Shown here in pieces: positions 1 through 64,000 of a DNA stretch of 64,000 nt (position 1 is the stretch's first letter; every line of letters begins with the position of its first letter). The DNA is from Isosphaera pallida ATCC 43644 (GTDB taxonomy: Bacteria > Planctomycetota > Planctomycetia > Isosphaerales > Isosphaeraceae), in the NCBI RefSeq assembly GCF_000186345.1, contig NC_014962.1, positions 5,050,450-5,114,449 on the forward strand, written 5' to 3'. The notes beneath the pieces are model-generated. The model did not search any database, was not told the DNA's origin, and saw only the letters and a program-made list of their open reading frames with translations. Position numbers and translations under genes: made by a program.

Positions 1-1
1 G

Positions 2-301
2 CTCGCCGGGGCTGCCGAGACCGTCTTGACCAGCCTTCTGGGCGACCAACCTCCGCCCGAGGGCTTCACCCTGACCCCCGAAGGACCCGCCGCGGCCCTT
101 GTCGCTCCCAGACGGTTCGAGACCCTCGCCCAGGCGGTCAACGAGGCCGCTCAAAGCCGCGTGCTAGGCGGCGTCAACTTCCCCTTTGATGTCGAGCGGG
201 GACTCCAGGCCGGCCGCGCTCTGGGACGCGCCACCGTCGAGGAACTGCTCCAACCCCCCAACCTCCCGTTGCCCTCGGCGTCCTTATCACCAAAAGTTTA
301 A
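2..301 (+). CDS. C-terminal end of a PAP2/vanadium haloperoxidase-like protein (5' truncated)
   Basis: The frame is open from the window edge to a TAA at 299-301, so only the last 99 residues or so are visible. The segment VLGGVNFPFDVERGLQAGR followed by ALGRATVEEL resembles the C-terminus of vanadium-dependent haloperoxidase/PAP2 superfamily proteins, where a GxHF(R/P)xD-like segment precedes a final helix before the end of the protein. The histidine usual in that segment is replaced by asparagine here. The catalytic residues lie upstream and cannot be checked. The call rests on a short match and could change with the full gene. Confidence 0.5.
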   Translation, partial: LAGAAETVLTSLLGDQPPPEGFTLTPEGPAAALVAPRRFETLAQAVNEAAQSRVLGGVNFPFDVERGLQAGRALGRATVEELLQPPNLPLPSASLSPKV

Positions 302-308
302 CGATTGG

Positions 309-336
309 TTGACCGTCGCGCGTCTGCTGCTACAAT
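309..336 (+). promoter_or_regulatory. sigma-70-like promoter candidate for the DUF1501 gene
   Basis: TTGACC at 309-314 and TACAAT at 331-336 are separated by 16 bp, close to the housekeeping consensus. It lies just after the preceding stop codon and would give a leader of about 120 nt before the ATG at 461. Confidence 0.45.
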
Positions 337-460
337 CGAGCGGCTTGGTTTCCGCGGGGCCGACGGACGGAGGTTTGCCGGCCGACCGAACTGGAGGATC
401 GGTCTGGCTGAACCGGGTACCATCAGTTCCCTCTGCTGCCAACCGCGCTGGAGTCTTCCT

Positions 461-1828
461 ATGTTGCGCCTTTCGGGACGCCCGATCGACTCGTTTTGTG
501 ATCGCCACAGCCGCCGCCACTTTTTGAAGATTGGTGCCTTGGGGTTGGGGGGATTGGCGCTTCCAGAGGTGTTCCGAGCGCAGGCGGCGTCGGTCAACCC
601 ACCCCGGTTGCCCTCAGGGGGGCTAGGCCACAAAGCGGTCATTATGATCTATCTTCCGGGCGGTCCATCGCATCAGGATATGTACGACCTGAAGATGGAC
701 GCTCCGATCGAGATTCGCGGCGAGTTCAAGCCGATTCCCACGAATGTGCCGGGGATTGAGATTTGCGAGCATTTGCCGCGTCTGGCTAAGATGATGGATA
801 AATTTGCCATCATTCGTTCGTTGTACGGCGGGGTCGATCAACACGCCTCGGACATGTGCCTGAGTGGTTGGCCGATCGGTCCCGGCGGCAATCAGAGCGG
901 GCGTCCCTCGCTAGGTTCGGCGGTGTCGCGGATTCAGGGGCCGGTGGACCCGACGGTGCCGCCGTTTGTGGGGCTGACGATCAAGACCGGGCACGCGCCC
1001 TATTCCAATCCGGGGCAACCCGGTTTCCTCGGGCCAGCGCACGCGGCGTTCCGTCCCGACGGCGAGAGCATGGCCAACATGCGTCTGCGGGGGATCACGC
1101 TGGATCAACTGCGGGATCGTCGGGCGTTGTTGACCAGCTTCGACCAATTTCGTCGGGAACGGGATTTCGACGCGCGAATGGAGTCGGTCGATGTGGCGAC
1201 CCGCAAGGCGTTTGACGTGTTGACCTCTAGCAAGCTGGTCGAGGCGTTCGACTTGGACCGCGAACCGGCGGCGGTGCGTGACCGCTATGGCCGGGGCGGT
1301 CCCGAACCGGCCTTCGGCGAGGACGCCGGTCCCCACTGGATGGATCAATTCCTTCTGGCGCGTCGCCTGGTCGAGGCCGGGGTGCGGTGCGTGACCCTCT
1401 CCTTCGGCAGCTGGGACCGCCACCATTCCAACTTTACCCGCTTGCCTGCGCAGCTCGATCGGTTCGATCAGGGCATCACCGCTTTAGTCCAGGATCTCCA
1501 TGATCGGGGCCTCGATCAAGACGTCACGGTGATCGCCTGGGGCGAGTTCGGCCGGACCCCTCGGATCAACAAGGACGCCGGACGTGACCACTGGCCCCAG
1601 GTCGCCAGCGCGCTTTTGGCTGGCGGAGGTTTGCGGACCGGCCAGGTGATCGGATCGACCAACCGTCTGGGGGAAGTGCCTAAGGATCGCCCGGTTCACT
1701 TCCAGGAGGTCTTCGCCACCTTATACAACCGTCTGGGAATCGACGTGGGTTCCGTCACGGTGGAGGATCCCTCTGGACGTCCCCGCTACCTGCTGGATCA
1801 TCTCAACCCGATCCGTGAGTTGATCTAA
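461..1828 (+). CDS. DUF1501 family protein with Tat-type leader
   Basis: A 455-residue protein of the DUF1501 family, an alkaline-phosphatase-like fold very abundant in planctomycetes; the biochemical role is not established. The ATG at 461 is chosen because it leads directly into a Tat-like leader ([15 protein letters not shown], then an Ala-rich segment), which predicts export; the open frame extends further upstream but that part is not protein-like. Family segments seen are [15 protein letters not shown] near the start, [17 protein letters not shown] in the C-terminal part and a histidine-rich SWDRHHSNF segment. These genes are often paired with DUF1549/DUF1553 genes in planctomycetes, but no partner is visible here. 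A good promoter sits 125 bp upstream. Confidence 0.93.
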
Positions 1829-1928
1829 CTCGACCGACCCCGAACGCGAACCCGAGCGATTCCCGCTTCCCAACACGGTCCCACCCGAACCCGCGGGGCG
1901 TCCGCGGCGTTGGGGAAGGCCAGCGCGG

Positions 1929-1956
1929 TTGCCGAACCGGGCGATCATGCTAGAAT
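1929..1956 (+). promoter_or_regulatory. promoter candidate for the family-2 glycosyltransferase
   Basis: TTGCCG at 1929-1934 and TAGAAT at 1951-1956 are 16 bp apart. This falls inside the upstream extension of the open frame, which supports the later ATG at 2043 as the real start. Confidence 0.4.
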
Positions 1957-2042
1957 CGAGCCTTTCTGGACGGGTCGCCGGGAAGCGATCGGGGTGGGAA
2001 CAGAGGTTCGTTCAGCTGAAGCCGGGGGCGAGGATCAACGCG

Positions 2043-2918
2043 ATGGAGTTCAACAACAACGAGATTAAGGCCGCCGTGCTTGAAGGCCTCCGCAGTGTCG
2101 AGGAGCTTGACGAGGTCGAACGGGTCGCCCTATTGCAACGTTTGCTGGGCGAAGGGGTTTGCCGACGCCTGGGCATCTATCCCATCCCCCCCAATTTTTG
2201 CCTCTCGGTGGTCATTCCGGTTTACAATGAAATTCGCTTCATTGACCAAATTTTGGCCCGTGTCCGCGCTGTACCGATCCGCAAGCAAATCATCCTGGTG
2301 GACGACTGCTCGACCGATGGCACCCGTGAACGTCTCAAGTATCTGGCCCGCACTGAGCCGGATTTGACCGTCGAGTTTCATGACGTCAACCAGGGCAAAG
2401 GCGCGGCGCTGCGCACCGCGATCAAGCTGGCCACCGGCGACGTGGTTTTGGTTCAGGACGCCGACCTCGAATACGACCCCGCGGAATATCCACAACTGAT
2501 CCAACCAATCATCGAAGGCAAGGCCGACGTGGTGTACGGCTCGCGGTTCATCGGCGAGAAGCACCGCGTCCTGTACTACTGGCACAGCGTGGCTAACAAA
2601 GTGTTGACCGTACTCTCTAACATGTTCACCAACTTGAACCTGACTGACATGGAAGTGTGTTATAAGGTGTTCCGTCGGGAGGTGATTCAGGGGGTGACGC
2701 TCAAGAGCGATCGGTTCGGCTTCGAGCCCGAGGTGACGGCCAAGATCGCGCGGTTCCGGTTCCCGCCCGAGCCGGGTCAGACCAAGGGCCGCAAGTGTAG
2801 GGTCTACGAGATTCCGGTCAGCTACAATGGTCGCAGTTACGAGGAAGGCAAGAAAATCGGCTGGAAGGACGGAGTGCAGGCGCTTTACTGCATTTTCCGG
2901 TACGCCTTCGCAGACTGA
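2043..2918 (+). CDS. glycosyltransferase family 2, DPM1/dolichyl-phosphate-mannose-synthase-like
   Basis: A 291-residue cytoplasmic inverting GT-A glycosyltransferase of the polyprenyl-phosphate sugar synthase type. After about 50 N-terminal residues the GT2 domain starts with [18 protein letters not shown] (about residue 86) binds the nucleotide; QDADLEYDP (about residue 138) holds the DxD metal site; YGSRF follows. There are no obvious C-terminal membrane helices, so it is the short soluble form. The ATG at 2043 is preceded by a purine-rich GGGGGCGAGGA; the frame runs further upstream but overlaps a promoter-like site. It converges with the ABC permease gene. The sugar donor cannot be told from sequence. 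Confidence 0.9.
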
Positions 2919-2947
2919 CAACCGATGATGGATCAAACCGGCGGCAT

Positions 2948-4777
2948 TCACTCGCGCTCCGCTTTCAGGAGGGGGGAGTCGCGTTGTGGGGGGCTCATGC
3001 GTCCCCGCGGCGGACGCCGGGTTGGTGCGCAAGGCGCAGCGCCAAAGCCAAGGCGACCGTGCCGGTTGCGACGAAAAGGCCCTGGCAGATCAGGGCGAAC
3101 CCAGCGAGATGGCTTTCGACTCCGGTGTGCAGGAGGCTCCAAAAGTCGTTTGGAGAGCAAGGTGGTGCCGGGGGGCTCGACCCAATGCGAGGCGGGCAGT
3201 TCGCCGAGGGCTAGGGTAAAGGCGATCATCCAACTGGCGGCCAAGGCGGGTCGGAGGGCCGGCAGGACCACCCGCCCAAAGACAGCTTGTGGTCCCAGAC
3301 CGCCCAGCGCCGCTGCTTCGAGGCGTTCGCGGGGCAGGGCAGCCAGAGCAGGCCGCAAGATCAGCCAGGCGAACGGAAAGGTGCGGAAGGTGTGGGCGAA
3401 GACTAAAACGAGGGGCGAGTCGTACACCCACGGAACCATTTGAGCGAGGGGACCGCGTCCCCAGGCCAAAACCAGCGCCATACCGGCCACTGGGCCAGGC
3501 ATTGCCAACGCGAGGGCCGCCATGCCACCGCCCACCCAGCGCGCCCAGCTTCGGGAACGTCCCAGCCAGGTCCAGGCCAGGGCCAGCAGGACCGCCAGGG
3601 TGGCACCCGAGGCAGCGATTGGCACGGTCTCGACCAGACTCTCGACCACCTCCGGCGCGGCGCGTTGAAGGGTGCCGAGCAGTCCGGCAAGGCTCCAGCG
3701 GGGCGGGAGGCCTGCCGCGGCGTCGCCGCCGACTCGTCCAGCCCGCCAGATCAGGCCGCCCCAGGGGATGATGACCAGGATTGCCAAGACCAGTCCCAGC
3801 CCCAAGCCCGCCGCGGCGCGTTGCCAGTGTTGAGGCCAACGCCAAAGCGAAGCACGGCCGCGCCGGGCTTCGCTGGCCGCGCCGTGACGACGGGTTGTCG
3901 CTCCAATGGCACGATCGGCCCAGACTAGGGCGCTCAGCGCGACCAGCAGAGGGGGCAGAGCCAAAAGGGCGGCGACCCGCGCGCCTCGTCCCACGCCGAA
4001 CTGGAGATACGCCTCCTCGGCAAAGGTACGGACCTGAAGCAGGTCGGTGATGGTCATTTCCCCGACGGTCGGCAGGATCACCGCCACGGTCGCGGCGATG
4101 AGGAAGCCGCGGGCACGTTGGGCCGAGACACCAAGGATCACGCCGAGACGCCCGGTCTCCAGACGAGCGGCCTCCTCCAACTCCGGCTCGACCCGCCGCC
4201 AGCCGAGGGCGGCGATCAAGGTGGTCCAGGGCAGGGCGGCGATGGCGTGTACCCAAGCCGCACCGATCCAGCCCACCAGCCAGGGACCGTCGCCACCGGG
4301 CCACTCCAGCCACTGAGCGCGTCCCACGTTGCCCAACGCGCCAATCCAGGCAGTGGCGGTCACCGGCAGAGGCGTGAGAGCCAGCACCCCCAGCAGCCAG
4401 AGGCTCAAGGATCGCCCAATGGTGTCGGTTCGCGCTAGGACGAATCCCAGGAATGCGCCCAAAGGGACCGCCACCACCGCGGCTCCAACCGCGACCTTGA
4501 GGGTCTGCGTGGCGGGATGGCGAATCCGTGCGACCCACTCACTGAGAATCCAAGGCGGAACCATGATCTTTGCATCCCCGGTGTCGCCGCTTCGTGAAGT
4601 GGCTGGAAATGCCGGTTCGAGCGGATCAACCACCAACGCGCCTAGCCAAGCTCCCGTGGGAAGTCCAAGCAGAACCGCCAAACTAAGCCAAGCGCCAACC
4701 CGCCCACCCAAATCGCGCGATCCCAACGGGCCGAATTCCCTGACCGACTCGACCGGTTCACGCCGGTTTTTGGCCAT
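2948..4777 (-). CDS. two-domain ABC transporter permease (FbpB-like) with a C-terminal frameshift
   Basis: A fused double permease of the binding-protein-dependent type, like ferric-iron/thiamine permeases, with about 12 hydrophobic segments. Both halves carry an EAA loop: EEAARLETGRLG in the first and LEAAALGGLGPQAVFG in the second, the latter followed by the family segment TLALGELPAS. Start taken at ATG 4777 (MAKNRREPV); ATG 4843 is possible. As read, the frame ends in an Arg/Pro-rich tail that is not membrane-like. The expected end is encoded in another frame: from about 3135 down to a TGA at 2997-2995 the bases read LLHTGVESHLAGFALIC then GLFVATGTVALALAL, a typical last membrane helix. 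A one-base shift at 3133-3150 separates them, either a real mutation or a sequence error. No binding protein or ATPase is adjacent. Confidence 0.82.
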   Translation of the reverse strand: MAKNRREPVESVREFGPLGSRDLGGRVGAWLSLAVLLGLPTGAWLGALVVDPLEPAFPATSRSGDTGDAKIMVPPWILSEWVARIRHPATQTLKVAVGAAVVAVPLGAFLGFVLARTDTIGRSLSLWLLGVLALTPLPVTATAWIGALGNVGRAQWLEWPGGDGPWLVGWIGAAWVHAIAALPWTTLIAALGWRRVEPELEEAARLETGRLGVILGVSAQRARGFLIAATVAVILPTVGEMTITDLLQVRTFAEEAYLQFGVGRGARVAALLALPPLLVALSALVWADRAIGATTRRHGAASEARRGRASLWRWPQHWQRAAAGLGLGLVLAILVIIPWGGLIWRAGRVGGDAAAGLPPRWSLAGLLGTLQRAAPEVVESLVETVPIAASGATLAVLLALAWTWLGRSRSWARWVGGGMAALALAMPGPVAGMALVLAWGRGPLAQMVPWVYDSPLVLVFAHTFRTFPFAWLILRPALAALPRERLEAAALGGLGPQAVFGRVVLPALRPALAASWMIAFTLALGELPASHWVEPPGTTLLSKRLLEPPAHRSRKPSRWVRPDLPGPFRRNRHGRLGFGAAPCAPTRRPPRGRMSPPQRDSPLLKAERE

Positions 4778-4904
4778 TTCGCGTTGTCCATAGGGTAAAA
4801 TCGAATGATGCACCGACTCGATCGGCTCGCCGGGTCGTCTCATGTGAGGTGCTGAGATCGAACGGGATTGAGATCGAGACAAGTCAGGCGAAGGAAGGAT
4901 GACG

Positions 4905-5264
4905 ATGAACGCCCCGCTCGACAAGTGGCGAACTCCGGTGGCCCGTCTGATGATGGCGGCAACCCTGGCGGCCGGGTTGATGGTGGGGTCCGGTTGCGGG
5001 GGATCCCGCAACCTGAGAATCGCTGGCCAAAGCCCCGAGTTGTTCGACTCGCCACTCATTCAAAACGAGGGCATCACCATCGGCGAGGCCCGCCGGGTAA
5101 GCTTTGTGGATCGGCATCCGTTACTTTATAAGCCGGTCGAGTGGTACAACCGCGCGCCCAACAATCCCATCGTGGGGGTTTTGAGCGCGACGGTTGTGGG
5201 GATTCCGGCGGGTGTGCTGGGCGAAGCCCGCCAGATCATCGTCGGTTGCCCGGTGCGCCCTTGA
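4905..5264 (+). CDS. small predicted lipoprotein
   Basis: About 119 residues. The N-terminus has a basic start (KWRTPVAR), a hydrophobic stretch (LMMAATLAAGLMV) and a GSGC lipobox-like end, so it is probably a lipoprotein anchored in a membrane. The C-terminal part contains a second hydrophobic stretch (IVGVLSATVVGIPAGVLGEA). ATG 4905 is preferred over ATG 4899 because AGGAAGG lies 6 nt upstream of it. It is divergent from the permease gene. I do not recognise a family. Confidence 0.72.
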   Translation: MNAPLDKWRTPVARLMMAATLAAGLMVGSGCGGSRNLRIAGQSPELFDSPLIQNEGITIGEARRVSFVDRHPLLYKPVEWYNRAPNNPIVGVLSATVVGIPAGVLGEARQIIVGCPVRP

Positions 5265-5450
5265 CTCGGTGGCCGATTCTAAAGACGAACAATGAGGGCA
5301 GAGTCGAGGGTCGAAAAGTCGGAGGGGAATGCAGCCGAGCGAGGTTGTTTGTATAAACTCCACTCCGCAGGACGTGAACCAATTTCAAGGATGAGGGAAT
5401 ATGGTCCCCCCAATGCCGGATCACCCCATCCGTGTGTGAGGTGTTGTTCG

Positions 5451-6335
5451 ATGGCGCAGTGGCGACAACTTGGCCTGATGGGTTTCCTCGCATTGGTGGG
5501 CGGTCTCCCACGACCAACCAACGCTCAGGACTCCAGCGGCGAGGGCCTTCCTCAGTTGCTTCCCCCCATCGTCGCTCCGGAACCAGCTCCTTCCACGTCC
5601 CGCGAGCCGGATCCCACTCCCCGTCGTTCAGGGTCTCCAGTTGTCACGGGCCGCTTCACGCCGGAGCGTGCTTCGATCCCCACCTCGACTCCCTCCGAGT
5701 CCTCGACGACGCCCCGCTTGTCTCGAAGCGGGGTGTCTCCAGGGCGGCAGCCGACAGGGACTGGTCTCATCCTGCCGCGTCCTGCAGTGCCGGGCCCTTC
5801 TCACGGCGGGCCGTTTGACCCGTTGGATTTGCCCCCTTTGGAGCGTCCTCGGACGCCGACGACCTCCATTTCTCCCCTCGACGTGACCTCCGAAGCGAGC
5901 CGGCGCTCCGCATCCGACTCGCGGGCGGCCGAGTTGACTCCCTTGCCTGAGCCGCCCCTGCGTCCCGGACTGGCGTTCCCGGGTCCGGAAGCGCCTTCCC
6001 TTCGCCTGCCCTCAGTGGTGCGTCCCACGCCTGGACCCGACTCCGCGAATGCTCGTGGACGCGCTTCCGGCTCAGCTTCGGCTTCTGTGACCCTTGACTC
6101 GGTTGATCCAAACTCGGCCTCGCCCGAACTGTTGAGTCGGATTGAGAAGGAGTTGGAACAGAAGATTCGCCAAGTGGGCGGTAATCGGCTCAAGACGGTC
6201 AAGGTGGTTGTCCGCGACGGCGTGATTTCCATTGACGCCCGCACTGTTTTCTTCTGGCAGCGCAACGCGCTGCGGCGGGACATCGAACAGCTTCGCGCCG
6301 AACCGGGTTTTCGCTACCATCTTCAAGTTCGTTGA
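5451..6335 (+). CDS. secreted Pro/Ser-rich protein with C-terminal BON-like domain
   Basis: A 294-residue protein. ATG 5451 begins a signal peptide (MAQWRQLGLMGFLALVGG, cleavage likely after TNA). A long disordered Pro/Ser/Arg/Thr-rich region spans roughly residues 25-215. The last 75 or so residues (LLSRIEKELEQKIRQ ... VKVVVRDGVISIDARTV ... RRDIEQL) have the alternating strand-helix pattern of a BON domain, a module linked to membrane or envelope binding. The frame is open upstream of 5451 but that part is not protein-like. The preceding 186 bp contain no gene. Confidence 0.72.
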   Translation: MAQWRQLGLMGFLALVGGLPRPTNAQDSSGEGLPQLLPPIVAPEPAPSTSREPDPTPRRSGSPVVTGRFTPERASIPTSTPSESSTTPRLSRSGVSPGRQPTGTGLILPRPAVPGPSHGGPFDPLDLPPLERPRTPTTSISPLDVTSEASRRSASDSRAAELTPLPEPPLRPGLAFPGPEAPSLRLPSVVRPTPGPDSANARGRASGSASASVTLDSVDPNSASPELLSRIEKELEQKIRQVGGNRLKTVKVVVRDGVISIDARTVFFWQRNALRRDIEQLRAEPGFRYHLQVR

Positions 6336-6636
6336 AGCCAGCTAACCTATTGGATCCCGCATCGCCGGGCAATCTGTCCGATGGGTTCGCCGCCAGTTTT
6401 CCCCACCTTACCAGACCAGACCAGCGAGACCAGACGACACGAGGCGAGTCGATCGCAGCATGGATGGCGCGAGAGGGTTGGAGGGTGAGGCATCCATCCA
6501 ATCGCCCCGATTGACTCGACGGGGCGGTTGTGGCGAGGGTACCGGATCAGCTCCGATTGTCGCGCTGGCCTCTGAGTCGTCGGAGTGTGTCCCGCATTCC
6601 AACGTGTCCACGTTCACCCCTTTGGCGACCGACGGG

Positions 6637-7824
6637 ATGGAGCCGTTGCGGGTCGCGTTGTTTTACGACCTCAACGCCTGCCGCTACCCCACCGGGGTCA
6701 CTCGGCACGCCCTGGCCCAGCTCGAGCAGCTCTCGAATTCGGAAGCAATCGACCTCCAGGTGGTCACGGGTCGAGTGACAGTGGCGGAGGGGCGGCGGTA
6801 CTGGGAGGGGTTGGACCCGCGCCGTCGTCACGAATTGCCGGTGCGAACCCGGGACATCCTGCGTTATTGGCGTCTGCTCAAACACCCGCGGTTACAAGCC
6901 TGGACCGGTCCGGTCGATTGGGTGTACTGCCCTGCCGAGTTCAGCGTCTCGGCCGCGGGGGCGCGAGTGGCGGTGACCAGTCACGACCTGATGCAGGATC
7001 TCCGGTTCGGTGATCGCCGCCAGTTACGGATGCGGGCCCGGAGTTTCCGCCGGGCCGATCTGATTCTTTCGGTGTCGCAGTTCAACACGCGGTTGCTGCT
7101 GGAGACCTTCCCCGACTGTCGCGCCAAGATCGCTCAGGTTCCCAACGGAGCGGAGGATTTGTTCTTCGAACCGCCCACCGAAGAGGAGCGCCTCGCGGCA
7201 CGCCGCGACCTGGGATTGGACCCGAATCACCCCTACCTCATCACGGTGGCCAACTTTCAGCCCCGCAAGAACTTGCCGCGACTAATCCGCGTGGCGGCGC
7301 GGTTGCCCGAGGTCGCTCGGGGTGACCTCGCGTTGGTGATCTTGGGGTTCGGAGGCGCGGAACATACCCGAGCCCTGCGCGAAGCAATCGCCCAAGTGGA
7401 CCCCCGCGCTCGGATTCTGATGCCAGGCTATCGTCAAGGACGCGAACTGCGTGCGCTGTATGCCGAATCGCTCGCGATGGTGTTTCCATCGCTCTGCGAA
7501 AGCTTCGGCATTCCGGTGGTCGAGGCGATGGCCCAGGGAATCCCAGTCGCGCTGGCTGACTCCACCGCGCTTCCCGAAGTTGGCGGCGAGGCGGGCTGGT
7601 ATTTCCACCCGGAAGATGATGATCACATGCTCATGGTGCTGCGAGATTTGCTCGACCGTCACGAGGAACGACGCCGCCGGATTCAGATCGGTCTCAAACT
7701 GGCTCAGCACTACCGCTGGGACCGGGCCGGCCGGGAGTTGATCCAGGCCCTTAGATGGGCCGACGGTGCCTTGGCCAACTCCAACGACCATCGCAGCAAC
7801 AACGCCGAAGTGCCACCCACGTGA
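6637..7824 (+). CDS. glycosyltransferase family 4 (GT-B fold)
   Basis: A retaining GT-B glycosyltransferase, 395 residues from the ATG at 6637 (MEPLRVALFYD). The C-terminal domain is clear: ITVANFQPRKNLPRLI, then GYRQGRELRALYAES, then the EX7E donor-site motif in ESFGIPVVEAMAQG and ALPEVGGEAGWYF. The N-terminal acceptor domain has TSHDLMQDLRF and LILSVSQFN. The open frame extends to ATG 6460 (454 residues), but that extension is low-complexity and not conserved-looking. Mannosyl- or glucosyltransferase in envelope or exopolysaccharide synthesis is likely by family; the acceptor is unknown. Confidence 0.88.
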   Translation: MEPLRVALFYDLNACRYPTGVTRHALAQLEQLSNSEAIDLQVVTGRVTVAEGRRYWEGLDPRRRHELPVRTRDILRYWRLLKHPRLQAWTGPVDWVYCPAEFSVSAAGARVAVTSHDLMQDLRFGDRRQLRMRARSFRRADLILSVSQFNTRLLLETFPDCRAKIAQVPNGAEDLFFEPPTEEERLAARRDLGLDPNHPYLITVANFQPRKNLPRLIRVAARLPEVARGDLALVILGFGGAEHTRALREAIAQVDPRARILMPGYRQGRELRALYAESLAMVFPSLCESFGIPVVEAMAQGIPVALADSTALPEVGGEAGWYFHPEDDDHMLMVLRDLLDRHEERRRRIQIGLKLAQHYRWDRAGRELIQALRWADGALANSNDHRSNNAEVPPT

Positions 7825-8729
7825 GAGAGCAGGCGGCATGCTTCGGCGGCTATGCGATCGAATGGAGACGCAAAAGACGATGTCTGTGCGGAGCGAAGCG
7901 AGGAGGTGAAGGCGTGACGGGGACCGGTTGAACCGGCGAACCACCAAGGCTAAGGCGGTACCAAGCTAAGCGAGATTGTCGATCAGGCCCACCATTGCCG
8001 GTAAACGGAATCGGTTCAGGACACCCACGCTGCTTGGCTTGACGCTCGCTTCCTTTCCCCCTCGTTCGTTTAAACGGGTGGATTCGTTTAGTTTCGATCG
8101 CGGTCGTTGGACGACTCCTGACCCCGCGACGCATTGGCGTAGGCCGAGGTGATCACGTTCAGCAAAGCCGAGCGGCGTCCCGCGCGGATCGACTTGCCGC
8201 CCCGACGGATGCGAGCCGCCGCACCCGCCCACTGGTATGACGCATTGGCGAACTTGGTCGAAGACTGAGCCATCTTATCTCGACTCCAGATTCAAGGGGG
8301 TCCGCCCACAAGCCGGGTGGGACGCGCCATCGAAAGGAATGTTTCGATTAATGTCATTCGAAGAAGAACAAACACCGGCGCGAATGAGAATGACTTGCTA
8401 AGTCGTGTCGAGCCGCCGGTTGAGTGTGTTTCCACTGTAGCGGCCCCACCCTGGATTTCAAGCGGTGTTTTCGAAGGTTCGCCGTTTTTCCAAAACGAGT
8501 TGACCGTCATCGACCCGAGTGATTCGAGATGGAAATGAAGCGGCATAGGTTCTATTGGTTGGCTTGATGATGAGAGGCTAAAGCGAGCGTGGGTGGGTTT
8601 CGTCTAATCGATCGGCTTGATGGAGAATGGATCGCAAATCGGTTGGGAGAAGATGCGTGTGAACGGCGGAGGGCATAAGCGGAGGCGAATCGAATGAGTT
8701 GTCTGGTTTGGGCGGGGTGAGCGCGGGGT
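7825..8729. other. sparse region with at most one small gene
   Basis: About 900 bp between the GT4 gene and DAHP synthase. Apart from the possible 61-codon gene at 8088-8273 I see no protein-like frame. A short palindrome CCGGTTGAACCGG lies near 7925. The segment 8330-8480 is visibly less GC-rich than its surroundings. Confidence 0.5.
8088..8273 (-). CDS. possible small basic protein (61 aa)
   Basis: The frame starts at ATG 8273 with GGAG about 10 nt upstream. The product (MAQSSTKFANASYQWAG, then ARIRRGGKSIRAGRRSA) is basic, with a likely helical middle (LLNVITSAYANA). No family is recognised and the frame is short, so this is a candidate only. Confidence 0.35.
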   Translation of the reverse strand: MAQSSTKFANASYQWAGAAARIRRGGKSIRAGRRSALLNVITSAYANASRGQESSNDRDRN

Positions 8730-9755
8730 TCAGGTCAATTCGACGCCGAGGTGGGGGGCCAGTTTGCGAAGGGATTCGAGCAGCGCGTCGAATTCCTGGT
8801 AGTCGATTGACTGAGGGCCGTCGGAGAGGGCCTTTTCAGGGTGAGGGTGGACTTCGATGAGCAGGCCGTCGGCTCCGGCGGCCAGAGCGGCGCGGGCCAT
8901 CGCGGGGACGAAGGCGCGTTTGCCGGTGCCGTGACTAGGATCGACTAGGACCGGCAGGTGCGAGACTGCTTTCAAGGGGGGAATCACCGAGAGGTCTAGG
9001 GTATTGCGTGAGTGGTCGGAAAAGGTGCGGACCCCGCGTTCGCAAAGCGCGACGTTGTAGTTGGGACCGGAGAGGATGTATTCCGCGGCCATGAGCCATT
9101 CCTCCAGGGTGGCGGCCAGACCTCGTTTGAGTAACACTGGTTTGTTCAACCGGGCTACGCACTTCAGCAGCGCAAAGTTCTGCATATTCCGCGCGCCGAT
9201 TTGGATCATATCAGCGACCTGGGCGACCGCCTGGGCGTCCTGGGTGTCCATCAGTTCGGTGACAATACCGATTCCGGTCGCGGCGCGGGCCTCCTCCAGA
9301 ATCCTCAACCCTTCCTCGCCCATTCCCTGGAAGGCGTAGGGACTGGTGCGGGGTTTGAACGCGCCGGCCCTCATGAGCTTGACGCCGCGTTGCGTCATTG
9401 CTTCGGCGACCCCTAGGATGAGGTCGCGGCTCTCCACCGAGCAAGGCCCGGCGATGAGGGTGAACGAGCCAGGACCAATCCGCGCCCCTTGGTTGGGACC
9501 GACTCGGAAGGCGGTGTCGTGCGGCTTCATTTCCCGGCTGGCGAGTTTGAAGGGTTTAGTGACCCGGATGAGTTCTTCGACGCCGGGCAGCATCTCTAAG
9601 GGACGGCGATCGACGGCAGCGGTGTTGCCGGTCACGCCGATGGCCGTTCGGGTCGGTCCTGGCAAGGGATGGGGGGTCAGCCCCATCCGCCGAACCGTTT
9701 CCAATACGCGGTCGATCTGTTCCGAACTGGCCTGAGCCTGCATCACGATCAACAT
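8730..9755 (-). CDS. aroF: 3-deoxy-7-phosphoheptulonate (DAHP) synthase, type I-beta
   Basis: Catalyses the first step of the shikimate pathway, phosphoenolpyruvate plus erythrose-4-phosphate to DAHP. The 341-residue protein from ATG 9755 (MLIVMQAQASSEQ) has an N-terminal ferredoxin-like domain of about 80 residues, as in the Thermotoga-type enzyme, where it carries feedback inhibition by aromatic amino acids. The barrel shows IAGPCSVES, the KPRTSPYAFQG loop, QIGARNMQNF, KPVLLKRG, LCERGVRTF and the metal-site region VDPSHGTGKR, then EVHPHPEKALSDG. It is divergent from the pseudopilin gene and solitary, with no other aro gene nearby. Confidence 0.96.
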   Translation of the reverse strand: MLIVMQAQASSEQIDRVLETVRRMGLTPHPLPGPTRTAIGVTGNTAAVDRRPLEMLPGVEELIRVTKPFKLASREMKPHDTAFRVGPNQGARIGPGSFTLIAGPCSVESRDLILGVAEAMTQRGVKLMRAGAFKPRTSPYAFQGMGEEGLRILEEARAATGIGIVTELMDTQDAQAVAQVADMIQIGARNMQNFALLKCVARLNKPVLLKRGLAATLEEWLMAAEYILSGPNYNVALCERGVRTFSDHSRNTLDLSVIPPLKAVSHLPVLVDPSHGTGKRAFVPAMARAALAAGADGLLIEVHPHPEKALSDGPQSIDYQEFDALLESLRKLAPHLGVELT

Positions 9756-10088
9756 AACGACGTGGTTTCCATCCCGGACCAAAATGCCGGAAGATATCGA
9801 ACGAACCACCCGACCACCCCACACCTCACTTCGACCCGGCTGGCCGGCTTATTGATGATGGCTTGGGGGAGAGCAGGTCGCCAAAAGGACTTGGATCATC
9901 GGACCGTCGGTCGTGGCGAATCGCTTCCCAACCCGCTTGACGGGTTCCACCGCTTGACCCCCGGTCCCTCGCCTAACCAAAACCCACTGCATTATAATCA
10001 AGGCCACGACACCGCCCACACATCCGCGTCATTGTCAGCGGCCGCGGCAGCTCCGCCGAGCCGGAATCGATGTCGCAAGGGGGACTTG
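9756..10088. promoter_or_regulatory. divergent intergenic region, DAHP synthase/pseudopilin
   Basis: About 330 bp shared by two divergent genes. A perfect TATAAT occurs at 9993-9998 pointing toward the pseudopilin gene, but no good -35 box lies 16-18 bp upstream of it. The rest holds nothing I can support. Confidence 0.3.
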
Positions 10089-11192
10089 GTGACTGTTTTT
10101 CTGAAACCACTCAACTATCAGAGATCGTTGATTCTTTGGTCCGAATCGGTCGGGGGGCCACGTTATGGCCTATCGCTGATCGAGGTGGGGGTGGTTGTGG
10201 TGTTGATCGCCCTGGCGGTCTTGATTGGGGTGACGGTGATTCCCATCCAGCGCGAGGCGGCCCGCGAGGCGGTTTGCCGCGCTCGTTTGGGACGTGTTGG
10301 GTTGGGTCTGAATTTGGCGGTTCAGATTCAGGGACGCCTGCCAGTCACTCCTGCGTTGAGTGCGCTGGGCTCTTCGGGCGAACCCGCACCGGCGTCCCGT
10401 TCCGGTTGGTCTCCTCAGATGGCGATTCAGGCGATGTTGAGGGATGATTCAGCGGACCCCGCCGCCCAGACCTCTTTGCCCAAGGGGGATCCGGCGGCGT
10501 CGAATCCCGGCGGGTCTAACAAGGCGATGGCGTCGTTGGGTTCGTGGTCGGACCCGAATTGGGTCTGTCCTAGCGACGGCCAAGCCCGCGGCTCGCCATT
10601 CGAGGCGGCGGTCAGTTACCGTGCGGTGGCCGGAGACGATCCCGAAGGACGCACCGGCCTCTTCGCGCCGGAGACGCCGCGAACCTACGAGGAGGTCCAG
10701 CAGGCCGATGGGGCTTCTTACACGGCGGCGTTTGTCGAGCGACGGTTGGGCAATGGACGGGACGGGGTGATGTTCGGCGGGAACTACGCGGTGGTCAATG
10801 GTCCTGTGGGGCCGCAGACCCCGGTGGACCGCGCGAGTTTGCCTGCCGCCGAGTTCTGGCGGGGCGACGCCGGTTGTGATCGCGCGGAGGTCTCCTGGCG
10901 ATCCACCCTGGCCAACTTCGCATCAACTCCCGGGCAAACCTGGGGCGGCGTGATCGCCCGCGACCAACGCACCGCCAAGATGACCGGCTCCAGCGACCAC
11001 CCCAACCGGGTTCACCTCCTTTTGCTGGATGGTCGAGTTCAAGCCTACACCCCCACGGTCGACCTCAAGGTTTGGAAAGCGCTGGCCCACCCCTTCGACT
11101 CGCAAACCGCTTCCTCCAGCGCGCGGGCCGAGTTGCCCTCGCCTTGGTCCGGTGGCCAGGCCCCTCTTGACCCCCGACCCTGCGTCCCATAG
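10089..11192 (+). CDS. prepilin-type protein (DUF1559-like pseudopilin)
   Basis: A 367-residue protein with a type IV prepilin leader: after about 26 residues, YG|LSLIEVGVVVVLIALAV has the Gly cleavage site, the Glu at +5 and a long hydrophobic helix. After processing by a prepilin peptidase it would be displayed by, or be part of, a type II secretion/pilus-like machine. The region after the helix (FGGNYAVVNGPVG, VHLLLLDGRVQAY near the end) has the layout of the large DUF1559 pseudopilin set of planctomycetes, but the match is loose. Start GTG 10089 is chosen because AGGGGGA sits 5 nt upstream; the longer frame would overlap the DAHP synthase gene. Confidence 0.78.
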   Translation: MTVFLKPLNYQRSLILWSESVGGPRYGLSLIEVGVVVVLIALAVLIGVTVIPIQREAAREAVCRARLGRVGLGLNLAVQIQGRLPVTPALSALGSSGEPAPASRSGWSPQMAIQAMLRDDSADPAAQTSLPKGDPAASNPGGSNKAMASLGSWSDPNWVCPSDGQARGSPFEAAVSYRAVAGDDPEGRTGLFAPETPRTYEEVQQADGASYTAAFVERRLGNGRDGVMFGGNYAVVNGPVGPQTPVDRASLPAAEFWRGDAGCDRAEVSWRSTLANFASTPGQTWGGVIARDQRTAKMTGSSDHPNRVHLLLLDGRVQAYTPTVDLKVWKALAHPFDSQTASSSARAELPSPWSGGQAPLDPRPCVP

Positions 11193-11282
11193 CGAGCGGC
11201 CGCCCCCCCTTTTCCAGAATCGATCGCGCCAAAGCGGCCAAGGGGAGGTCAAGAGGCGTCGCCTTGGCGGAGACGACCCGTC

Positions 11283-11288
11283 TATAAT
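11283..11288 (+). promoter_or_regulatory. perfect TATAAT box upstream of the DUF4190 gene
   Basis: TATAAT at 11283-11288 lies in the 334 bp gap before the next gene. No matching -35 hexamer is visible at the usual distance, so this is a weak candidate. The rest of the gap 11193-11526 shows nothing else. Confidence 0.28.
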
Positions 11289-11526
11289 GGGAACACTCTC
11301 TCGAGCGAGGTGAAAGCTGATCCAGGCGAAAGACCAATCCGTGGTGCCGTATGCGCGAGCCATCATGCCAGTGTTGGCCTTGATCCGCCGGGATGAGCCG
11401 ACTGGCTGCGATCGTCAAGCCAACCTAAGCCGGTGTCGCCACGAGTGGCGCATAGTCCTGGGCCTCGCTTCGGGGTCGGACCTAATTGCGAATGGTCTTG
11501 TCTTCTTCTCATTCTCTCTCCGCGCG

Positions 11527-12429
11527 ATGGGAGCCCTTGTCGTGTCCGTTCAAACCGAACCCGTTTCCCCGCCGGAGCGTTCCGCGGTGGACACGTCTCG
11601 ACCCGCCTCCTTCTCCTCCAAGCCAGCGTCGTCGGGTGCCGCACTCAAGCCGCTGGACAATCTGGAGTTGGAAAGCTACCGGGCGGTTCACCCCCTGGCC
11701 GTCGGCGCTCTGCTGTTTGGAGTCATCTCGCTCCTCTGCTTCGTCGATCCCTGGACCTTCGGACTGGCCGCCGTGCTGGCCGTCGTTATGGGGCTGTCGG
11801 CCCTCGCCCGGATCCGCAAGGATGCGGACATCTACACCGGCTCGCAGCTCGCCCGCATCGGTCTGACAATGGGGGTGATCTGCGGCTTGTCATCACTAAC
11901 AAATGATTATATTTCAAAGTACATGAGGGAGCGCTCCGCCTCCCAGTTCGCGCGCGACTATGTCGAGATCCTCAAGACGGGCGACCTTGATCAAGCGGTC
12001 TTCTACCGATTGGGGGCTGGCAGTTTCCGCAAGAATAACGATCCTAAGAAGGCGATCGCCAACCTCAAAGCCAGCGCCAAGGGGGCGGGGATGGATCCCT
12101 ACGAGACGCTCTCTAGTCCGATTGTACAGATCCAACAAGCGTTGAAGACCGCCTCGAAGGAGAATCTGCGGTTCGACGCAGTGGAGACGTCGGCGATGGA
12201 CGGTACCTTGCCGGTGGTCATGGTTCGTTTGGCGATCGCTGGTTACGACGCGCAGGCCAACAACAACCAGGGAGCCAAGAGCGAAAGGGAATCGTACATT
12301 CTGTTGCAACTCAAGGCTGAGACCAAGGGGGGCGACTACGATTGGTGGGTCAGCGACGTGGTGTATCCCTATACGCCCCGCTCAGCCTTCTTCCAAGCCA
12401 CCGTGGACACTCACGGCCACGCTCACTAA
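11527..12429 (+). CDS. DUF4190-like membrane protein with a soluble C-terminal domain
   Basis: About 300 residues from ATG 11527. After a Pro/Ser-rich N-terminus, two membrane segments (AVGALLFGVISLLCFVD and the TFGLAAVLAVVMG region) flank the ARIRKDADIYTGSQLARIG stretch typical of DUF4190, followed by a third hydrophobic segment. The rest is an alpha/beta domain (RSASQFARDYVEILKTGDL ... DWWVSDVVYPYTP) that I do not recognise. A GTG at 11341 would give a longer protein, but the extra part is not protein-like. The function is unknown. Confidence 0.68.
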   Translation: MGALVVSVQTEPVSPPERSAVDTSRPASFSSKPASSGAALKPLDNLELESYRAVHPLAVGALLFGVISLLCFVDPWTFGLAAVLAVVMGLSALARIRKDADIYTGSQLARIGLTMGVICGLSSLTNDYISKYMRERSASQFARDYVEILKTGDLDQAVFYRLGAGSFRKNNDPKKAIANLKASAKGAGMDPYETLSSPIVQIQQALKTASKENLRFDAVETSAMDGTLPVVMVRLAIAGYDAQANNNQGAKSERESYILLQLKAETKGGDYDWWVSDVVYPYTPRSAFFQATVDTHGHAH

Positions 12430-12442
12430 CCAACCCCGCGGG

Positions 12443-12477
12443 GCCGCGACGATCGTGGATCGTGCGATCGCCGCGGC
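12443..12477. terminator. hairpin between convergent genes
   Basis: Arms 12443-12455 and 12465-12477 (GCCGCGACGATCG against CGATCGCCGCGGC) form a 13-bp stem with one mismatch and a 9-nt loop, starting 14 nt after the upstream stop codon. There is no T-run, so it may be a factor-dependent or bidirectional stop. Confidence 0.4.
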
Positions 12478-12658
12478 GACGCCCAGGTTGTCGTTCCGCG
12501 AGACTGCCTCAACCTCAACAGTCCGCCCCGTCTGCTCACGTCCTTTCAGGAATGAACAGCCGTGTTTGGGGCGAACCGCCGGGGTGGTCTTGCGGCCGCT
12601 CTGGGGGGAGTTCTTTCGTTAAGTTGGCGTTGCGATGACAAAGCCCTGGCGACTTGTC

Positions 12659-13123
12659 TCACCCGTAGGCCACGACCCGACCATTGGCGTTGGCTTGAAC
12701 ATCGACAGCGGTGATGGTCAATGGACCTTGAAAGCTGGCATGACAGGTGTCGGTTTCCCAAAGGGTCACCTCAACGATTGGCAGCCCCGCCTCACGGCCG
12801 CGCTCGAAGATCAGACGGGCGATATTCTCGGCGGTCGGATTGGTCTCCATTACGTAATGCCGTTCCCCCCGCTCCCGTAGAATCGGCACGAGGGGATCGT
12901 CTTTGCAAAGCAACATGTTGTGATCCAGCGTATCGTCGATCCACTGTTGCAACACCGCCTTGATGTCCGCAAAGTCGATCAACATGCCGCGGTGATCCAG
13001 CGTGGGACTCTCAAGCGTCACCAACACCCGGCCGTTGTGACCATGAAGGTGGCGACACTTGCCTTCGTAATTGATCAAACGATGACCATAACAGAATTTC
13101 ATTTCACGGGTGACGCGATACAT
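12659..13123 (-). CDS. queD: 6-pyruvoyl-tetrahydropterin synthase / QueD-like enzyme
   Basis: A 154-residue T-fold enzyme converting dihydroneopterin triphosphate to 6-pyruvoyl-tetrahydropterin or, as QueD, to 6-carboxy-tetrahydropterin in queuosine/7-deazaguanine synthesis. Zinc ligands are seen as H14 (CYGHRL) and H27/H29 (HLHGHNG), with C23 as the likely catalytic cysteine. LDHRGMLIDFADIK, LDHNMLL, NPTAENIARLIF and ETDTCHASF match the family. Start ATG 13123; the frame runs far upstream but that part is not protein-like. No other que gene is in the window, so QueD and pterin roles cannot be separated. Confidence 0.92.
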   Translation of the reverse strand: MYRVTREMKFCYGHRLINYEGKCRHLHGHNGRVLVTLESPTLDHRGMLIDFADIKAVLQQWIDDTLDHNMLLCKDDPLVPILRERGERHYVMETNPTAENIARLIFERGREAGLPIVEVTLWETDTCHASFQGPLTITAVDVQANANGRVVAYG

Positions 13124-13319
13124 GATGGGGTAGCCTGTAACGAATGTGAAAGAAGACGCACGAGGCGGCGGCTCGAAGTAGACAACACCCCTTTCCAGCG
13201 GTGGGCGATGTCGTATCGTGCGACAGGGAGTATTATTGTAGAACCGAGTCCGCGTCTCGGAAAGCGTGGGATGGAATTGGGCGGAGTGTCTCGCGTGGCT
13301 CACTGGAACAGAGAATGGT

Positions 13320-13510
13320 GACCACCATCCGTTGGCGGATCGACGTGACGAAGGCCGTCCTGCTGGAGCTGGATTGGCACCGTGTCGAGGAGATCGCTTC
13401 TCGTCCGATTGGCCTGGGTCGGCACGATTGATCATGAAGGTCGGGTCAACCTCGCGCCGTTCAGTTTGTCCGACCTGTTGTTGAGGGTTGGTCAACCGAT
13501 CGCCGCGCTT
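13320..13510 (+). pseudogene. decayed flavin-reductase-like fragment
   Basis: In one frame about 13321-13414 reads IDVTKAVLLELDWHRVEE then IASRPIGL, and in the next frame, from about 13405, it continues as RLAWVGTIDHEGRVNLAPFS. Together these match the N-terminal signature of FMN-binding split-barrel flavin reductases (RPIAWVST.D..G..NLAPFS). A frameshift lies around 13405-13415, and no further similarity is visible after about 13500. It looks like a remnant in the 700 bp gap upstream of queD; the remaining gap shows nothing supportable. Confidence 0.42.
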
Positions 13511-13841
13511 TCATTGGTGCGCTGGTTTCACAAGAGGGGCACCTTCGTGCTCTTGAGGTTGAAGTGGTCCGCGTCAGCGTCGATTCTAGTCGCTTAGGTG
13601 CCGGACGCGCTAGACCGTCGGATTTTGACGCCTTTGGGTTGTTGAGGGAGGTGGACAGTCGGGGGAATCTCCATGCGGTTCGGGAATCATCGAGCCCGCC
13701 GGCGCGATTCCGTTGAGGCTAGATGGTTGGGAGATGGCCGGAATGAATTCCATTTCGTTTCGGTTGCCAAGGATTTGTTGAGTCGAGGTTAAGAAGGGGA
13801 GTTGCTTCACGGAGTGTGCGTGTGGTGTCGTGTTGAGGGGG

Positions 13842-14288
13842 TCAGAAGGGTTTGAGTTCCAACGATTCGAGAAAATCTTGGTCGTCGCGGTGGGTGGGGA
13901 AGGTGATTTCGTGTTCGGTGGGTTCGGGGACAAGTTCCAGGGGAGCGTCGTCCTGATCCGGCGCGGTGGTGGGTTGAATGGTGCGGCCCAGCGTTGGCTG
14001 TTTGAGCGGCAGCGGCTCGGTCGTCAGCAGGCCACGACGACGAGCGCAGACCAGACAGAGTTTTTCTTCGGGACCTTCTAGGTAAAGTTCTCCCTGGGAA
14101 AGCCGATGATACGTGGTTTGTCCGGGTGCGATGGCGTGGCAGAACTCGCGGGCCGAATCGGGTTTGACCACGACGCGCCAGCCGGGTTCAAGGAGGAATA
14201 AGCGGGGGAGGGGAGGCAACCCTTCGCGGTTGGGTCCTAGAGGACGTGCCTGGTTGAGACGAATCGCCGTGGAATCGGGTCGGTTCAT
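13842..14288 (-). CDS. hypothetical protein with a CxxC pair
   Basis: A 148-residue protein from ATG 14288 (MNRPDSTAIRL). The middle has well-formed strands (PRLFLLEPGWRVVVKPDSA, QGELYLEGPEEKLCLVCAR), and the CLVC pair could bind metal or form a disulfide; the last 45 residues are acidic and Pro-rich. There is no signal peptide. I do not recognise a family; the composition and third-base GC suggest a true gene. It lies downstream of the HTTM unit on the same strand with a 195 bp gap. Confidence 0.6.
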   Translation of the reverse strand: MNRPDSTAIRLNQARPLGPNREGLPPLPRLFLLEPGWRVVVKPDSAREFCHAIAPGQTTYHRLSQGELYLEGPEEKLCLVCARRRGLLTTEPLPLKQPTLGRTIQPTTAPDQDDAPLELVPEPTEHEITFPTHRDDQDFLESLELKPF

Positions 14289-14483
14289 GGCTGACAGACT
14301 CCTCAGGCGGTGGAAAACGGAGAGGGTTCGCGTCCACTTCGCGCCAACTCTCGCCATGTCACGTCCATGCCACGTCATCCCCGCGAGCTTATGGTGAGGC
14401 GCTTGGCTTAGTCGTTCCCACGCCCACTGTGACGGGGGACGTGGGAACGTCGCGGGATGTTGTCGCCGCGGGAGTCGTCCTGG

Positions 14484-15950
14484 TCAAGATTGAGCGGTCG
14501 CCTTGGGGGGACGGCTGGAGAGCGGTCGATTCGCGTTGGCGTTGGCGTTGGCGTTGGGGGTTGGCAATCCGCAAACGTCGTCGGCACAGGGGATCTCCGC
14601 GCCGGTTTCGTCGCGGGGCCGGGTGGCGGCGTAGCGATTGTACCAGCGGCGTCCCATTTGGGCGATGACCGGCAGCCGTCCGATCCAGGCCAAGGGCCAG
14701 GCGAGGGGTTGAATGGCGGCGAGTTTGACCACGCCGTCCCAACCGGAGAAGATACGTCCGTCGCGTCGGACGACCTGCATCGCGCCCCGGCAACGCTCTG
14801 GGGTCAGTTCGGGTTGAACCGTGGCGGGATTCACGGCGGTCAGGTCGATGGGCTGGACCACGTGGGCGGGGTCGCAGGCCGAGACGAAGGCCATCCCCGC
14901 GCGGCATTTGGGACAAGCGCCATCGTACAGCACGCGGTAAAGTGGTTGACGTTCGGGAAGACCGGCGACCAGACTGCGGAGCCAAGGACCGGACAGGAAG
15001 GCGAAGTTCATGGCGATCATCGCAAGGGCGAACTCGGTGAGTCCTAGGGTCACACCGATGCCCACGTGCATGACGGCGACGGTCACCAGCAGAAGAGGCC
15101 GGATGGGCCGATTCCAGATGAGAAAGGGGTAGGCGATTTCGGAGAGGATGGTGGCGTGGGTGGCGAGGTTGATCAGCCAGATATGGTCGGCGAGCCAGGT
15201 GAAGTCGAAGGCGTTGAACTCGCGGTCGATCCAGGTAGGCCAGACAGCGGTTCCAGTCCACCACATGCCGCCTTGCAGTTTGGAAATTCCGGCCATGCCG
15301 TAGATGACGCAGAGGTGAAGCTGAATCAGCCTCAGCCCTAGGTTGGCCGAGACCGTGGGGGTGGGAACACCACCAGGAAGCGGCCAGGTGGCGATCTTGC
15401 CGCCGATCCGTTGGGCCAGCAGCCGTCGTCCGGCCCTCCAGCGAGCGATCAGACGATCCAGCGACACCGCCTGACCTGAGGCCATGCTAACCGCTAGATA
15501 CAGGCAGAGGGTCGAGAGCATCTGGTCGAACCCGAACATCAGGCCGGGCACTCGCCGCACCGTCGAAACCACGATGATCCAGGTCAACAGGGTGGTCACC
15601 CGACTAAAAAGCCCCAGCGTCATCATGGCAGTGACCACCAGGCAGCCGACCCAAACGGTTCGCAACCAGGCGTCGGGCACCCCAAACCAGAACGACCAGG
15701 ACCAATCCGCGCCTGGCGGCTGGAGCGAGCGGACCGCCTCCTTGGAAAGCCAACCGGAATCGGCGAGGAACACGTCGAGCTCGAGGCCGTAAACCCAGAG
15801 GTTCCAGAACGCCAGAAGGCCAGTGACCACCCGAATCAGACCCAGAGGGGTCGGATCGGCGGGTTGAAAGAAGAATTGGTTCCAGCCCCGAGCGATCGAC
15901 CGCCCTAGGCGAACCAAGTAGTTCAGAGGTTCGCTCAATAATCGTTCCAC
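14484..15950 (-). CDS. HTTM-domain membrane protein fused to a DCC (DUF393) thiol-oxidoreductase-like domain
   Basis: A 488-residue integral membrane protein. The N-terminal ~320 residues are the HTTM domain (several helices; PLGLIRVVTGLLAFWNLW at the start), related to the membrane part of vitamin-K-dependent gamma-carboxylase. Residues from about 335 form a DCC domain: LYDGACPKCRAGMAFV carries the paired cysteines in the DGxCxxC-type site, and GWDGVVKLAAI follows. The tail contains a short Asn-Ala repeat (NANANANAN) encoded by a hexamer repeat. It overlaps the upstream partner gene by 16 nt, so the two are translated as a unit. The substrate is unknown. Confidence 0.88.
   Translation of the reverse strand: MERLLSEPLNYLVRLGRSIARGWNQFFFQPADPTPLGLIRVVTGLLAFWNLWVYGLELDVFLADSGWLSKEAVRSLQPPGADWSWSFWFGVPDAWLRTVWVGCLVVTAMMTLGLFSRVTTLLTWIIVVSTVRRVPGLMFGFDQMLSTLCLYLAVSMASGQAVSLDRLIARWRAGRRLLAQRIGGKIATWPLPGGVPTPTVSANLGLRLIQLHLCVIYGMAGISKLQGGMWWTGTAVWPTWIDREFNAFDFTWLADHIWLINLATHATILSEIAYPFLIWNRPIRPLLLVTVAVMHVGIGVTLGLTEFALAMIAMNFAFLSGPWLRSLVAGLPERQPLYRVLYDGACPKCRAGMAFVSACDPAHVVQPIDLTAVNPATVQPELTPERCRGAMQVVRRDGRIFSGWDGVVKLAAIQPLAWPLAWIGRLPVIAQMGRRWYNRYAATRPRDETGAEIPCADDVCGLPTPNANANANANRPLSSRPPKATAQS
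14534..14557. repeat. hexamer repeat CGTTGG x4 in the HTTM-DCC tail
   Basis: Four perfect tandem copies of a 6-bp unit encode the Asn-Ala tail. Being in frame, copy-number change would alter tail length without a frameshift. Confidence 0.85.
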
Positions 15951-16615
15951 GTGAACTCTCCGATCAGTTCGGGGGCCGAGTAAAATTCGTCTGCCTCGGG
16001 ATCAACCCGAGGAACGCGCGGATTGTTGAGACCCTCCCGCACCATTTCAATCGGCGGCACCAAGTGGTGCCGAACCCGAAAGGTCACCTTGTCGCATCCG
16101 GTCGTCTCTAACAGGTGACGCGCCACCGACTTGGCCACCCGAGGCTTCTCGCGGACCGCCCCCATCATTTCGGCGTTCTTGGCTTCCATGAAGTCGCGGT
16201 ACATCGCGTTGCCGATGTTCATATGACGCTGGTAAAGCAACCGCGGCTTCAACCTCCGATCGGGAAAGCGAACCACCTCCTCGCGTCCCTCCGACTCGAA
16301 GCTCAACGTCGCCTCGACCACCGGAGTCGGCGGCGGTTCAGGTGAATAGTAGCGGTAAGAGTAGCCTTGATCGATCAATTGGTAGTATCCGGCGAATTGA
16401 CTGGCCAACGCCATTTGAATCTCGGAGGCTGGCGCTTGCCCAAACACCGCGGCCAAAATTGCCGTGAGGTGGAAGGCGAGCATCCCAGTCACCACCAACC
16501 GCGCCCACGACGGCCAGGGACGGCCCGACACCACGGCCCCCCCGACGGTTGGAACATTCGGAACCAACTCTCCACGCGGCTCGGTCACGCCGCGCGACAA
16601 CTCACTTCGACTCAT
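15935..16615 (-). CDS. single-pass membrane protein partner of the HTTM protein
   Basis: About 226 residues from ATG 16615, which has GGAGGTGA upstream. One membrane segment (LVVTGMLAFHLTAILAAVFG) is followed by a soluble domain rich in charged residues (QMALASQFAGYYQLIDQGYSYR, RFPDRRLKPRLLYQRHMN, ETTGCDKVTFRVRHHLVPP). Its stop overlaps the HTTM gene start by 16 nt, showing coupling and suggesting a complex. In other bacteria a small membrane protein often precedes an HTTM protein; that comparison is from memory. Confidence 0.78.
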   Translation of the reverse strand: MSRSELSRGVTEPRGELVPNVPTVGGAVVSGRPWPSWARLVVTGMLAFHLTAILAAVFGQAPASEIQMALASQFAGYYQLIDQGYSYRYYSPEPPPTPVVEATLSFESEGREEVVRFPDRRLKPRLLYQRHMNIGNAMYRDFMEAKNAEMMGAVREKPRVAKSVARHLLETTGCDKVTFRVRHHLVPPIEMVREGLNNPRVPRVDPEADEFYSAPELIGEFTWNDY

Positions 16616-16867
16616 CCTCTCGTCACCTCCATCACCCACACTTCTGGATGAAGACCTCCTAAATGAACAATCCAACGGACTCGCCTGTGGAATTGGTTCA
16701 TTCAGACCAGCAGTCTCGTAATCACCCTAGAAAGTCCGGTTTAGGTTTGGAATCGTGGCTTGGTCTTCTCGGGGGTTGCAGAGATTGTATTCGAGGCGAT
16801 CGCCTCTCAAACTCCACGGGAATCTCCTAGAAACCCTGGATTTCCCCAAATTCCCGAAGAGAAAAAA

Positions 16868-16896
16868 TTGCCAACCGGACACTTGTGTTTTACAGT
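16868..16896 (+). promoter_or_regulatory. promoter candidate for the Cys-rich protein gene
   Basis: TTGCCA at 16868-16873 and TACAGT at 16891-16896 are exactly 17 bp apart, in an AT-richer 450 bp intergenic region. It would give a leader of about 160 nt before ATG 17063. Confidence 0.45.
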
Positions 16897-17062
16897 AGGA
16901 ACAGCCGAAGATTAGGGGGCCAAGGATGGCGGGATAGGAAGTGTCGGATAGTCCCGTTGACTTTGAGGATGGTGGAAACGGGTTAACTTCCTGGTGAGGT
17001 CCTCTCAGCTTCGCGTTTATTCACGGCTCGGCTCCCCTTCCATTTCCTTGGAGGTTGTTCGG

Positions 17063-17743
17063 ATGCAGGCTACTCTGGTCATGATGCTGGCTCTCAACGG
17101 GGTCGGCTGCCATCACGTTCCCTGCCACAACGTGGTGATTGTCCCCGCGTGCCATTCTTCGTGCTACACCTGCTACTCTTGCCACAGCTGCGTTTCGTGC
17201 TATGGCTGCTACGGCTGCACCTCGTGCTACACCCCGGTCAAGCATGGTTTCCTGGGCGGCCTGTTCCGCAAGCATCATGGCTGTCACTCGTGCTATGGCT
17301 GCTATGGCTGCACCTCGTGCTATGGCTGCTATGGCTGCCACTCGTGCTATAGCTGCTGCTATGGCTGCACCTCGTGCTATAGCTGCTATGGCTGCACCTC
17401 GTGCTATAGCTGCTATGGCTGCCACTCGTGCTATGGCTGCTATGGCTGCCACTCGTGCTATGGCTGCTATGGCTGCCACTCGTGCTATGGCGTGAGCTAC
17501 GCGCCTGTGGCTCCTATTTATGATGCTCCGGCTGCGGCCACCCAGGGAATGTCTGCGGCTCCGACCTACGGTGCTGGCCAAGCCACGGCTCCGGCTCCGG
17601 CTTCTCAGCCCGAGGAACCCGCTACCCCTTCTCAGTCCACTCCCCCCCCCTCGCAGCCTGCTCCCCCGGATGAGATGGAAGCTCCCGCTCCCGAAGCTCC
17701 CGCCCCTGATACTCTGGATCAACCTGATTTCCCCGTCCTGTAA
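17063..17743 (+). CDS. cysteine/tyrosine-rich tandem-repeat protein with Pro-rich tail
   Basis: A 226-residue protein with 35 cysteines, all in roughly its first 150 residues. ATG 17063 follows GGAGG with good spacing and a short hydrophobic N-terminus (ATLVMMLALNGVG), probably an export signal though it lacks basic residues. From residue 30 or so cysteine occurs almost every third position in units such as CYGCYGCHS and CYGCYGCTS, interrupted once by a basic insert (VKHGFLGGLFRKHHG). The last 75 residues are Ala/Pro/Glu-rich. It has its own promoter and hairpin terminator. I infer an extracellular, disulfide- or metal-crosslinked structural protein; planctomycete walls are reported to be cystine- and proline-rich protein. 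No enzymatic domain is seen. Confidence 0.8.
   Translation: MQATLVMMLALNGVGCHHVPCHNVVIVPACHSSCYTCYSCHSCVSCYGCYGCTSCYTPVKHGFLGGLFRKHHGCHSCYGCYGCTSCYGCYGCHSCYSCCYGCTSCYSCYGCTSCYSCYGCHSCYGCYGCHSCYGCYGCHSCYGVSYAPVAPIYDAPAAATQGMSAAPTYGAGQATAPAPASQPEEPATPSQSTPPPSQPAPPDEMEAPAPEAPAPDTLDQPDFPVL
17282..17490 (+). repeat. 27-bp tandem repeat encoding the 9-residue Cys/Tyr/Gly unit
   Basis: About eight near-identical 27-nt units built from TGCTATGGC and TGCCACTCG / TGCACCTCG blocks. Variation among copies is mostly H/T and G/S replacements, with one 6-nt loss giving a CC doublet (SCCYG). Confidence 0.85.
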
Positions 17744-17794
17744 TTTCGGCGGGATCTGACAACCGAGTTCGTCGTTTAGTTCTGGTTGGATTTC

Positions 17795-17837
17795 CGGCAA
17801 CGTCCACAACCGTGTTGTGGACGTTGCCGTTTGATTT
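17795..17837 (+). terminator. strong intrinsic terminator after the Cys-rich gene
   Basis: Perfect 16-bp stem, arms 17795-17810 and 17814-17829 (CGGCAACGTCCACAAC and its complement), 3-nt loop, followed by TTTGATTT. It lies 52 bp after the stop codon. Confidence 0.85.
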
Positions 17838-17891
17838 AGCGACGATATTGAGATGAGCTTGCGTTGTACGACTCGTTGGGTTGGCTTGCGT

Positions 17892-18983
17892 TCAAACCGA
17901 ATCGATTTTTGACGCGAGCGCCTGAAAGAATGGGCCGAGATCCACATTGCCGCCGCTTAGAATGATGCCAACCCGTTGACCTTGAATCGGGAGAGCGCCG
18001 TTGAGGATCGCCGCCAGGGGAACCGCGCAAGATGGTTCGATTACAATCTTGAGCCGTTCCCAAACCAGACGCATGGCGTCGATCATCTCGTGTTCACTCA
18101 CCAGGCCGATTGAGGTCACATGACGCCTCAAAACGGCGAAGGGTCGCACGCCGAGCGCAGTCCGCAGCCCATCGGCGAGAGTCTTGGGGTTGAGCGAGGG
18201 TTGGATTTGGCCAAGTTCGAGCGAACGCTTGGCGTCGTCAGCGCAGGCGGGTTCGGCCCCAAAGATACGAATGGGTTGCGACTGCGAGGTGGTCGAGGTG
18301 TAAGCTAGTGCGGCCAGAGCGGTTCCGGCCAGCAGACCGCCGCCGCCCACCGGAGCGACAACCACATCGAGCGGCTCGGGACCGGCCTGCTCGAACAGTT
18401 CCCACGCCGCGGTCCCTTGACCAGCCACGACTCGCCAATCGTCGTAGGGGTGGATCAGCTCATAGCCGTAACGCTCGATGAGAGCCGCCACAGTCTGCTC
18501 GCGGGATTGCTGGGTCGGTTCGCAATCGACCACCTCCGCTCCTTGAGCCAGGGTCGCGGTTCGCTTGACCTGAGGCGCGGTGTGAGGCATGACGACCACC
18601 ACGCGGGTGCCGGTCAGCTTGCCTGCTAGGGCCAGAGCCTGCGCATGATTGCCCGAGGAGTGGGTGATCACACCGCGACGCCGAGTGGGTTCGTCGAGTT
18701 GCAGCAGCGCGTTAATCGCGCCTCGGAACTTAAACGCGCCAACCCTCTGGAAATTCTCACACTTGAAGACCAACCGTGCGCCGGCGATCTCGTCGAGACC
18801 GCGACTGGTCAGAATCGGGGTTCGATGAGCGTGGCGGGCGATGCGGGCCGCTGCCTGGGGCACGACCAAGGGATCGGGAACGATCGGTTCGGACCACAAG
18901 GCGGGTGAGGAACGCCGTGGCGACGCCGCTCCAGCGTCAACAACCAATTGGCCAGGCAGCGCATGGGAATCCGGCGCGTCCAT
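17892..18983 (-). CDS. ilvA: threonine/serine dehydratase-like PLP enzyme (fold type II)
   Basis: A 363-residue pyridoxal-phosphate enzyme that deaminates threonine or serine, or racemises serine. The PLP lysine is in RVGAFKFRGAINAL, the substrate loop is SSGNHAQALA, the phosphate-binding glycine loop is PVGGGGLLAG, and SGGNVDL closes the site. There is no C-terminal ACT regulatory domain, so it is the short, catabolic or racemase-like form; the symbol is only a family guess. Start ATG 18983 (MDAPDSHA) is chosen, with AAGGA 11 nt upstream; ATG 19007 would overlap the TPR gene by 17 nt. It lies 7 nt downstream of the TPR gene stop. Confidence 0.85.
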   Translation of the reverse strand: MDAPDSHALPGQLVVDAGAASPRRSSPALWSEPIVPDPLVVPQAAARIARHAHRTPILTSRGLDEIAGARLVFKCENFQRVGAFKFRGAINALLQLDEPTRRRGVITHSSGNHAQALALAGKLTGTRVVVVMPHTAPQVKRTATLAQGAEVVDCEPTQQSREQTVAALIERYGYELIHPYDDWRVVAGQGTAAWELFEQAGPEPLDVVVAPVGGGGLLAGTALAALAYTSTTSQSQPIRIFGAEPACADDAKRSLELGQIQPSLNPKTLADGLRTALGVRPFAVLRRHVTSIGLVSEHEMIDAMRLVWERLKIVIEPSCAVPLAAILNGALPIQGQRVGIILSGGNVDLGPFFQALASKIDSV

Positions 18984-18990
18984 CGTGATT

Positions 18991-19314
18991 TCAATCCTTG
19001 ATGCCATATTGAAGTCGCTGCGCCTTCGCTTTGGCCTCTTCGGCTTCGCGGATTTTGCCGCAGCGTTGGTAGATGACCGACAAGGCGGTGTGGCTGAAGA
19101 AGTCGTCCGGTTCGAGTTCCACGACTTTGAGCGCGTGCGCGATTGCCTCGTCGAACTGACCGAGATCGACATGGAGCTTAGCGAGCATGCCGTGGGATAT
19201 CGCGTGGCCCGGCTCAAGCGCGATGGCTTCCTGAAGCTTGGCGATGGCCCCCGGCTTGTCGCCGGCATCGCGCAAGGCGACGGCTTCGTCATAGAGTTGT
19301 TCGGCAGTGGGCAT
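18991..19314 (-). CDS. small TPR protein
   Basis: A 107-residue all-helical protein from ATG 19314 (MPTAEQLYDEA). It has about three tetratricopeptide repeats: AGDKPGAIAKLQEAIALEP, LGQFDEAIAHALKVVELEP and CGKIREAEEAKAKAQ. TPRs mediate protein contacts. It is immediately upstream of the dehydratase gene and probably co-transcribed with it. The frame can start earlier, at 19368. Confidence 0.82.
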   Translation of the reverse strand: MPTAEQLYDEAVALRDAGDKPGAIAKLQEAIALEPGHAISHGMLAKLHVDLGQFDEAIAHALKVVELEPDDFFSHTALSVIYQRCGKIREAEEAKAKAQRLQYGIKD

Positions 19315-19829
19315 GGCGGTGTCTCGGCGTTGTTCGAGGTCAGGTTGCCGAAAGTTCGCGCGGGACAACCCGGCGGCTCGAAATCCCTAGTGTGACGTCG
19401 CAACCGATTCAAACGGTCGCTAGGACCTTCATTATAAGCTGGTCGCTCCGCTTCGTCAGGAGATCGATCCGCCTGGTTGGCAGATCGCTCCGCTATGCCG
19501 TCCAAACAGCGCGGTTCCATCAACCTAGACTTCAAGGTGTTTCAAAGAAAAAGACGATCATTGGGATTCTCGACTCAGAGAATGCAAAATCGATCGGGAA
19601 CAAATTTCCCATTTGACTTGACAAGCCATTGAGACGGGGGCTCAATATCCTAATCCCATCCAAGAGGCTTGAGTTCAGTAAGCCCGTCGTGTTTAGGGCG
19701 TGATCATCTCAGTGCATTCTATTTTGTCTCGACAGCCGACGTTTCGCCCTTTTCGAGGACGGGACGTTCGCCAAGCGCTTGCTTGTCGGTTACGCGCCGA
19801 CGAGGGATTCCGTTCAGGGAGGATTGGTC
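19315..19829. other. noncoding gap upstream of the kinase gene
   Basis: About 515 bp, AT-richer around 19530-19650. TTGACA occurs at 19618-19623 but no convincing -10 box follows at 17 bp. No protein-like frame is supported. Confidence 0.35.
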
Positions 19830-21197
19830 GTGCCGGATGCCTCAGATCGGTCGTCATCCCCTCCAGGGGATCCCTTGGAACCAGTCCGAGCCGCCCCCCT
19901 GGAGCCATCCGAGGGGGAGCCGCATCAAATGCGTTCCTCCAGCTGGGTCGAACTCGAACCAACGACTCAAGCCGAAGCGGGTCACCAAGGCATCGTGTAC
20001 ATGCCCGATTCCGTCATCGTCGATTCGATCGCTCCGCGCATCGGGGCCGGGGCGGGTTCCGGGGGGGCGTCGGAGTTCGAGTGGCCCGCACAACCGACAC
20101 GGTTGGATCTGATTGGCGGGCGGTTGCGGCTGTTGGGCGTGATCGGTCGTGGTGGCTTAGGAGTGGTTTACCGCGCGACCGACTTGAAGTTGGGTCGCGA
20201 CGTGGCGGTGAAGACGTTGCGACCCGGCTTGCGGGACTCGCCGCGGCATCGTCGCCGATTTTGGAGGGAGGTGCGGATCACCAGTCGTTTGGATCATCCC
20301 GGCATCGTCCCGGTTTACGACTGCGGCGAGGATGACCAATGGGGCCCTTACTTGGCGATGAAGTTGATGACTGGGCACACCCTGGCCGAACAATTGCAGA
20401 ACCGCTCGCATCCCTTGGAGGATCGCCCGCTCTTGCTAGAAATTTTCGAGCGGGTGGTGGAAACCTTGGCGTGCGCCCATGATTCCGGCGTGATCCACCG
20501 TGACCTCAAACCCTCTAACATCATGGTAGGCGCGTATGGTCAAGTGCATATAATGGATTGGGGAATGGCCAAGGAACTGTGTGAGTCTCCATTCCGCCCT
20601 CCTCGTTTGAGTGGATCGGAAGCCGACGCCCCAATCCAGGCCGACCCCTTCAGCGACATCGACCATGTGGCGTCTTGGTCCGAGGAGTCGGGGGAATCTG
20701 GCGAATTTGATGGTGATGCTCCCGTTGACCAAACCCGTTGGGGCGAAGTAATCGGTACCCCTCATTACATGGCTCCGGAACAGGCGCGCTCAGCGCGGGA
20801 AGCCGACGCCCGATCGGATGTCTTTTCGTTGGGGGCGATCCTTTGCGAGATTCTCACCGGCGCGCCTCCCTACGAAGGCACGTCTTTGCACGCCTACACT
20901 CAAGCCAACTCCGCCCGTCTCGAACCGGCCTGGGAACGCCTGAGACAAAGTGGAGCCGACCCAGAGCTCGTCGCGTTGGCCTGTGCCTGCCTGGATGAGC
21001 ACCCCGCGCGGCGTCCCGAGAACGCCGGTCAACTGGCCGCGCGGCTCAAAGCGTATCAGATGGAGGTCACTCGGCGGCTCCAAGCCGCCGAACACGCTGC
21101 GGCACGTGATTCGAAGCCGAGAGCGCGACAGACCCCTTTTGGTGGTTCGACACACTCAAACCCATGCGGGAAGAGGTGGGCGTTCTGGCGTTGGTGA
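19830..21197 (+). CDS. Hanks-type serine/threonine protein kinase, truncated architecture
   Basis: A 455-residue cytoplasmic kinase. GTG 19830 has AGGGAGGA 6 nt upstream. After about 85 disordered residues come the Gly loop [15 protein letters not shown] lysine, HRDLKPSN catalytic loop (near residue 222), DWG in place of DFG (a form I associate with planctomycete kinases), YMAPEQAR and the helical lobe. It ends soon after the linker [18 protein letters not shown] with a short basic tail ([10 protein letters not shown]); larger planctomycete kinases continue from a similar linker into a membrane helix and sensor domain, so this one may have lost its C-terminal half. There is no neighbour substrate. 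Confidence 0.92.
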
Positions 21198-21607
21198 GAG
21201 GGGAAACGACGGGGCGATCAGTCCCAAGTTCCCCCGGCCGAGTGATCGTGGAACCTTCGGGTCGCGGGTTGACTTGCTTCGCCGCCCAGGCTCGACCAAC
21301 ACAACACTCACCCGGATCGTTCCAATCCCGGGTGCCGATCTGATCCCGAAGCCTGATCCACCTCCCCACGACAGTTGGTTTTCCGGTGGGTCCTCGATCC
21401 CGACAGGGCGGACGTGATGGGAGAGAAGTGGGATCTTCTCTTTCGCTCGGATTCCCGCCCTAACCGGGGGGACCCGAGCTTGAGGCGCGACCCTGAGAAC
21501 CAATAAGCCGAGCAATCGGATCGGCTGGACAACAGCAACGGGGTCACTTCCCAACAATTCTGCTCTCGACGGAACAACCCGAGTGATTGTCTCCGGAGAG
21601 GTTGGAT
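21198..21607. other. noncoding gap after the kinase gene
   Basis: About 410 bp with no protein-like frame, hairpin with T-run or repeat that I can support. No sensor-domain remnant of the kinase is readable here in any frame. Confidence 0.4.
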
Positions 21608-22771
21608 TTAAGCGGCGGTCAGCCAGGATCGAATCTTGTCGATCGTGTTGTTCCAGGAGTCTTGTTCCAGACGGGTGCGGCCGTAGAGGTCGTAGAGCAG
21701 ATCGAGGGTTTCCATCGCGTGCCGCAAACTCTCCACCCGAGCCAAATGAGCGTCGTGGCCGCTGAGTCCCTCCGGTTTAGGCAGGGTCAGCCCCGAGACC
21801 GCGAAGGTTTCGGCCTGAAGGGTCAGGTCGTACTGGACGCCGTGACGGATCAACGCCAATCCTGCCTTGCGAGGCAGCTTGCCCGCTTGAAGAGCGCGGA
21901 ACGCCTCGGGCATCCGGGTGGGTCCCTCGTCAGTGAGTGCGTCGCGTCCGGTTTCGCCTCGGGGGCAGTCCAGCACTAAGGTCTTGGTCATCATGACCGC
22001 GACCTCCGAGCCATCCGCCAGGGACAGGGTGTCGCCCTCGGTTTGGAGGGTGTGCCACAACCAGATCAGGAACTCGTTGCCCTGATAATCCAAGCCCGCG
22101 GGGTCGCCGCCGGTCCAAGCCACCATGTCGTAACCGGCCGTTTCGCCCAGAAAGCCGACCGGACGCAGGTTGCCGATCGCCTCGGTCTGGCCGCGGCGCT
22201 CGGCCAACTGGACCGCCAGGGAGCCGGCGGTGACCGCTTGCAAGGTCCGATCGAAGGTGTCTTTGAATAACACATGAAGACGATCGAGCGCTGCCGCAGA
22301 GGTGGATCCAGCGTAGAGTGTATTGGTGGTGCCGTCCCAAAGAATCTCAAACTGCTTGAGCCGACGGAACCGCCCGTCGGCCGCCTCGGCTTCGGCGCGG
22401 GCAAGGGCCGCCTCCTTGGCTTCCTGACGTTGCGCCTTGGTGGGGAATCCGCTGGGGTTGGCCTTGGCGCGGGTGTCGGTTTCCATCTTGGTGTAGGCAC
22501 GCAGCAACGAGCCGGGAATTTTATCGGTGTCGATGCGAACCGCGGCGTGAAGCGCGTCGCCCAGCACGTTTTTGGCCAGGTCGAAGTTCAGGTCTAACAC
22601 ATGATCGCCCCCGGCCCAGCCATGCGAAATCCCCTCCTTGGTGGTCGAGGGGGGGATCTGACCGGCCCGCTTCGACTCCAGGCGGTCCAGTTGTTCCGTC
22701 CCAAACGGCAGGGGAGAATCCCCCGTGACCTGATAACGCATGAAGGTCAATCGACCGGTCTTGAAGCCCAT
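21608..22771 (-). CDS. RdgC-like protein (putative recombination-associated protein)
   Basis: A 387-residue protein from ATG 22771 (MGFKTGRLTFMRYQV). The layout fits RdgC, a ring-shaped DNA-binding inhibitor of RecA: an N-terminal strand-rich region, a middle with VLPxS-like KIPGSLLRAYTKM and a charged KAQRQEAKEAALARAEAEA helix, then FEILWDGTTNTLYAGS and ALDRLHVLFKDTFDRTL. It is longer than Escherichia coli RdgC (about 300 residues), with a C-terminal addition ending DKIRSWLTAA. The similarity is one of pattern, not strong identity, so it may be a diverged planctomycete group. Confidence 0.55.
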   Translation of the reverse strand: MGFKTGRLTFMRYQVTGDSPLPFGTEQLDRLESKRAGQIPPSTTKEGISHGWAGGDHVLDLNFDLAKNVLGDALHAAVRIDTDKIPGSLLRAYTKMETDTRAKANPSGFPTKAQRQEAKEAALARAEAEAADGRFRRLKQFEILWDGTTNTLYAGSTSAAALDRLHVLFKDTFDRTLQAVTAGSLAVQLAERRGQTEAIGNLRPVGFLGETAGYDMVAWTGGDPAGLDYQGNEFLIWLWHTLQTEGDTLSLADGSEVAVMMTKTLVLDCPRGETGRDALTDEGPTRMPEAFRALQAGKLPRKAGLALIRHGVQYDLTLQAETFAVSGLTLPKPEGLSGHDAHLARVESLRHAMETLDLLYDLYGRTRLEQDSWNNTIDKIRSWLTAA

Positions 22772-23221
22772 GAGAGGCGTTCCCCACCGCTGACGCCAAC
22801 GCGGACGCACCTCGACCCATCCAAGGCGATCGGTCTTGTGGAACACGTCTGTCGCGCCGCGAGCGAACGCGGGCCGTCTCCGACCCCCCGCGTTCCGTTG
22901 GTTTAAACCCAAATCCGCACGGAGTCCTCCGCGACCAATCCGACTTCGCTTCAGAATCCAACCGGACCATCCCGCCCCATGCATGCCCAAAGCACGCTAA
23001 GGACAACGATTGGCCTCGATGTCGAAGAACTCCCGACCGAATCATGAATCTCCTCAGCTCACGATACGGCTTACTCGCGTCTGATCGGCAGTGTTTCCCT
23101 CGCGCCATCATCCTCTTCAACCCCATTCCACCAGTGGCAGTCCGATGGTGCGGATGAACGCGATGGTGCGGGTTCAAAGGTGGGGCAATTGGTTCCTAGC
23201 GCGAAATCGACTCAAACGAGA

Positions 23222-23260
23222 ACGCCCGACGCAATTAGGTAACCAGTTTGCGTCGGGCGT
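23222..23260. terminator. 13-bp perfect hairpin downstream of the PEP-CTERM gene
   Basis: Arms 23222-23234 and 23248-23260 (ACGCCCGACGCAA and its complement) with a 13-nt loop. On the minus strand it is followed by TCTCGTTTG, a weak T-tract, about 160 nt after the stop at 23422. The rest of the 650 bp gap 22772-23421 shows no gene. Confidence 0.5.
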
Positions 23261-23421
23261 CAGCAGAATTGGTCTCAGAATAGATGAGCTGGTTTTACAT
23301 CATTAGGCCAACTTGTGCATTTATAAATTCCGATGAATGAAACAGGTTGGAGAAAGGGGAGATCGGACTCGTGGGGGTAGGGGAGTGCGGCAGGTTGGGT
23401 TTAGATGAGAGTGGGTTGGGT

Positions 23422-24066
23422 TCAACCAACCCGCCTGGCCAGGGCGCGGCGACGGGCGACCCAGGCGACCCCAAGACCACCCAAGGCCATCATTGCCAGG
23501 GAGGCCGGCTCGGGAATAGGAACCACGTTGACTCGCGCGGTGAACAGGCCAGTCAAGCCGGGACCGAAGCCGGGACCGCTAAATTGAAGAGCCTGGTTGA
23601 GGTCCATGTCGAAGCTGAAGAAATCTGGCCCGATCGCCACAGGGCCGCGGGGTGAGAGCGAGAGGAACTCGTTGTTTAGGTCGAGGCGACGGGTGCCGTC
23701 AGCCCGCAAATCGGCGTTGCCGAACACACGCCCGGTAATGGTGAAGACGCCGACATTGCCAGAGTCCTGCGGGTTGGTGATCCGCAGATCCATCTGATAG
23801 GTCACGTCGATGATCTCGCGGCCCAAACTGGTTTTCTCAAAGACCAGGGTGGCCAGCGGGAGGTTATTGAATGGCGCTTCCTCATCGACCAGGAAGTCGC
23901 GACCCTGTTTGGGTTCCAGACGCAGGGTGGTTTGTTCTGAGATGGTGATCAGAGTTTGATTGGGGGGCAGCACGACCTCGTACATGTAGGCCGCGTGGGC
24001 GTTTGACCCGCAAACCAAGGCGGCGAACATGGCCAACGCCGCTCGAACCACGTGTTTACCGGGCAT
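23422..24066 (-). CDS. PEP-CTERM sorted secreted protein
   Basis: A 214-residue exported protein. ATG 24066 has GAGG upstream and begins a signal peptide (MPGKHVVRAALAMFAALVCG, cleavage near NAHA). The mature part is strand-rich and lacks cysteines. The C-terminus is a textbook PEP-CTERM signal: PIPEPASLAMM, a hydrophobic segment and a basic end (ARRRALARR), which is cut by an exosortase. It stands alone; no exosortase or exopolysaccharide gene is adjacent. Confidence 0.9.
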   Translation of the reverse strand: MPGKHVVRAALAMFAALVCGSNAHAAYMYEVVLPPNQTLITISEQTTLRLEPKQGRDFLVDEEAPFNNLPLATLVFEKTSLGREIIDVTYQMDLRITNPQDSGNVGVFTITGRVFGNADLRADGTRRLDLNNEFLSLSPRGPVAIGPDFFSFDMDLNQALQFSGPGFGPGLTGLFTARVNVVPIPEPASLAMMALGGLGVAWVARRRALARRVG

Positions 24067-24480
24067 TCTTGAAACCTCAAGGTGCAAAACGAGGATCACG
24101 CGGTGGGTGCCGGCCGAGACCATCCGTAGGCCGTGCTCCTGTCCTGTTTCCATGCCGACCCCAGAGCGAACACTTCCTTGAACGTTTGAAATCCGCGCCG
24201 CTGGTGCTGATCCGGGATCGGGTCAACCAGGGGGGGCGGGCGGAATCAAACCGCCGGAGGAGGGGAAACAGGGGAACTTGGGGTTCGCGTCTCGTTCCTT
24301 CGGCTGCTTCCGCCGCTGGGGTCTCAACCGAGGTGTGAGTCTAGGGAATCTTGCCTTCGAAAGCAATGAGGCAGACCCGTTTTTTTCGGAGGATCGTTTC
24401 AAGCGGTTCATTCTTGCGAGTCGTGCTGGGTTCGACGGAATCGACGCGGTGGTTCGATGACTTGAGAGCGGGCGGGCGGC
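24067..24480. other. noncoding gap between PEP-CTERM and Nramp-like genes
   Basis: About 410 bp. It contains a G-run-rich segment near 24220-24270 and an AT-richer end, but no supported gene or clear terminator. Confidence 0.35.
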
Positions 24481-25785
24481 CTAGTTGAGACTGATCCCTC
24501 GGATCAAGATGCCTAGGTAGACCAGCAAGATCATGATCAGCAGCGGAGTGGTGAGCCAGCCGTTGCGGTAGGCCGTCCCGAGACGCGGCGAGCCGTTGAG
24601 GACCAGCAGCGCCGCTGCTAGACCGGGCAGGAACAGTGAACCCAAGGCAGCGTAAGCGTATTGGATTGTCTTAACCGAGGTTACGAAAAGGGTCGCGGCG
24701 GGTAACCACGCCAGAACGGCCAGACCCCAGCGGTAGGCCGGATCGCTGGTCAGGTCCGGTTCCTCCTCGTGCGACGGGGTTAAAGATCCAACTCGAGCGC
24801 GAGCCCAGTCGGTTTGGATCCGACGACGACCACGCCAAAGGTCGGCTAAGAGGTACGGCGCGCTTTGCCAGACTCCGAGCAGGCTGGAAAACACAGCGGC
24901 CCAGAATCCGGCTAAAAACAGCACGCGGCCAATCGGCCCCAGCGTCGCACCGAGCTGGTCGGCCAACTGGGTCGCCAACCGCGCGCCTTGGCCCTCCACC
25001 TCGATCCGGGAGCCGATCAAGATCATCCCCATGCCGAAAGCGGCAGTGAGCAGGTAACAGATCGTCAGGTCGATGCGACAGATTCGCAGACCGTCCTGGC
25101 CTTGGCGGCCGTGGTCGCGGACCCAATACCCGTAGGACAGCAGGGTGACGGTTCCTCCCACGCCGCCCAACACCGCTAAGGCGCGGTCAAGACCCGCGGC
25201 CGGCAGACGGGGTGGCACGTTGGCGTTCCAAAGAGCTTGGGGATCGGGTCCTAGACCCAGCACACAGACCAGAACCGTGACCACCATCACGGCCACACTG
25301 AGACCCATGACCGACTCAAAGACGGCCAGACCGCCCACACGGACGATTCCCCAACCGACCGCGGCGTGAACCAGTCCCCAAAGAATTCGAGAGGCGTTGG
25401 GGTCGCCGGGGGTCAGTTCGACGAAGGCGGTCGCCGCCACCCCGCAGGCCGACGCCAGCGAACCGGCCACCAGCGCGGCCCAGGCGGCGAAGTAGATTAG
25501 GAACGGCCAGACTGCCCAGGGACCCAACGAGGCAACCAGACCCCTCAACAAACTGGTGCCGGTCGCCATCTGCCAACGGGCGACCCCTTCGTTCAGCACC
25601 AGCTTCATGGCCGCTCCCACCACCGCCAACCAAAGCACTCCCACTCCGGCGTCCGAACCCGCCAGACTCGCCGAGATCAGATCCCCCGCGCCCACGCCGG
25701 TGGCCGCCACCATCAGCCCTGGCACGATCAACGTCAGCGGACCCAACAGCCGATCCGTCCAGACGCGGCGGGAGGGAGGCGTCAT
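24481..25785 (-). CDS. Nramp-family-like transporter lacking the usual metal motifs
   Basis: A 434-residue membrane protein with about 11 helices of the Nramp (SLC11) type. The first helix region, VPGLMVAATGVGAGDLISA then SLAGSDAG, aligns with the Nramp segment that normally holds DPGN, and reads GAGD instead. The sixth helix region, GGVGGTVTLLSYGYWVRDHG, lacks the MPH motif. Both sites normally bind Mn(II)/Fe(II), so a manganese role should not be assumed. Start ATG 25785 (MTPPSRRVW); ATG 25812 is possible. A solitary gene; no MntR-like regulator is nearby. Confidence 0.78.
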   Translation of the reverse strand: MTPPSRRVWTDRLLGPLTLIVPGLMVAATGVGAGDLISASLAGSDAGVGVLWLAVVGAAMKLVLNEGVARWQMATGTSLLRGLVASLGPWAVWPFLIYFAAWAALVAGSLASACGVAATAFVELTPGDPNASRILWGLVHAAVGWGIVRVGGLAVFESVMGLSVAVMVVTVLVCVLGLGPDPQALWNANVPPRLPAAGLDRALAVLGGVGGTVTLLSYGYWVRDHGRQGQDGLRICRIDLTICYLLTAAFGMGMILIGSRIEVEGQGARLATQLADQLGATLGPIGRVLFLAGFWAAVFSSLLGVWQSAPYLLADLWRGRRRIQTDWARARVGSLTPSHEEEPDLTSDPAYRWGLAVLAWLPAATLFVTSVKTIQYAYAALGSLFLPGLAAALLVLNGSPRLGTAYRNGWLTTPLLIMILLVYLGILIRGISLN

Positions 25786-25927
25786 GCAGGAACACTCGCG
25801 GTTGGAAGGCAATCAACCCAAATCCCGCAAGATCGCCGCCGATGGATTGATGACGGCAACCTTGCGGACAGGATGGGGTGGGAGTCGAACCCATTCAGGT
25901 CAGGATCTGATCGGGACGGACGGATCA

Positions 25928-28882
25928 TCAACGGTGGTCGTCACCCAACAGGATGATTGGGGCGGCCGAGGGCTGGCCCCCCACTTTGTTGGCGTTGTAA
26001 ATCACCTGAGCGTTGAGAACCTTGTTGATTCGATCCAGGGTCTCGTCGAGGTGGGAGGCGCTGTACGGATCCACCTTCGCCCGCGCCTCGCCCGCCATCA
26101 GCGGCTCCACACGGCCCTTGATCGCCTTAAGTTGCGCTGTGGCCAAGTCGGAGATCGGTTTGGAGGCGGCCGAGCGATCCGATCCGGGCAGGCTCAGGTC
26201 GATCATTCGCTCCAAATGTTCACGCTGGAGATTGCGGCGCAGCGAGGAGATCAGGGGTTTGCGGGCGGTGGTTGGCTCGGTAGGGGCCTTGTCGCACTCG
26301 GACCAGATCGCCTTGGTGAGGGTTTCCATCAGTTCCGGCAGAGTTAGGGCGTCCTGATCGGCGGGAACCCGGAACTCATTGTCGTAGATTCGTCGAAGGG
26401 TCACGGGGTTGAGCAGACGGGTCAGCACGCTGGCCTGGATGCCGATGATCCGGTCGTGAACCGTGAACTCGTTGCTGGAACCGAAGCCGCTACCAAACTG
26501 GGTTTCGTCGGTCAGGCGGGCCAGAATCTCGGGGGTCAGACCAAAGGCCGAATCCTGAAAGGCGTTCTCAATTACAAACGCCAACGACTTGCGCTGGAGG
26601 TCGGCAGGGACAACGGTGATTGGCGGTCGGGCGTTGGGGTCGCCCTTTTTGTCGCGGGCGACGTACGCGCCGCCAATCCAAGGGAGGTTGGTGAACAGGG
26701 CGGTCGAGTGCATTGACAGGGTCATGTTATAACCCTTGAGTGCCTTGGACCAACTTTGGCCGTCCTTGACGAACTTTTCGATCAGGTGCCGGCGGTGGAA
26801 CTGAGCCAGCCGCATTTGGTTGTCGGCGTATTCCAGCGGCTCCTTGCCGAAGTCGTAACGCTGAACCGAGGGGTCGAGTCCTCCCACGTCCTGGTCGGTG
26901 CCGAAGGGCAACATGGAGTCGGCGACCCGGTCAGTAACCTTCTTGAGATCATTTTCAAGGGTGTAGCCGTACTCGATCGCCCATTCGTCGTAGGGGCCAA
27001 TGCCGATCATCGCGTAGTCGCCCTGAACCGCGTCGGGCTTCTTCTCAAAGGCGTCCATCGAGATGATGATCGGGTTGTAGTCCATCACCGACGCGGTGAA
27101 CGGCTTTTTGCCCTTAATCTTTTCGGAGTTGATTTCCTTGAATGAATAAATACTCGATGCCTTGAAGTTGTGCCGCAGCCCTAGAGTGTGACCGACTTCG
27201 TGGGCGACCAGGTCGGCCAGCAAGGGGCCGATAAACGGTTCGGGCATCCCATCGATCAGGGTCTCCAACTCGCTTTTGGGCTCGTCCTTCTTCTCCTTGG
27301 GTTTCTCGTTCTCTTTGTCTTTATCTTCGTCGTCGGCCTCCTTGGAGTCGTCGTTCATGGCTTGTAGCAGTTCGAAGTGCATTTTGAACAACGCGACATT
27401 CATCGCCTTGCAGTCGGCGGCCATGCAGAGGCGATGACGCCCGGCGGTCCGGAAAAGGTGGGCGAAATTGTCGTCGGCGGGAAGGCCGAGGGCTTCAAGT
27501 TCGTGCAGGTGCAAGTGGTCATGATCGTGGTCCCGCCCGTGGGCGGCGTGGGCCAGGCGGTTGGCGCGGGCCTGGGCGATTCGGGCCAGCACCTGGTTGC
27601 GCTTCGAGGGAGGAGCCAGACGAACCCGGGGATCCCAATCAGGGTGAGCGTCGAGCCAGTCGATCGCCTCGGGGGCCATTCCTTCGAGGGCCATGCGGGG
27701 CAATTGGTCCTCGAACTGGTTGAAAAAGGCGCGAATCCAGCCGTCGGTCAGCACGATGTCGGCGTCGAGGATTTGGCCGGTCAGTGGGTGGGCACGGCTG
27801 GGACCAATCGCGGTGGAGACGTTGTTGTTGAGCCAGCGTAGAAAATTGTACCGCACGTCCTCGGGGTCTTTTTCCATGTGGGCCCCGGTGGCAGCGTCCT
27901 GATAGTAGACCTCGATGGCGTTGGCGAATCCCACCTTCTCGAACGCCTTGTTCCACATCAGGGCTCCTTCGCGGACCCAGCGGCGGTAGCGGATCGGCGT
28001 GGTGTGTTCAATGTAGAAGACGATCGGCTGCTTGGGTGGGCTAACCTTGAGCGAGGGATCGGCCTTTTCTAGATGCCAACGGTTGATGTAGCGCACCTTG
28101 GTGTCGGAGTTGTCGATCTTGTACAAGCCGTAGTCGTCATACTCGGTGGTGAAATAACCCAGACGCTCATCGGCCTTGCGGGGTGTGTAGGCCGGGTTGT
28201 CCGGCACCAGGCTGATCGAGTAAGACATCGAGGCGAAGCTGCCGTTGGGACCGGGGGCTTCGATGGTGACTTCGATGTTCTGAGGGAACGCCTTGAGCTT
28301 GGTGATGCTGGCCAAGCGGGTGTTGAACGGCCCGCCACCCGCGCCCAAAAGCGCGCGTCCACCGCCCATCTTGGCGGTCAGTTCGTTCAGCACCGCTGTC
28401 AGGTCGATCACCGGACCGGACCCCGGCTGGTTGGTGAGGATCGGCGTATCCAGCAGCACCTGGTCAGTAAACAGACGCTTGACCGAACTTTTGCTCTCCG
28501 CGTCGCCGCTAGAGCGGATCGCCGTGTTGGGGACAATGAGCGCCAAGCGCTTGTCGAACGGCTTCCAATACACGTAATAATCCGGCCCCTGCAAGCCAGC
28601 AAAGACCGAGCCACCCGAGGGGGTGGCGGCGATGAAATATTTCTGTGACTCGTAGTTGCGGGGCAAGCCCGCCAGGATCCTGGCCTCGGGTTTCTTGACC
28701 CAAATCGTGTACAGGCTGGGAGTCTGATTGATATCGGAATTGACCTTTTCGAACCCCTCCACCACTTTGTCGAGCGGCGGAAAGTCGGGTTGGCTCGCTT
28801 CTTGACCTTGGCAAGGAGCAGCGAGGTGGGCCAGCAAGGCCGTCGCGGCCAACGCGACGAACCCAGCGCAAATGCGTGTCAT
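25928..28882 (-). CDS. large secreted zinc-dependent metalloprotease (DUF5117/DUF4953 type)
   Basis: A 984-residue exported protease. ATG 28882 opens a signal peptide (MTRICAGFVALAATALLAH, cleavage near CQGQ). An N-terminal DUF5117-like region (YTIWVKKPEARILAGLPRN) is followed by the zincin site HEVGHTLGLRH at residues 561-571, giving the HExxHxxGxxH ligands, and by SVMDYNP, the Met-turn region. A charged Lys/Glu/Asp insert (DDSKEADDEDKDKENEKPK) precedes the active site. The C-terminal third matches the DUF4953-type tail. Cellular role and substrates are unknown. Confidence 0.88.
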   Translation of the reverse strand: MTRICAGFVALAATALLAHLAAPCQGQEASQPDFPPLDKVVEGFEKVNSDINQTPSLYTIWVKKPEARILAGLPRNYESQKYFIAATPSGGSVFAGLQGPDYYVYWKPFDKRLALIVPNTAIRSSGDAESKSSVKRLFTDQVLLDTPILTNQPGSGPVIDLTAVLNELTAKMGGGRALLGAGGGPFNTRLASITKLKAFPQNIEVTIEAPGPNGSFASMSYSISLVPDNPAYTPRKADERLGYFTTEYDDYGLYKIDNSDTKVRYINRWHLEKADPSLKVSPPKQPIVFYIEHTTPIRYRRWVREGALMWNKAFEKVGFANAIEVYYQDAATGAHMEKDPEDVRYNFLRWLNNNVSTAIGPSRAHPLTGQILDADIVLTDGWIRAFFNQFEDQLPRMALEGMAPEAIDWLDAHPDWDPRVRLAPPSKRNQVLARIAQARANRLAHAAHGRDHDHDHLHLHELEALGLPADDNFAHLFRTAGRHRLCMAADCKAMNVALFKMHFELLQAMNDDSKEADDEDKDKENEKPKEKKDEPKSELETLIDGMPEPFIGPLLADLVAHEVGHTLGLRHNFKASSIYSFKEINSEKIKGKKPFTASVMDYNPIIISMDAFEKKPDAVQGDYAMIGIGPYDEWAIEYGYTLENDLKKVTDRVADSMLPFGTDQDVGGLDPSVQRYDFGKEPLEYADNQMRLAQFHRRHLIEKFVKDGQSWSKALKGYNMTLSMHSTALFTNLPWIGGAYVARDKKGDPNARPPITVVPADLQRKSLAFVIENAFQDSAFGLTPEILARLTDETQFGSGFGSSNEFTVHDRIIGIQASVLTRLLNPVTLRRIYDNEFRVPADQDALTLPELMETLTKAIWSECDKAPTEPTTARKPLISSLRRNLQREHLERMIDLSLPGSDRSAASKPISDLATAQLKAIKGRVEPLMAGEARAKVDPYSASHLDETLDRINKVLNAQVIYNANKVGGQPSAAPIILLGDDHR

Positions 28883-29269
28883 CAGTGTGATCCCGAAGAA
28901 GCGTGGATGATCGAGGCGGGGCCGAACCACCCCGTTCACCACGTCGGGGGACGGGGTAGTCTGGTATCGGGGAAATCAAAGCATCTCGAATACGCCGAGG
29001 GGACAAACCGTTCCGGTTCCCTCCCGGCTTTACCATAATGCGCCCCGGGGCATGCGACAGTGCCGCACACCTTGGCCGCGGAGGAAGGAGGTCGTCACCA
29101 ACACGGGATCGCCTTCGAATGCTCGTGGAATCTTCAACTCTAGACAACGCGCTGCGTTGTTGCAAGGGAGCGGTGTGGCCTTGGTGTTGCGTGGCTTGGG
29201 GACTCGCGGACAATCGGCTTGAAGGGGGGCCGATCGTTTTTGAAGAATTCGATCTCGATCAGGTTGAGG
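28883..29269. other. noncoding gap between protease and mcsB genes
   Basis: About 390 bp. On the minus strand TATGGT (near 29035) could be a -10 box for the protease gene. Nothing else is supported. Confidence 0.3.
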
Positions 29270-30322
29270 TCAACCACGGACCTCGGCCAGTTTACGTTTG
29301 AGATAAAGCGCCCGGGCGAGGTTCCGGTCGTCGCTGTCCATCACCGCACCCTGGAGCTTCTGGAGATGGGCGGGCTGGGTGTGCAGAAACAATTCGTTGA
29401 GCTGGGGAATGGTCAAATCGTTCACCAGTTCCAGCGAGATCCCCATCCGAACGATGGACAACAGGTGCATCGTTTCATCGCTGCTGATGACGTGAGCGCT
29501 AGTCAGCGCGCCCAGGGCACGGGCGACCCGGTCCTTGATCTCCTGACGGCGATCGCGTAGCAAGGTTTGCCGAGCCTTGCGCTCGTGATCCAACACCTGG
29601 GGAATGATTTCCTCCAGCTTGTCCACCAGTTCGCGTTCGGAGTGGCCTAAAGTACGCTGGTTGGAGATTTGGTAGAAATCGCCAAACGCCTGCGTCCCCT
29701 CGCCGTAAAGTCCCCGAACCGCCAAATGCACCTTCTGTAGGCCCCGGAAGACCTTGTCGATCTGCTTGACATACACCAGGGCCGGCAGATGAACCATGAC
29801 TCCCACCCGGATACCGGTGCCAACGTTGGTGGGACAGGCGGTCAGATAACCAAGCTTTGGACTAAATGCATATGTGATCTTGGATTCGATTCGGTCGTCC
29901 AGTTCGTTGATGTCTTCCCAAAGTTCCGAGAGTCGGAACCCGGAGCGCATTTCTTGGATTCGGAGGTGGTCTTCCTCATTGACCATGATCGAGATGGTTT
30001 CGCGGGGGAAGATCGCCACGCCCCGCGGTCCCTCGCCGTTGGCCTGCTCGCGGGAGATGAGTTGACGTTCGACCAAAAACTGGCGGTCGATCTGGTTGAG
30101 TTCGTCCACGTCGAAGAAGGTCAGCCCTAGATCCAACTCCTCGAAGGTGCGGCGGGCGATGGATTCGATTTCAAGCTTGTCGCCGCGACTGGCGCGAGAG
30201 GCAAAGGGAAAGTCGGCGAGGTTACGTGCCAGGCGGACTCGTGAGCAGACCACGATGTCGCAGGAGGGGCCTTCACCGCGGAGCCATTCGCCGGTGGAGC
30301 GGAGCAAGTCGTTGAGGTTCAT
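29270..30322 (-). CDS. mcsB: protein arginine kinase McsB
   Basis: A 350-residue ATP:guanido phosphotransferase that phosphorylates protein arginines, marking proteins for ClpC/ClpP degradation in Firmicutes. SRVRLARN at 27-34, NEEDHLR at 115-121 (catalytic Glu region), TACPTNVGTG with the active-site C163, and a C-terminal helical dimer region are all present; the length fits the family. The ATG overlaps the stop of the upstream McsA-like gene (ATGA), so they are translationally coupled. No ctsR or clpC is adjacent, unlike the Bacillus operon. Confidence 0.95.
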   Translation of the reverse strand: MNLNDLLRSTGEWLRGEGPSCDIVVCSRVRLARNLADFPFASRASRGDKLEIESIARRTFEELDLGLTFFDVDELNQIDRQFLVERQLISREQANGEGPRGVAIFPRETISIMVNEEDHLRIQEMRSGFRLSELWEDINELDDRIESKITYAFSPKLGYLTACPTNVGTGIRVGVMVHLPALVYVKQIDKVFRGLQKVHLAVRGLYGEGTQAFGDFYQISNQRTLGHSERELVDKLEEIIPQVLDHERKARQTLLRDRRQEIKDRVARALGALTSAHVISSDETMHLLSIVRMGISLELVNDLTIPQLNELFLHTQPAHLQKLQGAVMDSDDRNLARALYLKRKLAEVRG

Positions 30323-31014
30323 CGGGACGGGTCCGGCAACGCGGGGGAAGAATCGTCCTGGTCACCGCCTCCCGCGTCTAGGCGAGGGGCGGAGGAGGGG
30401 ACAGGGAGAAGCGCGGGGGCAGAGGCGACGGGACCGGCGGGGGTCAGGCACAAGGCGGGATCGCTCCGCAGACGATCCCGCAACTTGGAGGCGGTCTCGT
30501 AATCCTCGCGGACCACGGCTGCGCGTTGGTCGGCTCGCACCGCCAGCCGCTCCCGAGCGCGGGATTGGCCGAGATCGGCTCCGAAACCATTCCAAGCGCG
30601 ACGGGGCCGTTTGCCAACGTGGCGTGAAGCCCCTTGGTGAGCCGCGATCCGTTCGATCAGTTCGGCCTGGTAGACCTCGTAGTCATAGGGACACCCCAGG
30701 CGTCCCGTGCGTCGGAATTCCATGAACCGCAACCCGCAACAGGGACAGCGCCTGCGGGCCAGCAACCCCACCTCCGGTCCCACATGAGCCAGCACCAAAT
30801 GCTGCACGAACGACTCCAAGGCGGCCAGAGCCGCAGAGGGTTGTTCCTCGTCGTCCGGGCTGGGAGGTTGGGGTGGAGCGGCTTCGGCATCACGCTCTGG
30901 CAGGTGAGGATCGGGATCGTCCGAATCGGCCACGGGCGGTCTCGCGCTCGAAGGCGGGGTGGGGAAAAGTAAGGAGGTGAGGGTCGGCGTCGCAGCGGTT
31001 GTCCTTGGAGTCAA
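30319..31014 (-). CDS. second McsA-like protein with one zinc cluster and a UVR motif
   Basis: A 231-residue paralogue of the upstream McsA. It has C90, C92, C93 and C108 (RRRCPCCGLRF, LGCPYDYEVY) matching the second zinc site of McsA, and a UVR helix pair (REDYETASKLRDRLR). It lacks the N-terminal CxxC pair of McsA and instead has about 85 residues rich in Pro/Asp, then a helix (ALAALESFVQHLVLAHVG). Start is uncertain: TTG 31014 gives the length stated. Its stop overlaps the mcsB start by 4 nt; 38 nt separate it from mcsA. It probably adjusts McsB activity or targeting. Confidence 0.82.
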   Translation of the reverse strand: MTPRTTAATPTLTSLLFPTPPSSARPPVADSDDPDPHLPERDAEAAPPQPPSPDDEEQPSAALAALESFVQHLVLAHVGPEVGLLARRRCPCCGLRFMEFRRTGRLGCPYDYEVYQAELIERIAAHQGASRHVGKRPRRAWNGFGADLGQSRARERLAVRADQRAAVVREDYETASKLRDRLRSDPALCLTPAGPVASAPALLPVPSSAPRLDAGGGDQDDSSPALPDPSR

Positions 31015-31052
31015 TCGGGTCGCGTCTCCCTCAGCGGGCCCGTCGCGTCATG

Positions 31053-31631
31053 TCATTTCGAGGAGGACGGCGGGACGCTGGAGGAACGGCGGTTGCCCAC
31101 GATCTGTTCCAGGTCGCGGATCTGGTCGCGGAGCTTGGCGGCGGTCTCGTAATCCTCGGTGGCGATCGCCACCTTGAGCTGGTTGCGATACTGGATCAAC
31201 TCGGTAAACCGTTCGGTACCCGAGGGCGCGCGCTTGGGGGATTTGCCTTTGTGGACGGTGTGGTTGTGCACGTTTTCCAAAAGCGGCATCAATTCATCGC
31301 GGAAGACTTCGTAATCGTGCGGACACCCCAACCGTCCGGTGGAACGAAAATCCGCGAAGGTGATCCCGCAGACCGGACACACGGTCGCCTCTGGCTTGGA
31401 GGATGGCCGGCCGCCAGGTCCTTGAAGCGCCAGTTTCTTGGCCAACTCGCTCATGGGCGAGACCACGCCGACTCCCGAATCCTCATCCTCCATCTCAGAT
31501 TCAGAGGTCGCGGGATTGAGAAACTTCGAGGCGCACTCCTCGCAGAGGTGGTAGTCGGTCAGTTTTTTGGTCTTGCGTTCGATATCAGTGATATGGAACG
31601 ACGCTGTGCGGGAGCAACGCTGGCATTTCAT
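31053..31631 (-). CDS. mcsA: McsA, zinc-binding activator of McsB
   Basis: A 192-residue activator of McsB with two zinc clusters: C3/C6 with C30/C33, and C85/C88 with C103 (CPVCGITFADF, LGCPHDYEVF). A UVR motif at about 153-178 (ATEDYETAAKLRDQIR) is the predicted protein-contact helix pair. Start ATG 31631 (MKCQRCSRTA) is firm because the first zinc pair begins at residue 3. First gene of a three-gene unit mcsA-mcsA'-mcsB, which implies a heat or oxidative protein-quality-control role. Confidence 0.93.
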   Translation of the reverse strand: MKCQRCSRTASFHITDIERKTKKLTDYHLCEECASKFLNPATSESEMEDEDSGVGVVSPMSELAKKLALQGPGGRPSSKPEATVCPVCGITFADFRSTGRLGCPHDYEVFRDELMPLLENVHNHTVHKGKSPKRAPSGTERFTELIQYRNQLKVAIATEDYETAAKLRDQIRDLEQIVGNRRSSSVPPSSSK

Positions 31632-32870
31632 GGAACCGTCTCAATTGAGGAACGGAACCGGGTTGGGGATCAACCAGGCCAGACTCGCTGCGTTGCGAGG
31701 AACGCCGAGCCGGTGGAGGAATCGAGACTCATTCTAGATTCATCGTACCCGGTGTCAAGGAAGCTCGACGTGGGGTCGCGCCACCGCTAGTCTTGAGATT
31801 GGACGGGCAACGACTTGATTTGGCATCGGTTGGCGGGTAGAATCCTTCTCTCATTCTCGGCGACGGGTCGGTTTTCAACGACCTTGAGAAGCGGGTTGGG
31901 ACCCGCTCCCGTCATCCTTGAGAATCGGACCGAGGTGGACTGGTTTGAATCGTTCCGTTTCAGGTCGTCCAGCCGGAAGGGAATCGGCGCGTCGATCGGC
32001 AAGTCGCTTTGATTGCCATCGAAGCGACCCTGGTTCGTCGTCCGTTTCCCATTCCCAGCCCTGGACGCTGAATCCGCCTCTCCTACATTGCGATTGCGTC
32101 TACACCCGACGTCTGCCAAGACGGCCCGCGGTGGCTCGCGTTTCCATCCGGGTTCCCCGATGGGGACCCGCGCGTCTTGGAACCGCGGCGGCGATGGGAA
32201 AGGACAGGGCGCAGTGGCCCGAACGCCGAGGGGACCCACCCTTCGAGCTGTGCTGGAACGCGAGGCCATCGGATTCCCAATCCCTCGCAAGCAAGGACGC
32301 CCTTCCAACTCGCCGCCCTCCTGACCACGCACGAATCCACCCCCTTCGCCCCGGCCCCCCTAGCTCGTTCTCCGTGATTCCAACGATCTGAGTTTCCAAC
32401 CCTACTTCCACCTAGCTTTCCTACCTCCTCATCCCATTCACCTTACCCCCGGCGCGGCGGACCACAAGGTCAAGTTGGGCGGCCATCGCCTTGCTCGCCC
32501 CTTTCTAAGTTCGACTGGGATTCGAAATTTGTACTCGTTCCCCGTCGGCTCCAACCGGCTCGGCTTCGAGTCCTCGACCCGTTCGCCCTGTGCCTGTGGT
32601 GTGGTGTTGGTTTTGGCCGTTGCCGTCGATCCGAGGTTCGAGGTTCGAGCTTCATGGTCGGATCACACCCGGCAACCGGCCCCGCGTTGTCCCGCCGAGC
32701 CGCTTCGTCAGCGGCGAGGCTCCTCCCCCCGACCCGACCCCGCCAAGCAAGCATCCGCCGCGCGACGCCGCCGCCAAGCCGTTCAGGGAAGTTGAATTGC
32801 CCGTCGCTGCTGCGACGGCAAGGCCCCCCGAAGTGTTGCCGTCGCGGCGCGTCTCCAAGGAGCGTGTCCC
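31632..32870. other. 1.24 kb noncoding region between divergent mcsA and rpoC
   Basis: The longest gene-free stretch of the window. It must hold promoters for both divergent units. Frames here are Arg/Pro-rich and not protein-like. There is no rpoB, rplL or rplJ, which normally precede rpoC. I could not identify a known leader RNA or a clear -35/-10 pair. Confidence 0.55.
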
Positions 32871-35800
32871 GTGAGTATGGGCGAGAGCGCTTACGATCGC
32901 ATCAACGACTATACCGCCGTCAAAATCGGATTGGCCAGCCCCGACGAGATCAAGGCCTGGTCTTTCGGCGAGGTCAAAAAACCGGAAACGATCAATTATC
33001 GAACCTATCGTCCCGAAAAGGACGGCCTCTTCTGCGAACGGATCTTCGGTCCTGAAAAGGACTGGGAGTGCGCCTGCGGCAAATACCGGGGGATGAAGTT
33101 CAAAGGGATGATCTGCGACCGCTGCGGTGTCAAGGTGACCCACTCGCGGGTCCGCCGCAAGCGGATGGGTCACATCGAACTGGCCGCGCCGGTGGTCCAC
33201 ATCTGGTTTTTCAAGGCGATGCCTTCACGCCTGGGAACTCTGCTGGACATGCGCACCACCGCGTTGGAGCGGATCATCTATTTCCAGGACTACGTGGTGA
33301 TCGATCCGGGTGACACTCCGCTGAAGGAGCGGCAGTTGCTCACCGAGGAGGAGTACCGCAAGTACCGCGAGGAGTACGGGGGATCGTTCGAGGCCGACAT
33401 GGGGGCCGAGGCGATCAAGAAGCTGCTCAGCCCGGCCAAGCTTGACCTGGTGGCGTTGTCTAAGCAGCTGCGGGAGGAACTGACCACGACCACCAGCAAG
33501 CAGCGGATCAAGGATTTGACCAAGCGTCTCAAGGTGGTCGAGAGTCTGCGGGACAGCAACAACCAGCCGGAGTGGATGGTGCTGACCAACGTGCCAGTGA
33601 TTCCGCCCGACCTGCGGCCTCTGGTGTTGTTGGATTCGGGCAATTTTGCCACCAGCGACCTCAACGACCTGTATCGGCGGATCATCAACCGCAACAACCG
33701 GCTCAAGAAGCTGGTCGATCTCAACGCGCCCGACGTGATCATCCGCAACGAGAAGCGGATGCTCCAGCAGGCGGTGGACGCGCTGTTCGACAACAACCGC
33801 TGCAAGCGTCCGGTGCTGGGTTCGAGCAACCGCCCGCTTAAGTCGCTGACCGACATGATCAAAGGCAAGCAGGGCCGGTTCCGGGAAAACCTGCTGGGCA
33901 AGCGGGTGGACTACTCGGCCCGCTCGGTGATTGTGGTGGGTCCTGATCTGAAGCTGCACCAATGCGGCCTGCCCAAGAAGATCGCGCTCGAATTGTTCTC
34001 GCCGTTCATCATCCGCCGGCTGCGGGAACTCAACCTGGCCGACACGATCAAGTCGGCCAAGAAGATGCTGGAGCGGCGAGTGGACGAGGTGTGGGACATC
34101 CTTGAGGAAGTCATCCGCAACCACCCGGTGCTGCTCAACCGGGCCCCGACGTTGCACCGGATGGGGATTCAGGCGTTCGAGCCAGTGCTGGTGGAAGGCA
34201 ACGCGATTCGGATCCACCCGTTGGTGTGCAAAGGGTTCAACGCCGACTTCGACGGCGACCAAATGGCGGTCCACCTGCCGTTGTCGATCGAAGCCCAGGT
34301 CGAGGCGATGACCCTCATGATGTCCACCAACAACATCTTCAGCCCGGCCAACGGCAAGCCGATCATCTCGCCGACCCAAGATATTGTCATGGGGTCGTAC
34401 TACCTGACGGTGCATCGTCCCGGCGACCCCGGCGAGTACAAGGAAGACGCCGCCGGCCGACCAATCCAGGGGGTCTTTAGTTCGCCCACCGAGGTGTTTT
34501 TGGCCTTCAGCCTGCGCAAGGTCGGGGTCCACGCCCGCATCAAGCTCCGCCTGCCGGCCCATAAGCGACTCAAGGGCGAGGGCGAGAAGGAACACACCCC
34601 AGGCAAGCCGATCTTTACCACGGTCGGCCGGGTGATCTTTAACGACATCCTCCACCCCAACATGGCCTTTTACAATCAGGCGCTGGGGCAAAAGCAACTC
34701 CAATCGATCATCGCCGACTGCCACCAACTCCTTGGTCGGGCCGAGACGATCGCCCTGCTGGACCGGATGAAGGAACTGGGCTTCCGGGAATCGACCCGGT
34801 CCGGCCTCTCCTTCGCCACCGACGACCTCAAGACCCCGACCGAGAAAGACAAGTTCATCGAGGAGGCCGAAAAACAGGTCACCAAGGCCAGCAAGAACTA
34901 CCAACGCGGCATCATCACCGAGCAGGAGCGGTATAACCGCGTGCTAGACATCTGGAACGAGGTCCGTGAGAAGATCACCACTGCGATGATGGAGGACCTC
35001 AAGAACGACATCCGCAACGGCGAGGTCTACCTCAACCCCATCTTCCTGATGGCCGACTCCGGAGCGCGGGGCGGCGTCGAGCAGATCCGCCAGCTCGCCG
35101 GGATGCGCGGGCTGATGGCCAAACCCTCGGGCAAAATCATCGAAACCCCGATCAAGGCCAACTTCCGCGAAGGTCTGTCGGTGCTGGAATACTTCTCCTC
35201 GACCCACGGAGCGCGCAAAGGTCTGGCCGACACCGCGCTGAAGACGGCCGATTCGGGCTACTTGACCCGCAAACTCGCCGACGTGGCGCAAAACGTGGTC
35301 GTCACAATGCGCGACTGCGGCACCACCCAGGGCATCACCAAGGGGGTGGTTTACAAGGGCGAGAAGGTCGAGGTCAGCCTGGCCGACTCAATCCGGGGCC
35401 GGGTCAGTCGGGTCCGGGTGGTTCACCCGATCACCGACGAAATCATCGTCAACGAAAACGAACTGATCACCATCGAGATGGCCCGCCAGCTGGAAGAGCT
35501 GCAAATCGAGAAACTCCAGGTTCGCAGCCCGATGACCTGCGAAGCGCCGCTGGGGGTCTGCCAGCTTTGCTACGGCATGGACCTGTCCACCGGACGCTTG
35601 GTCGAAGAGGGGATGGCTGTGGGGATCATCGCCGCCCAGTCGATCGGCGAACCCGGTACCCAGCTGACCATGCGTACCTTCCACTTCGGCGGCGTGGCGA
35701 CCCTGGGGATCGAAGAGAAGGACATCAAGTGCAAGCGCGAGGGATTCGTCAAATACAGGAACATCAACGCTGTCGAGAATGCCGATGGGCATCTGATCTC

Positions 35801-37187
35801 GCTGTCACGCAACGGCGAAATTCAAGTGGTGGACGCCAAAGGCCGGGAGCTGGAGAAGTTCGACGTGCCCGAGGGGGCGATCTTGAAGGTCGCCGACGGT
35901 GCGTTCGTCACCAAGGGGACCATGCTTTGCGAGTGGGACCCGCACAACTTCCCGATTCTGGCCCAGGTGGGCGGTCGTGCCTTCTACGAGGACATCCGCG
36001 AAGGCGAGACCATGAAGGTCGAGACCGAAGCCTCCGGTCTGATGCGCCGCACCATCATTGAACACAAGGGAGATCTGCACCCGCAGATCGTCATCAAAGG
36101 GGCTGATGGTCAAATCATCGAAGCCCACTACATTCCCGAGCGGGCCTCGATCGAAGTGGACGACGGCCAGGAGATCAAGCCGGGCACTCTGCTGGCTAAG
36201 ACGCCGCGAGCGGCAGTCGGCACCCAGGACATCACCGGCGGTCTACCCCGGGTCACCGAGTTGTTCGAGGCGCGTCGGCCCAAAGATCCGGCGATCATCG
36301 CCGAAATCGACGGCGTGGTCACCTTCCTGGACGAGAAGCGTCGCAACAAGCGGACCATCATCATCCGCAACGAAGCCTCCGGCAAGGAAGTCGAACACCT
36401 CGTGCCCCACGGCAAGTTCCTGCGGGTTCACGGCGGCGACCGGGTCAAAGCCGGTACAGCGCTGGTGGACGGCCCGCAGGTGCCTCACGATATCCTCCGC
36501 ATCTCGGGCGAGGAGGAGGTCCAGCGCTACCTTCTGCGGGAAATTCAAAACGTCTATCGCGCTCAGCGGGTCGAGATCGACGACAAGCACCTCGAAATCA
36601 TCTGTGCACAGATGCTCCGCAAGGTGCGGGTCGATCACGGCGGCGACACCGGCTTGTTGCCGGGCAGCGTGATCGATAAGTTCGAGTTCCGCCGCAAGAA
36701 CGAGGAGCTGCGCGATTCGGTCAAGATCAAAGACCCCGGCGACGCGGCCGAGTTGCGCGAGGGCGAAGTGGTCAGCCGCGACTATGTGGACAAGGTCAAT
36801 GCCGAGATCGAGGCCAAAGGAGGGCGGAAGGTGGAGTGGACCCGCCCCCAACCAGCCCGAGCCAGTACTCAGTTGCTTGGCATCACCAAAGCCGCGGTCC
36901 AGTCCGAGAGCTTCATCTCGGCGGCCAGCTTCCAGGAAACCACCAAGGTCTTGACCGAGGCGGCCCTAGCGGGCAAGGTCGATCGTCTGGTTGGCCTCAA
37001 GGAGAATGTCATCCTCGGCCACTTGGTTCCTGCCGGGACCGGTTTCAAGCTGCACCAGGAAGCGGAGGTCCGCATCCGTCCCGAAGCGCTGGAGCAGCTG
37101 GCCGAACGCGGTCCCGGCTACGCTCGTTATCCCCGCGACGACGCTCCTACCCGCGTCCGCGAACGCGATCGCGACCTAGTGGGATGA
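32871..37187 (+). CDS. rpoC: DNA-directed RNA polymerase beta' subunit
   Basis: A 1438-residue catalytic subunit of RNA polymerase. Zinc site 1 is CACGKYRG with [10 protein letters not shown]; the active-site aspartates are in [12 protein letters not shown]; the bridge and trigger regions include [14 protein letters not shown]; zinc site 2 is CGTTQGIT with [11 protein letters not shown]. Start GTG 32871 is preferred (AAGGAG 8 nt upstream) over ATG 32877. The length fits a bacterial rpoC with the usual C-terminal repeats. It is alone; rpoB is not directly upstream. Confidence 0.98.
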
Positions 37188-37566
37188 CAATCCCGCCCCG
37201 GAACGCCTTCCGCCAACCCGCAACCCCGACACCCTCGGCGCATCTCGGATCGATCGAATCGTTCCAAGGGCGAGCACTCGACTCGACCGAAAACAACGCG
37301 AGAGCTTGCGTCGGGTCTCTTCCACGCGGTGGGCGTTCCTGGTCGCCCAGCGGATCGAGGATCCTGCTTCGATCCGTCAGGACTCGAGCATTATGAATAA
37401 GATGAGCTGAACTGAACGAGATGATCAGCATCGTCCAGGCCGGGCGGGTTGGGGATCGCCGCGACCCGATCCGGCCCCACTTAAGCCGTTACCGCGACGC
37501 TCGGGTCGCGGGTCACCGATCTTCTCGACTCACCCGCGTTTGTTCGTTCGATCGGAGAGCGATCCG
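37188..37566. other. noncoding gap after rpoC
   Basis: About 380 bp. A short GGGAT-GACA-ATCCC hairpin overlaps the rpoC stop codon, without a T-run. No protein-like frame is seen. Confidence 0.35.
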
Positions 37567-37929
37567 ATGGCCTGGTATTCCGCACACCTTGTCATGTACT
37601 CAATGTTCAAGGATGGGATCCAGGACAAATTCCCATTGCGCGAGGATGTGGTTTTGATCGAGGCCGACAGCGTGGGAGAAGCCTTCGATCGCGCCAAACG
37701 CCGCGGCAAGGAACGCGAGGGGGACGACCAAGGTACCCACTCCTACGATGGTCGCGCCTCCAACTGGGTATTCATCGGCGTGCGCAAGCTCATCGAATGC
37801 GACCTGCTGGTGAACGACCGCCCCGGCGACGGCAGCGAGGTTTCCTACTCCATGCTCGAAGTTCGGGATCGCGCTTCGGTCCAACGGTTTGCCAAAGGCG
37901 AACCTGTCGAAGCGCTCTATCGAGAATAG
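37567..37929 (+). CDS. DUF4288-like protein
   Basis: A 120-residue soluble protein from ATG 37567 (MAWYSAHLVMYSMFKDG). The pattern WYSAxL ... VVLIEADSVGEAFDRAKRRG ... WVFIGVRKLIEC resembles DUF4288, a small alpha/beta family of unknown function. A nine-residue longer start (37540) is possible. No operon partner. Confidence 0.72.
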   Translation: MAWYSAHLVMYSMFKDGIQDKFPLREDVVLIEADSVGEAFDRAKRRGKEREGDDQGTHSYDGRASNWVFIGVRKLIECDLLVNDRPGDGSEVSYSMLEVRDRASVQRFAKGEPVEALYRE

Positions 37930-38064
37930 AGTGCAATGGCATCAACCACCCGCGCGATGGTGGTTGTTGGCGGGCCCAATCCAGTCGCGGAGGGATCGAC
38001 TTGCGGCCCGGGCGCGACCCCCACGCGCGGATGGGATGGGCGTTGAGTTTGAGGTGGGTGTGAT

Positions 38065-38991
38065 TCAGCCGGACGCGGCCGCGTCGGTGCCCAGATCGAC
38101 GGAACCAGTGGGTTGAGCGATCGTTTGGTGGGCCGCGATCTCCGGCGGACGGGGATCGGCGGTTGCCATTTGGTTCAACAGGATGGCAGGGTTGGCTTGA
38201 ACCGGGCTGACAACGGCCTCGTCCTCCTGCAAGACTGGCAGCCGAATGATCACTTCGAGAGAGGGAGCCGTCCCACTTTCCTCCAGCGCGGTGGTCTCCG
38301 CCGTGGGTTGGTCGGGACGCTCCAACTCGATGGGCTCGTTGGCAGCGACCAGACCAATTCCGGGGGGAAGGGGTTGGACTTCAAGGGCCACCGGCGGCCC
38401 CACCACCTTGCCCAGCCGCGATCGGCTCTTGAAGAACCGATACGACAGCGCCAGGACAATCCCCCCCCCTAGCAGATAGGCGATGGTATACTGCGCTGTT
38501 TGGACCAGCCATTCAATCTGTTGTGCAAACAGATAACCCATTCCGAATATCAGCGAGGTGCTCAATAGGGCGGCCACGAGATCGGTTAGGAGCAGTTTGA
38601 GCGGGGGCAGCCGGAGCATTCCGGCCGTGAGGTAGGCGGCGGTGCGGAAGCCGACGGCGAAGCGTCCCAGAAGGAGGATTTTGAATCCGTGACGCTCGAA
38701 GTAGCCCTTGATCTGCGCTTGACGTTCCCTGGAGATCAGCTTGCGGGTCGGGCCGAAGTTGAGAACCCGCTCCCCCTGAACGTAGCCGATCACATAAACG
38801 ATGAAGTCGCCGATTAACACGCCGACCAGGCAGGACGCGAAGGCCAGGGGCCACCACAGCGTGCCGTTTTTGGAGAGCACAGCGGCCAGGATGATCGGTC
38901 CCTCTTCAGGGATGGGCACTCCCAACCCGCCCAGAATCAGCAGCAGGGGAATCCCGAAATAGCCGAGTTGGTTGACCAGATCATCCGTCAC
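38065..38991 (-). CDS. DedA family membrane protein with long C-terminal tail
   Basis: About 308 residues. The first ~205 residues are a DedA/SNARE-associated domain: GGLGVPIPEEGPIILAA, then GDFIVYVIGYVQGERVL, FGRFAVG-like LGRFAVGFRTAAYLTAGM and further helices. DedA proteins act in undecaprenyl-phosphate or lipid recycling and envelope homeostasis. The last ~100 residues are a Pro/Ala/Glu-rich tail with no known domain. Start is GTG 38991. It follows selB on the same strand with a 119 bp gap. Confidence 0.85.
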   Translation of the reverse strand: MTDDLVNQLGYFGIPLLLILGGLGVPIPEEGPIILAAVLSKNGTLWWPLAFASCLVGVLIGDFIVYVIGYVQGERVLNFGPTRKLISRERQAQIKGYFERHGFKILLLGRFAVGFRTAAYLTAGMLRLPPLKLLLTDLVAALLSTSLIFGMGYLFAQQIEWLVQTAQYTIAYLLGGGIVLALSYRFFKSRSRLGKVVGPPVALEVQPLPPGIGLVAANEPIELERPDQPTAETTALEESGTAPSLEVIIRLPVLQEDEAVVSPVQANPAILLNQMATADPRPPEIAAHQTIAQPTGSVDLGTDAAASG

Positions 38992-39110
38992 GCGACGGTT
39001 CCACTCCGCCTGAGGTCGGGCCGAGGGTCCCGAACCGGGTTGTGAATGTGAAGAGGGTCATCCGTTCCATCGCGTCCCGTTGGAAGCGAGCGCGTTGCTT
39101 CACCATACCC

Positions 39111-41111
39111 TCAATCAATTGGTTCGTCGAGACGCGCCGCCGGACCCAACCGGCGATGATCGCCATCCCGCAGGGTGACTCCCACGCGATCCAAGTATTC
39201 TCCCAGCGGCAAGGCGTATTTACGGGTCGTGCCCAGCAGGTCGCGTAATTCGGCCATGCTCATCGTTTCAACCTGCTTGAGGCGCGCGGTCACTCGACGG
39301 CGAATTTCCGCCTCGATCTGGGCATCGTACCAAAGCCCGGGCGCGACCTCGACGATCCGCTCCTCTTCGACCAACAAGGTGAGCAACTCGACGGCCAGCG
39401 AGGGCTTTTTGATCCCCAACCGGGTCGTCAGCGACTTCAAATCAGGTGGTTCCAGACCGGCGGAGGTGATCGCCTGGAGCAATTCGCTCTTGAGTTTGCG
39501 TTCGCTTTGGCTGAGCCGAGGCTGATGGTCAATGCGCGCGACTCGGGCGGGCGGGTCGCCTTCGATCAGAATTCGCCCGCGGTCGCGCAACCGTTCTAAC
39601 AGGGTCGCAATCAGCGGTTCACCGCCGCGTTGGGCCAGATCGGCGAGTTCGGCGGCGAGGTGGCCACGGGGGATGGTCGATTGGCGGGGGCGAGCCGCGT
39701 GCAAACGAGTCAGAGCCGCTTCGACCCGACGTTCCCACTCCTCGACCACCTCGCGGGTGACGCTCAGCGCTCTTCGAGGCCCGATCGCTAGGTCAAGAAT
39801 CATCCCGGTTCGTTTCAACTCGGCCCACGCCGCCGCGGCGACCTCGGGAGTCAGGCCGGTGGTCCGACAAAGGGAACTCGGTGTGAGACGGTCGGGGTCG
39901 GGCGGGATCAACGCCACAGCCCGTTCCAGCCGCTCGACTGGATCGTGTGCTTGGGCCAACCGCTGCGCCCGTTCGATCAACACGGCGTCGCGGCGGCGGA
40001 TCGGTCCGGCCTCTGGCTGGAGCACCCGTCCGCCTCCCAGGGTGGTCGGCGGCGTGGTTTCTCGCAGGATGAACGGTTGATCGAACACCGCCGTCACCGG
40101 ACGGGCCACCACTAGTTGGCCCAGGCCAGTTTGCCCGGCGTCCAGTTGGGAGACGGGCCGCCCCTCCTCGTTGCGCAACAGGATCAAACCCGCGTTCACC
40201 TCGCCGCTGCCCAGATGAAGACGATAACGGCCCCGGTGACGCAGTGGGCGGGGCGCGTCGCAGGCCACCCTCAGTTCAACCGTCAGCCGACGACTCGCGT
40301 TGAGGTATCCCGGCGTGGCCAGTTCGTGACCCCGCGCCAGGTCAGTCTGCTTGATTCCTCCAAGATGGATCGCGGCCCGAGCGCCCCGTTCCACCCGTTC
40401 CACGCCCCGTCCATGCCGCTGCAAACCGCGAACCTTGACCAGACGGCCCAGCGGCCAGCATTCCAGATCCTCCCCCACCGTCACTGCCCCAGAGACCACC
40501 GTGCCAGTGACGATGACCCCCAGACCTTCACGGGTGAACACTCGATCAATCGCCAACCGAAATCGACCCGGATCAGGCCGGGGACGTTCCGCCACCCGGT
40601 GACAGGCCCGCTCCAGCGCCTCCTTCAACTCGGCGAGGCCCTCGCCACTGACCGTCGAGGTCGGCACGATCTCGCAGCCCTCCAGAAACGACCCGACGAT
40701 CAGGCTTCGCAAATCGGCCCTCACCAGGTCGAGCCATTCGGGTTCGACCAGATCGCGCTTGGTCAAGGCGATCACGCCTTGGGGAATCCCCAAAAGCTTA
40801 AGAATCTCGAAATGCTCGCGGGTCTGGGGCATGATCCCGTCGTCGGCGGCGACCACCAGCAGGGCCACGTCGAAGCCACCGGCCCCGGCCAGCATGTTGC
40901 GGACGAACCGCTCATGGCCCGGCACATCCACCACCGCCAACTCGTAGCGCCCCAGCCTCAGGGAGGCGAATCCCAGGTCGATTGTGATTCCCCGCGCTTT
41001 TTCCTCGGGCAGACGGTCAGTGTCCACTCCGGTCAAGGCGCGGGTCAACGCGGTCTTGCCGTGGTCGATGTGACCGGCAGTGCCCAGCACCAGAGGAACA
41101 TACGAGTTCAT
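39111..41111 (-). CDS. selB: selenocysteine-specific translation elongation factor SelB
   Basis: A 666-residue GTPase that brings Sec-tRNA(Sec) to the ribosome at UGA codons followed by a SECIS element. G motifs: [10 protein letters not shown] (13-22), DVPGHERFV and TKRDLVEP in the NKxD position. EF-Tu-like domains 2 and 3 follow, then C-terminal winged-helix domains (about 390-666) that bind SECIS RNA, ending [20 protein letters not shown]. It shows that this organism decodes UGA as selenocysteine. selA, selD and tRNA-Sec are not in the window. Confidence 0.95.
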
Positions 41112-41201
41112 GAAATGACTACGACTTGATTTGATTTGCTAGGTGGCCGTGTCGCTGAGCCAGCGGTTGGGTTGAGTTGGGTTGATACAAGACGGCCAAC
41201 G

Positions 41202-43217
<2,016 letters not shown>

Positions 43218-43220
43218 TCA

Positions 43221-43350
43221 GGGGTGAGCAAAAAGAGGGATGTGCAACAAGGTGAGCTGAGTGATATCAGAGCGATGGCGTCCCACCGCTAAAACTGGTC
43301 CGTGGAAGGCGAAGGCCAGGGCGTACACCTCGCCACCCGGATCGTTCGAC
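43221..43350 (-). pseudogene. possible WD40-repeat remnant
   Basis: On the minus strand the segment reads GGEVYALAFAFHGPVLAVGR, close to a WD40 blade (GEVYALAFSPDGxxLAVG). It has no start, no repeat partners and no continuation, so it is probably a decayed end of a longer gene. The match is one blade only. The remainder of the gap 43146-43570 shows no gene. Confidence 0.35.
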
Positions 43351-43574
43351 GGAAATCCAGTTGCCAACCGTCGCTTTGCGGAAAAACGGCCAAGCGCGCC
43401 GTCGCGGGACAACTTGTTGAGAGACCGCGGTGATAAACGGTACTGATGGAAAGAATGGTTTGGTCCAGCCGCGGGACCGTTTTTTTGCAAACTCAACCGA
43501 TGAGGCAGCCGCCAATGAAACGAAATCGTGGCGGGATCGGGTCGGGAGTCGGTAGGAGAAGTTGAGAAACCTGG

Positions 43575-43603
43575 TTGCGTCCGACGTGACTAATGACTAG
43601 AAT
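43575..43603 (+). promoter_or_regulatory. promoter candidate for rpsO-pnp
   Basis: TTGCGT at 43575-43580 and TAGAAT at 43598-43603 are 17 bp apart, giving a leader of about 110 nt before the rpsO ATG at 43719. Confidence 0.45.
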
Positions 43604-43718
43604 GAAGCCTCACGTACTGGGATCAAATCGACCACCACGCGAGGATGACCGCCCTCCCGCGATCGACCCACGCCACGGTGGGTTGATCAGGCTCCTTGGG
43701 CGGTCTCGGGTTTCACGA

Positions 43719-43988
43719 ATGGCCATTACCAAAGAGCAGAAACAGGAAATCATCGGCTCCTTCCGTCGTATGGAGTCCGACACCGGCTCTCCCGAAGTTC
43801 AGATCGCGCTTCTGACAGCGCGGATTAACGACCTGACCACCCACTTTCAAACCCACAAAAAAGACCACGCCAGCCGTCGCGGTCTGCTGATGTTGGTCTC
43901 GAAGCGGTCCCGTCTTTTGCGCTACCTGCGGGACACGAATCGGGCCTCGTATCTTGAGGTCATCCAGCGCCTCAACCTCCGGAAGTGA
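43719..43988 (+). CDS. rpsO: 30S ribosomal protein S15
   Basis: An 89-residue ribosomal protein of the small subunit platform, standard length. [49 protein letters not shown] and [20 protein letters not shown] are typical. It is followed by pnp after 450 bp, the common bacterial order; in E. coli the pair is co-transcribed and S15 represses itself through its leader. Confidence 0.98.
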
Positions 43989-44438
43989 AGTGACGTCATG
44001 GCGCGCGACGTGGGAGATCGTTTCGCCCGCCTTGCCTTCAGAGGGTCGTCCACGCGTCTTGTCACGTCGATCCGGGCAAGCAAGCCTTCAGGGTTATCCC
44101 AAGGGTGAGTTTTCGCTCCCTCTTCTGGGTTCGATTGGTTCGTCTGGTTCAACGCGGTTTGGCATCGACGCTCTCCGTGGTTCGAGATGGTCCGGCCCCG
44201 GTGGGCACGCTTAGGGTGTTCCGCTTGAACCAGCGGCCCGGGATGACTTCCCGCTTAGGCTCGATCTCCCACAAGCCGCCCATCAAACCCTCCCTCCAGG
44301 GGTGTGGTGTTCCGTGAATTGCGACTCCTCCCTCTCGATCAACGATGGTAATCGGAGGCACGCGCCTTCCCAAGGTCGAACCAACGCGCGGACCTCCCGC
44401 CCTCTCTTATATTCCCGTCTGCATCAAGGATTCTCCTC
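43989..44438. other. 450 bp rpsO-pnp spacer
   Basis: Long for an rpsO-pnp spacer. In E. coli the leader of pnp folds into a hairpin used for autoregulation; I see no clear long stem here. TATATT near 44410 may be a -10 box. Confidence 0.35.
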
Positions 44439-46739
44439 ATGCACTCCGCGCCGACCGCCGGCATCCCGCCGGTGAAGCGACCCGTCCGCGTCGAAGCGAC
44501 GATCGGCGACAAGCTGCTCATCCTCGAAACCGGCAAACTCGCCAAACAGGCCACCGGCTCAGTGGTGGTTCAAGTGGGTGGCACGATGAGCCTGGTGGCG
44601 GTGGTCACCGCGCCCGGCCGCGAGGGACTGGACTTTTTCCCCCTTCAGGTCGAATACCGCGAGAAGGTGTACGCCGCCGGCAAATTCCCTGGCGGCTTCA
44701 TCAAACGTGAAGGTCGTCCCACCACCAAGGACATCCTGACCTCCCGTCTGATCGACCGGCCGATTCGTCCCTTGTTCCCGGAGTGGTATCGCGACGAGGT
44801 CCAGATTCAGGCCAGCCCCATCTCGGCCGACCGGATCAACGACCCCGACGTTCTGTCGATGATTGGCGCGTCGGCGGCGCTCTGTTTGACCCCGGCCCCG
44901 TTCCTTGGGCCGGTCGGCTCGATCCGTGTTGGTCGAATCGACGGGCGACTCGTTCCGCTACCCACCGCCGAGGAAATGGAGCAGAGCGACCTTGATCTCG
45001 TCGTCGCTAGCACCACCTCGAAAATCGTCATGATCGAAGGATTCGGCCAGGAACTGCCCGAGTCCGAGATGTTCGACGCGATCATGAAGGCCCACGAGTA
45101 CAACCAAGCCGTGATCGCGCTTCAGCATGAATTGCGGGCCGCGGTCGGTCTGCCGCCGATGGAGCCGCCGCCGCCCCGTCACGATCCCCTGGTGGACTAC
45201 CTCTACCAACGTTACGGCGACGAGATTCGTCAGGCCAAGCGGATCGTGGCCAAGCTGGAACGCTACGCCGTCATGGATCAACTCAGGGCGCGCGTTGTGG
45301 CCGAGACCACTGCTGCGCCCGTGCCCGGTGTGGGCGACCCCGAGACCCCGCCAACCGAGTTGGCGGTCAAGGCCGCCTTCAAAGAGGCCGAGACCCGGGT
45401 GGTTCGAGCCATGATTCTGGACGGTCTCCGTTCCGACGGCCGCGGCCCCAAGGACCTGCGACCCATCTCCTGCGAAGTCGGCCTGCTGCCCAAAGCCCAC
45501 GGCTCGGCTCTGTTCCAACGCGGCGAAACCCAGGCATTGGTGACCACCGTGCTGGGCACCGCCGCCGACGAACAACGCATCGACGGCATTATGGACGAGT
45601 ACACAAAGAAGTTCATGTTAGACTACAACATGCCCTCCTTCGCGGTGGGCGAGGTGCGACCGATCCGTGGTCCGGGCCGTCGCGAGATTGGCCACGGGGC
45701 GCTGGCTGAGCGTTCGGTGGCTCCGGTGCTGCCCGACCCAGCCCGCTTTCCCTACACCATCCGGGTGGTCTCCGACATTCTCGAATCCAACGGCTCCTCC
45801 TCGATGGCGTCGGTCTGCGGAGCGACCCTCAGCCTAATGGACGCCGGCGTGCCGATCAGCGATCCGGTCGGCGGCATCTCGATTGGTTTGGTGTGGGATG
45901 AACCCACCGACCGCTTCGTGCTGCTGACCGACATCATCGGCGACGAGGACCACTATGGCGACATGGACTTCAAGGTCGCCGGCACCCAGCGCGGCGTCAC
46001 CGGCATCCAACTGGACCTCAAGAACCTAGGGATCTCGCCCCGGATCGTCCGCGAAACCCTTGACCAGGCGCTGGAAGCCCGCATGGAGATCCTCCGGACC
46101 ATGCTCCGCTCGATCAAGCGGCCCCGCGACCACATTTCGGAAAACGCCCCCCGCTTGATCCAGATTCAGGTCAATCCCGAAAAGATCGGCCTCATCATCG
46201 GACCCGGCGGCAAGACGATCCGCCGGCTCGAAGAAGAGACCGGGGCCAAGATCGAGATCGACAACTCGGGCGTCATCACCATCTCCTGCGTTCGAGCCGA
46301 AGGCGCGCAGGACGCTCGCGACCGCATCCAGGGGATGACCGAAGGAGTCCAAGTGGGCAAAATCTACGACGGCCGGGTCTCCTCGATCAAAGACTTTGGC
46401 GCGTTTGTCGAAATCCTGCCGGGCAAAGATGGGTTGGTGCACATCTCCGAACTGACCGAAGGGTATGTGTCCAGCGTGGCCGACGTCTGCAAGGTGGGTG
46501 ACGTGATGCCGGTCAAGGTTATCCTGGTGGACGAGCAGGATCGGGTCAAGCTGTCGCGCAAGGCGGCGCTGGCCGAACTCGGTCAAGTCGATCCTCTAGC
46601 TGAGGCCGTTCCGGCTCCAGGGGGCGCTGCGCCTCGGCCGGCTCCCTCCGGCGGCGACCGCGGAGGTTACGATCGGGGCGGATCGCCGCGACGCGGCGGT
46701 GGCGGTGGCGGCGGTGGCGGCGGTGGTCGTCGCTCCTGA
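44439..46739 (+). CDS. pnp: polyribonucleotide nucleotidyltransferase (PNPase)
   Basis: A 766-residue phosphorolytic 3'-5' exoribonuclease and core of RNA decay. Two RNase PH-like domains: [20 protein letters not shown] then [12 protein letters not shown] in the first; [26 protein letters not shown] and the phosphate-site [19 protein letters not shown] in the second. A KH domain ([19 protein letters not shown]) and an S1 domain ([27 protein letters not shown]) follow. The C-terminus is a glycine run ending RRS, a low-complexity RNA-binding tail. AAGGA lies upstream of ATG 44439. Confidence 0.97.
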
Positions 46740-46762
46740 GCGTCGCCATCCCGCTGGTTCGG

Positions 46763-46790
46763 TTTGTTCGAGAAACGGCCGTGGTACAAT
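46763..46790 (+). promoter_or_regulatory. extended -10 promoter candidate before the histidine kinase
   Basis: TGGTACAAT, an extended -10 element (TACAAT at 46785-46790), has TTTGTT 16 bp upstream at 46763-46768. It is in the 297 bp gap after pnp, about 250 bp before the kinase start. Confidence 0.3.
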
Positions 46791-47036
46791 CACGAACAGG
46801 ATCAGACCCAACCACTCACGACGAACTGAACCCCAACCAGGTCGCCATGCCCGCCCCGGGAACGACTCCGCCCACTTCACCCCTGTTGGGGTGGGCCAAC
46901 CCGCCAAGCGTTCAAGCGCGGCCAATGACCTGACCTGAGACCAGAACGCTCCGCTGCCACCTAACCGGGCGGAACGGAGCGGAGCGGGGCGTCGAATCCA
47001 CCGCGACCCAGCCACCTGCGGAGCGGACCTCCTGCC

Positions 47037-47975
47037 ATGACCCGGGCGACTTCCGAAGCGACATTCGCCGCCGCTCGGCCTGCCGAGCCGCCCGGCTCGC
47101 CGCCGGGGCCAGACTCCGCCCCGACGAGCCAGGCGCTCGACCCCGCTCCTCCTTCCAATTCAGTCTCGGCGGAGTCGCGCTACGCCGAACTCGCGCGGAT
47201 CGCCGGTGGACTCGCTCACGAAATTCGTAACCCCCTCTCGACCATGAGGCTCAACCTCGACCTTCTGGCCGAGGAGTTCCGCGGGTCCGACTCCATCCGC
47301 GACCGCCGCGCGTTGACCAAAATTGAGCGCCTACGCAAGGAGACCCTGCGTCTCCAAAACGTCTTGGAGGATTTTCTTCGCTTCGCGCATCTCGAGCGCA
47401 TCCAACCGGTCGATCAACCACTGGCGGCTGTGGTCAACGAGGTGTGCGACTTCTGGGAGCCGCAGGCTCAAGCTCATGGGATCGTGGTACGCGTTTACCA
47501 CGACCCTCAGCCCAGTTGCTCGCCGTTGGACGCAGACTTGTTCAAGCAGGCGATTCTCAACCTCTTGCTCAACGCGCAACAGGCCATGCCCGACGGCGGC
47601 GAGTTGATGCTCATCACCCGTCGCGCCGGTGCCTGGAACGTCTTGGAAGTGGTCGATACCGGGGTAGGGATTCCCGCCTCACTGCGCGACAAGGTATTCG
47701 AGCCGTTTCAAACCACCAAACCCGGCGGCAGCGGTTTGGGACTGCCGATGGTCCGGCGGATTGTCGAAGCCCACGGCGGCCGAATCGCGTTCGAGAGCGA
47801 ACCAGGCAAAGGGACCAAGTTCACCATTTGGTTGCCCCGCAGCCCCGAAGGCGATCAAATCCACCCTTCCGCGGTCGAACTCAACGGCGCGGTTCGCTAC
47901 CTGGAAGCGGATGCCCATGCCAATTCCGATTCGCCGACGCCGCCGGTCGAACGCGGCACGAGCTCCGACCCGTGA
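47037..47975 (+). CDS. NtrB-like sensor histidine kinase without membrane segments
   Basis: A 312-residue soluble histidine kinase. After about 45 disordered residues, the H box is GGLAHEIRNPLSTM with H61 as phospho-acceptor; the HATPase domain shows LNLLLNAQQAM (N box), VVDTGVGIP, FEPFQTTKPGGSGLGLPMV and GTKFTIWLP. It has no sensor domain or membrane helix, so it must sense through partners or cytosolic signals. The partner regulator follows after 125 bp. Confidence 0.92.
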   Translation: MTRATSEATFAAARPAEPPGSPPGPDSAPTSQALDPAPPSNSVSAESRYAELARIAGGLAHEIRNPLSTMRLNLDLLAEEFRGSDSIRDRRALTKIERLRKETLRLQNVLEDFLRFAHLERIQPVDQPLAAVVNEVCDFWEPQAQAHGIVVRVYHDPQPSCSPLDADLFKQAILNLLLNAQQAMPDGGELMLITRRAGAWNVLEVVDTGVGIPASLRDKVFEPFQTTKPGGSGLGLPMVRRIVEAHGGRIAFESEPGKGTKFTIWLPRSPEGDQIHPSAVELNGAVRYLEADAHANSDSPTPPVERGTSSDP

Positions 47976-48100
47976 AAAAGTCGCTTCGCGGCACTTGAGG
48001 GGATCGCGTCGCGTCCCGGTCGTTTTCCTTCCTTCATGGGGGTTCACCCCTCCCCCTCAACTCGTTTTTTCCCCTCGACTCCGGCCCCCTTCGCTCGATC

Positions 48101-49498
48101 ATGGAACATGCGATCCGCGTCTTGGTGGTGGACGACGACGAAGCTCACGCTCAGGCGGTGGCCGAGAGTCTTGAGCGGGTTGGCTACGAATGCGTTGTGG
48201 CCACCGATGGCCGTTCCGCGCTGCGACTCATCGAGGAACAAACCTTCGATATTGTGTTGACCGACCTTATGATGGGGGAGATCGGCGGTCTGGAGGTGCT
48301 GGCCAAAGCCAAGCGGGAACTGCCCGACGTGGAGGTGATCATCCTCACCGGACACGGCACGATCCGAACCGCCGTCACCGCGATGCAAGCCGGCGCGGCC
48401 ACCTATTTGACCAAGCCGCTGGACATCGACGAGCTGCGCATGGTGGTGGACAAGGCGTCCCAATCGCAACGCCTGGTCCGTTCCAATATCGAACTGCGCA
48501 AACAACTCCATGAGCGGTTCGGTTTCGAGGGGGTCGTGGGCAATTCGCCCCTGATGCACCAACTGGTCGAGCGGCTGCGTCAGATCGCGCCCACGACCGC
48601 CACCGTGCTGATCACCGGCGAAAGCGGCACCGGCAAGGAATTGGTGGCCCGCGCTCTGCACGTCAACAGCCCTCGGGCCAACAAGCCATTCGTCCCACTC
48701 AACTGTGCGGCGCTCAATGAAAACCTGCTCGACAGCGAACTATTCGGTCACGTCAAAGGAGCCTACACCGGGGCTGAGCGCGACCGCAAGGGACTCTTCG
48801 AACACGCCAACGGCGGCACCCTCTTTCTCGACGAGGTCGGCGACCTGCCGATGTCCACCCAAGTGCGTCTCTTGAGAGTCCTGGAGAACGGAGAAATTGT
48901 TCGAGTCGGCACCAATGAGCCGATCAAGGTGAATGTCCGACTCATTTCAGCCACCAACCGCGACTTCGCCGAGGCGATCGCTCAGGGGAAGTTCCGCCAG
49001 GATTTGTATCACCGCCTTAAGGTGGTCTCCATCAAGATTCCGCCCTTGCGCGCGCGTCGGGAGGACATTCCCCTCCTGACCGATTCATTTTTGAAACAGT
49101 TCTGTAAAACGCATGACAAGAAAATTCAAGGGGTTAGCCCGGCGGTTCGCAAGGTGCTGACCGCTTACGATTGGCCAGGCAACGTGCGGGAACTGCGCAA
49201 CACGATCGAAAGCATGGTGGTGATGGATACCGACGGCCTGCTCGACCTGGACGACTTGGTCGAGGAACTTCAGCCCACCGCTCAGGCCGTGGGAGAGTCA
49301 GCCGGAAAAGCACGAGCCGGCGCGGGAACCTGCCAAGCCGCTAACGCCCTGGTTGGCAAGACGATGGACGAGATCGAACAATACTACATCGCCGAAACCC
49401 TCAAGCTGACCCGGGGCAACCGCGAGGAGGCGGCCCGCATCCTGGGCATCGGCGAGCGAACCTTGTATCGAAAGATCAAGGAGTACGGAATCAGCTGA
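48101..49498 (+). CDS. NtrC-family sigma-54-dependent response regulator
   Basis: A 465-residue activator for sigma-54 promoters: receiver (phospho-acceptor D55 in VLTDLMM; acidic DDD at 11-13), AAA+ domain with Walker A GESGTGKE at 173-180, the sigma-54 contact loop as GAYTGA at 220-225 (Tyr instead of the more common Phe), Walker [10 protein letters not shown], and a Fis-type helix-turn-helix at the C-terminus ([19 protein letters not shown]). It pairs with the upstream kinase. Target promoters are not identifiable here. Confidence 0.95.
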
Positions 49499-49542
49499 CT
49501 TGGAACCAACCCCGCCTGTCCATCACAGGGAGCTGTTTCGCA

Positions 49543-49911
49543 ATGAGTCGCCGTCTCGTCGTCGGTTGGGTGTTGACCATCGTGTTGGGCATGCTTTTTC
49601 TAGCCAGCGCCGTGGGTAAATTCGTCCGTCCCCAATCCCTGGTCGAGTCGTTCACACGTTGGGGGCTGATCCACGTTCTGACGCCGATCGCCGTGGGCGA
49701 GACACTGTGCGCGACGCTGTTTCTCATGCCTCGGACCCACTCCCTAGGGGTGTTGCTTCTCAGCGCCTATCTGGGAGCTGCCACCGCCACCCATCTTTCC
49801 CACAACGAGCCCCCTATCGTTCCCGTCGGCGTCCTGGTCCTGCTCTGGCTGACTGGCTGGTTGCGCAACCCGAAGCTTCTCGGAGAGTTGATCCCGGAGC
49901 GGATTCCATGA
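49543..49911 (+). CDS. DoxX/MauE-like small membrane protein
   Basis: A 122-residue protein with four hydrophobic segments: VVGWVLTIVLGMLFLASAVGK, LTPIAVGETLCATLFLM, LGVLLLSAYLGAATATHL and VPVGVLVLLWLTGWL. The KF.RP....F.RWG pattern matches DoxX-like families. It begins 44 nt after the regulator stop on the same strand and may be co-transcribed. Its role is unknown, possibly linked to envelope redox. Confidence 0.75.
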   Translation: MSRRLVVGWVLTIVLGMLFLASAVGKFVRPQSLVESFTRWGLIHVLTPIAVGETLCATLFLMPRTHSLGVLLLSAYLGAATATHLSHNEPPIVPVGVLVLLWLTGWLRNPKLLGELIPERIP

Positions 49912-50039
49912 ATTGGTGAATCCAATGCGAATCCAAATCGATTTGGGAGTCGCCGGATGAGGACGGTGTGATCCAAGGCGGGAATTCCATTCTTTTTCGT
50001 TCTTGTTGCCTTGGTCTCGCCCCGCCCCGCTCGGCCGTG

Positions 50040-52226
50040 TCAGATGGTGAGGATCGTCTGTTTGGTCACTTGGCGCAGCGGATCGGCGTCGGAAACCTCT
50101 TGGGCGATGCGCAGGAATTCCATTTGGGATCGCACCACCTTCCCGCCCTCGGCGGGCGGGCGGACCCGGGTATACTCGCCGTTGGGGCCCAGTTCGCGGG
50201 CCTTGACGTTGTCGGCCAGGCTGATCTCCAAGATTTCATCGATCAACCGAGTTTTGAGCAGAGGACTCTCCACGGGATACATGATTTCCACCCGGCGACG
50301 GAAGTTGCGGGGCATCCAGTCGGCGGAGGCCAGATAAACTTCCGAGTTGCCGTTGTTGTGGAAGTAGGCGATGCGGGAGTGTTCGAGAAACTGATCGACA
50401 ATCGAGATGACCCGAATATTTTCCGACACCCCGGGAATTCCAGGCCGCAGGCAGCAAATCCCCCGAATGATCAGGTCGATCTTGACCCCAGCGCGGCTGG
50501 CGTCGTAGAGTGCCTCGATGGCGGCGGGTTCGACCAGCGCGTTCATCTTGGCGATGATCCGCGCGGGCGACCCGTTTTCGGCGTGGTCACGCTCCCGCTC
50601 GATCAATTCGATGATCCTGTCCGCCATGTTCATCGGCGCAACCATGAACTTCTGCCACTCGTGGCCATGCGAATATCCGGTCAAAAGATTGAATAACGCG
50701 GAGGCGTCGTCGCCGAACTCAGGCCGCGATGTAAAGAAACTGATGTCGGTGTAGATCCGCGCGGTGGTAGGATTATAGTTGCCAGTTGAGAGGTGAAGAT
50801 AGCGGCGGATGCCGTCGGCCTCCCGGCGCACCACCAGGGCGGCCTTGCAATGGGTTTTGAGACCGACGATGCCGTAAACCACGTGCACTCCGGCTTTTTG
50901 CAGGGCGCGAGCCTTGACGATGTTGTTCTCTTCGTCGAGGCGTGCTTGGAGTTCCACTAGCGCGGTGACCTGCTTGCCGTTTTCCGCAGCACGGGCCAGA
51001 GCGTTGATGATAGGGTTGTCGTCGGAGGTGCGATAGAGGGTCTGCTTAATGGCCAGCACCTGGGGGTCGTCGGCGGCCTCCTCGATGAAGCGGACCACTG
51101 AGCCGAACGATTCGTAAGGGTGATGCACTAGCAGGTCGCGCTCGCGGATCGCCGCCAGGATTTTACCCGGCTTGGCGAACTCCGCGGGCATCCTCGGCTC
51201 AAAGCTGGGGGCTTTGAGTTCGCGGAATCCTTCGACGTCGCACAACTTGGCCATTGCCGAAAGCGCCAAGGGACCGTGGATGGGATAAATGTCCCGTTCG
51301 TCCAGGTCCAGGGCCGACCGGAGGATTTCCACCAGGGCCGGCTCGGCGGTGTGATGAATCTCCAGCCGCACCGCGTCACCCCATTTGCGCATCCGCAGGT
51401 TGTCGCGGATCATTGAGAGTAGGTCGGTTTTGACCTCGTTTTCCTGGATTGACAGATCGCTGTTGCGTGTCACTCGGAACGACGCCCAGGAGGCGACGTG
51501 GAAGCCGCCGAACAGCGAGTCCAGCCGCGGGCCGATCACATATTCCAGCAAGGTGAACCGGAGTTTACCGTCGTCGCGGCGGGGCAGTTCGACCAAACGG
51601 TTGAGGACCGAGGGAACTTGGACGATCGCGTGAAGCTGCCGCACCTGATGGTGCCCGCCGATCGCCTCGATACGCAGGATGAGGTTGAGGCTTTTGTTGT
51701 GAATATGAGGAAACGGATGGGCCGGGTCGATCGCCAGCGGGGTGAGGACCGGGAACACCTGCGAATGAAAATAGTCGTCGAGGAAGTGAGACTCCTCCGG
51801 GGTCAGATCGGCGGGGTCGGCCAGGATCAGGCCGTGTTTTTCCAGCAGGGGGCGAATTTCCTCGCGCCACACCTCGTACTGACGCTCCACGAAGTCGTGG
51901 GCGAACCGCGCCACCTCCACCAAGGTGGCTTGCGGTCCCATGCCGTCGGGCGGGGGATCCTGGGGTTCGAGTTTGCTGTAGACCTGATCTTGCAGGCCGG
52001 CGACCCGCACCTCGAAAAACTCGTCCAGGTTGGACGCGGAGATCGCCAGGAACCGCAGCCGCTCCAGGGGCTTGACCGTCTCGTCACGCGCCTCCTCCAG
52101 CACACGCTCGTCGAACCGCAGCCAGCTGAGTTCTCGATTGATGTACAAGTTGGGGTCGCGGGTGGCGTAACGGGCGAGCTTGGGCGAGGCCAGGCCCGAG
52201 CCGTTGCCGGAGGGGTCCAAAATCAT
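50040..52226 (-). CDS. ppk1: polyphosphate kinase 1
   Basis: A 728-residue enzyme making inorganic polyphosphate from ATP. N-terminal segment NLYINRELSWLRFDERVLEEA; LAISASNLDEFFEVRV; middle domain YPFPHIHNKSLN-like AHPFPHIHNKSLNLIL; catalytic histidine region YLHLSTGNYNPTTARIYTD, and DWMPRNFRRRVEIMYPV near the end. Start ATG 52226 has AGGAG 9 nt upstream; the longer frame overlaps nfo. It lies 91 nt after the nfo stop on the same strand. Confidence 0.95.
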   Translation of the reverse strand: MILDPSGNGSGLASPKLARYATRDPNLYINRELSWLRFDERVLEEARDETVKPLERLRFLAISASNLDEFFEVRVAGLQDQVYSKLEPQDPPPDGMGPQATLVEVARFAHDFVERQYEVWREEIRPLLEKHGLILADPADLTPEESHFLDDYFHSQVFPVLTPLAIDPAHPFPHIHNKSLNLILRIEAIGGHHQVRQLHAIVQVPSVLNRLVELPRRDDGKLRFTLLEYVIGPRLDSLFGGFHVASWASFRVTRNSDLSIQENEVKTDLLSMIRDNLRMRKWGDAVRLEIHHTAEPALVEILRSALDLDERDIYPIHGPLALSAMAKLCDVEGFRELKAPSFEPRMPAEFAKPGKILAAIRERDLLVHHPYESFGSVVRFIEEAADDPQVLAIKQTLYRTSDDNPIINALARAAENGKQVTALVELQARLDEENNIVKARALQKAGVHVVYGIVGLKTHCKAALVVRREADGIRRYLHLSTGNYNPTTARIYTDISFFTSRPEFGDDASALFNLLTGYSHGHEWQKFMVAPMNMADRIIELIERERDHAENGSPARIIAKMNALVEPAAIEALYDASRAGVKIDLIIRGICCLRPGIPGVSENIRVISIVDQFLEHSRIAYFHNNGNSEVYLASADWMPRNFRRRVEIMYPVESPLLKTRLIDEILEISLADNVKARELGPNGEYTRVRPPAEGGKVVRSQMEFLRIAQEVSDADPLRQVTKQTILTI

Positions 52227-52317
52227 CGGAGGCGGCTCCTGACCAGTGAGGTCGTGATCGTCGGAGGTGTCCAAAGAGCGGCGGGCCTGGTCGCATCCGG
52301 CGGGCTTGAGCAAATCC

Positions 52318-53472
52318 TCATTGGTGGCATTCAACGTCGGTGGCCTCGGAAAGGGCCCGCGGCTCGAAGGAACTAACCGTGACATTGAACTTGGGATCGG
52401 GATCGGGATCGAAATCGAGCTTGAGGTTGGGTCGGGATTGGGACGGTGGGAGCGACCCTGCGCGGCGATATCCTCGCTTGGGTTTGGGCGATGGAGACGA
52501 CCCACCGTCCGTGGACGCGGGGGTCGGGGGCAGGATCGGCGTGGTCATGCCAAGCAGTCCCCGCAGGGTTCGCAAATGGATGAGGTCCAGGTCCTCGCCC
52601 GCCTCGGTTCCCTTGGGGGTCTCGAGAATCAGAGGCGTGGCGAGGAAGGCGGGTTCGTTTACGAGCCGCCGGAATGGTTCCAAACCCAGGCGGCCCCGAC
52701 CGATTCCGGCGTGGCGATCGACCCGCGAGCCACATTCCCGCGCGCTGTCGTTGAGATGCCAAACCCGGACTCGTTCCAGACCGATTCGGGTGGCGAGTTC
52801 CTCCATCAGCGCGTGATAGCCCCAAGGATCAACCAGGTCGTAGCCAAAGGCGTAGAGATGACACGTATCGCAGCAGACCGCCAGACGATCGCGGATCGAA
52901 CCATCGCCGGGGTCACGCGCGTCGCACTGCTGGAGAATCGCCTCCAAGTGGGCCAACGGACCACCCAGACAGGTGCCTTGGCCCGCGGTCGTCTCCAGGT
53001 CGAGTCGAACCCGGCAGTCTTGAGTCCGTTGGAGCACTTCCCAAACCCCTTGGGCTACCCGTTCCAAGCCCACACGCTCGCCATCGCCCAGGTGCGCTCC
53101 GGGGTGAAACACCAGGTCTTCGATCCCCAGCGCGTCGCAGCGTTCGACCTCGCAAGCTAATGCATCAATCGAACGAGCGCGGATGTCGGGGTCAGGGCTA
53201 CCCAAGTTGATGAGGTAGGAGGCGTGGGCCACGGGACGCTCGATTCCGTGTGTGGCCACAGCGCGTCGAAAGGCAGCGATGCTCGATGGCCGCAACGGTT
53301 TGCCCACCCATTGCTGGGTGCTTTTGGTGAAAATCTGAACGGTCGTCATGTTTCGATCCGCGGCCGCCTCCACCGCCCGCTCATGGCCCCCGGCGATCGA
53401 CAGGTGCGCACCGAAAAGACGCTGAGGTGGCTGAGAGACGTTGGTGTGGGGCAAGTCGGTCGAGCGGATCAC
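52318..53472 (-). CDS. nfo: endonuclease IV with low-complexity C-terminal extension
   Basis: A 384-residue AP endonuclease for base-excision repair, with a trinuclear Zn TIM barrel. FGAHLSIAGG at the start, TVQIFTKSTQQW, HASYLINLGSPD, LVFHPGAHLGDG, RLDLETTAGQG, CCDTCHLYAFGYDL, VWHLNDSARECGSRVDRH and LILETPKGTE give the metal ligands in order. The barrel ends near residue 305; about 80 more residues form a Pro/Ser/Lys-rich tail with a DPDPDPK stretch encoded by a GGGATC hexamer repeat near 52393-52410. Start ATG 53472. Confidence 0.94.
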   Translation of the reverse strand: MIRSTDLPHTNVSQPPQRLFGAHLSIAGGHERAVEAAADRNMTTVQIFTKSTQQWVGKPLRPSSIAAFRRAVATHGIERPVAHASYLINLGSPDPDIRARSIDALACEVERCDALGIEDLVFHPGAHLGDGERVGLERVAQGVWEVLQRTQDCRVRLDLETTAGQGTCLGGPLAHLEAILQQCDARDPGDGSIRDRLAVCCDTCHLYAFGYDLVDPWGYHALMEELATRIGLERVRVWHLNDSARECGSRVDRHAGIGRGRLGLEPFRRLVNEPAFLATPLILETPKGTEAGEDLDLIHLRTLRGLLGMTTPILPPTPASTDGGSSPSPKPKRGYRRAGSLPPSQSRPNLKLDFDPDPDPKFNVTVSSFEPRALSEATDVECHQ

Positions 53473-53999
53473 GAAAATGGTTCCTTAGACTTAAAAGAAA
53501 ACGCCTTCGCCAAGCGGGCGTCGATGCGAATCGACGGACGTGGCGATCGGACGCGGGGGATCCGATGCCGTCCGCGCGACCCGTCGAGGATTCCAGGTCA
53601 AGCAGCGTGGTCAGCCGCCGAGCCACAATGAACCTGGCAGCCGATCCCGCGGCTGAGCGTGTCCACAGCCGATCCGGAGCGAGCCGCCCGACCCGTCGAG
53701 GGTCGGGAAAAGGCGCGAGCCGCGTGTTATCCGGGTGGGGAGGCGAGCCGGTCCAACGAGCACGGCAAGGTGGGACGGGACGACGTCTCGAAAAGAGACC
53801 GATTCGAGGGGGGGAACGCCCACTCCGTTCGCACCCCTCATCTTGCCATTTCAACTCATGGTTCGCAAGTCCGAGTCGAACCCAACCGAACCGATCGCAA
53901 GAAGTCAATTCAATCCACACCGCGCCGCGGGTCGCCCTCGAACGGAGATCGGTTCGACGCGGACGAGCCGGATCGTTCCCCCCTTGCGAGTCGGAGTTG
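53473..53999. other. noncoding gap between nfo and the secreted-protein gene
   Basis: About 530 bp. All frames are Arg/Ser-rich and not protein-like. No terminator or repeat is supported. Confidence 0.4.
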
Positions 54000-55214
54000 T
54001 CACTGGGGGTCGGAAAGCGCAGGCGAGGCCGACTGGGCCGAGTGAGCTCGGAGTTGGTCGAGATAGGCGGCAATCCGACGATGCACCGCCAGCGTCTGCC
54101 GAACAATCAAAGACTCATTGAGATGAAAGGATTGAATGGTACCCCGAGCGCCGTTAGCATGACGCGCCGGCGAGGCGTTGCCGAGAGGCGAGTTGTCGTG
54201 TGGGGATGCGGGTTCCCAGGTTTCGGGCGCGACGGCGCAACGAATCCGGTCGGCTATCGCGTTGAGATCGGCCACGGCTCGACCGTCGGGGCGCTTCAAA
54301 CGCGGGTGGGGCGGAGCCAGATCCCCCACGAAGTAAACCCGAGTCCGCCAGGCCGTCTCGTCGGGGTCAGCAGTGGCTGTGCGGGTCAACGCCGGGTCTT
54401 TCGAATTCGCGGTCTTTGGGTCGCCTGGAGCCGACGCGGCCAGCGCCGCCAGGGCCGAGGCGGGAGCGGGGACAGGTGGGGAGTCGGCGACGCGCTTCAA
54501 GGTTAGCAGGTAGATCCGCCGGCTCCCGTGATCCTCCAGTGGATCACCTGCACTCCAGACCAGAGTTTCGTCCGCGTTGAGCAGGCGATCCACCTCGACC
54601 TTGCGAATGGTTGCGACCGGGCGGCTTAATCGCGTCACCACCGGCTGATCGTTTTGGTCCCGCCCCTCGATCACCTCCTCGACGACGCGACGCTCGATCA
54701 CTTCCAACGTTCCCCGCACGTGAATGGCGGTCTGAGAGACGTGTTCTGTCTCCAGGGTCCAGCATGGTCCGCTAGGCGCGTCGCCAGCGCTGAATTGAAC
54801 CATCTGACGCCCCAGGCCGGGGTGGGCGGTTTCCAGATCCATCGTCACCGTGAGCGGTTGACGGATTCGGAGATTGAGGAGCGTGGGGTGATGGAAGTTG
54901 ATCGCAACTCGGATAGCTTGGTCGATCGTGGTTTCAGGGAGCGGAGCCGCCGAGGCAGTCGTGCCGTCGCCGGCGCGTGAGTCCGGACGAAGGACTCGCA
55001 CGGTCAGGCCGTCGGCTTGGGCGATCACCGCACAGCGCGCCGACGCAGTCAGGTCGATTCGCCGCAGGAACGAGGCGGGACGCGATTCCAAAATCCACTC
55101 CCAACCGCTGGGTGATGAGCTTGACAACGCCGAAGGGGTACCTTGGGCCGAGATCATCGCGGGCGTCTGGGCCAATGCTAGGCCGGCCAGCGCTACGAAG
55201 GAACCGAGCGGCAT
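54000..55214 (-). CDS. secreted protein with planctomycete secretin-like helper motif
   Basis: About 404 residues from ATG 55214, which has GGAGG 7 nt upstream. Signal peptide MPLGSFVALAGLALAQTP ending near ISAQ. The body is strand-rich (RIDLTASARCAVIAQADG, LETEHVSQTAIHVRGTLEVI). The C-terminus, LNAIADRIRCAVAPETWEP ... GTIQSFHLNESLIVRQT ... VHRRIAAYLDQLRAHS, resembles a module I know from exported planctomycete proteins (I..TVAPDSW...G.I......L.V.QT..VH..I..LL..LR). Function is unknown; related modules occur in secretin-type proteins. Confidence 0.65.
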   Translation of the reverse strand: MPLGSFVALAGLALAQTPAMISAQGTPSALSSSSPSGWEWILESRPASFLRRIDLTASARCAVIAQADGLTVRVLRPDSRAGDGTTASAAPLPETTIDQAIRVAINFHHPTLLNLRIRQPLTVTMDLETAHPGLGRQMVQFSAGDAPSGPCWTLETEHVSQTAIHVRGTLEVIERRVVEEVIEGRDQNDQPVVTRLSRPVATIRKVEVDRLLNADETLVWSAGDPLEDHGSRRIYLLTLKRVADSPPVPAPASALAALAASAPGDPKTANSKDPALTRTATADPDETAWRTRVYFVGDLAPPHPRLKRPDGRAVADLNAIADRIRCAVAPETWEPASPHDNSPLGNASPARHANGARGTIQSFHLNESLIVRQTLAVHRRIAAYLDQLRAHSAQSASPALSDPQ

Positions 55215-55333
55215 CGCCACGCCTCCATTGCGGAGAGGAGAACGGAGAGGGATCGGACGAGTCGCGGCGGCGGTTTGATCGTGGGGGGAGCCTGCCGCGA
55301 CGAAGGGTTGTGGGTCTAACCCGATCCTCCGTA

Positions 55334-55921
55334 TTAGTCAATCCGAATCGGTGCTGCGCCGTTCGTCGGCCTCATTTTGCCAACGCCGAGACGTTGCCGG
55401 TCGTGTTCCCGGCGTCGTCGGTTGGTTCGCTTGGTCCAGATCGGCAAGAAAAACAACGCCAGGCCAGTCACCCAAAGGCCCAGAACCACGATTGCCGAGG
55501 GCAGGAACACCCCTAATCGAGCTGATTCGTGAAACCAGGAACCGTCATGGATCGACTCGATCAGGTCGGAGCGCCGGTAGGCGGTTTGCAGCACCTCACC
55601 GCTGCCGAGATCAATCTGAATCTCCCAGCGGTCCTTGGTCTGGACCTTGACGATTCCCCGTTCCGGCCTCACATCCAGACGATCGATGTCAGCCCAGTCC
55701 TTCACCGTGGTCTCGCTGACGCTTCGAGCGGCGTTGAGCAATGTTGCCCAGTCAATCGCGGGCGCGTTGGAGACTGAACCCCGTTGAGTGGGAGGTTGGA
55801 TCCAGCTCCAGTTCTTCTTGAGTTGGAGCAACAACCCACTCAGGAGCACCACCAAAAACGGCGCGGCGATCAGAAGAGATCCCCAACGATGCGATCGCCT
55901 GATCCAAATCCGCCAGTTCAT
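55334..55921 (-). CDS. PepSY-associated transmembrane protein
   Basis: A 195-residue protein with two membrane helices: RRSHRWGSLLIAAPFLVVLL followed by SGLLLQLKKNWSW at the N-terminus, and SAIVVLGLWVTGLALFFLP near the C-terminus. Between them is a PepSY-like periplasmic domain (DIDRLDVRPERGIVKVQTKD, then WEIQIDLGSGEVLQ) and LIESIHDGSWFHE. Such proteins often accompany iron-siderophore uptake or reductases. ATG 55921 has AAGGA upstream. A solitary gene, separated from the YTV gene by a terminator. Confidence 0.85.
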   Translation of the reverse strand: MNWRIWIRRSHRWGSLLIAAPFLVVLLSGLLLQLKKNWSWIQPPTQRGSVSNAPAIDWATLLNAARSVSETTVKDWADIDRLDVRPERGIVKVQTKDRWEIQIDLGSGEVLQTAYRRSDLIESIHDGSWFHESARLGVFLPSAIVVLGLWVTGLALFFLPIWTKRTNRRRREHDRQRLGVGKMRPTNGAAPIRID

Positions 55922-56029
55922 TGATTCTTGTTCCTTGACTCGGATGGTGAGGCAAACCGGGCAAGAGTGGCAATAAGTGCGAGTTCAGCTCGCTCGAAGT
56001 CGCTTGACGCCTGATGTCACGTCTCAACC

Positions 56030-56074
56030 CATAAAACAAAGCGTCGATCGACCTGAATCAGGCCGACCGACGCT
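56030..56074 (-). terminator. intrinsic terminator after the YTV-repeat gene
   Basis: A 16-bp stem with two mismatches (arms 56040-56055 and 56059-56074), loop AAT, followed on the minus strand by TTTGTTTTAT. It lies 66 nt after the stop at 56140. Confidence 0.82.
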
Positions 56075-56139
56075 CTGGAACAACGCGATGGAGTTGGGTC
56101 CCAATCCGCTTGAGCGTGAAGGGGAGGGTTCAGGATCTG

Positions 56140-58527
56140 TCAGTGCAGCAAGACCAGTTTGCGTTTGAACAAACCGTGACCGAGCTTGAACTTGGGACCC
56201 AACAGACCGCCGTGGTGATGCCGGACTTCCACGACTGGACCTCCTAGAATCACGGGGGCAGGCGAAATCCCGTGGGATTGCGATTGCTCGGCGGCCAGAA
56301 CCGTGGGCGGGCCATAAACCGGAACCTTCACGTCGATCTCAACCGGCACCTGACGGCAAATCACCCGAGGCTGGGTGATCGTTTGGGTCTCCATGACCGT
56401 TTTGACGACGCATTGAGGGACCATCACCGTAACACACGTGAGCACGACCCGCTGAACAGTGTAGGGCACCTGGCGATAGTGGGTTTCGGGGACCTGCTCG
56501 CAGATCGTGGTTGGCACGCAGACCACCCGTTGCTCGTAGATCGTCTCGCAAACGACCCGTGCCACCTCACGAGTGACGGTTTGGGGAACCATGACCGTGT
56601 AGGGAACCGGAACCTCAACCACACGGGTTTCGGGCACGATCTTCTTGACCACCACCGGAATTTGACGGCAAACGACCTGAGGCACCAAACGAGTGACAGT
56701 GTAGGGCACTTCCTCGCAAATCTGACGCTTGACCATGCGGGTGATGGTGACGGGAATCTGCTCGCAAACTACGTCGTTGACCACGCGGGTCATCGGGATT
56801 GGCACCATGCGGCAGACCTTGACATAAACCGTGTCCACCACTGGAACCTTGACCTTGCGATGGATCACCTGAGGAACCATTTCGACCACACAAACCGGCA
56901 CCTGCTTGACCACCGCTTGCGGTACCATGCGGCAAACCACGCGAGGCACCGACTTCATGACCGTCTCAGAAACGCAACGGGTCACACAAACCGGCACCTG
57001 ACGGGCTTCGACCCGGGGAACCGTCACACAGACCTCAACTGGAACCTGACGGTAACGGCATTGAGGAATCATCCGGGTCACCGGCACCGGCACCATCCGA
57101 TAGTGGGTCTCCGGTACGGCGCGGGTGATGGTCACCGGTACGACACGCTGGACAGGCACCGCGACCTGACGACAGACTGGGATTGTCACCAGACGTTTGA
57201 CCGGCTTGCGATCGTACACCACCTCATAAACCGTTTCCATCACGGTTTCCACCTCGTAGGTCATGGTGGGAATCGCTGGCAACGGCGGAGGAGGTGCTTG
57301 GGATGACGCCACCGCGCTTTGTTCGGCGGCCAACGGCAAGCCCTTGATCGGAACGGGCAAACTCTTGGGAACCAGCTTGATCCGCTGCCGCGGCACTTGA
57401 CGAGCCACTGTCCGAGGAATGCAGATGAGGTCTTCAATCTCTTGGGTCACGTAGTCTTGAACCGTTCGATAGGCCGTCTCGGTGACAGTTTGATAGGTGA
57501 TTTCGGGAATGCAGCGGGTGACGGTGTAAGGTTGAGGTTGAGGAACGACCTGCGTGACCGGCACCATCTCGGTGTAAGCTTCGGTCTTGAACACCGTGCG
57601 GGTTTCTTGGACCGGCACGGTGACGTGAACCGTCTTCATGACGGTTTCCTGAACCGGACGGGACACCACGAAGGGAACCTGTTCGTAGACGACGTCACGG
57701 ACCGGCACCATCACGGTGAAGGTCTGAGGTTGGCAGACGATCCGCTTGACCGGAACTTGAATCGTTTCGGGAACGCAACGGGTTTCCAGACGTTCGACCT
57801 GTCGAGCCTCCAACTGGATTTGGGGCCGCATTACGGTGAACGACTCGATCCGCGGCACGACCCGTTGCACCGTTTTGAACACCGTCTCCTGAACCGGCTC
57901 GCACACAATCCGAACCATCGGACGAGTCAGCGTTTCCTGAACCGGAACACACACGGTGGTCTGGACCGTTTGCAGTACCGTCTCGCACACTTCGCGGGGC
58001 ACGGTGTACGATCGGGACTCCAGACGGGTTTGCACCACGGGAACCTCGATCGTCTCGGGCACATACTCGCGGACGACCCGTTGCACCTGACGCGGGATGG
58101 TCTGGACGACTGAGCGTTGAACCACACGCTGGACCGGACGATGAACCACGTAGGGCTCGACTCGGTAGCACACCTCTTCGACCATCTTGGGCACGGTGAC
58201 CACCCGAGGCACTTGAATGGTTTCAACGACCTGGCGGGGGACCTGGATCAGCCGTTGCTCCGCAACCACCTCCTGCACCATTCGCATGACGGTTTGACGC
58301 ACGATCTGATAATCGACCCGAGGCGGTAGCGCAACTTGTTCGGAGGGCAACGCCTTGGTCTGAACCGATGGAGCAGGCAACACGTCCGAGGCAACCCCTC
58401 CGGCATATCCCGCAGCCCTAGCCAGGGGACTCGTGGTCACCAAGATCGTTGCGACCCCCACAACCAACGCCGCCCCCCAGGTCGCACCAACCGGGTGACT
58501 CGGCTCAATCCTTTGATCTGATCGCAT
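56140..58527 (-). CDS. giant YTV-repeat exported protein
   Basis: About 795 residues from ATG 58527 (alternative ATG 58548). A signal-like segment (WGAALVVGVATILVTTSPLARA) is followed by some 45 copies of a short strand motif of the form PVxxxVxxTVxxxVCRxVP, e.g. VPVQETRTVFKTEAYTEM, QPYTVTRCIPEITYQTV, PYTVTRLVPQVVCRQIP. This is the YTV domain, known to me as confined to planctomycetes and of unknown function. About 25 cysteines are spread along the repeats; two Pro/Ala linkers occur near residues 50 and 420. It ends with a His/Gly/Lys-rich tail (HHHGGLLGPKFKLGHGLFKR). I infer an extended beta-rich wall or surface protein crosslinked by disulfides. Confidence 0.85.
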   Translation of the reverse strand: MRSDQRIEPSHPVGATWGAALVVGVATILVTTSPLARAAGYAGGVASDVLPAPSVQTKALPSEQVALPPRVDYQIVRQTVMRMVQEVVAEQRLIQVPRQVVETIQVPRVVTVPKMVEEVCYRVEPYVVHRPVQRVVQRSVVQTIPRQVQRVVREYVPETIEVPVVQTRLESRSYTVPREVCETVLQTVQTTVCVPVQETLTRPMVRIVCEPVQETVFKTVQRVVPRIESFTVMRPQIQLEARQVERLETRCVPETIQVPVKRIVCQPQTFTVMVPVRDVVYEQVPFVVSRPVQETVMKTVHVTVPVQETRTVFKTEAYTEMVPVTQVVPQPQPYTVTRCIPEITYQTVTETAYRTVQDYVTQEIEDLICIPRTVARQVPRQRIKLVPKSLPVPIKGLPLAAEQSAVASSQAPPPPLPAIPTMTYEVETVMETVYEVVYDRKPVKRLVTIPVCRQVAVPVQRVVPVTITRAVPETHYRMVPVPVTRMIPQCRYRQVPVEVCVTVPRVEARQVPVCVTRCVSETVMKSVPRVVCRMVPQAVVKQVPVCVVEMVPQVIHRKVKVPVVDTVYVKVCRMVPIPMTRVVNDVVCEQIPVTITRMVKRQICEEVPYTVTRLVPQVVCRQIPVVVKKIVPETRVVEVPVPYTVMVPQTVTREVARVVCETIYEQRVVCVPTTICEQVPETHYRQVPYTVQRVVLTCVTVMVPQCVVKTVMETQTITQPRVICRQVPVEIDVKVPVYGPPTVLAAEQSQSHGISPAPVILGGPVVEVRHHHGGLLGPKFKLGHGLFKRKLVLLH

Positions 58528-58895
58528 GGCCCGAACGACTCCTCTCATGACGCTCCATTCCTTGCGGTCGCCCGCGACGATTCGCGCTCCGACCTTGATC
58601 CGACACAATACCACTCGAGCCTCCGGCACGAGTCTTTCACAGGAATACTTACCTTTGGATCGGCTAGTTTTCCAGTTCGGACAACTCATCCCGCTCGCCA
58701 AACTCGCGGTTGTTCCCGCAATCCCCCGGGCGGTGATTGTAGGCAACTTGACGGTTGAGTTCATACGACACGACGACTCAACGATTTGGGCTGAGTGGCT
58801 TTTGTGGATTCTGAGTCTGGTGACGCTTGAAGTGTGTGGTTCACTCTCCTTCCCGTTCACCTCATCTTTTTCTTTTCACGTCGAGATTTCGAATC
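58528..58895. promoter_or_regulatory. divergent region between YTV gene and argJ
   Basis: About 370 bp, moderately AT-rich near 58600-58880, shared by two divergent genes. The open frames here are extensions without protein character. No clear -35/-10 pair is seen. Confidence 0.35.
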
Positions 58896-60107
58896 ATGCG
58901 AAGCTCATCCGAACTCCTTCCCGCCGGTTTCCGATTCTCCGGTTCGACCGTGGGTATCAAAGCCAGCGGGCGTCCTGATCTGGCCGTGGTGTTGACCGAT
59001 CGGCCCTGCGTTGCGGCTGGGGTGTACACGACCAATCGGGTTGCCGCCGCCCCAGTGGGTTGGTGTCGCGGCGTGACGCCGTCCTCGGCGATTCGCGCAG
59101 TGGTGATCAACTCCGGCAACGCCAACGCTGCCACCGGACCCCAGGGCGAGGCCGATGTCCGCGCCACCGCCGAAGCCGCAGCGCGTCTGGTGAGCGACTC
59201 GTGCCATCCCCATCAAATCCTGATCGCGTCAACCGGGGTGATTGGACGAACTTTGCCGATGGATCGCCTCCTCGCCGGTCTTCCCGAGGCGTTCCGAACC
59301 GTCGCTGCCACCCCTGAGGCGCTCCAAAACGCGGCCGTCGCTATGATGACGACCGACACCAAACCCAAAACAACCCTCATTCAACGGGAGGTCGCTCCAG
59401 GTCGGACGGTGAGACTTGTCGGCATTGCTAAGGGAGCCGCCATGATCGCACCCCGCATGGCGACCATGTTGGGCGTCCTCATGATGGACGCGGCCATCGA
59501 ACCCACCACGCTTCAAGCTCTACTCAAAAACGCGGTGGACGATACGTTCAACTGTCTGACGGTTGAAGGCCACACCAGCACCAACGACACCGTGTTTGCC
59601 CTGGCGCTCGACTCGTCCGGCGAACCGGCTTTGGAGGGCGAGGCGGTTACGGTGGGGCTGGCCGGGGTGATTCGGGACGCTTGCGAGGACTTGGCCAACC
59701 AGATTGCCGACGACGCCGAGGGAGCTACCCATCGCGTCTTTGTGGAGGTTGTCGGTTGCGTCGATCGCGCCTCGGCGGCGGCGATCGCGCGGGCGATCGC
59801 CGAAAGTCCCCTGGTCAAGACCGCCATTCACGGTCACGACCCGAATTGGGGCCGGATCGTCTCAGCGGCCGGCTATGCGGGAGTGCCGTTCGATCCCACG
59901 GAGTTGACCCTCACCCTCAACGGTTTTGAACTGTATCACGCTGGGGTTCCTGCCGCGTTTGACGCCCAGGCCGTCTCGCAATCAATGGCCGCGACCCGCG
60001 ACGTGCGGATTCGTCTGAGTCTGGGCGACGGACCCGCTGGCGTGACCTTCCGCACCTGCGACCTGACCGCCGAATATGTGCGCCTCAATGCGGATTACAC
60101 CACCTAA
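58896..60107 (+). CDS. argJ: glutamate N-acetyltransferase / amino-acid acetyltransferase (ornithine acetyltransferase)
   Basis: A 403-residue enzyme of the acetyl-recycling arginine pathway, transferring acetyl from N-acetylornithine to glutamate. It self-cleaves at the Ala-Thr bond in MIAPRMATMLGVLM, giving Thr as the new N-terminal nucleophile; the segment KGAAMIAPRMATM has Ala-Ala and Arg where Ser-Gly and Asn are common. NSGNANAATG, STGVIGRTLPM, LTVEGHTSTNDTV and HDPNWGRIVSAAGYAG are conserved. Start ATG 58896 (MRSSSELLPAGF). No other arg gene is adjacent. Confidence 0.95.
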   Translation: MRSSSELLPAGFRFSGSTVGIKASGRPDLAVVLTDRPCVAAGVYTTNRVAAAPVGWCRGVTPSSAIRAVVINSGNANAATGPQGEADVRATAEAAARLVSDSCHPHQILIASTGVIGRTLPMDRLLAGLPEAFRTVAATPEALQNAAVAMMTTDTKPKTTLIQREVAPGRTVRLVGIAKGAAMIAPRMATMLGVLMMDAAIEPTTLQALLKNAVDDTFNCLTVEGHTSTNDTVFALALDSSGEPALEGEAVTVGLAGVIRDACEDLANQIADDAEGATHRVFVEVVGCVDRASAAAIARAIAESPLVKTAIHGHDPNWGRIVSAAGYAGVPFDPTELTLTLNGFELYHAGVPAAFDAQAVSQSMAATRDVRIRLSLGDGPAGVTFRTCDLTAEYVRLNADYTT

Positions 60108-60137
60108 TTTTCTTGAAGATCAGTGGGTGGGTGAACC

Positions 60138-60176
60138 ATCCCCCGACGATCCCATCCCATCGGATTGTTGGGGGAT
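60138..60176. terminator. hairpin between convergent argJ and csx15
   Basis: Outer arms ATCCCCC (60138-60144) and GGGGGAT (60170-60176) plus an inner ATCC/GGAT pair, in the 73 bp gap between convergent genes. No T-run, so moderate support only. Confidence 0.4.
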
Positions 60177-60180
60177 CAGA

Positions 60181-60561
60181 TCAGCGGCGTCGGCGAGCTT
60201 CTTCGCGAAGGGTATTGAGCGCGATGACCTCGGCGACTTCAAACGAAGGCACAACCGCGTCCGGCACTGGCCGCAGCCTGACAATCGTGGGGAAATAGCC
60301 CATGCGGCCGTGAAGTTCGGCGATCACTGCGCAGGCGATGGCGCTCAAACTCGGCGGATTGACGATCAACGGCGTGTGTTGCCATTGCTCGCGGGACATG
60401 CCCACCGAGTCGATCAACGCGACCGCCTGGGCGGCGAACGACTCGTTAGGGTCGAACTGGGTTTGGATGTCGAGAATGTTCTCGATGGGCGTTCCCACCA
60501 ACGCGCCCAGTTGAGCGCGTTGGCGTTCGGTGAACGGGTGGGCAAAGTTCAGGAGGAGCAT
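60181..60561 (-). CDS. csx15: CRISPR-associated protein Csx15
   Basis: A 126-residue soluble protein. MLLLNFAHPFTERQRAQL at the start, WQHTPLIVNPPSLSAIA in the middle, and the signature AELHGRMGYFP (81-91) with IVRLRPVP and FEVAEVIALN match Csx15 as I know it. Csx15 has been predicted to be a CARF-superfamily protein acting on cyclic oligoadenylates as a ring nuclease or binding protein. It starts 3 nt after the stop of the CARF-HEPN gene, so the two are one transcript. The pairing fits an off-switch for the neighbouring nuclease. Recognition is from memory of the family pattern. Confidence 0.75.
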   Translation of the reverse strand: MLLLNFAHPFTERQRAQLGALVGTPIENILDIQTQFDPNESFAAQAVALIDSVGMSREQWQHTPLIVNPPSLSAIACAVIAELHGRMGYFPTIVRLRPVPDAVVPSFEVAEVIALNTLREEARRRR

Positions 60562-60564
60562 CGA

Positions 60565-61773
60565 TCAACTTTGGGTTAGAGTGGATTGAGTTTCCCGTAC
60601 CCATTGGCTATGAAGTTGCAAAAACTGATTGATGATGGTCTTGGGAGGCATTGGATCTTTCCTGTAGCCTGCATGTTGAATATCGTTTCGGAGCTGACTG
60701 ATTTGTTTCCCGAGGTTCTCGTGACGTTCAAAGAAACGCTTCTCAGCCTCCTCCCGAGCATCCTTGTCGAAGTCGACCGTTCCAGGCTTATCCGAGCGTG
60801 AGTCGGCATATTTGGTGATCCAGCCTTCGCGCAGGGTTGCGCATGCCTCCGCGATGCGTCCCATCTTGAAGTAGAGCATGGACAGATATTGTAACGCCGC
60901 TTGGCCTTGGGGGTCGGAAAGACACGTCGCGCCACAAAGCGGTTTGAGACGTTCGATGACCATATCCACCACTTTGCCGAGGGGAGGCAGGATCTGAATC
61001 ACCTCGTCACGCGCCTTCTCCATCATGTTGACCAGCTGTTGACTGGACGATTCGGGACCAAGAAGAAGGCATCCGGTTCGTACCGTGATAAAGTCGTCAC
61101 TGAACTTTTCGAGAAGTTTCGCCAGTTGGTCCAGGTCGGTGGGTTGTCCTTGACGGCCTTCAGCTGCCCATTTCTTCTTGAGATCCCGACCGATTTTCCG
61201 AGTGGGTTCCACCACGCCCTGGGCTTGCCCCGTCTTGAGGAACAGGAGCAAGGACCGCGACCATTCGGAGAGTTCGACGAAGGGGGTCAGGTCCCAAATC
61301 CGTGAGTTCTCGGGTTGGTTGCGGTTGTACTCGCCATAGATGACATGAACGTCTTCGGAACGGTTGAAAACCGACTGGAGATACTGAATCACCCCAGAGG
61401 CGAAAAATGGCTGAGCACGAAATCCATGAGTAATATCAATATAAACAACATCATCTGAAGATTGAAGGACATCGAGGATGATCTCGAACTGGTTCCACAA
61501 CTCGTCTTGCGAGGCTCCGTCGGGAATCGTTCGACGTTGGGGGGTGGGCAAGTCGGCTTGAGCGAACGTGTCGCAAACGGATTGACCATGTGCTTGCCAT
61601 GCTTTGTCTGTAGCGAGAAGAACGACTTCGATGTTTTTTTGCGATTCGATATTCTGAAGCATTTTGGCAATCGCGAACACAACGTATTTGGAAGAGTAGC
61701 TCTCGTTGTTCCAACGATAACAAGCGTTCTCGTAATTGCCGGTGCCTAAGAAGCTGATGAGCCGAATCGACAT
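60565..61773 (-). CDS. CARF-HEPN ribonuclease of the Csx1/Csx2 (TM1812) family
   Basis: A 402-residue protein from ATG 61773 (GAGG 8 nt upstream). The N-terminal CARF-type Rossmann domain opens with RLISFLGTGNYENACYRWN, has the strand NIEVVLLATDKA and the family motif DITHGFRAQP at 113-122. The C-terminal helical domain carries a HEPN RNase motif, R362-NDIQ-H367, in QLRNDIQHAGYRKDP. By family, binding of cyclic oligoadenylate made by Cas10 would activate RNA cleavage and arrest growth or kill phage-infected cells. No Cas10, Cas7-like or array is in the window. GC is visibly lower than in the neighbours, suggesting transfer. Confidence 0.85.
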   Translation of the reverse strand: MSIRLISFLGTGNYENACYRWNNESYSSKYVVFAIAKMLQNIESQKNIEVVLLATDKAWQAHGQSVCDTFAQADLPTPQRRTIPDGASQDELWNQFEIILDVLQSSDDVVYIDITHGFRAQPFFASGVIQYLQSVFNRSEDVHVIYGEYNRNQPENSRIWDLTPFVELSEWSRSLLLFLKTGQAQGVVEPTRKIGRDLKKKWAAEGRQGQPTDLDQLAKLLEKFSDDFITVRTGCLLLGPESSSQQLVNMMEKARDEVIQILPPLGKVVDMVIERLKPLCGATCLSDPQGQAALQYLSMLYFKMGRIAEACATLREGWITKYADSRSDKPGTVDFDKDAREEAEKRFFERHENLGKQISQLRNDIQHAGYRKDPMPPKTIINQFLQLHSQWVRETQSTLTQS

Positions 61774-61800
61774 GAAGGGTGCCTCAAAGTAGAAGGGTTC

Positions 61801-61853
61801 ATTGACGTGAACGATCACTCCGAACGTGATGTCAATCACCTGTTCACGTCAAT
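61801..61853. repeat. nested inverted repeat in the leader of the CARF-HEPN gene
   Basis: A perfect 12-bp inverted repeat, ATTGACGTGAAC (61801-61812) and its complement (61842-61853), encloses a smaller ATCAC/GTGAT pair (61814-61818, 61826-61830). On the minus strand TTGACA (61835-61830), a good -35 box, lies inside. It begins 28 bp before the ATG, so it may be an operator or a leader RNA hairpin. Confidence 0.7.
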
Positions 61854-61983
61854 TCGTTGGCGTTGGTGGACAACGAGGAGTTCAAAAACGACCTCGACTC
61901 AACTCTTCGCCCACCAGAGAGAAATGCCGTTTGCGTTCTAGGCGTGACGCATTTTATCAAAGACATCCTTTTCAAAAACACCA

Positions 61984-62028
61984 CCGCCCCGGCGCGTCGT
62001 CGTTGGTAACGATGACGAACCGGGGCGG
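61984..62028 (-). terminator. intrinsic terminator of the coiled-coil protein gene
   Basis: Long stem: CCGCCCCGG (61984-61992) with CCGGGGCGG (62020-62028), continued inside by CGTCGTCGTT with AACGATGACG and a GGT loop. On the minus strand it is followed by TGGTGTTTTTGA. It isolates the CARF-HEPN/csx15 unit from upstream transcription. Confidence 0.8.
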
Positions 62029-62078
62029 GCGCTCTCGATCAACCGACGCGCTCCCAAACCGAGGGACTTGGCTTCGAC

Positions 62079-62588
62079 TCAGCCTTCGGCCTTGGGCTTG
62101 AGGTTGAGGGTCAGGGGCCTGAGCACGGCGAGCATGGTGTTGAGATGGGCCAGACGGGGGCCGAAGCGATCCACGAAGTCGGTCAGGGCGAAGTCGCCCT
62201 CAACGAGGTTCTCCTGGTTGTCGGCGATATATTCGGTCAGTTCCCGCATGAGGGCAGCGTGAACTTGCTCTAGCTGACCGACCGACTCCCGGCAGGCGTC
62301 CAACACCTCGCTGTGGCTGGCCTGCCAACGCTCCAACTCGGAAATCTGGCGGGCGCGCTGCTCGCGGGCCACCTGGACCGTCTCCTTGGCCAACTCCAAC
62401 TGCTGGCGTTGCAGCTCCAGGGATTGGCGTTGCGCCTCCAGGGTTTGCGACTGGAGATTGATCAGAATCTGGAGCAGAGCGACCAGGTCGTGAGCAGGGG
62501 AGTGCGGCATGGTGGGGACGGCGCCCGAGGGGGAGACTTCCACCCGATAGGTCAGACCCTGAAACGATTGGGGGTTCTCCTTGGACAC
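62079..62588 (-). CDS. coiled-coil protein of unknown function
   Basis: A 169-residue soluble protein. GTG 62588 is chosen because AAGGAGG lies 6 nt upstream. Residues 35-85 form a strong coiled coil rich in Gln/Glu/Leu (LEAQRQSLELQRQQLELAKE), followed by helices (HSEVLDACRESVGQLEQVH, FALTDFVDRFGPRLAHLN). It ends LNLKPKAEG. No family is recognised. It has its own terminator and lies between the CARF-HEPN unit and nnrD; a functional link is not shown. Confidence 0.75.
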   Translation of the reverse strand: MSKENPQSFQGLTYRVEVSPSGAVPTMPHSPAHDLVALLQILINLQSQTLEAQRQSLELQRQQLELAKETVQVAREQRARQISELERWQASHSEVLDACRESVGQLEQVHAALMRELTEYIADNQENLVEGDFALTDFVDRFGPRLAHLNTMLAVLRPLTLNLKPKAEG

Positions 62589-62963
62589 CCTCCGCCTCCT
62601 TTCCCCGCACGGGGCTGGATTGGCCGCCTCGACCGAACTGGTTGTTGAATGGTTGATCCCGAACGCGACGGGATGGCGGCGGCGTGACGAATTGCAGTCA
62701 ATCAGCTTGTTCGTCCGGCGATTCATCCCATCCGCAGCGATCCGGCTCGCCGACGACCCCACTCCGGACCCACTCCCGAAGCAACCCGATCGGCAGGTCG
62801 AACCACTGTTCGCATTATAGGTGGGCTTCGTCATCTCGACAGGTCAACCTCGCCACTTTTTCCCAAGACCGCCCGTCCGCAAGGGTTGTGACCCGGTCGA
62901 TTCCCCCGATCGATTCGGAACGTCGGTTGAACGATTTCGTCCAGCGGTTCGGTGATTTCGGAA
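62589..62963. other. noncoding gap upstream of the coiled-coil gene
   Basis: About 375 bp after the nnrD stop on the same strand. No protein-like frame or strong hairpin is seen; it must hold the coiled-coil gene promoter unless co-transcribed with nnrD. Confidence 0.35.
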
Positions 62964-63875
62964 TCAATCTTCCCATTCTCTGAGCGCTTCGGCGATGAAT
63001 TCGGGAAGGTCAGAGGCGATTAGGCCATTGGGTCCCCGTCGCCGCGCGCCAAGATCGCCGGCCCGTCCGTGGCGATCGACCGCCAGGCAGGCTGCCTCGA
63101 ACGGTGCCAGCCCCCGCGCCAGCAGCGCCGCGACGACGCCGGTCAACACGTCGCCGCTGCCTCCCGTGGCGAGTCCCGAGTTGCCAGTGGTGTTGCGGCG
63201 CGCCCGGCGACCATCGCCGATCAAGGTTTCAGCTCCTTTGAGAACAAAGACGATCCCGGAGTCCCTCAAGCGGGGACTCAATGTCGTCAGAAAACCGACG
63301 CGGTCGTGACGCGCCTGCTCGGCCAGCTCGGGAACCAGACGCGCCGCCTCGCCGGGATGAGGGGTCAGTACCGCCGGACCACGAACGTGGTCCAACCCCC
63401 CTAGGTCCGCCAGGGCGTTCAGCGCGTCGGCGTCAAACACCCGAGGACGCTCCAGCGCCGGGGATTCCGCTAAAAACCGGATCATGCGGTCCAATTCTGG
63501 TGAGCGGCCCAGGCCGGGACCAACGGCGACGGCGTCGGCCCAACTGGCTTGTTCTTCGAGGAGGGTCCAGGTTTCGGGGGGGGCGAAGTCGATGCGTCCT
63601 TGGGGATCGGCGGGCAGGGGGACGATGGCGTAGGAGGGTTCGAACCCGGCGACGGTCTCGAGGATGGTTTCAGGCACTGCCAGACGCACCAGCCCGGCTC
63701 CGGCTCGCAACGCCCCCCGACCGGCCAGGGCGGCCGCGCCGGCCATGCCGCGGCTTCCCGCCACGATCAGGACCGAGCCGAACGTCCCTTTATGACCGTC
63801 GGAGGGGCGGCGGGGCCAGGGTGGGAGTTCGACCCATTCCAAATCCAAGGTGTCCGAAGGCTCCGAGGTGGTCAT
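62964..63875 (-). CDS. nnrD: ADP/ATP-dependent NAD(P)H-hydrate dehydratase
   Basis: A 303-residue ribokinase-like enzyme (YjeF C-terminal domain) that repairs hydrated NAD(P)H. HKGTFGSVLIVAGSRGMAG, AGLVRLAVPE, VGPGLGRSPE, FDADALNALA, LTPHPGEAARL, VLKGAETLI and the nucleotide-site NSGLATGGSGDVLTG are present. The N-terminal epimerase domain (NnrE), often fused, is absent. Start ATG 63875 is likely; ATG 63962 would add about 29 Pro-rich residues. Confidence 0.94.
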   Translation of the reverse strand: MTTSEPSDTLDLEWVELPPWPRRPSDGHKGTFGSVLIVAGSRGMAGAAALAGRGALRAGAGLVRLAVPETILETVAGFEPSYAIVPLPADPQGRIDFAPPETWTLLEEQASWADAVAVGPGLGRSPELDRMIRFLAESPALERPRVFDADALNALADLGGLDHVRGPAVLTPHPGEAARLVPELAEQARHDRVGFLTTLSPRLRDSGIVFVLKGAETLIGDGRRARRNTTGNSGLATGGSGDVLTGVVAALLARGLAPFEAACLAVDRHGRAGDLGARRRGPNGLIASDLPEFIAEALREWED

Positions 63876-64000
63876 GACTGGGGTTTCCCGGCGTGGGGTT
63901 GGAAAGGGTCGTCCGAATCGGGACGAATCAGGTGGAACGAGGGGAGGGGGGAGCGTGGGCATGTCCCTGGCGCGCCAGGTGGAGCTTTCGGGCAATCATG

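Follow-up and report, generated by a model that had tools for sequence, protein, structure and literature searches.

Isosphaera pallida is a hot-spring planctomycete. In the 64-kb stretch of its chromosome that was analyzed here, referred to below as the window, a csx1-type nuclease gene is followed by a csx15 gene, and the pair occupies C2:5110630-5112222. Both genes start with ATG, the nuclease gene running from 61773 to 60565 and csx15 from 60561 to 60181. An earlier reading, made from the sequence alone, had placed the two genes 3 nt apart and had named two motifs of the nuclease; these positions are correct, and both genes lie on the minus strand. The features, numbered in the window, are the following.

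60565..61773, (-): csx1-type gene P0001, 402 aa; CARF domain at about residues 1-168, helical linker and HEPN ribonuclease domain
61408..61437, (-): CARF motif, D113-ITHGFRAQ-P122; residues 113-119 invariant in 5/5 aligned sequences, that of the window included
60673..60690, (-): HEPN RxxxxH motif, R362-NDIQ-H367; R362 and H367 invariant in 5/5 aligned sequences, that of the window included
60562..60564, (-): intergenic gap of 3 nt between P0001 and P0002; same spacing in the Gemmataceae locus L051
60181..60561, (-): csx15 gene P0002, 126 aa; predicted cA4-binding sponge or slow ring nuclease
60538..60540, (-): codon of Csx15 H8, which aligns with the catalytic H13 of CliCsx15 (H11 of PfCsx15; PMC13148439)
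60310..60312, (-): codon of Csx15 H84, which aligns with H90 of CliCsx15 (H82 of PfCsx15; PMC13148439)

The unit had also been described as lower in GC than its neighbours. This is true of the nuclease gene (51.7%, GC3 59.1, compared with 61.8% for the window) but not for csx15, which at 61.9% (GC3 76.4) is close to the window value.

P0001 is a member of the CARF-HEPN (Csx1) group, and its CARF and HEPN motifs are intact. It matches the NCBIfam profile CRISPR_DxTHG (TIGR02549) with 36.5 bits at a cut-off of 21 and the PADLOC CARF-HEPN model at 1.2e-110. Against the csx2 equivalog profile of NCBIfam (TIGR02221) it scores 74.8 bits and is thus 1.45 bits short of the curated cut-off of 76.25; among its relatives, the fused protein of locus L056 passes at 90.4 and that of L051 fails at 70.0. 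The score against Pfam Csx1_CARF (PF22230) is also below the cut-off (16.2 versus 24.7 bits), although the assignment of P0001 as a CARF protein is backed by further CARF models and by the structural match. The best solved match of an AlphaFold model of P0001, calculated from five sequences (pLDDT 80.4, pTM 0.61), is Csx1-Crn2 from Marinitoga sp. (PDB entry 8y7g; Foldseek E 7.8e-15). When this model is compared by VIA with PDB entry 8y6z, P0001 aligns over 381 residues with a Z of 21.8, an rmsd of 5.1 and 19% identity, followed by Sulfolobus Csx1 (6qzt) with a Z of 18.7 and by Csm6 structures with Z values of about 9 to 14, and the CARF folds align across residues 1-168. Against the possibility that the first gene belongs to a non-CARF family, profiles, conserved residues and predicted structure agree on CARF-HEPN. 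Marinitoga Csx1-Crn2, a Csx1 RNase with a structure solved with cA4, is the closest solved parallel, being a CARF-HEPN nuclease that is physically tied to a cA4 off-switch; however, its off-switch is Crn2 and is fused, whereas that of I. pallida is Csx15 and is a separate gene. Judging from this match and from the pairing with Csx15, P0001 would be activated by cA4 and would cleave RNA.

By its profile matches P0002 is beyond doubt a Csx15, with 164.7 bits over residues 3-126 against NCBIfam NF040560 (cut-off 35) and 5.1e-38 against the PADLOC Csx15 model; the scores of the two proteins exclude chance matches, and the original reading of them as CARF-HEPN and Csx15 is borne out by HMM searches. 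The residues named for cA4 binding or cleavage in PMC13148439 are H11/H13, H82/H90 and three C-terminal arginines, and their counterparts in P0002, located both by aligning it with 9teu and in an alignment of 14 sequences, are H8, H84, R119, R123 and R126. A conserved serine near the first histidine, S9 of PfCsx15, is also reported there. P0002 differs from CliCsx15 and PfCsx15 in having no serine beside this histidine, the sequence being NFAHP. Since the preceding residue varies among the 14 relatives (Ala, Ser, Gly or Thr), the serine was not taken as defining Csx15. For these two relatives, CliCsx15 from Chlorobaculum limnaeum and PfCsx15 from Pseudomonas (PDB entries 9teu and 9tet), PMC13148439 establishes cA4 binding, filament formation or slow hydrolysis, and it describes PfCsx15 as a sponge with little hydrolysis, for which a dampening role is proposed. 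P0002, which shares their profile family and their catalytic and binding His and Arg residues, is accordingly predicted to be a cA4 sponge or a slow ring nuclease. The settings differ: CliCsx15 belongs to a type III-A locus, PfCsx15 stands as an orphan, and P0002 has a Csx1 partner and is remote from the type III locus. No paper was found on 'CbCash' (9ylu), one chain of which resembles Csx15 in its second half.

The pair had been proposed to be self-contained. In the Pfam, NCBIfam and PADLOC profiles neither P0001 nor P0002 matched a nucleotide cyclase family, and because neither gene makes the signal this description does not hold. The statement that the window contains no cas10, cas1 or array was corroborated: the Cas10, Cas1 and RAMP matches of the genome lie elsewhere, and none of the five repeat families listed in the window resembles a CRISPR array. 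A type III locus directly beyond the window was also looked for and rejected on the positions of the same matches, and a repeat search that covered about 25.6 kb past the right end of the window and 20 kb ahead of the left end found no array. Two repetitive features of the window may be mentioned separately: a tandem repeat of about 27 nt at 17157-17522, given as nine overlapping 81-nt copies, and a 906-aa frame at 56140-58860 (-), the translation of which consists of numerous imperfect repeats with a high content of Val, Pro and Arg.

The genome of strain IS1B comprises a chromosome of 5,472,964 bases and a plasmid of 56,340 bases (PMC3072084). A profile search of the whole genome for cas10 found one Cas10, with the motif GGDE (C2:3098502-3098900), in a type III-B operon with the order cas10-cmr3-cmr4-cmr5-cmr6-cmr1 (C2:3097140-3105451), which lies 2.0 Mb from the nuclease-csx15 pair. 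All six genes are open and recognized by NCBIfam profiles, Cmr3 being under its curated cut-off (88.1 versus 100.4). No CARF effector is present among 25 of the 51 PADLOC families matched by the 22 ORFs flanking this operon; most of these 25 are PD-T4-6 families, alongside mad3, mad6, MkoA and one labelled as a kinase. The window protein is the sole match to the DxTHG CARF profile in the whole genome. A csb2-cas2-cas4/cas1 cluster of the type I-G kind lies at C2:723397-726747 (L010), with no other type I-G genes beside it in the ORFs scanned, and might provide the III-B system with spacers or with crRNA processing. Arrays were found neither in the stretch analyzed around the Cmr genes nor in that around cas1. 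The only array obtained by pattern search is on the plasmid (C1:47067-49232; L039) and has 30 repeats of 37 nt, 28 of them identical, whereas the cas genes found are chromosomal. The pattern detects only repeats that end in TTGAAA at a set spacing, and published repeat counts for this genome are 3 or 2, so that further arrays are likely. The term orphan, which had been applied to the pair, is apt for its neighbourhood but not for the genome, where Cas10, a Cmr operon and an array are present.

Related nucleases place the pair in a type III context. In Isosphaeraceae the nuclease is present in three of 45 genomes, those of I. pallida, G395 (47% identity) and G415 (44%), all three of which have Cas10. 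The orthologues in G395 and G415, which are two other genera of the family, lie within a Cmr operon directly behind cmr6 and are fused to the ring nuclease Csx3 (Crn3), whereas I. pallida has a separate Csx15 and the unit is outside the operon. The G395 fusion has 501 aa (L068:12362-13867; C-terminal Csx3 1.4e-25) and that of G415 has 514 aa (L070:16-1560; Csx3 9.3e-27). The order in G395 is a cmr1-like gene, cas10, cmr3, cmr4, one small gene at the position of cmr5, cmr6 and the fusion, and downstream lie a 64-repeat array and cas1/cas4-like genes; the G415 locus is on a 5.8-kb contig that ends just past cmr3, and the Cas10 match is on another contig. In both genomes cmr5 is assigned by position alone, with no phmmer match. 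Since PADLOC already includes a CARF-HEPN-Csx3 model, the architecture of this fusion is already known.

At L051, a locus from Gemmataceae, the type III operon ends with a CARF-HEPN gene and then csx15, separated by the same 3-nt gap as in I. pallida; its Cas10-like gene is under the curated cut-off (29.7 versus 79.4) and a TIGR03986 RAMP is well above its own. In L056 Csx1 and Csx15 form one protein of 527 aa on an 8.4-kb contig on which no recognized cas gene or array was found, and a stop codon lost by error is possible in this single MAG. A 2014 paper had already described fusions of Csx15 and CARF genes (PMC4012209), in contrast to the adjacent genes of I. pallida. Taken together, these loci suggest that an orthologous nuclease is paired with different cA4 off-switches: Csx3 fused, Csx15 separate and Csx15 fused. 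More widely, P0001 has a match in eight genomes of the phylum. Cas10 is present in six of these; the remaining two genomes are 77% complete, and in one, G243, the locus includes a Cmr6-like gene. Outside the phylum, relatives with 22-31% identity occur in 19 plasmid records, and one on a Thermus plasmid (27.7%) adjoins cmr6 of a complete cmr operon.

The distribution of Csx15 was analyzed in a phylum sample of 392 genomes, outside which lie G395 and G415, these having been reached through the family search. Csx15 is present in five and Cas10 in 66 of the genomes, and all five with Csx15 also have Cas10 (Fisher 1.2e-4, from five Csx15 genomes and with phylogeny ignored). Besides that of the window, 13 cellular csx15 loci were collected, nine from a scan of genome contigs and four from the phylum sample. 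Seven of the 13 (G167, G361, G051, L051, L053, L057 and L059) have Cas10 or RAMP genes in the DNA analyzed around csx15, L053, L057 and L059 being assigned solely through phmmer matches with the operon genes of other loci. The Cmr operon of G361, which is homologous to that of I. pallida (Cas10 2.1e-87, with the same GGDE), has csx15 immediately in front of it, and in both G361 and G167 csx15 stands in front of cas10 without this nuclease. Among the other six, L056 is the fusion described above; L054 has a CARF protein and cas1/cas2 at the csx15 locus; G089 has Cas10 on contigs other than that of csx15; L052, whose csx15 is identical to that of G167 at 133 of 134 positions, and L058 are on short contigs. 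At L055, from Armatimonadetes, a phmmer search against the reference set found no cas gene within 20 kb. A 449-aa frame there was rejected as a fusion, as it arises where an upstream frame, lying opposite another ORF, continues into csx15. Csx15 was absent from the plasmid and phage collections, including the INPHARED phage set, by tblastn. In a published survey, ring nucleases in effector-containing loci occurred only with cA4 effectors (PMC12409355).

Starting from the observed parts, motifs and genomic company of the pair, we consider it likely that the two genes serve a dispersed type III-B CRISPR system as its output arm. This agrees with the suggestion in the sequence-only reading of an effector and off-switch that serve a type III locus elsewhere, for which the distant Cmr operon with no effector seen nearby, the plasmid array and the type III operons of the relatives now provide support. 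For cA4 specificity, the filament mechanism and communication between loci, this interpretation draws on characterized relatives. The Cmr complex, using plasmid-encoded crRNAs as guides, would make cA4 upon binding target RNA; cA4 would diffuse, as a diffusing signal is known from the literature, bind the CARF dimer and turn on RNA cleavage by the HEPN domains. Csx15 dimers would stack head-to-tail around cA4 and absorb low or stray levels of it, perhaps with slow hydrolysis, such that the nuclease would fire only above a threshold and could be shut off. The points against this interpretation are that the Cas10 motif is GGDE and not GGDD, that Csx15 has no serine beside the first histidine, and that the TIGR02221 and Cmr3 scores are below their cut-offs.

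A broader form of this interpretation, towards which we lean with less assurance, is that a single III-B system exists in pieces (the plasmid array, the adaptation genes, the Cmr genes and the effector with its off-switch), the chromosomal ones about 1 Mb or more apart, and that the nuclease is a portable alarm output with an off-switch exchangeable between relatives, reached through diffusing cA4 alone. Neither the two families nor the link between them is new; the uncommon features are the distance of the pair from a Cmr operon near which no effector was seen, and the different off-switches exchanged on orthologous nucleases. PMC11229360, under 'Inter-locus signalling', discusses type III loci that lack effectors and may signal to other loci. 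The I. pallida operon resembles these in bearing a cyclase, with no effector seen nearby and an effector elsewhere; however, the partner in that proposal is a second type III locus, whereas here it is a bare pair of effector and off-switch. Because one Cas10 and one DxTHG CARF effector were found, far apart, the pair would be a clean natural case for the proposal that type III complexes send signals to effectors whose genes lie at other sites. A nuclease with differing cA4 off-switches also bears on the role of Csx15, a good sponge but a very slow ring nuclease.

The scatter of the parts across megabases and two replicons could also mean that the module is a relic, in which Cas10 or the crRNA supply is inactive and the pair is stranded without a signal; the variant Cas10 motif, the low Cmr3 score and the lack of further type I-G genes around the csb2-cas2-cas4/cas1 cluster, among the ORFs scanned, would fit this. 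We regard it as unlikely, as the six Cmr genes are recognized and open, the two genes of the pair are intact, as are their motifs, and 28 of the 30 plasmid repeats are identical. Furthermore, GGDE is among the Cas10 variants of effector-bearing loci, and hence among those likely to be active (PMC11229360), and G361 shares it in an operon with csx15 in front. It is similarly doubtful that Csx15 is mainly a protector, with the genes kept and moved as a toxin/antidote-like unit in which basal cA4 is absorbed so that the nuclease is tolerated. The 3-nt spacing in I. pallida and L051, the fusion in L056 and the sponge behaviour and proposed dampening role of PfCsx15 are consistent with this, whereas csx15 also occurs without this nuclease, before cas10 in G361 and G167, and orthologous nucleases carry a fused Csx3 instead; it departs from the output-arm interpretation mostly in emphasis. 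The other option left by the sequence-only reading, that the pair is no longer tied to type III and answers a non-CRISPR nucleotide signal, for example from a CBASS-type cyclase elsewhere in the cell, has little in its favour and is improbable: although the 64 kb yielded no type III gene, 25% of Csx15 occurrences are in genomes without type III loci (PMC12409355) and the L056 and L055 genes have no cas genes in the stretches searched, the I. pallida genome has Cas10 and an array, Cas10 is present in 5/5 sampled Csx15 genomes and 3/3 family members with this CARF-HEPN, and the orthologues sit in type III operons.

Csx15 is also encoded on four IMG/VR contigs (L060:10001-10378, L061:10001-10381, L062:10001-10381 and L063:10001-10375), the genes of L061 and L062 being identical. 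A published survey found no Csx15 in phages, and a literature search for phage-encoded Csx15 yielded nothing beyond it. Phage-type genes surround csx15 in L060 and L061, including phage-type integrase, primase, RusA and Sak4-like genes in L061, and a baseplate-wedge gene (5.7e-15) is on one of the csx15-bearing contigs. A terminase profile match in L063 was rejected as proof of a phage, as it falls on a primase protein, and this profile had no match in the other three records. In the L063 protein the second catalytic histidine is replaced by tyrosine and the last arginine is absent. If the contigs are truly viral, their Csx15 proteins are candidate cA4 sponges, that is, candidate anti-CRISPR proteins.
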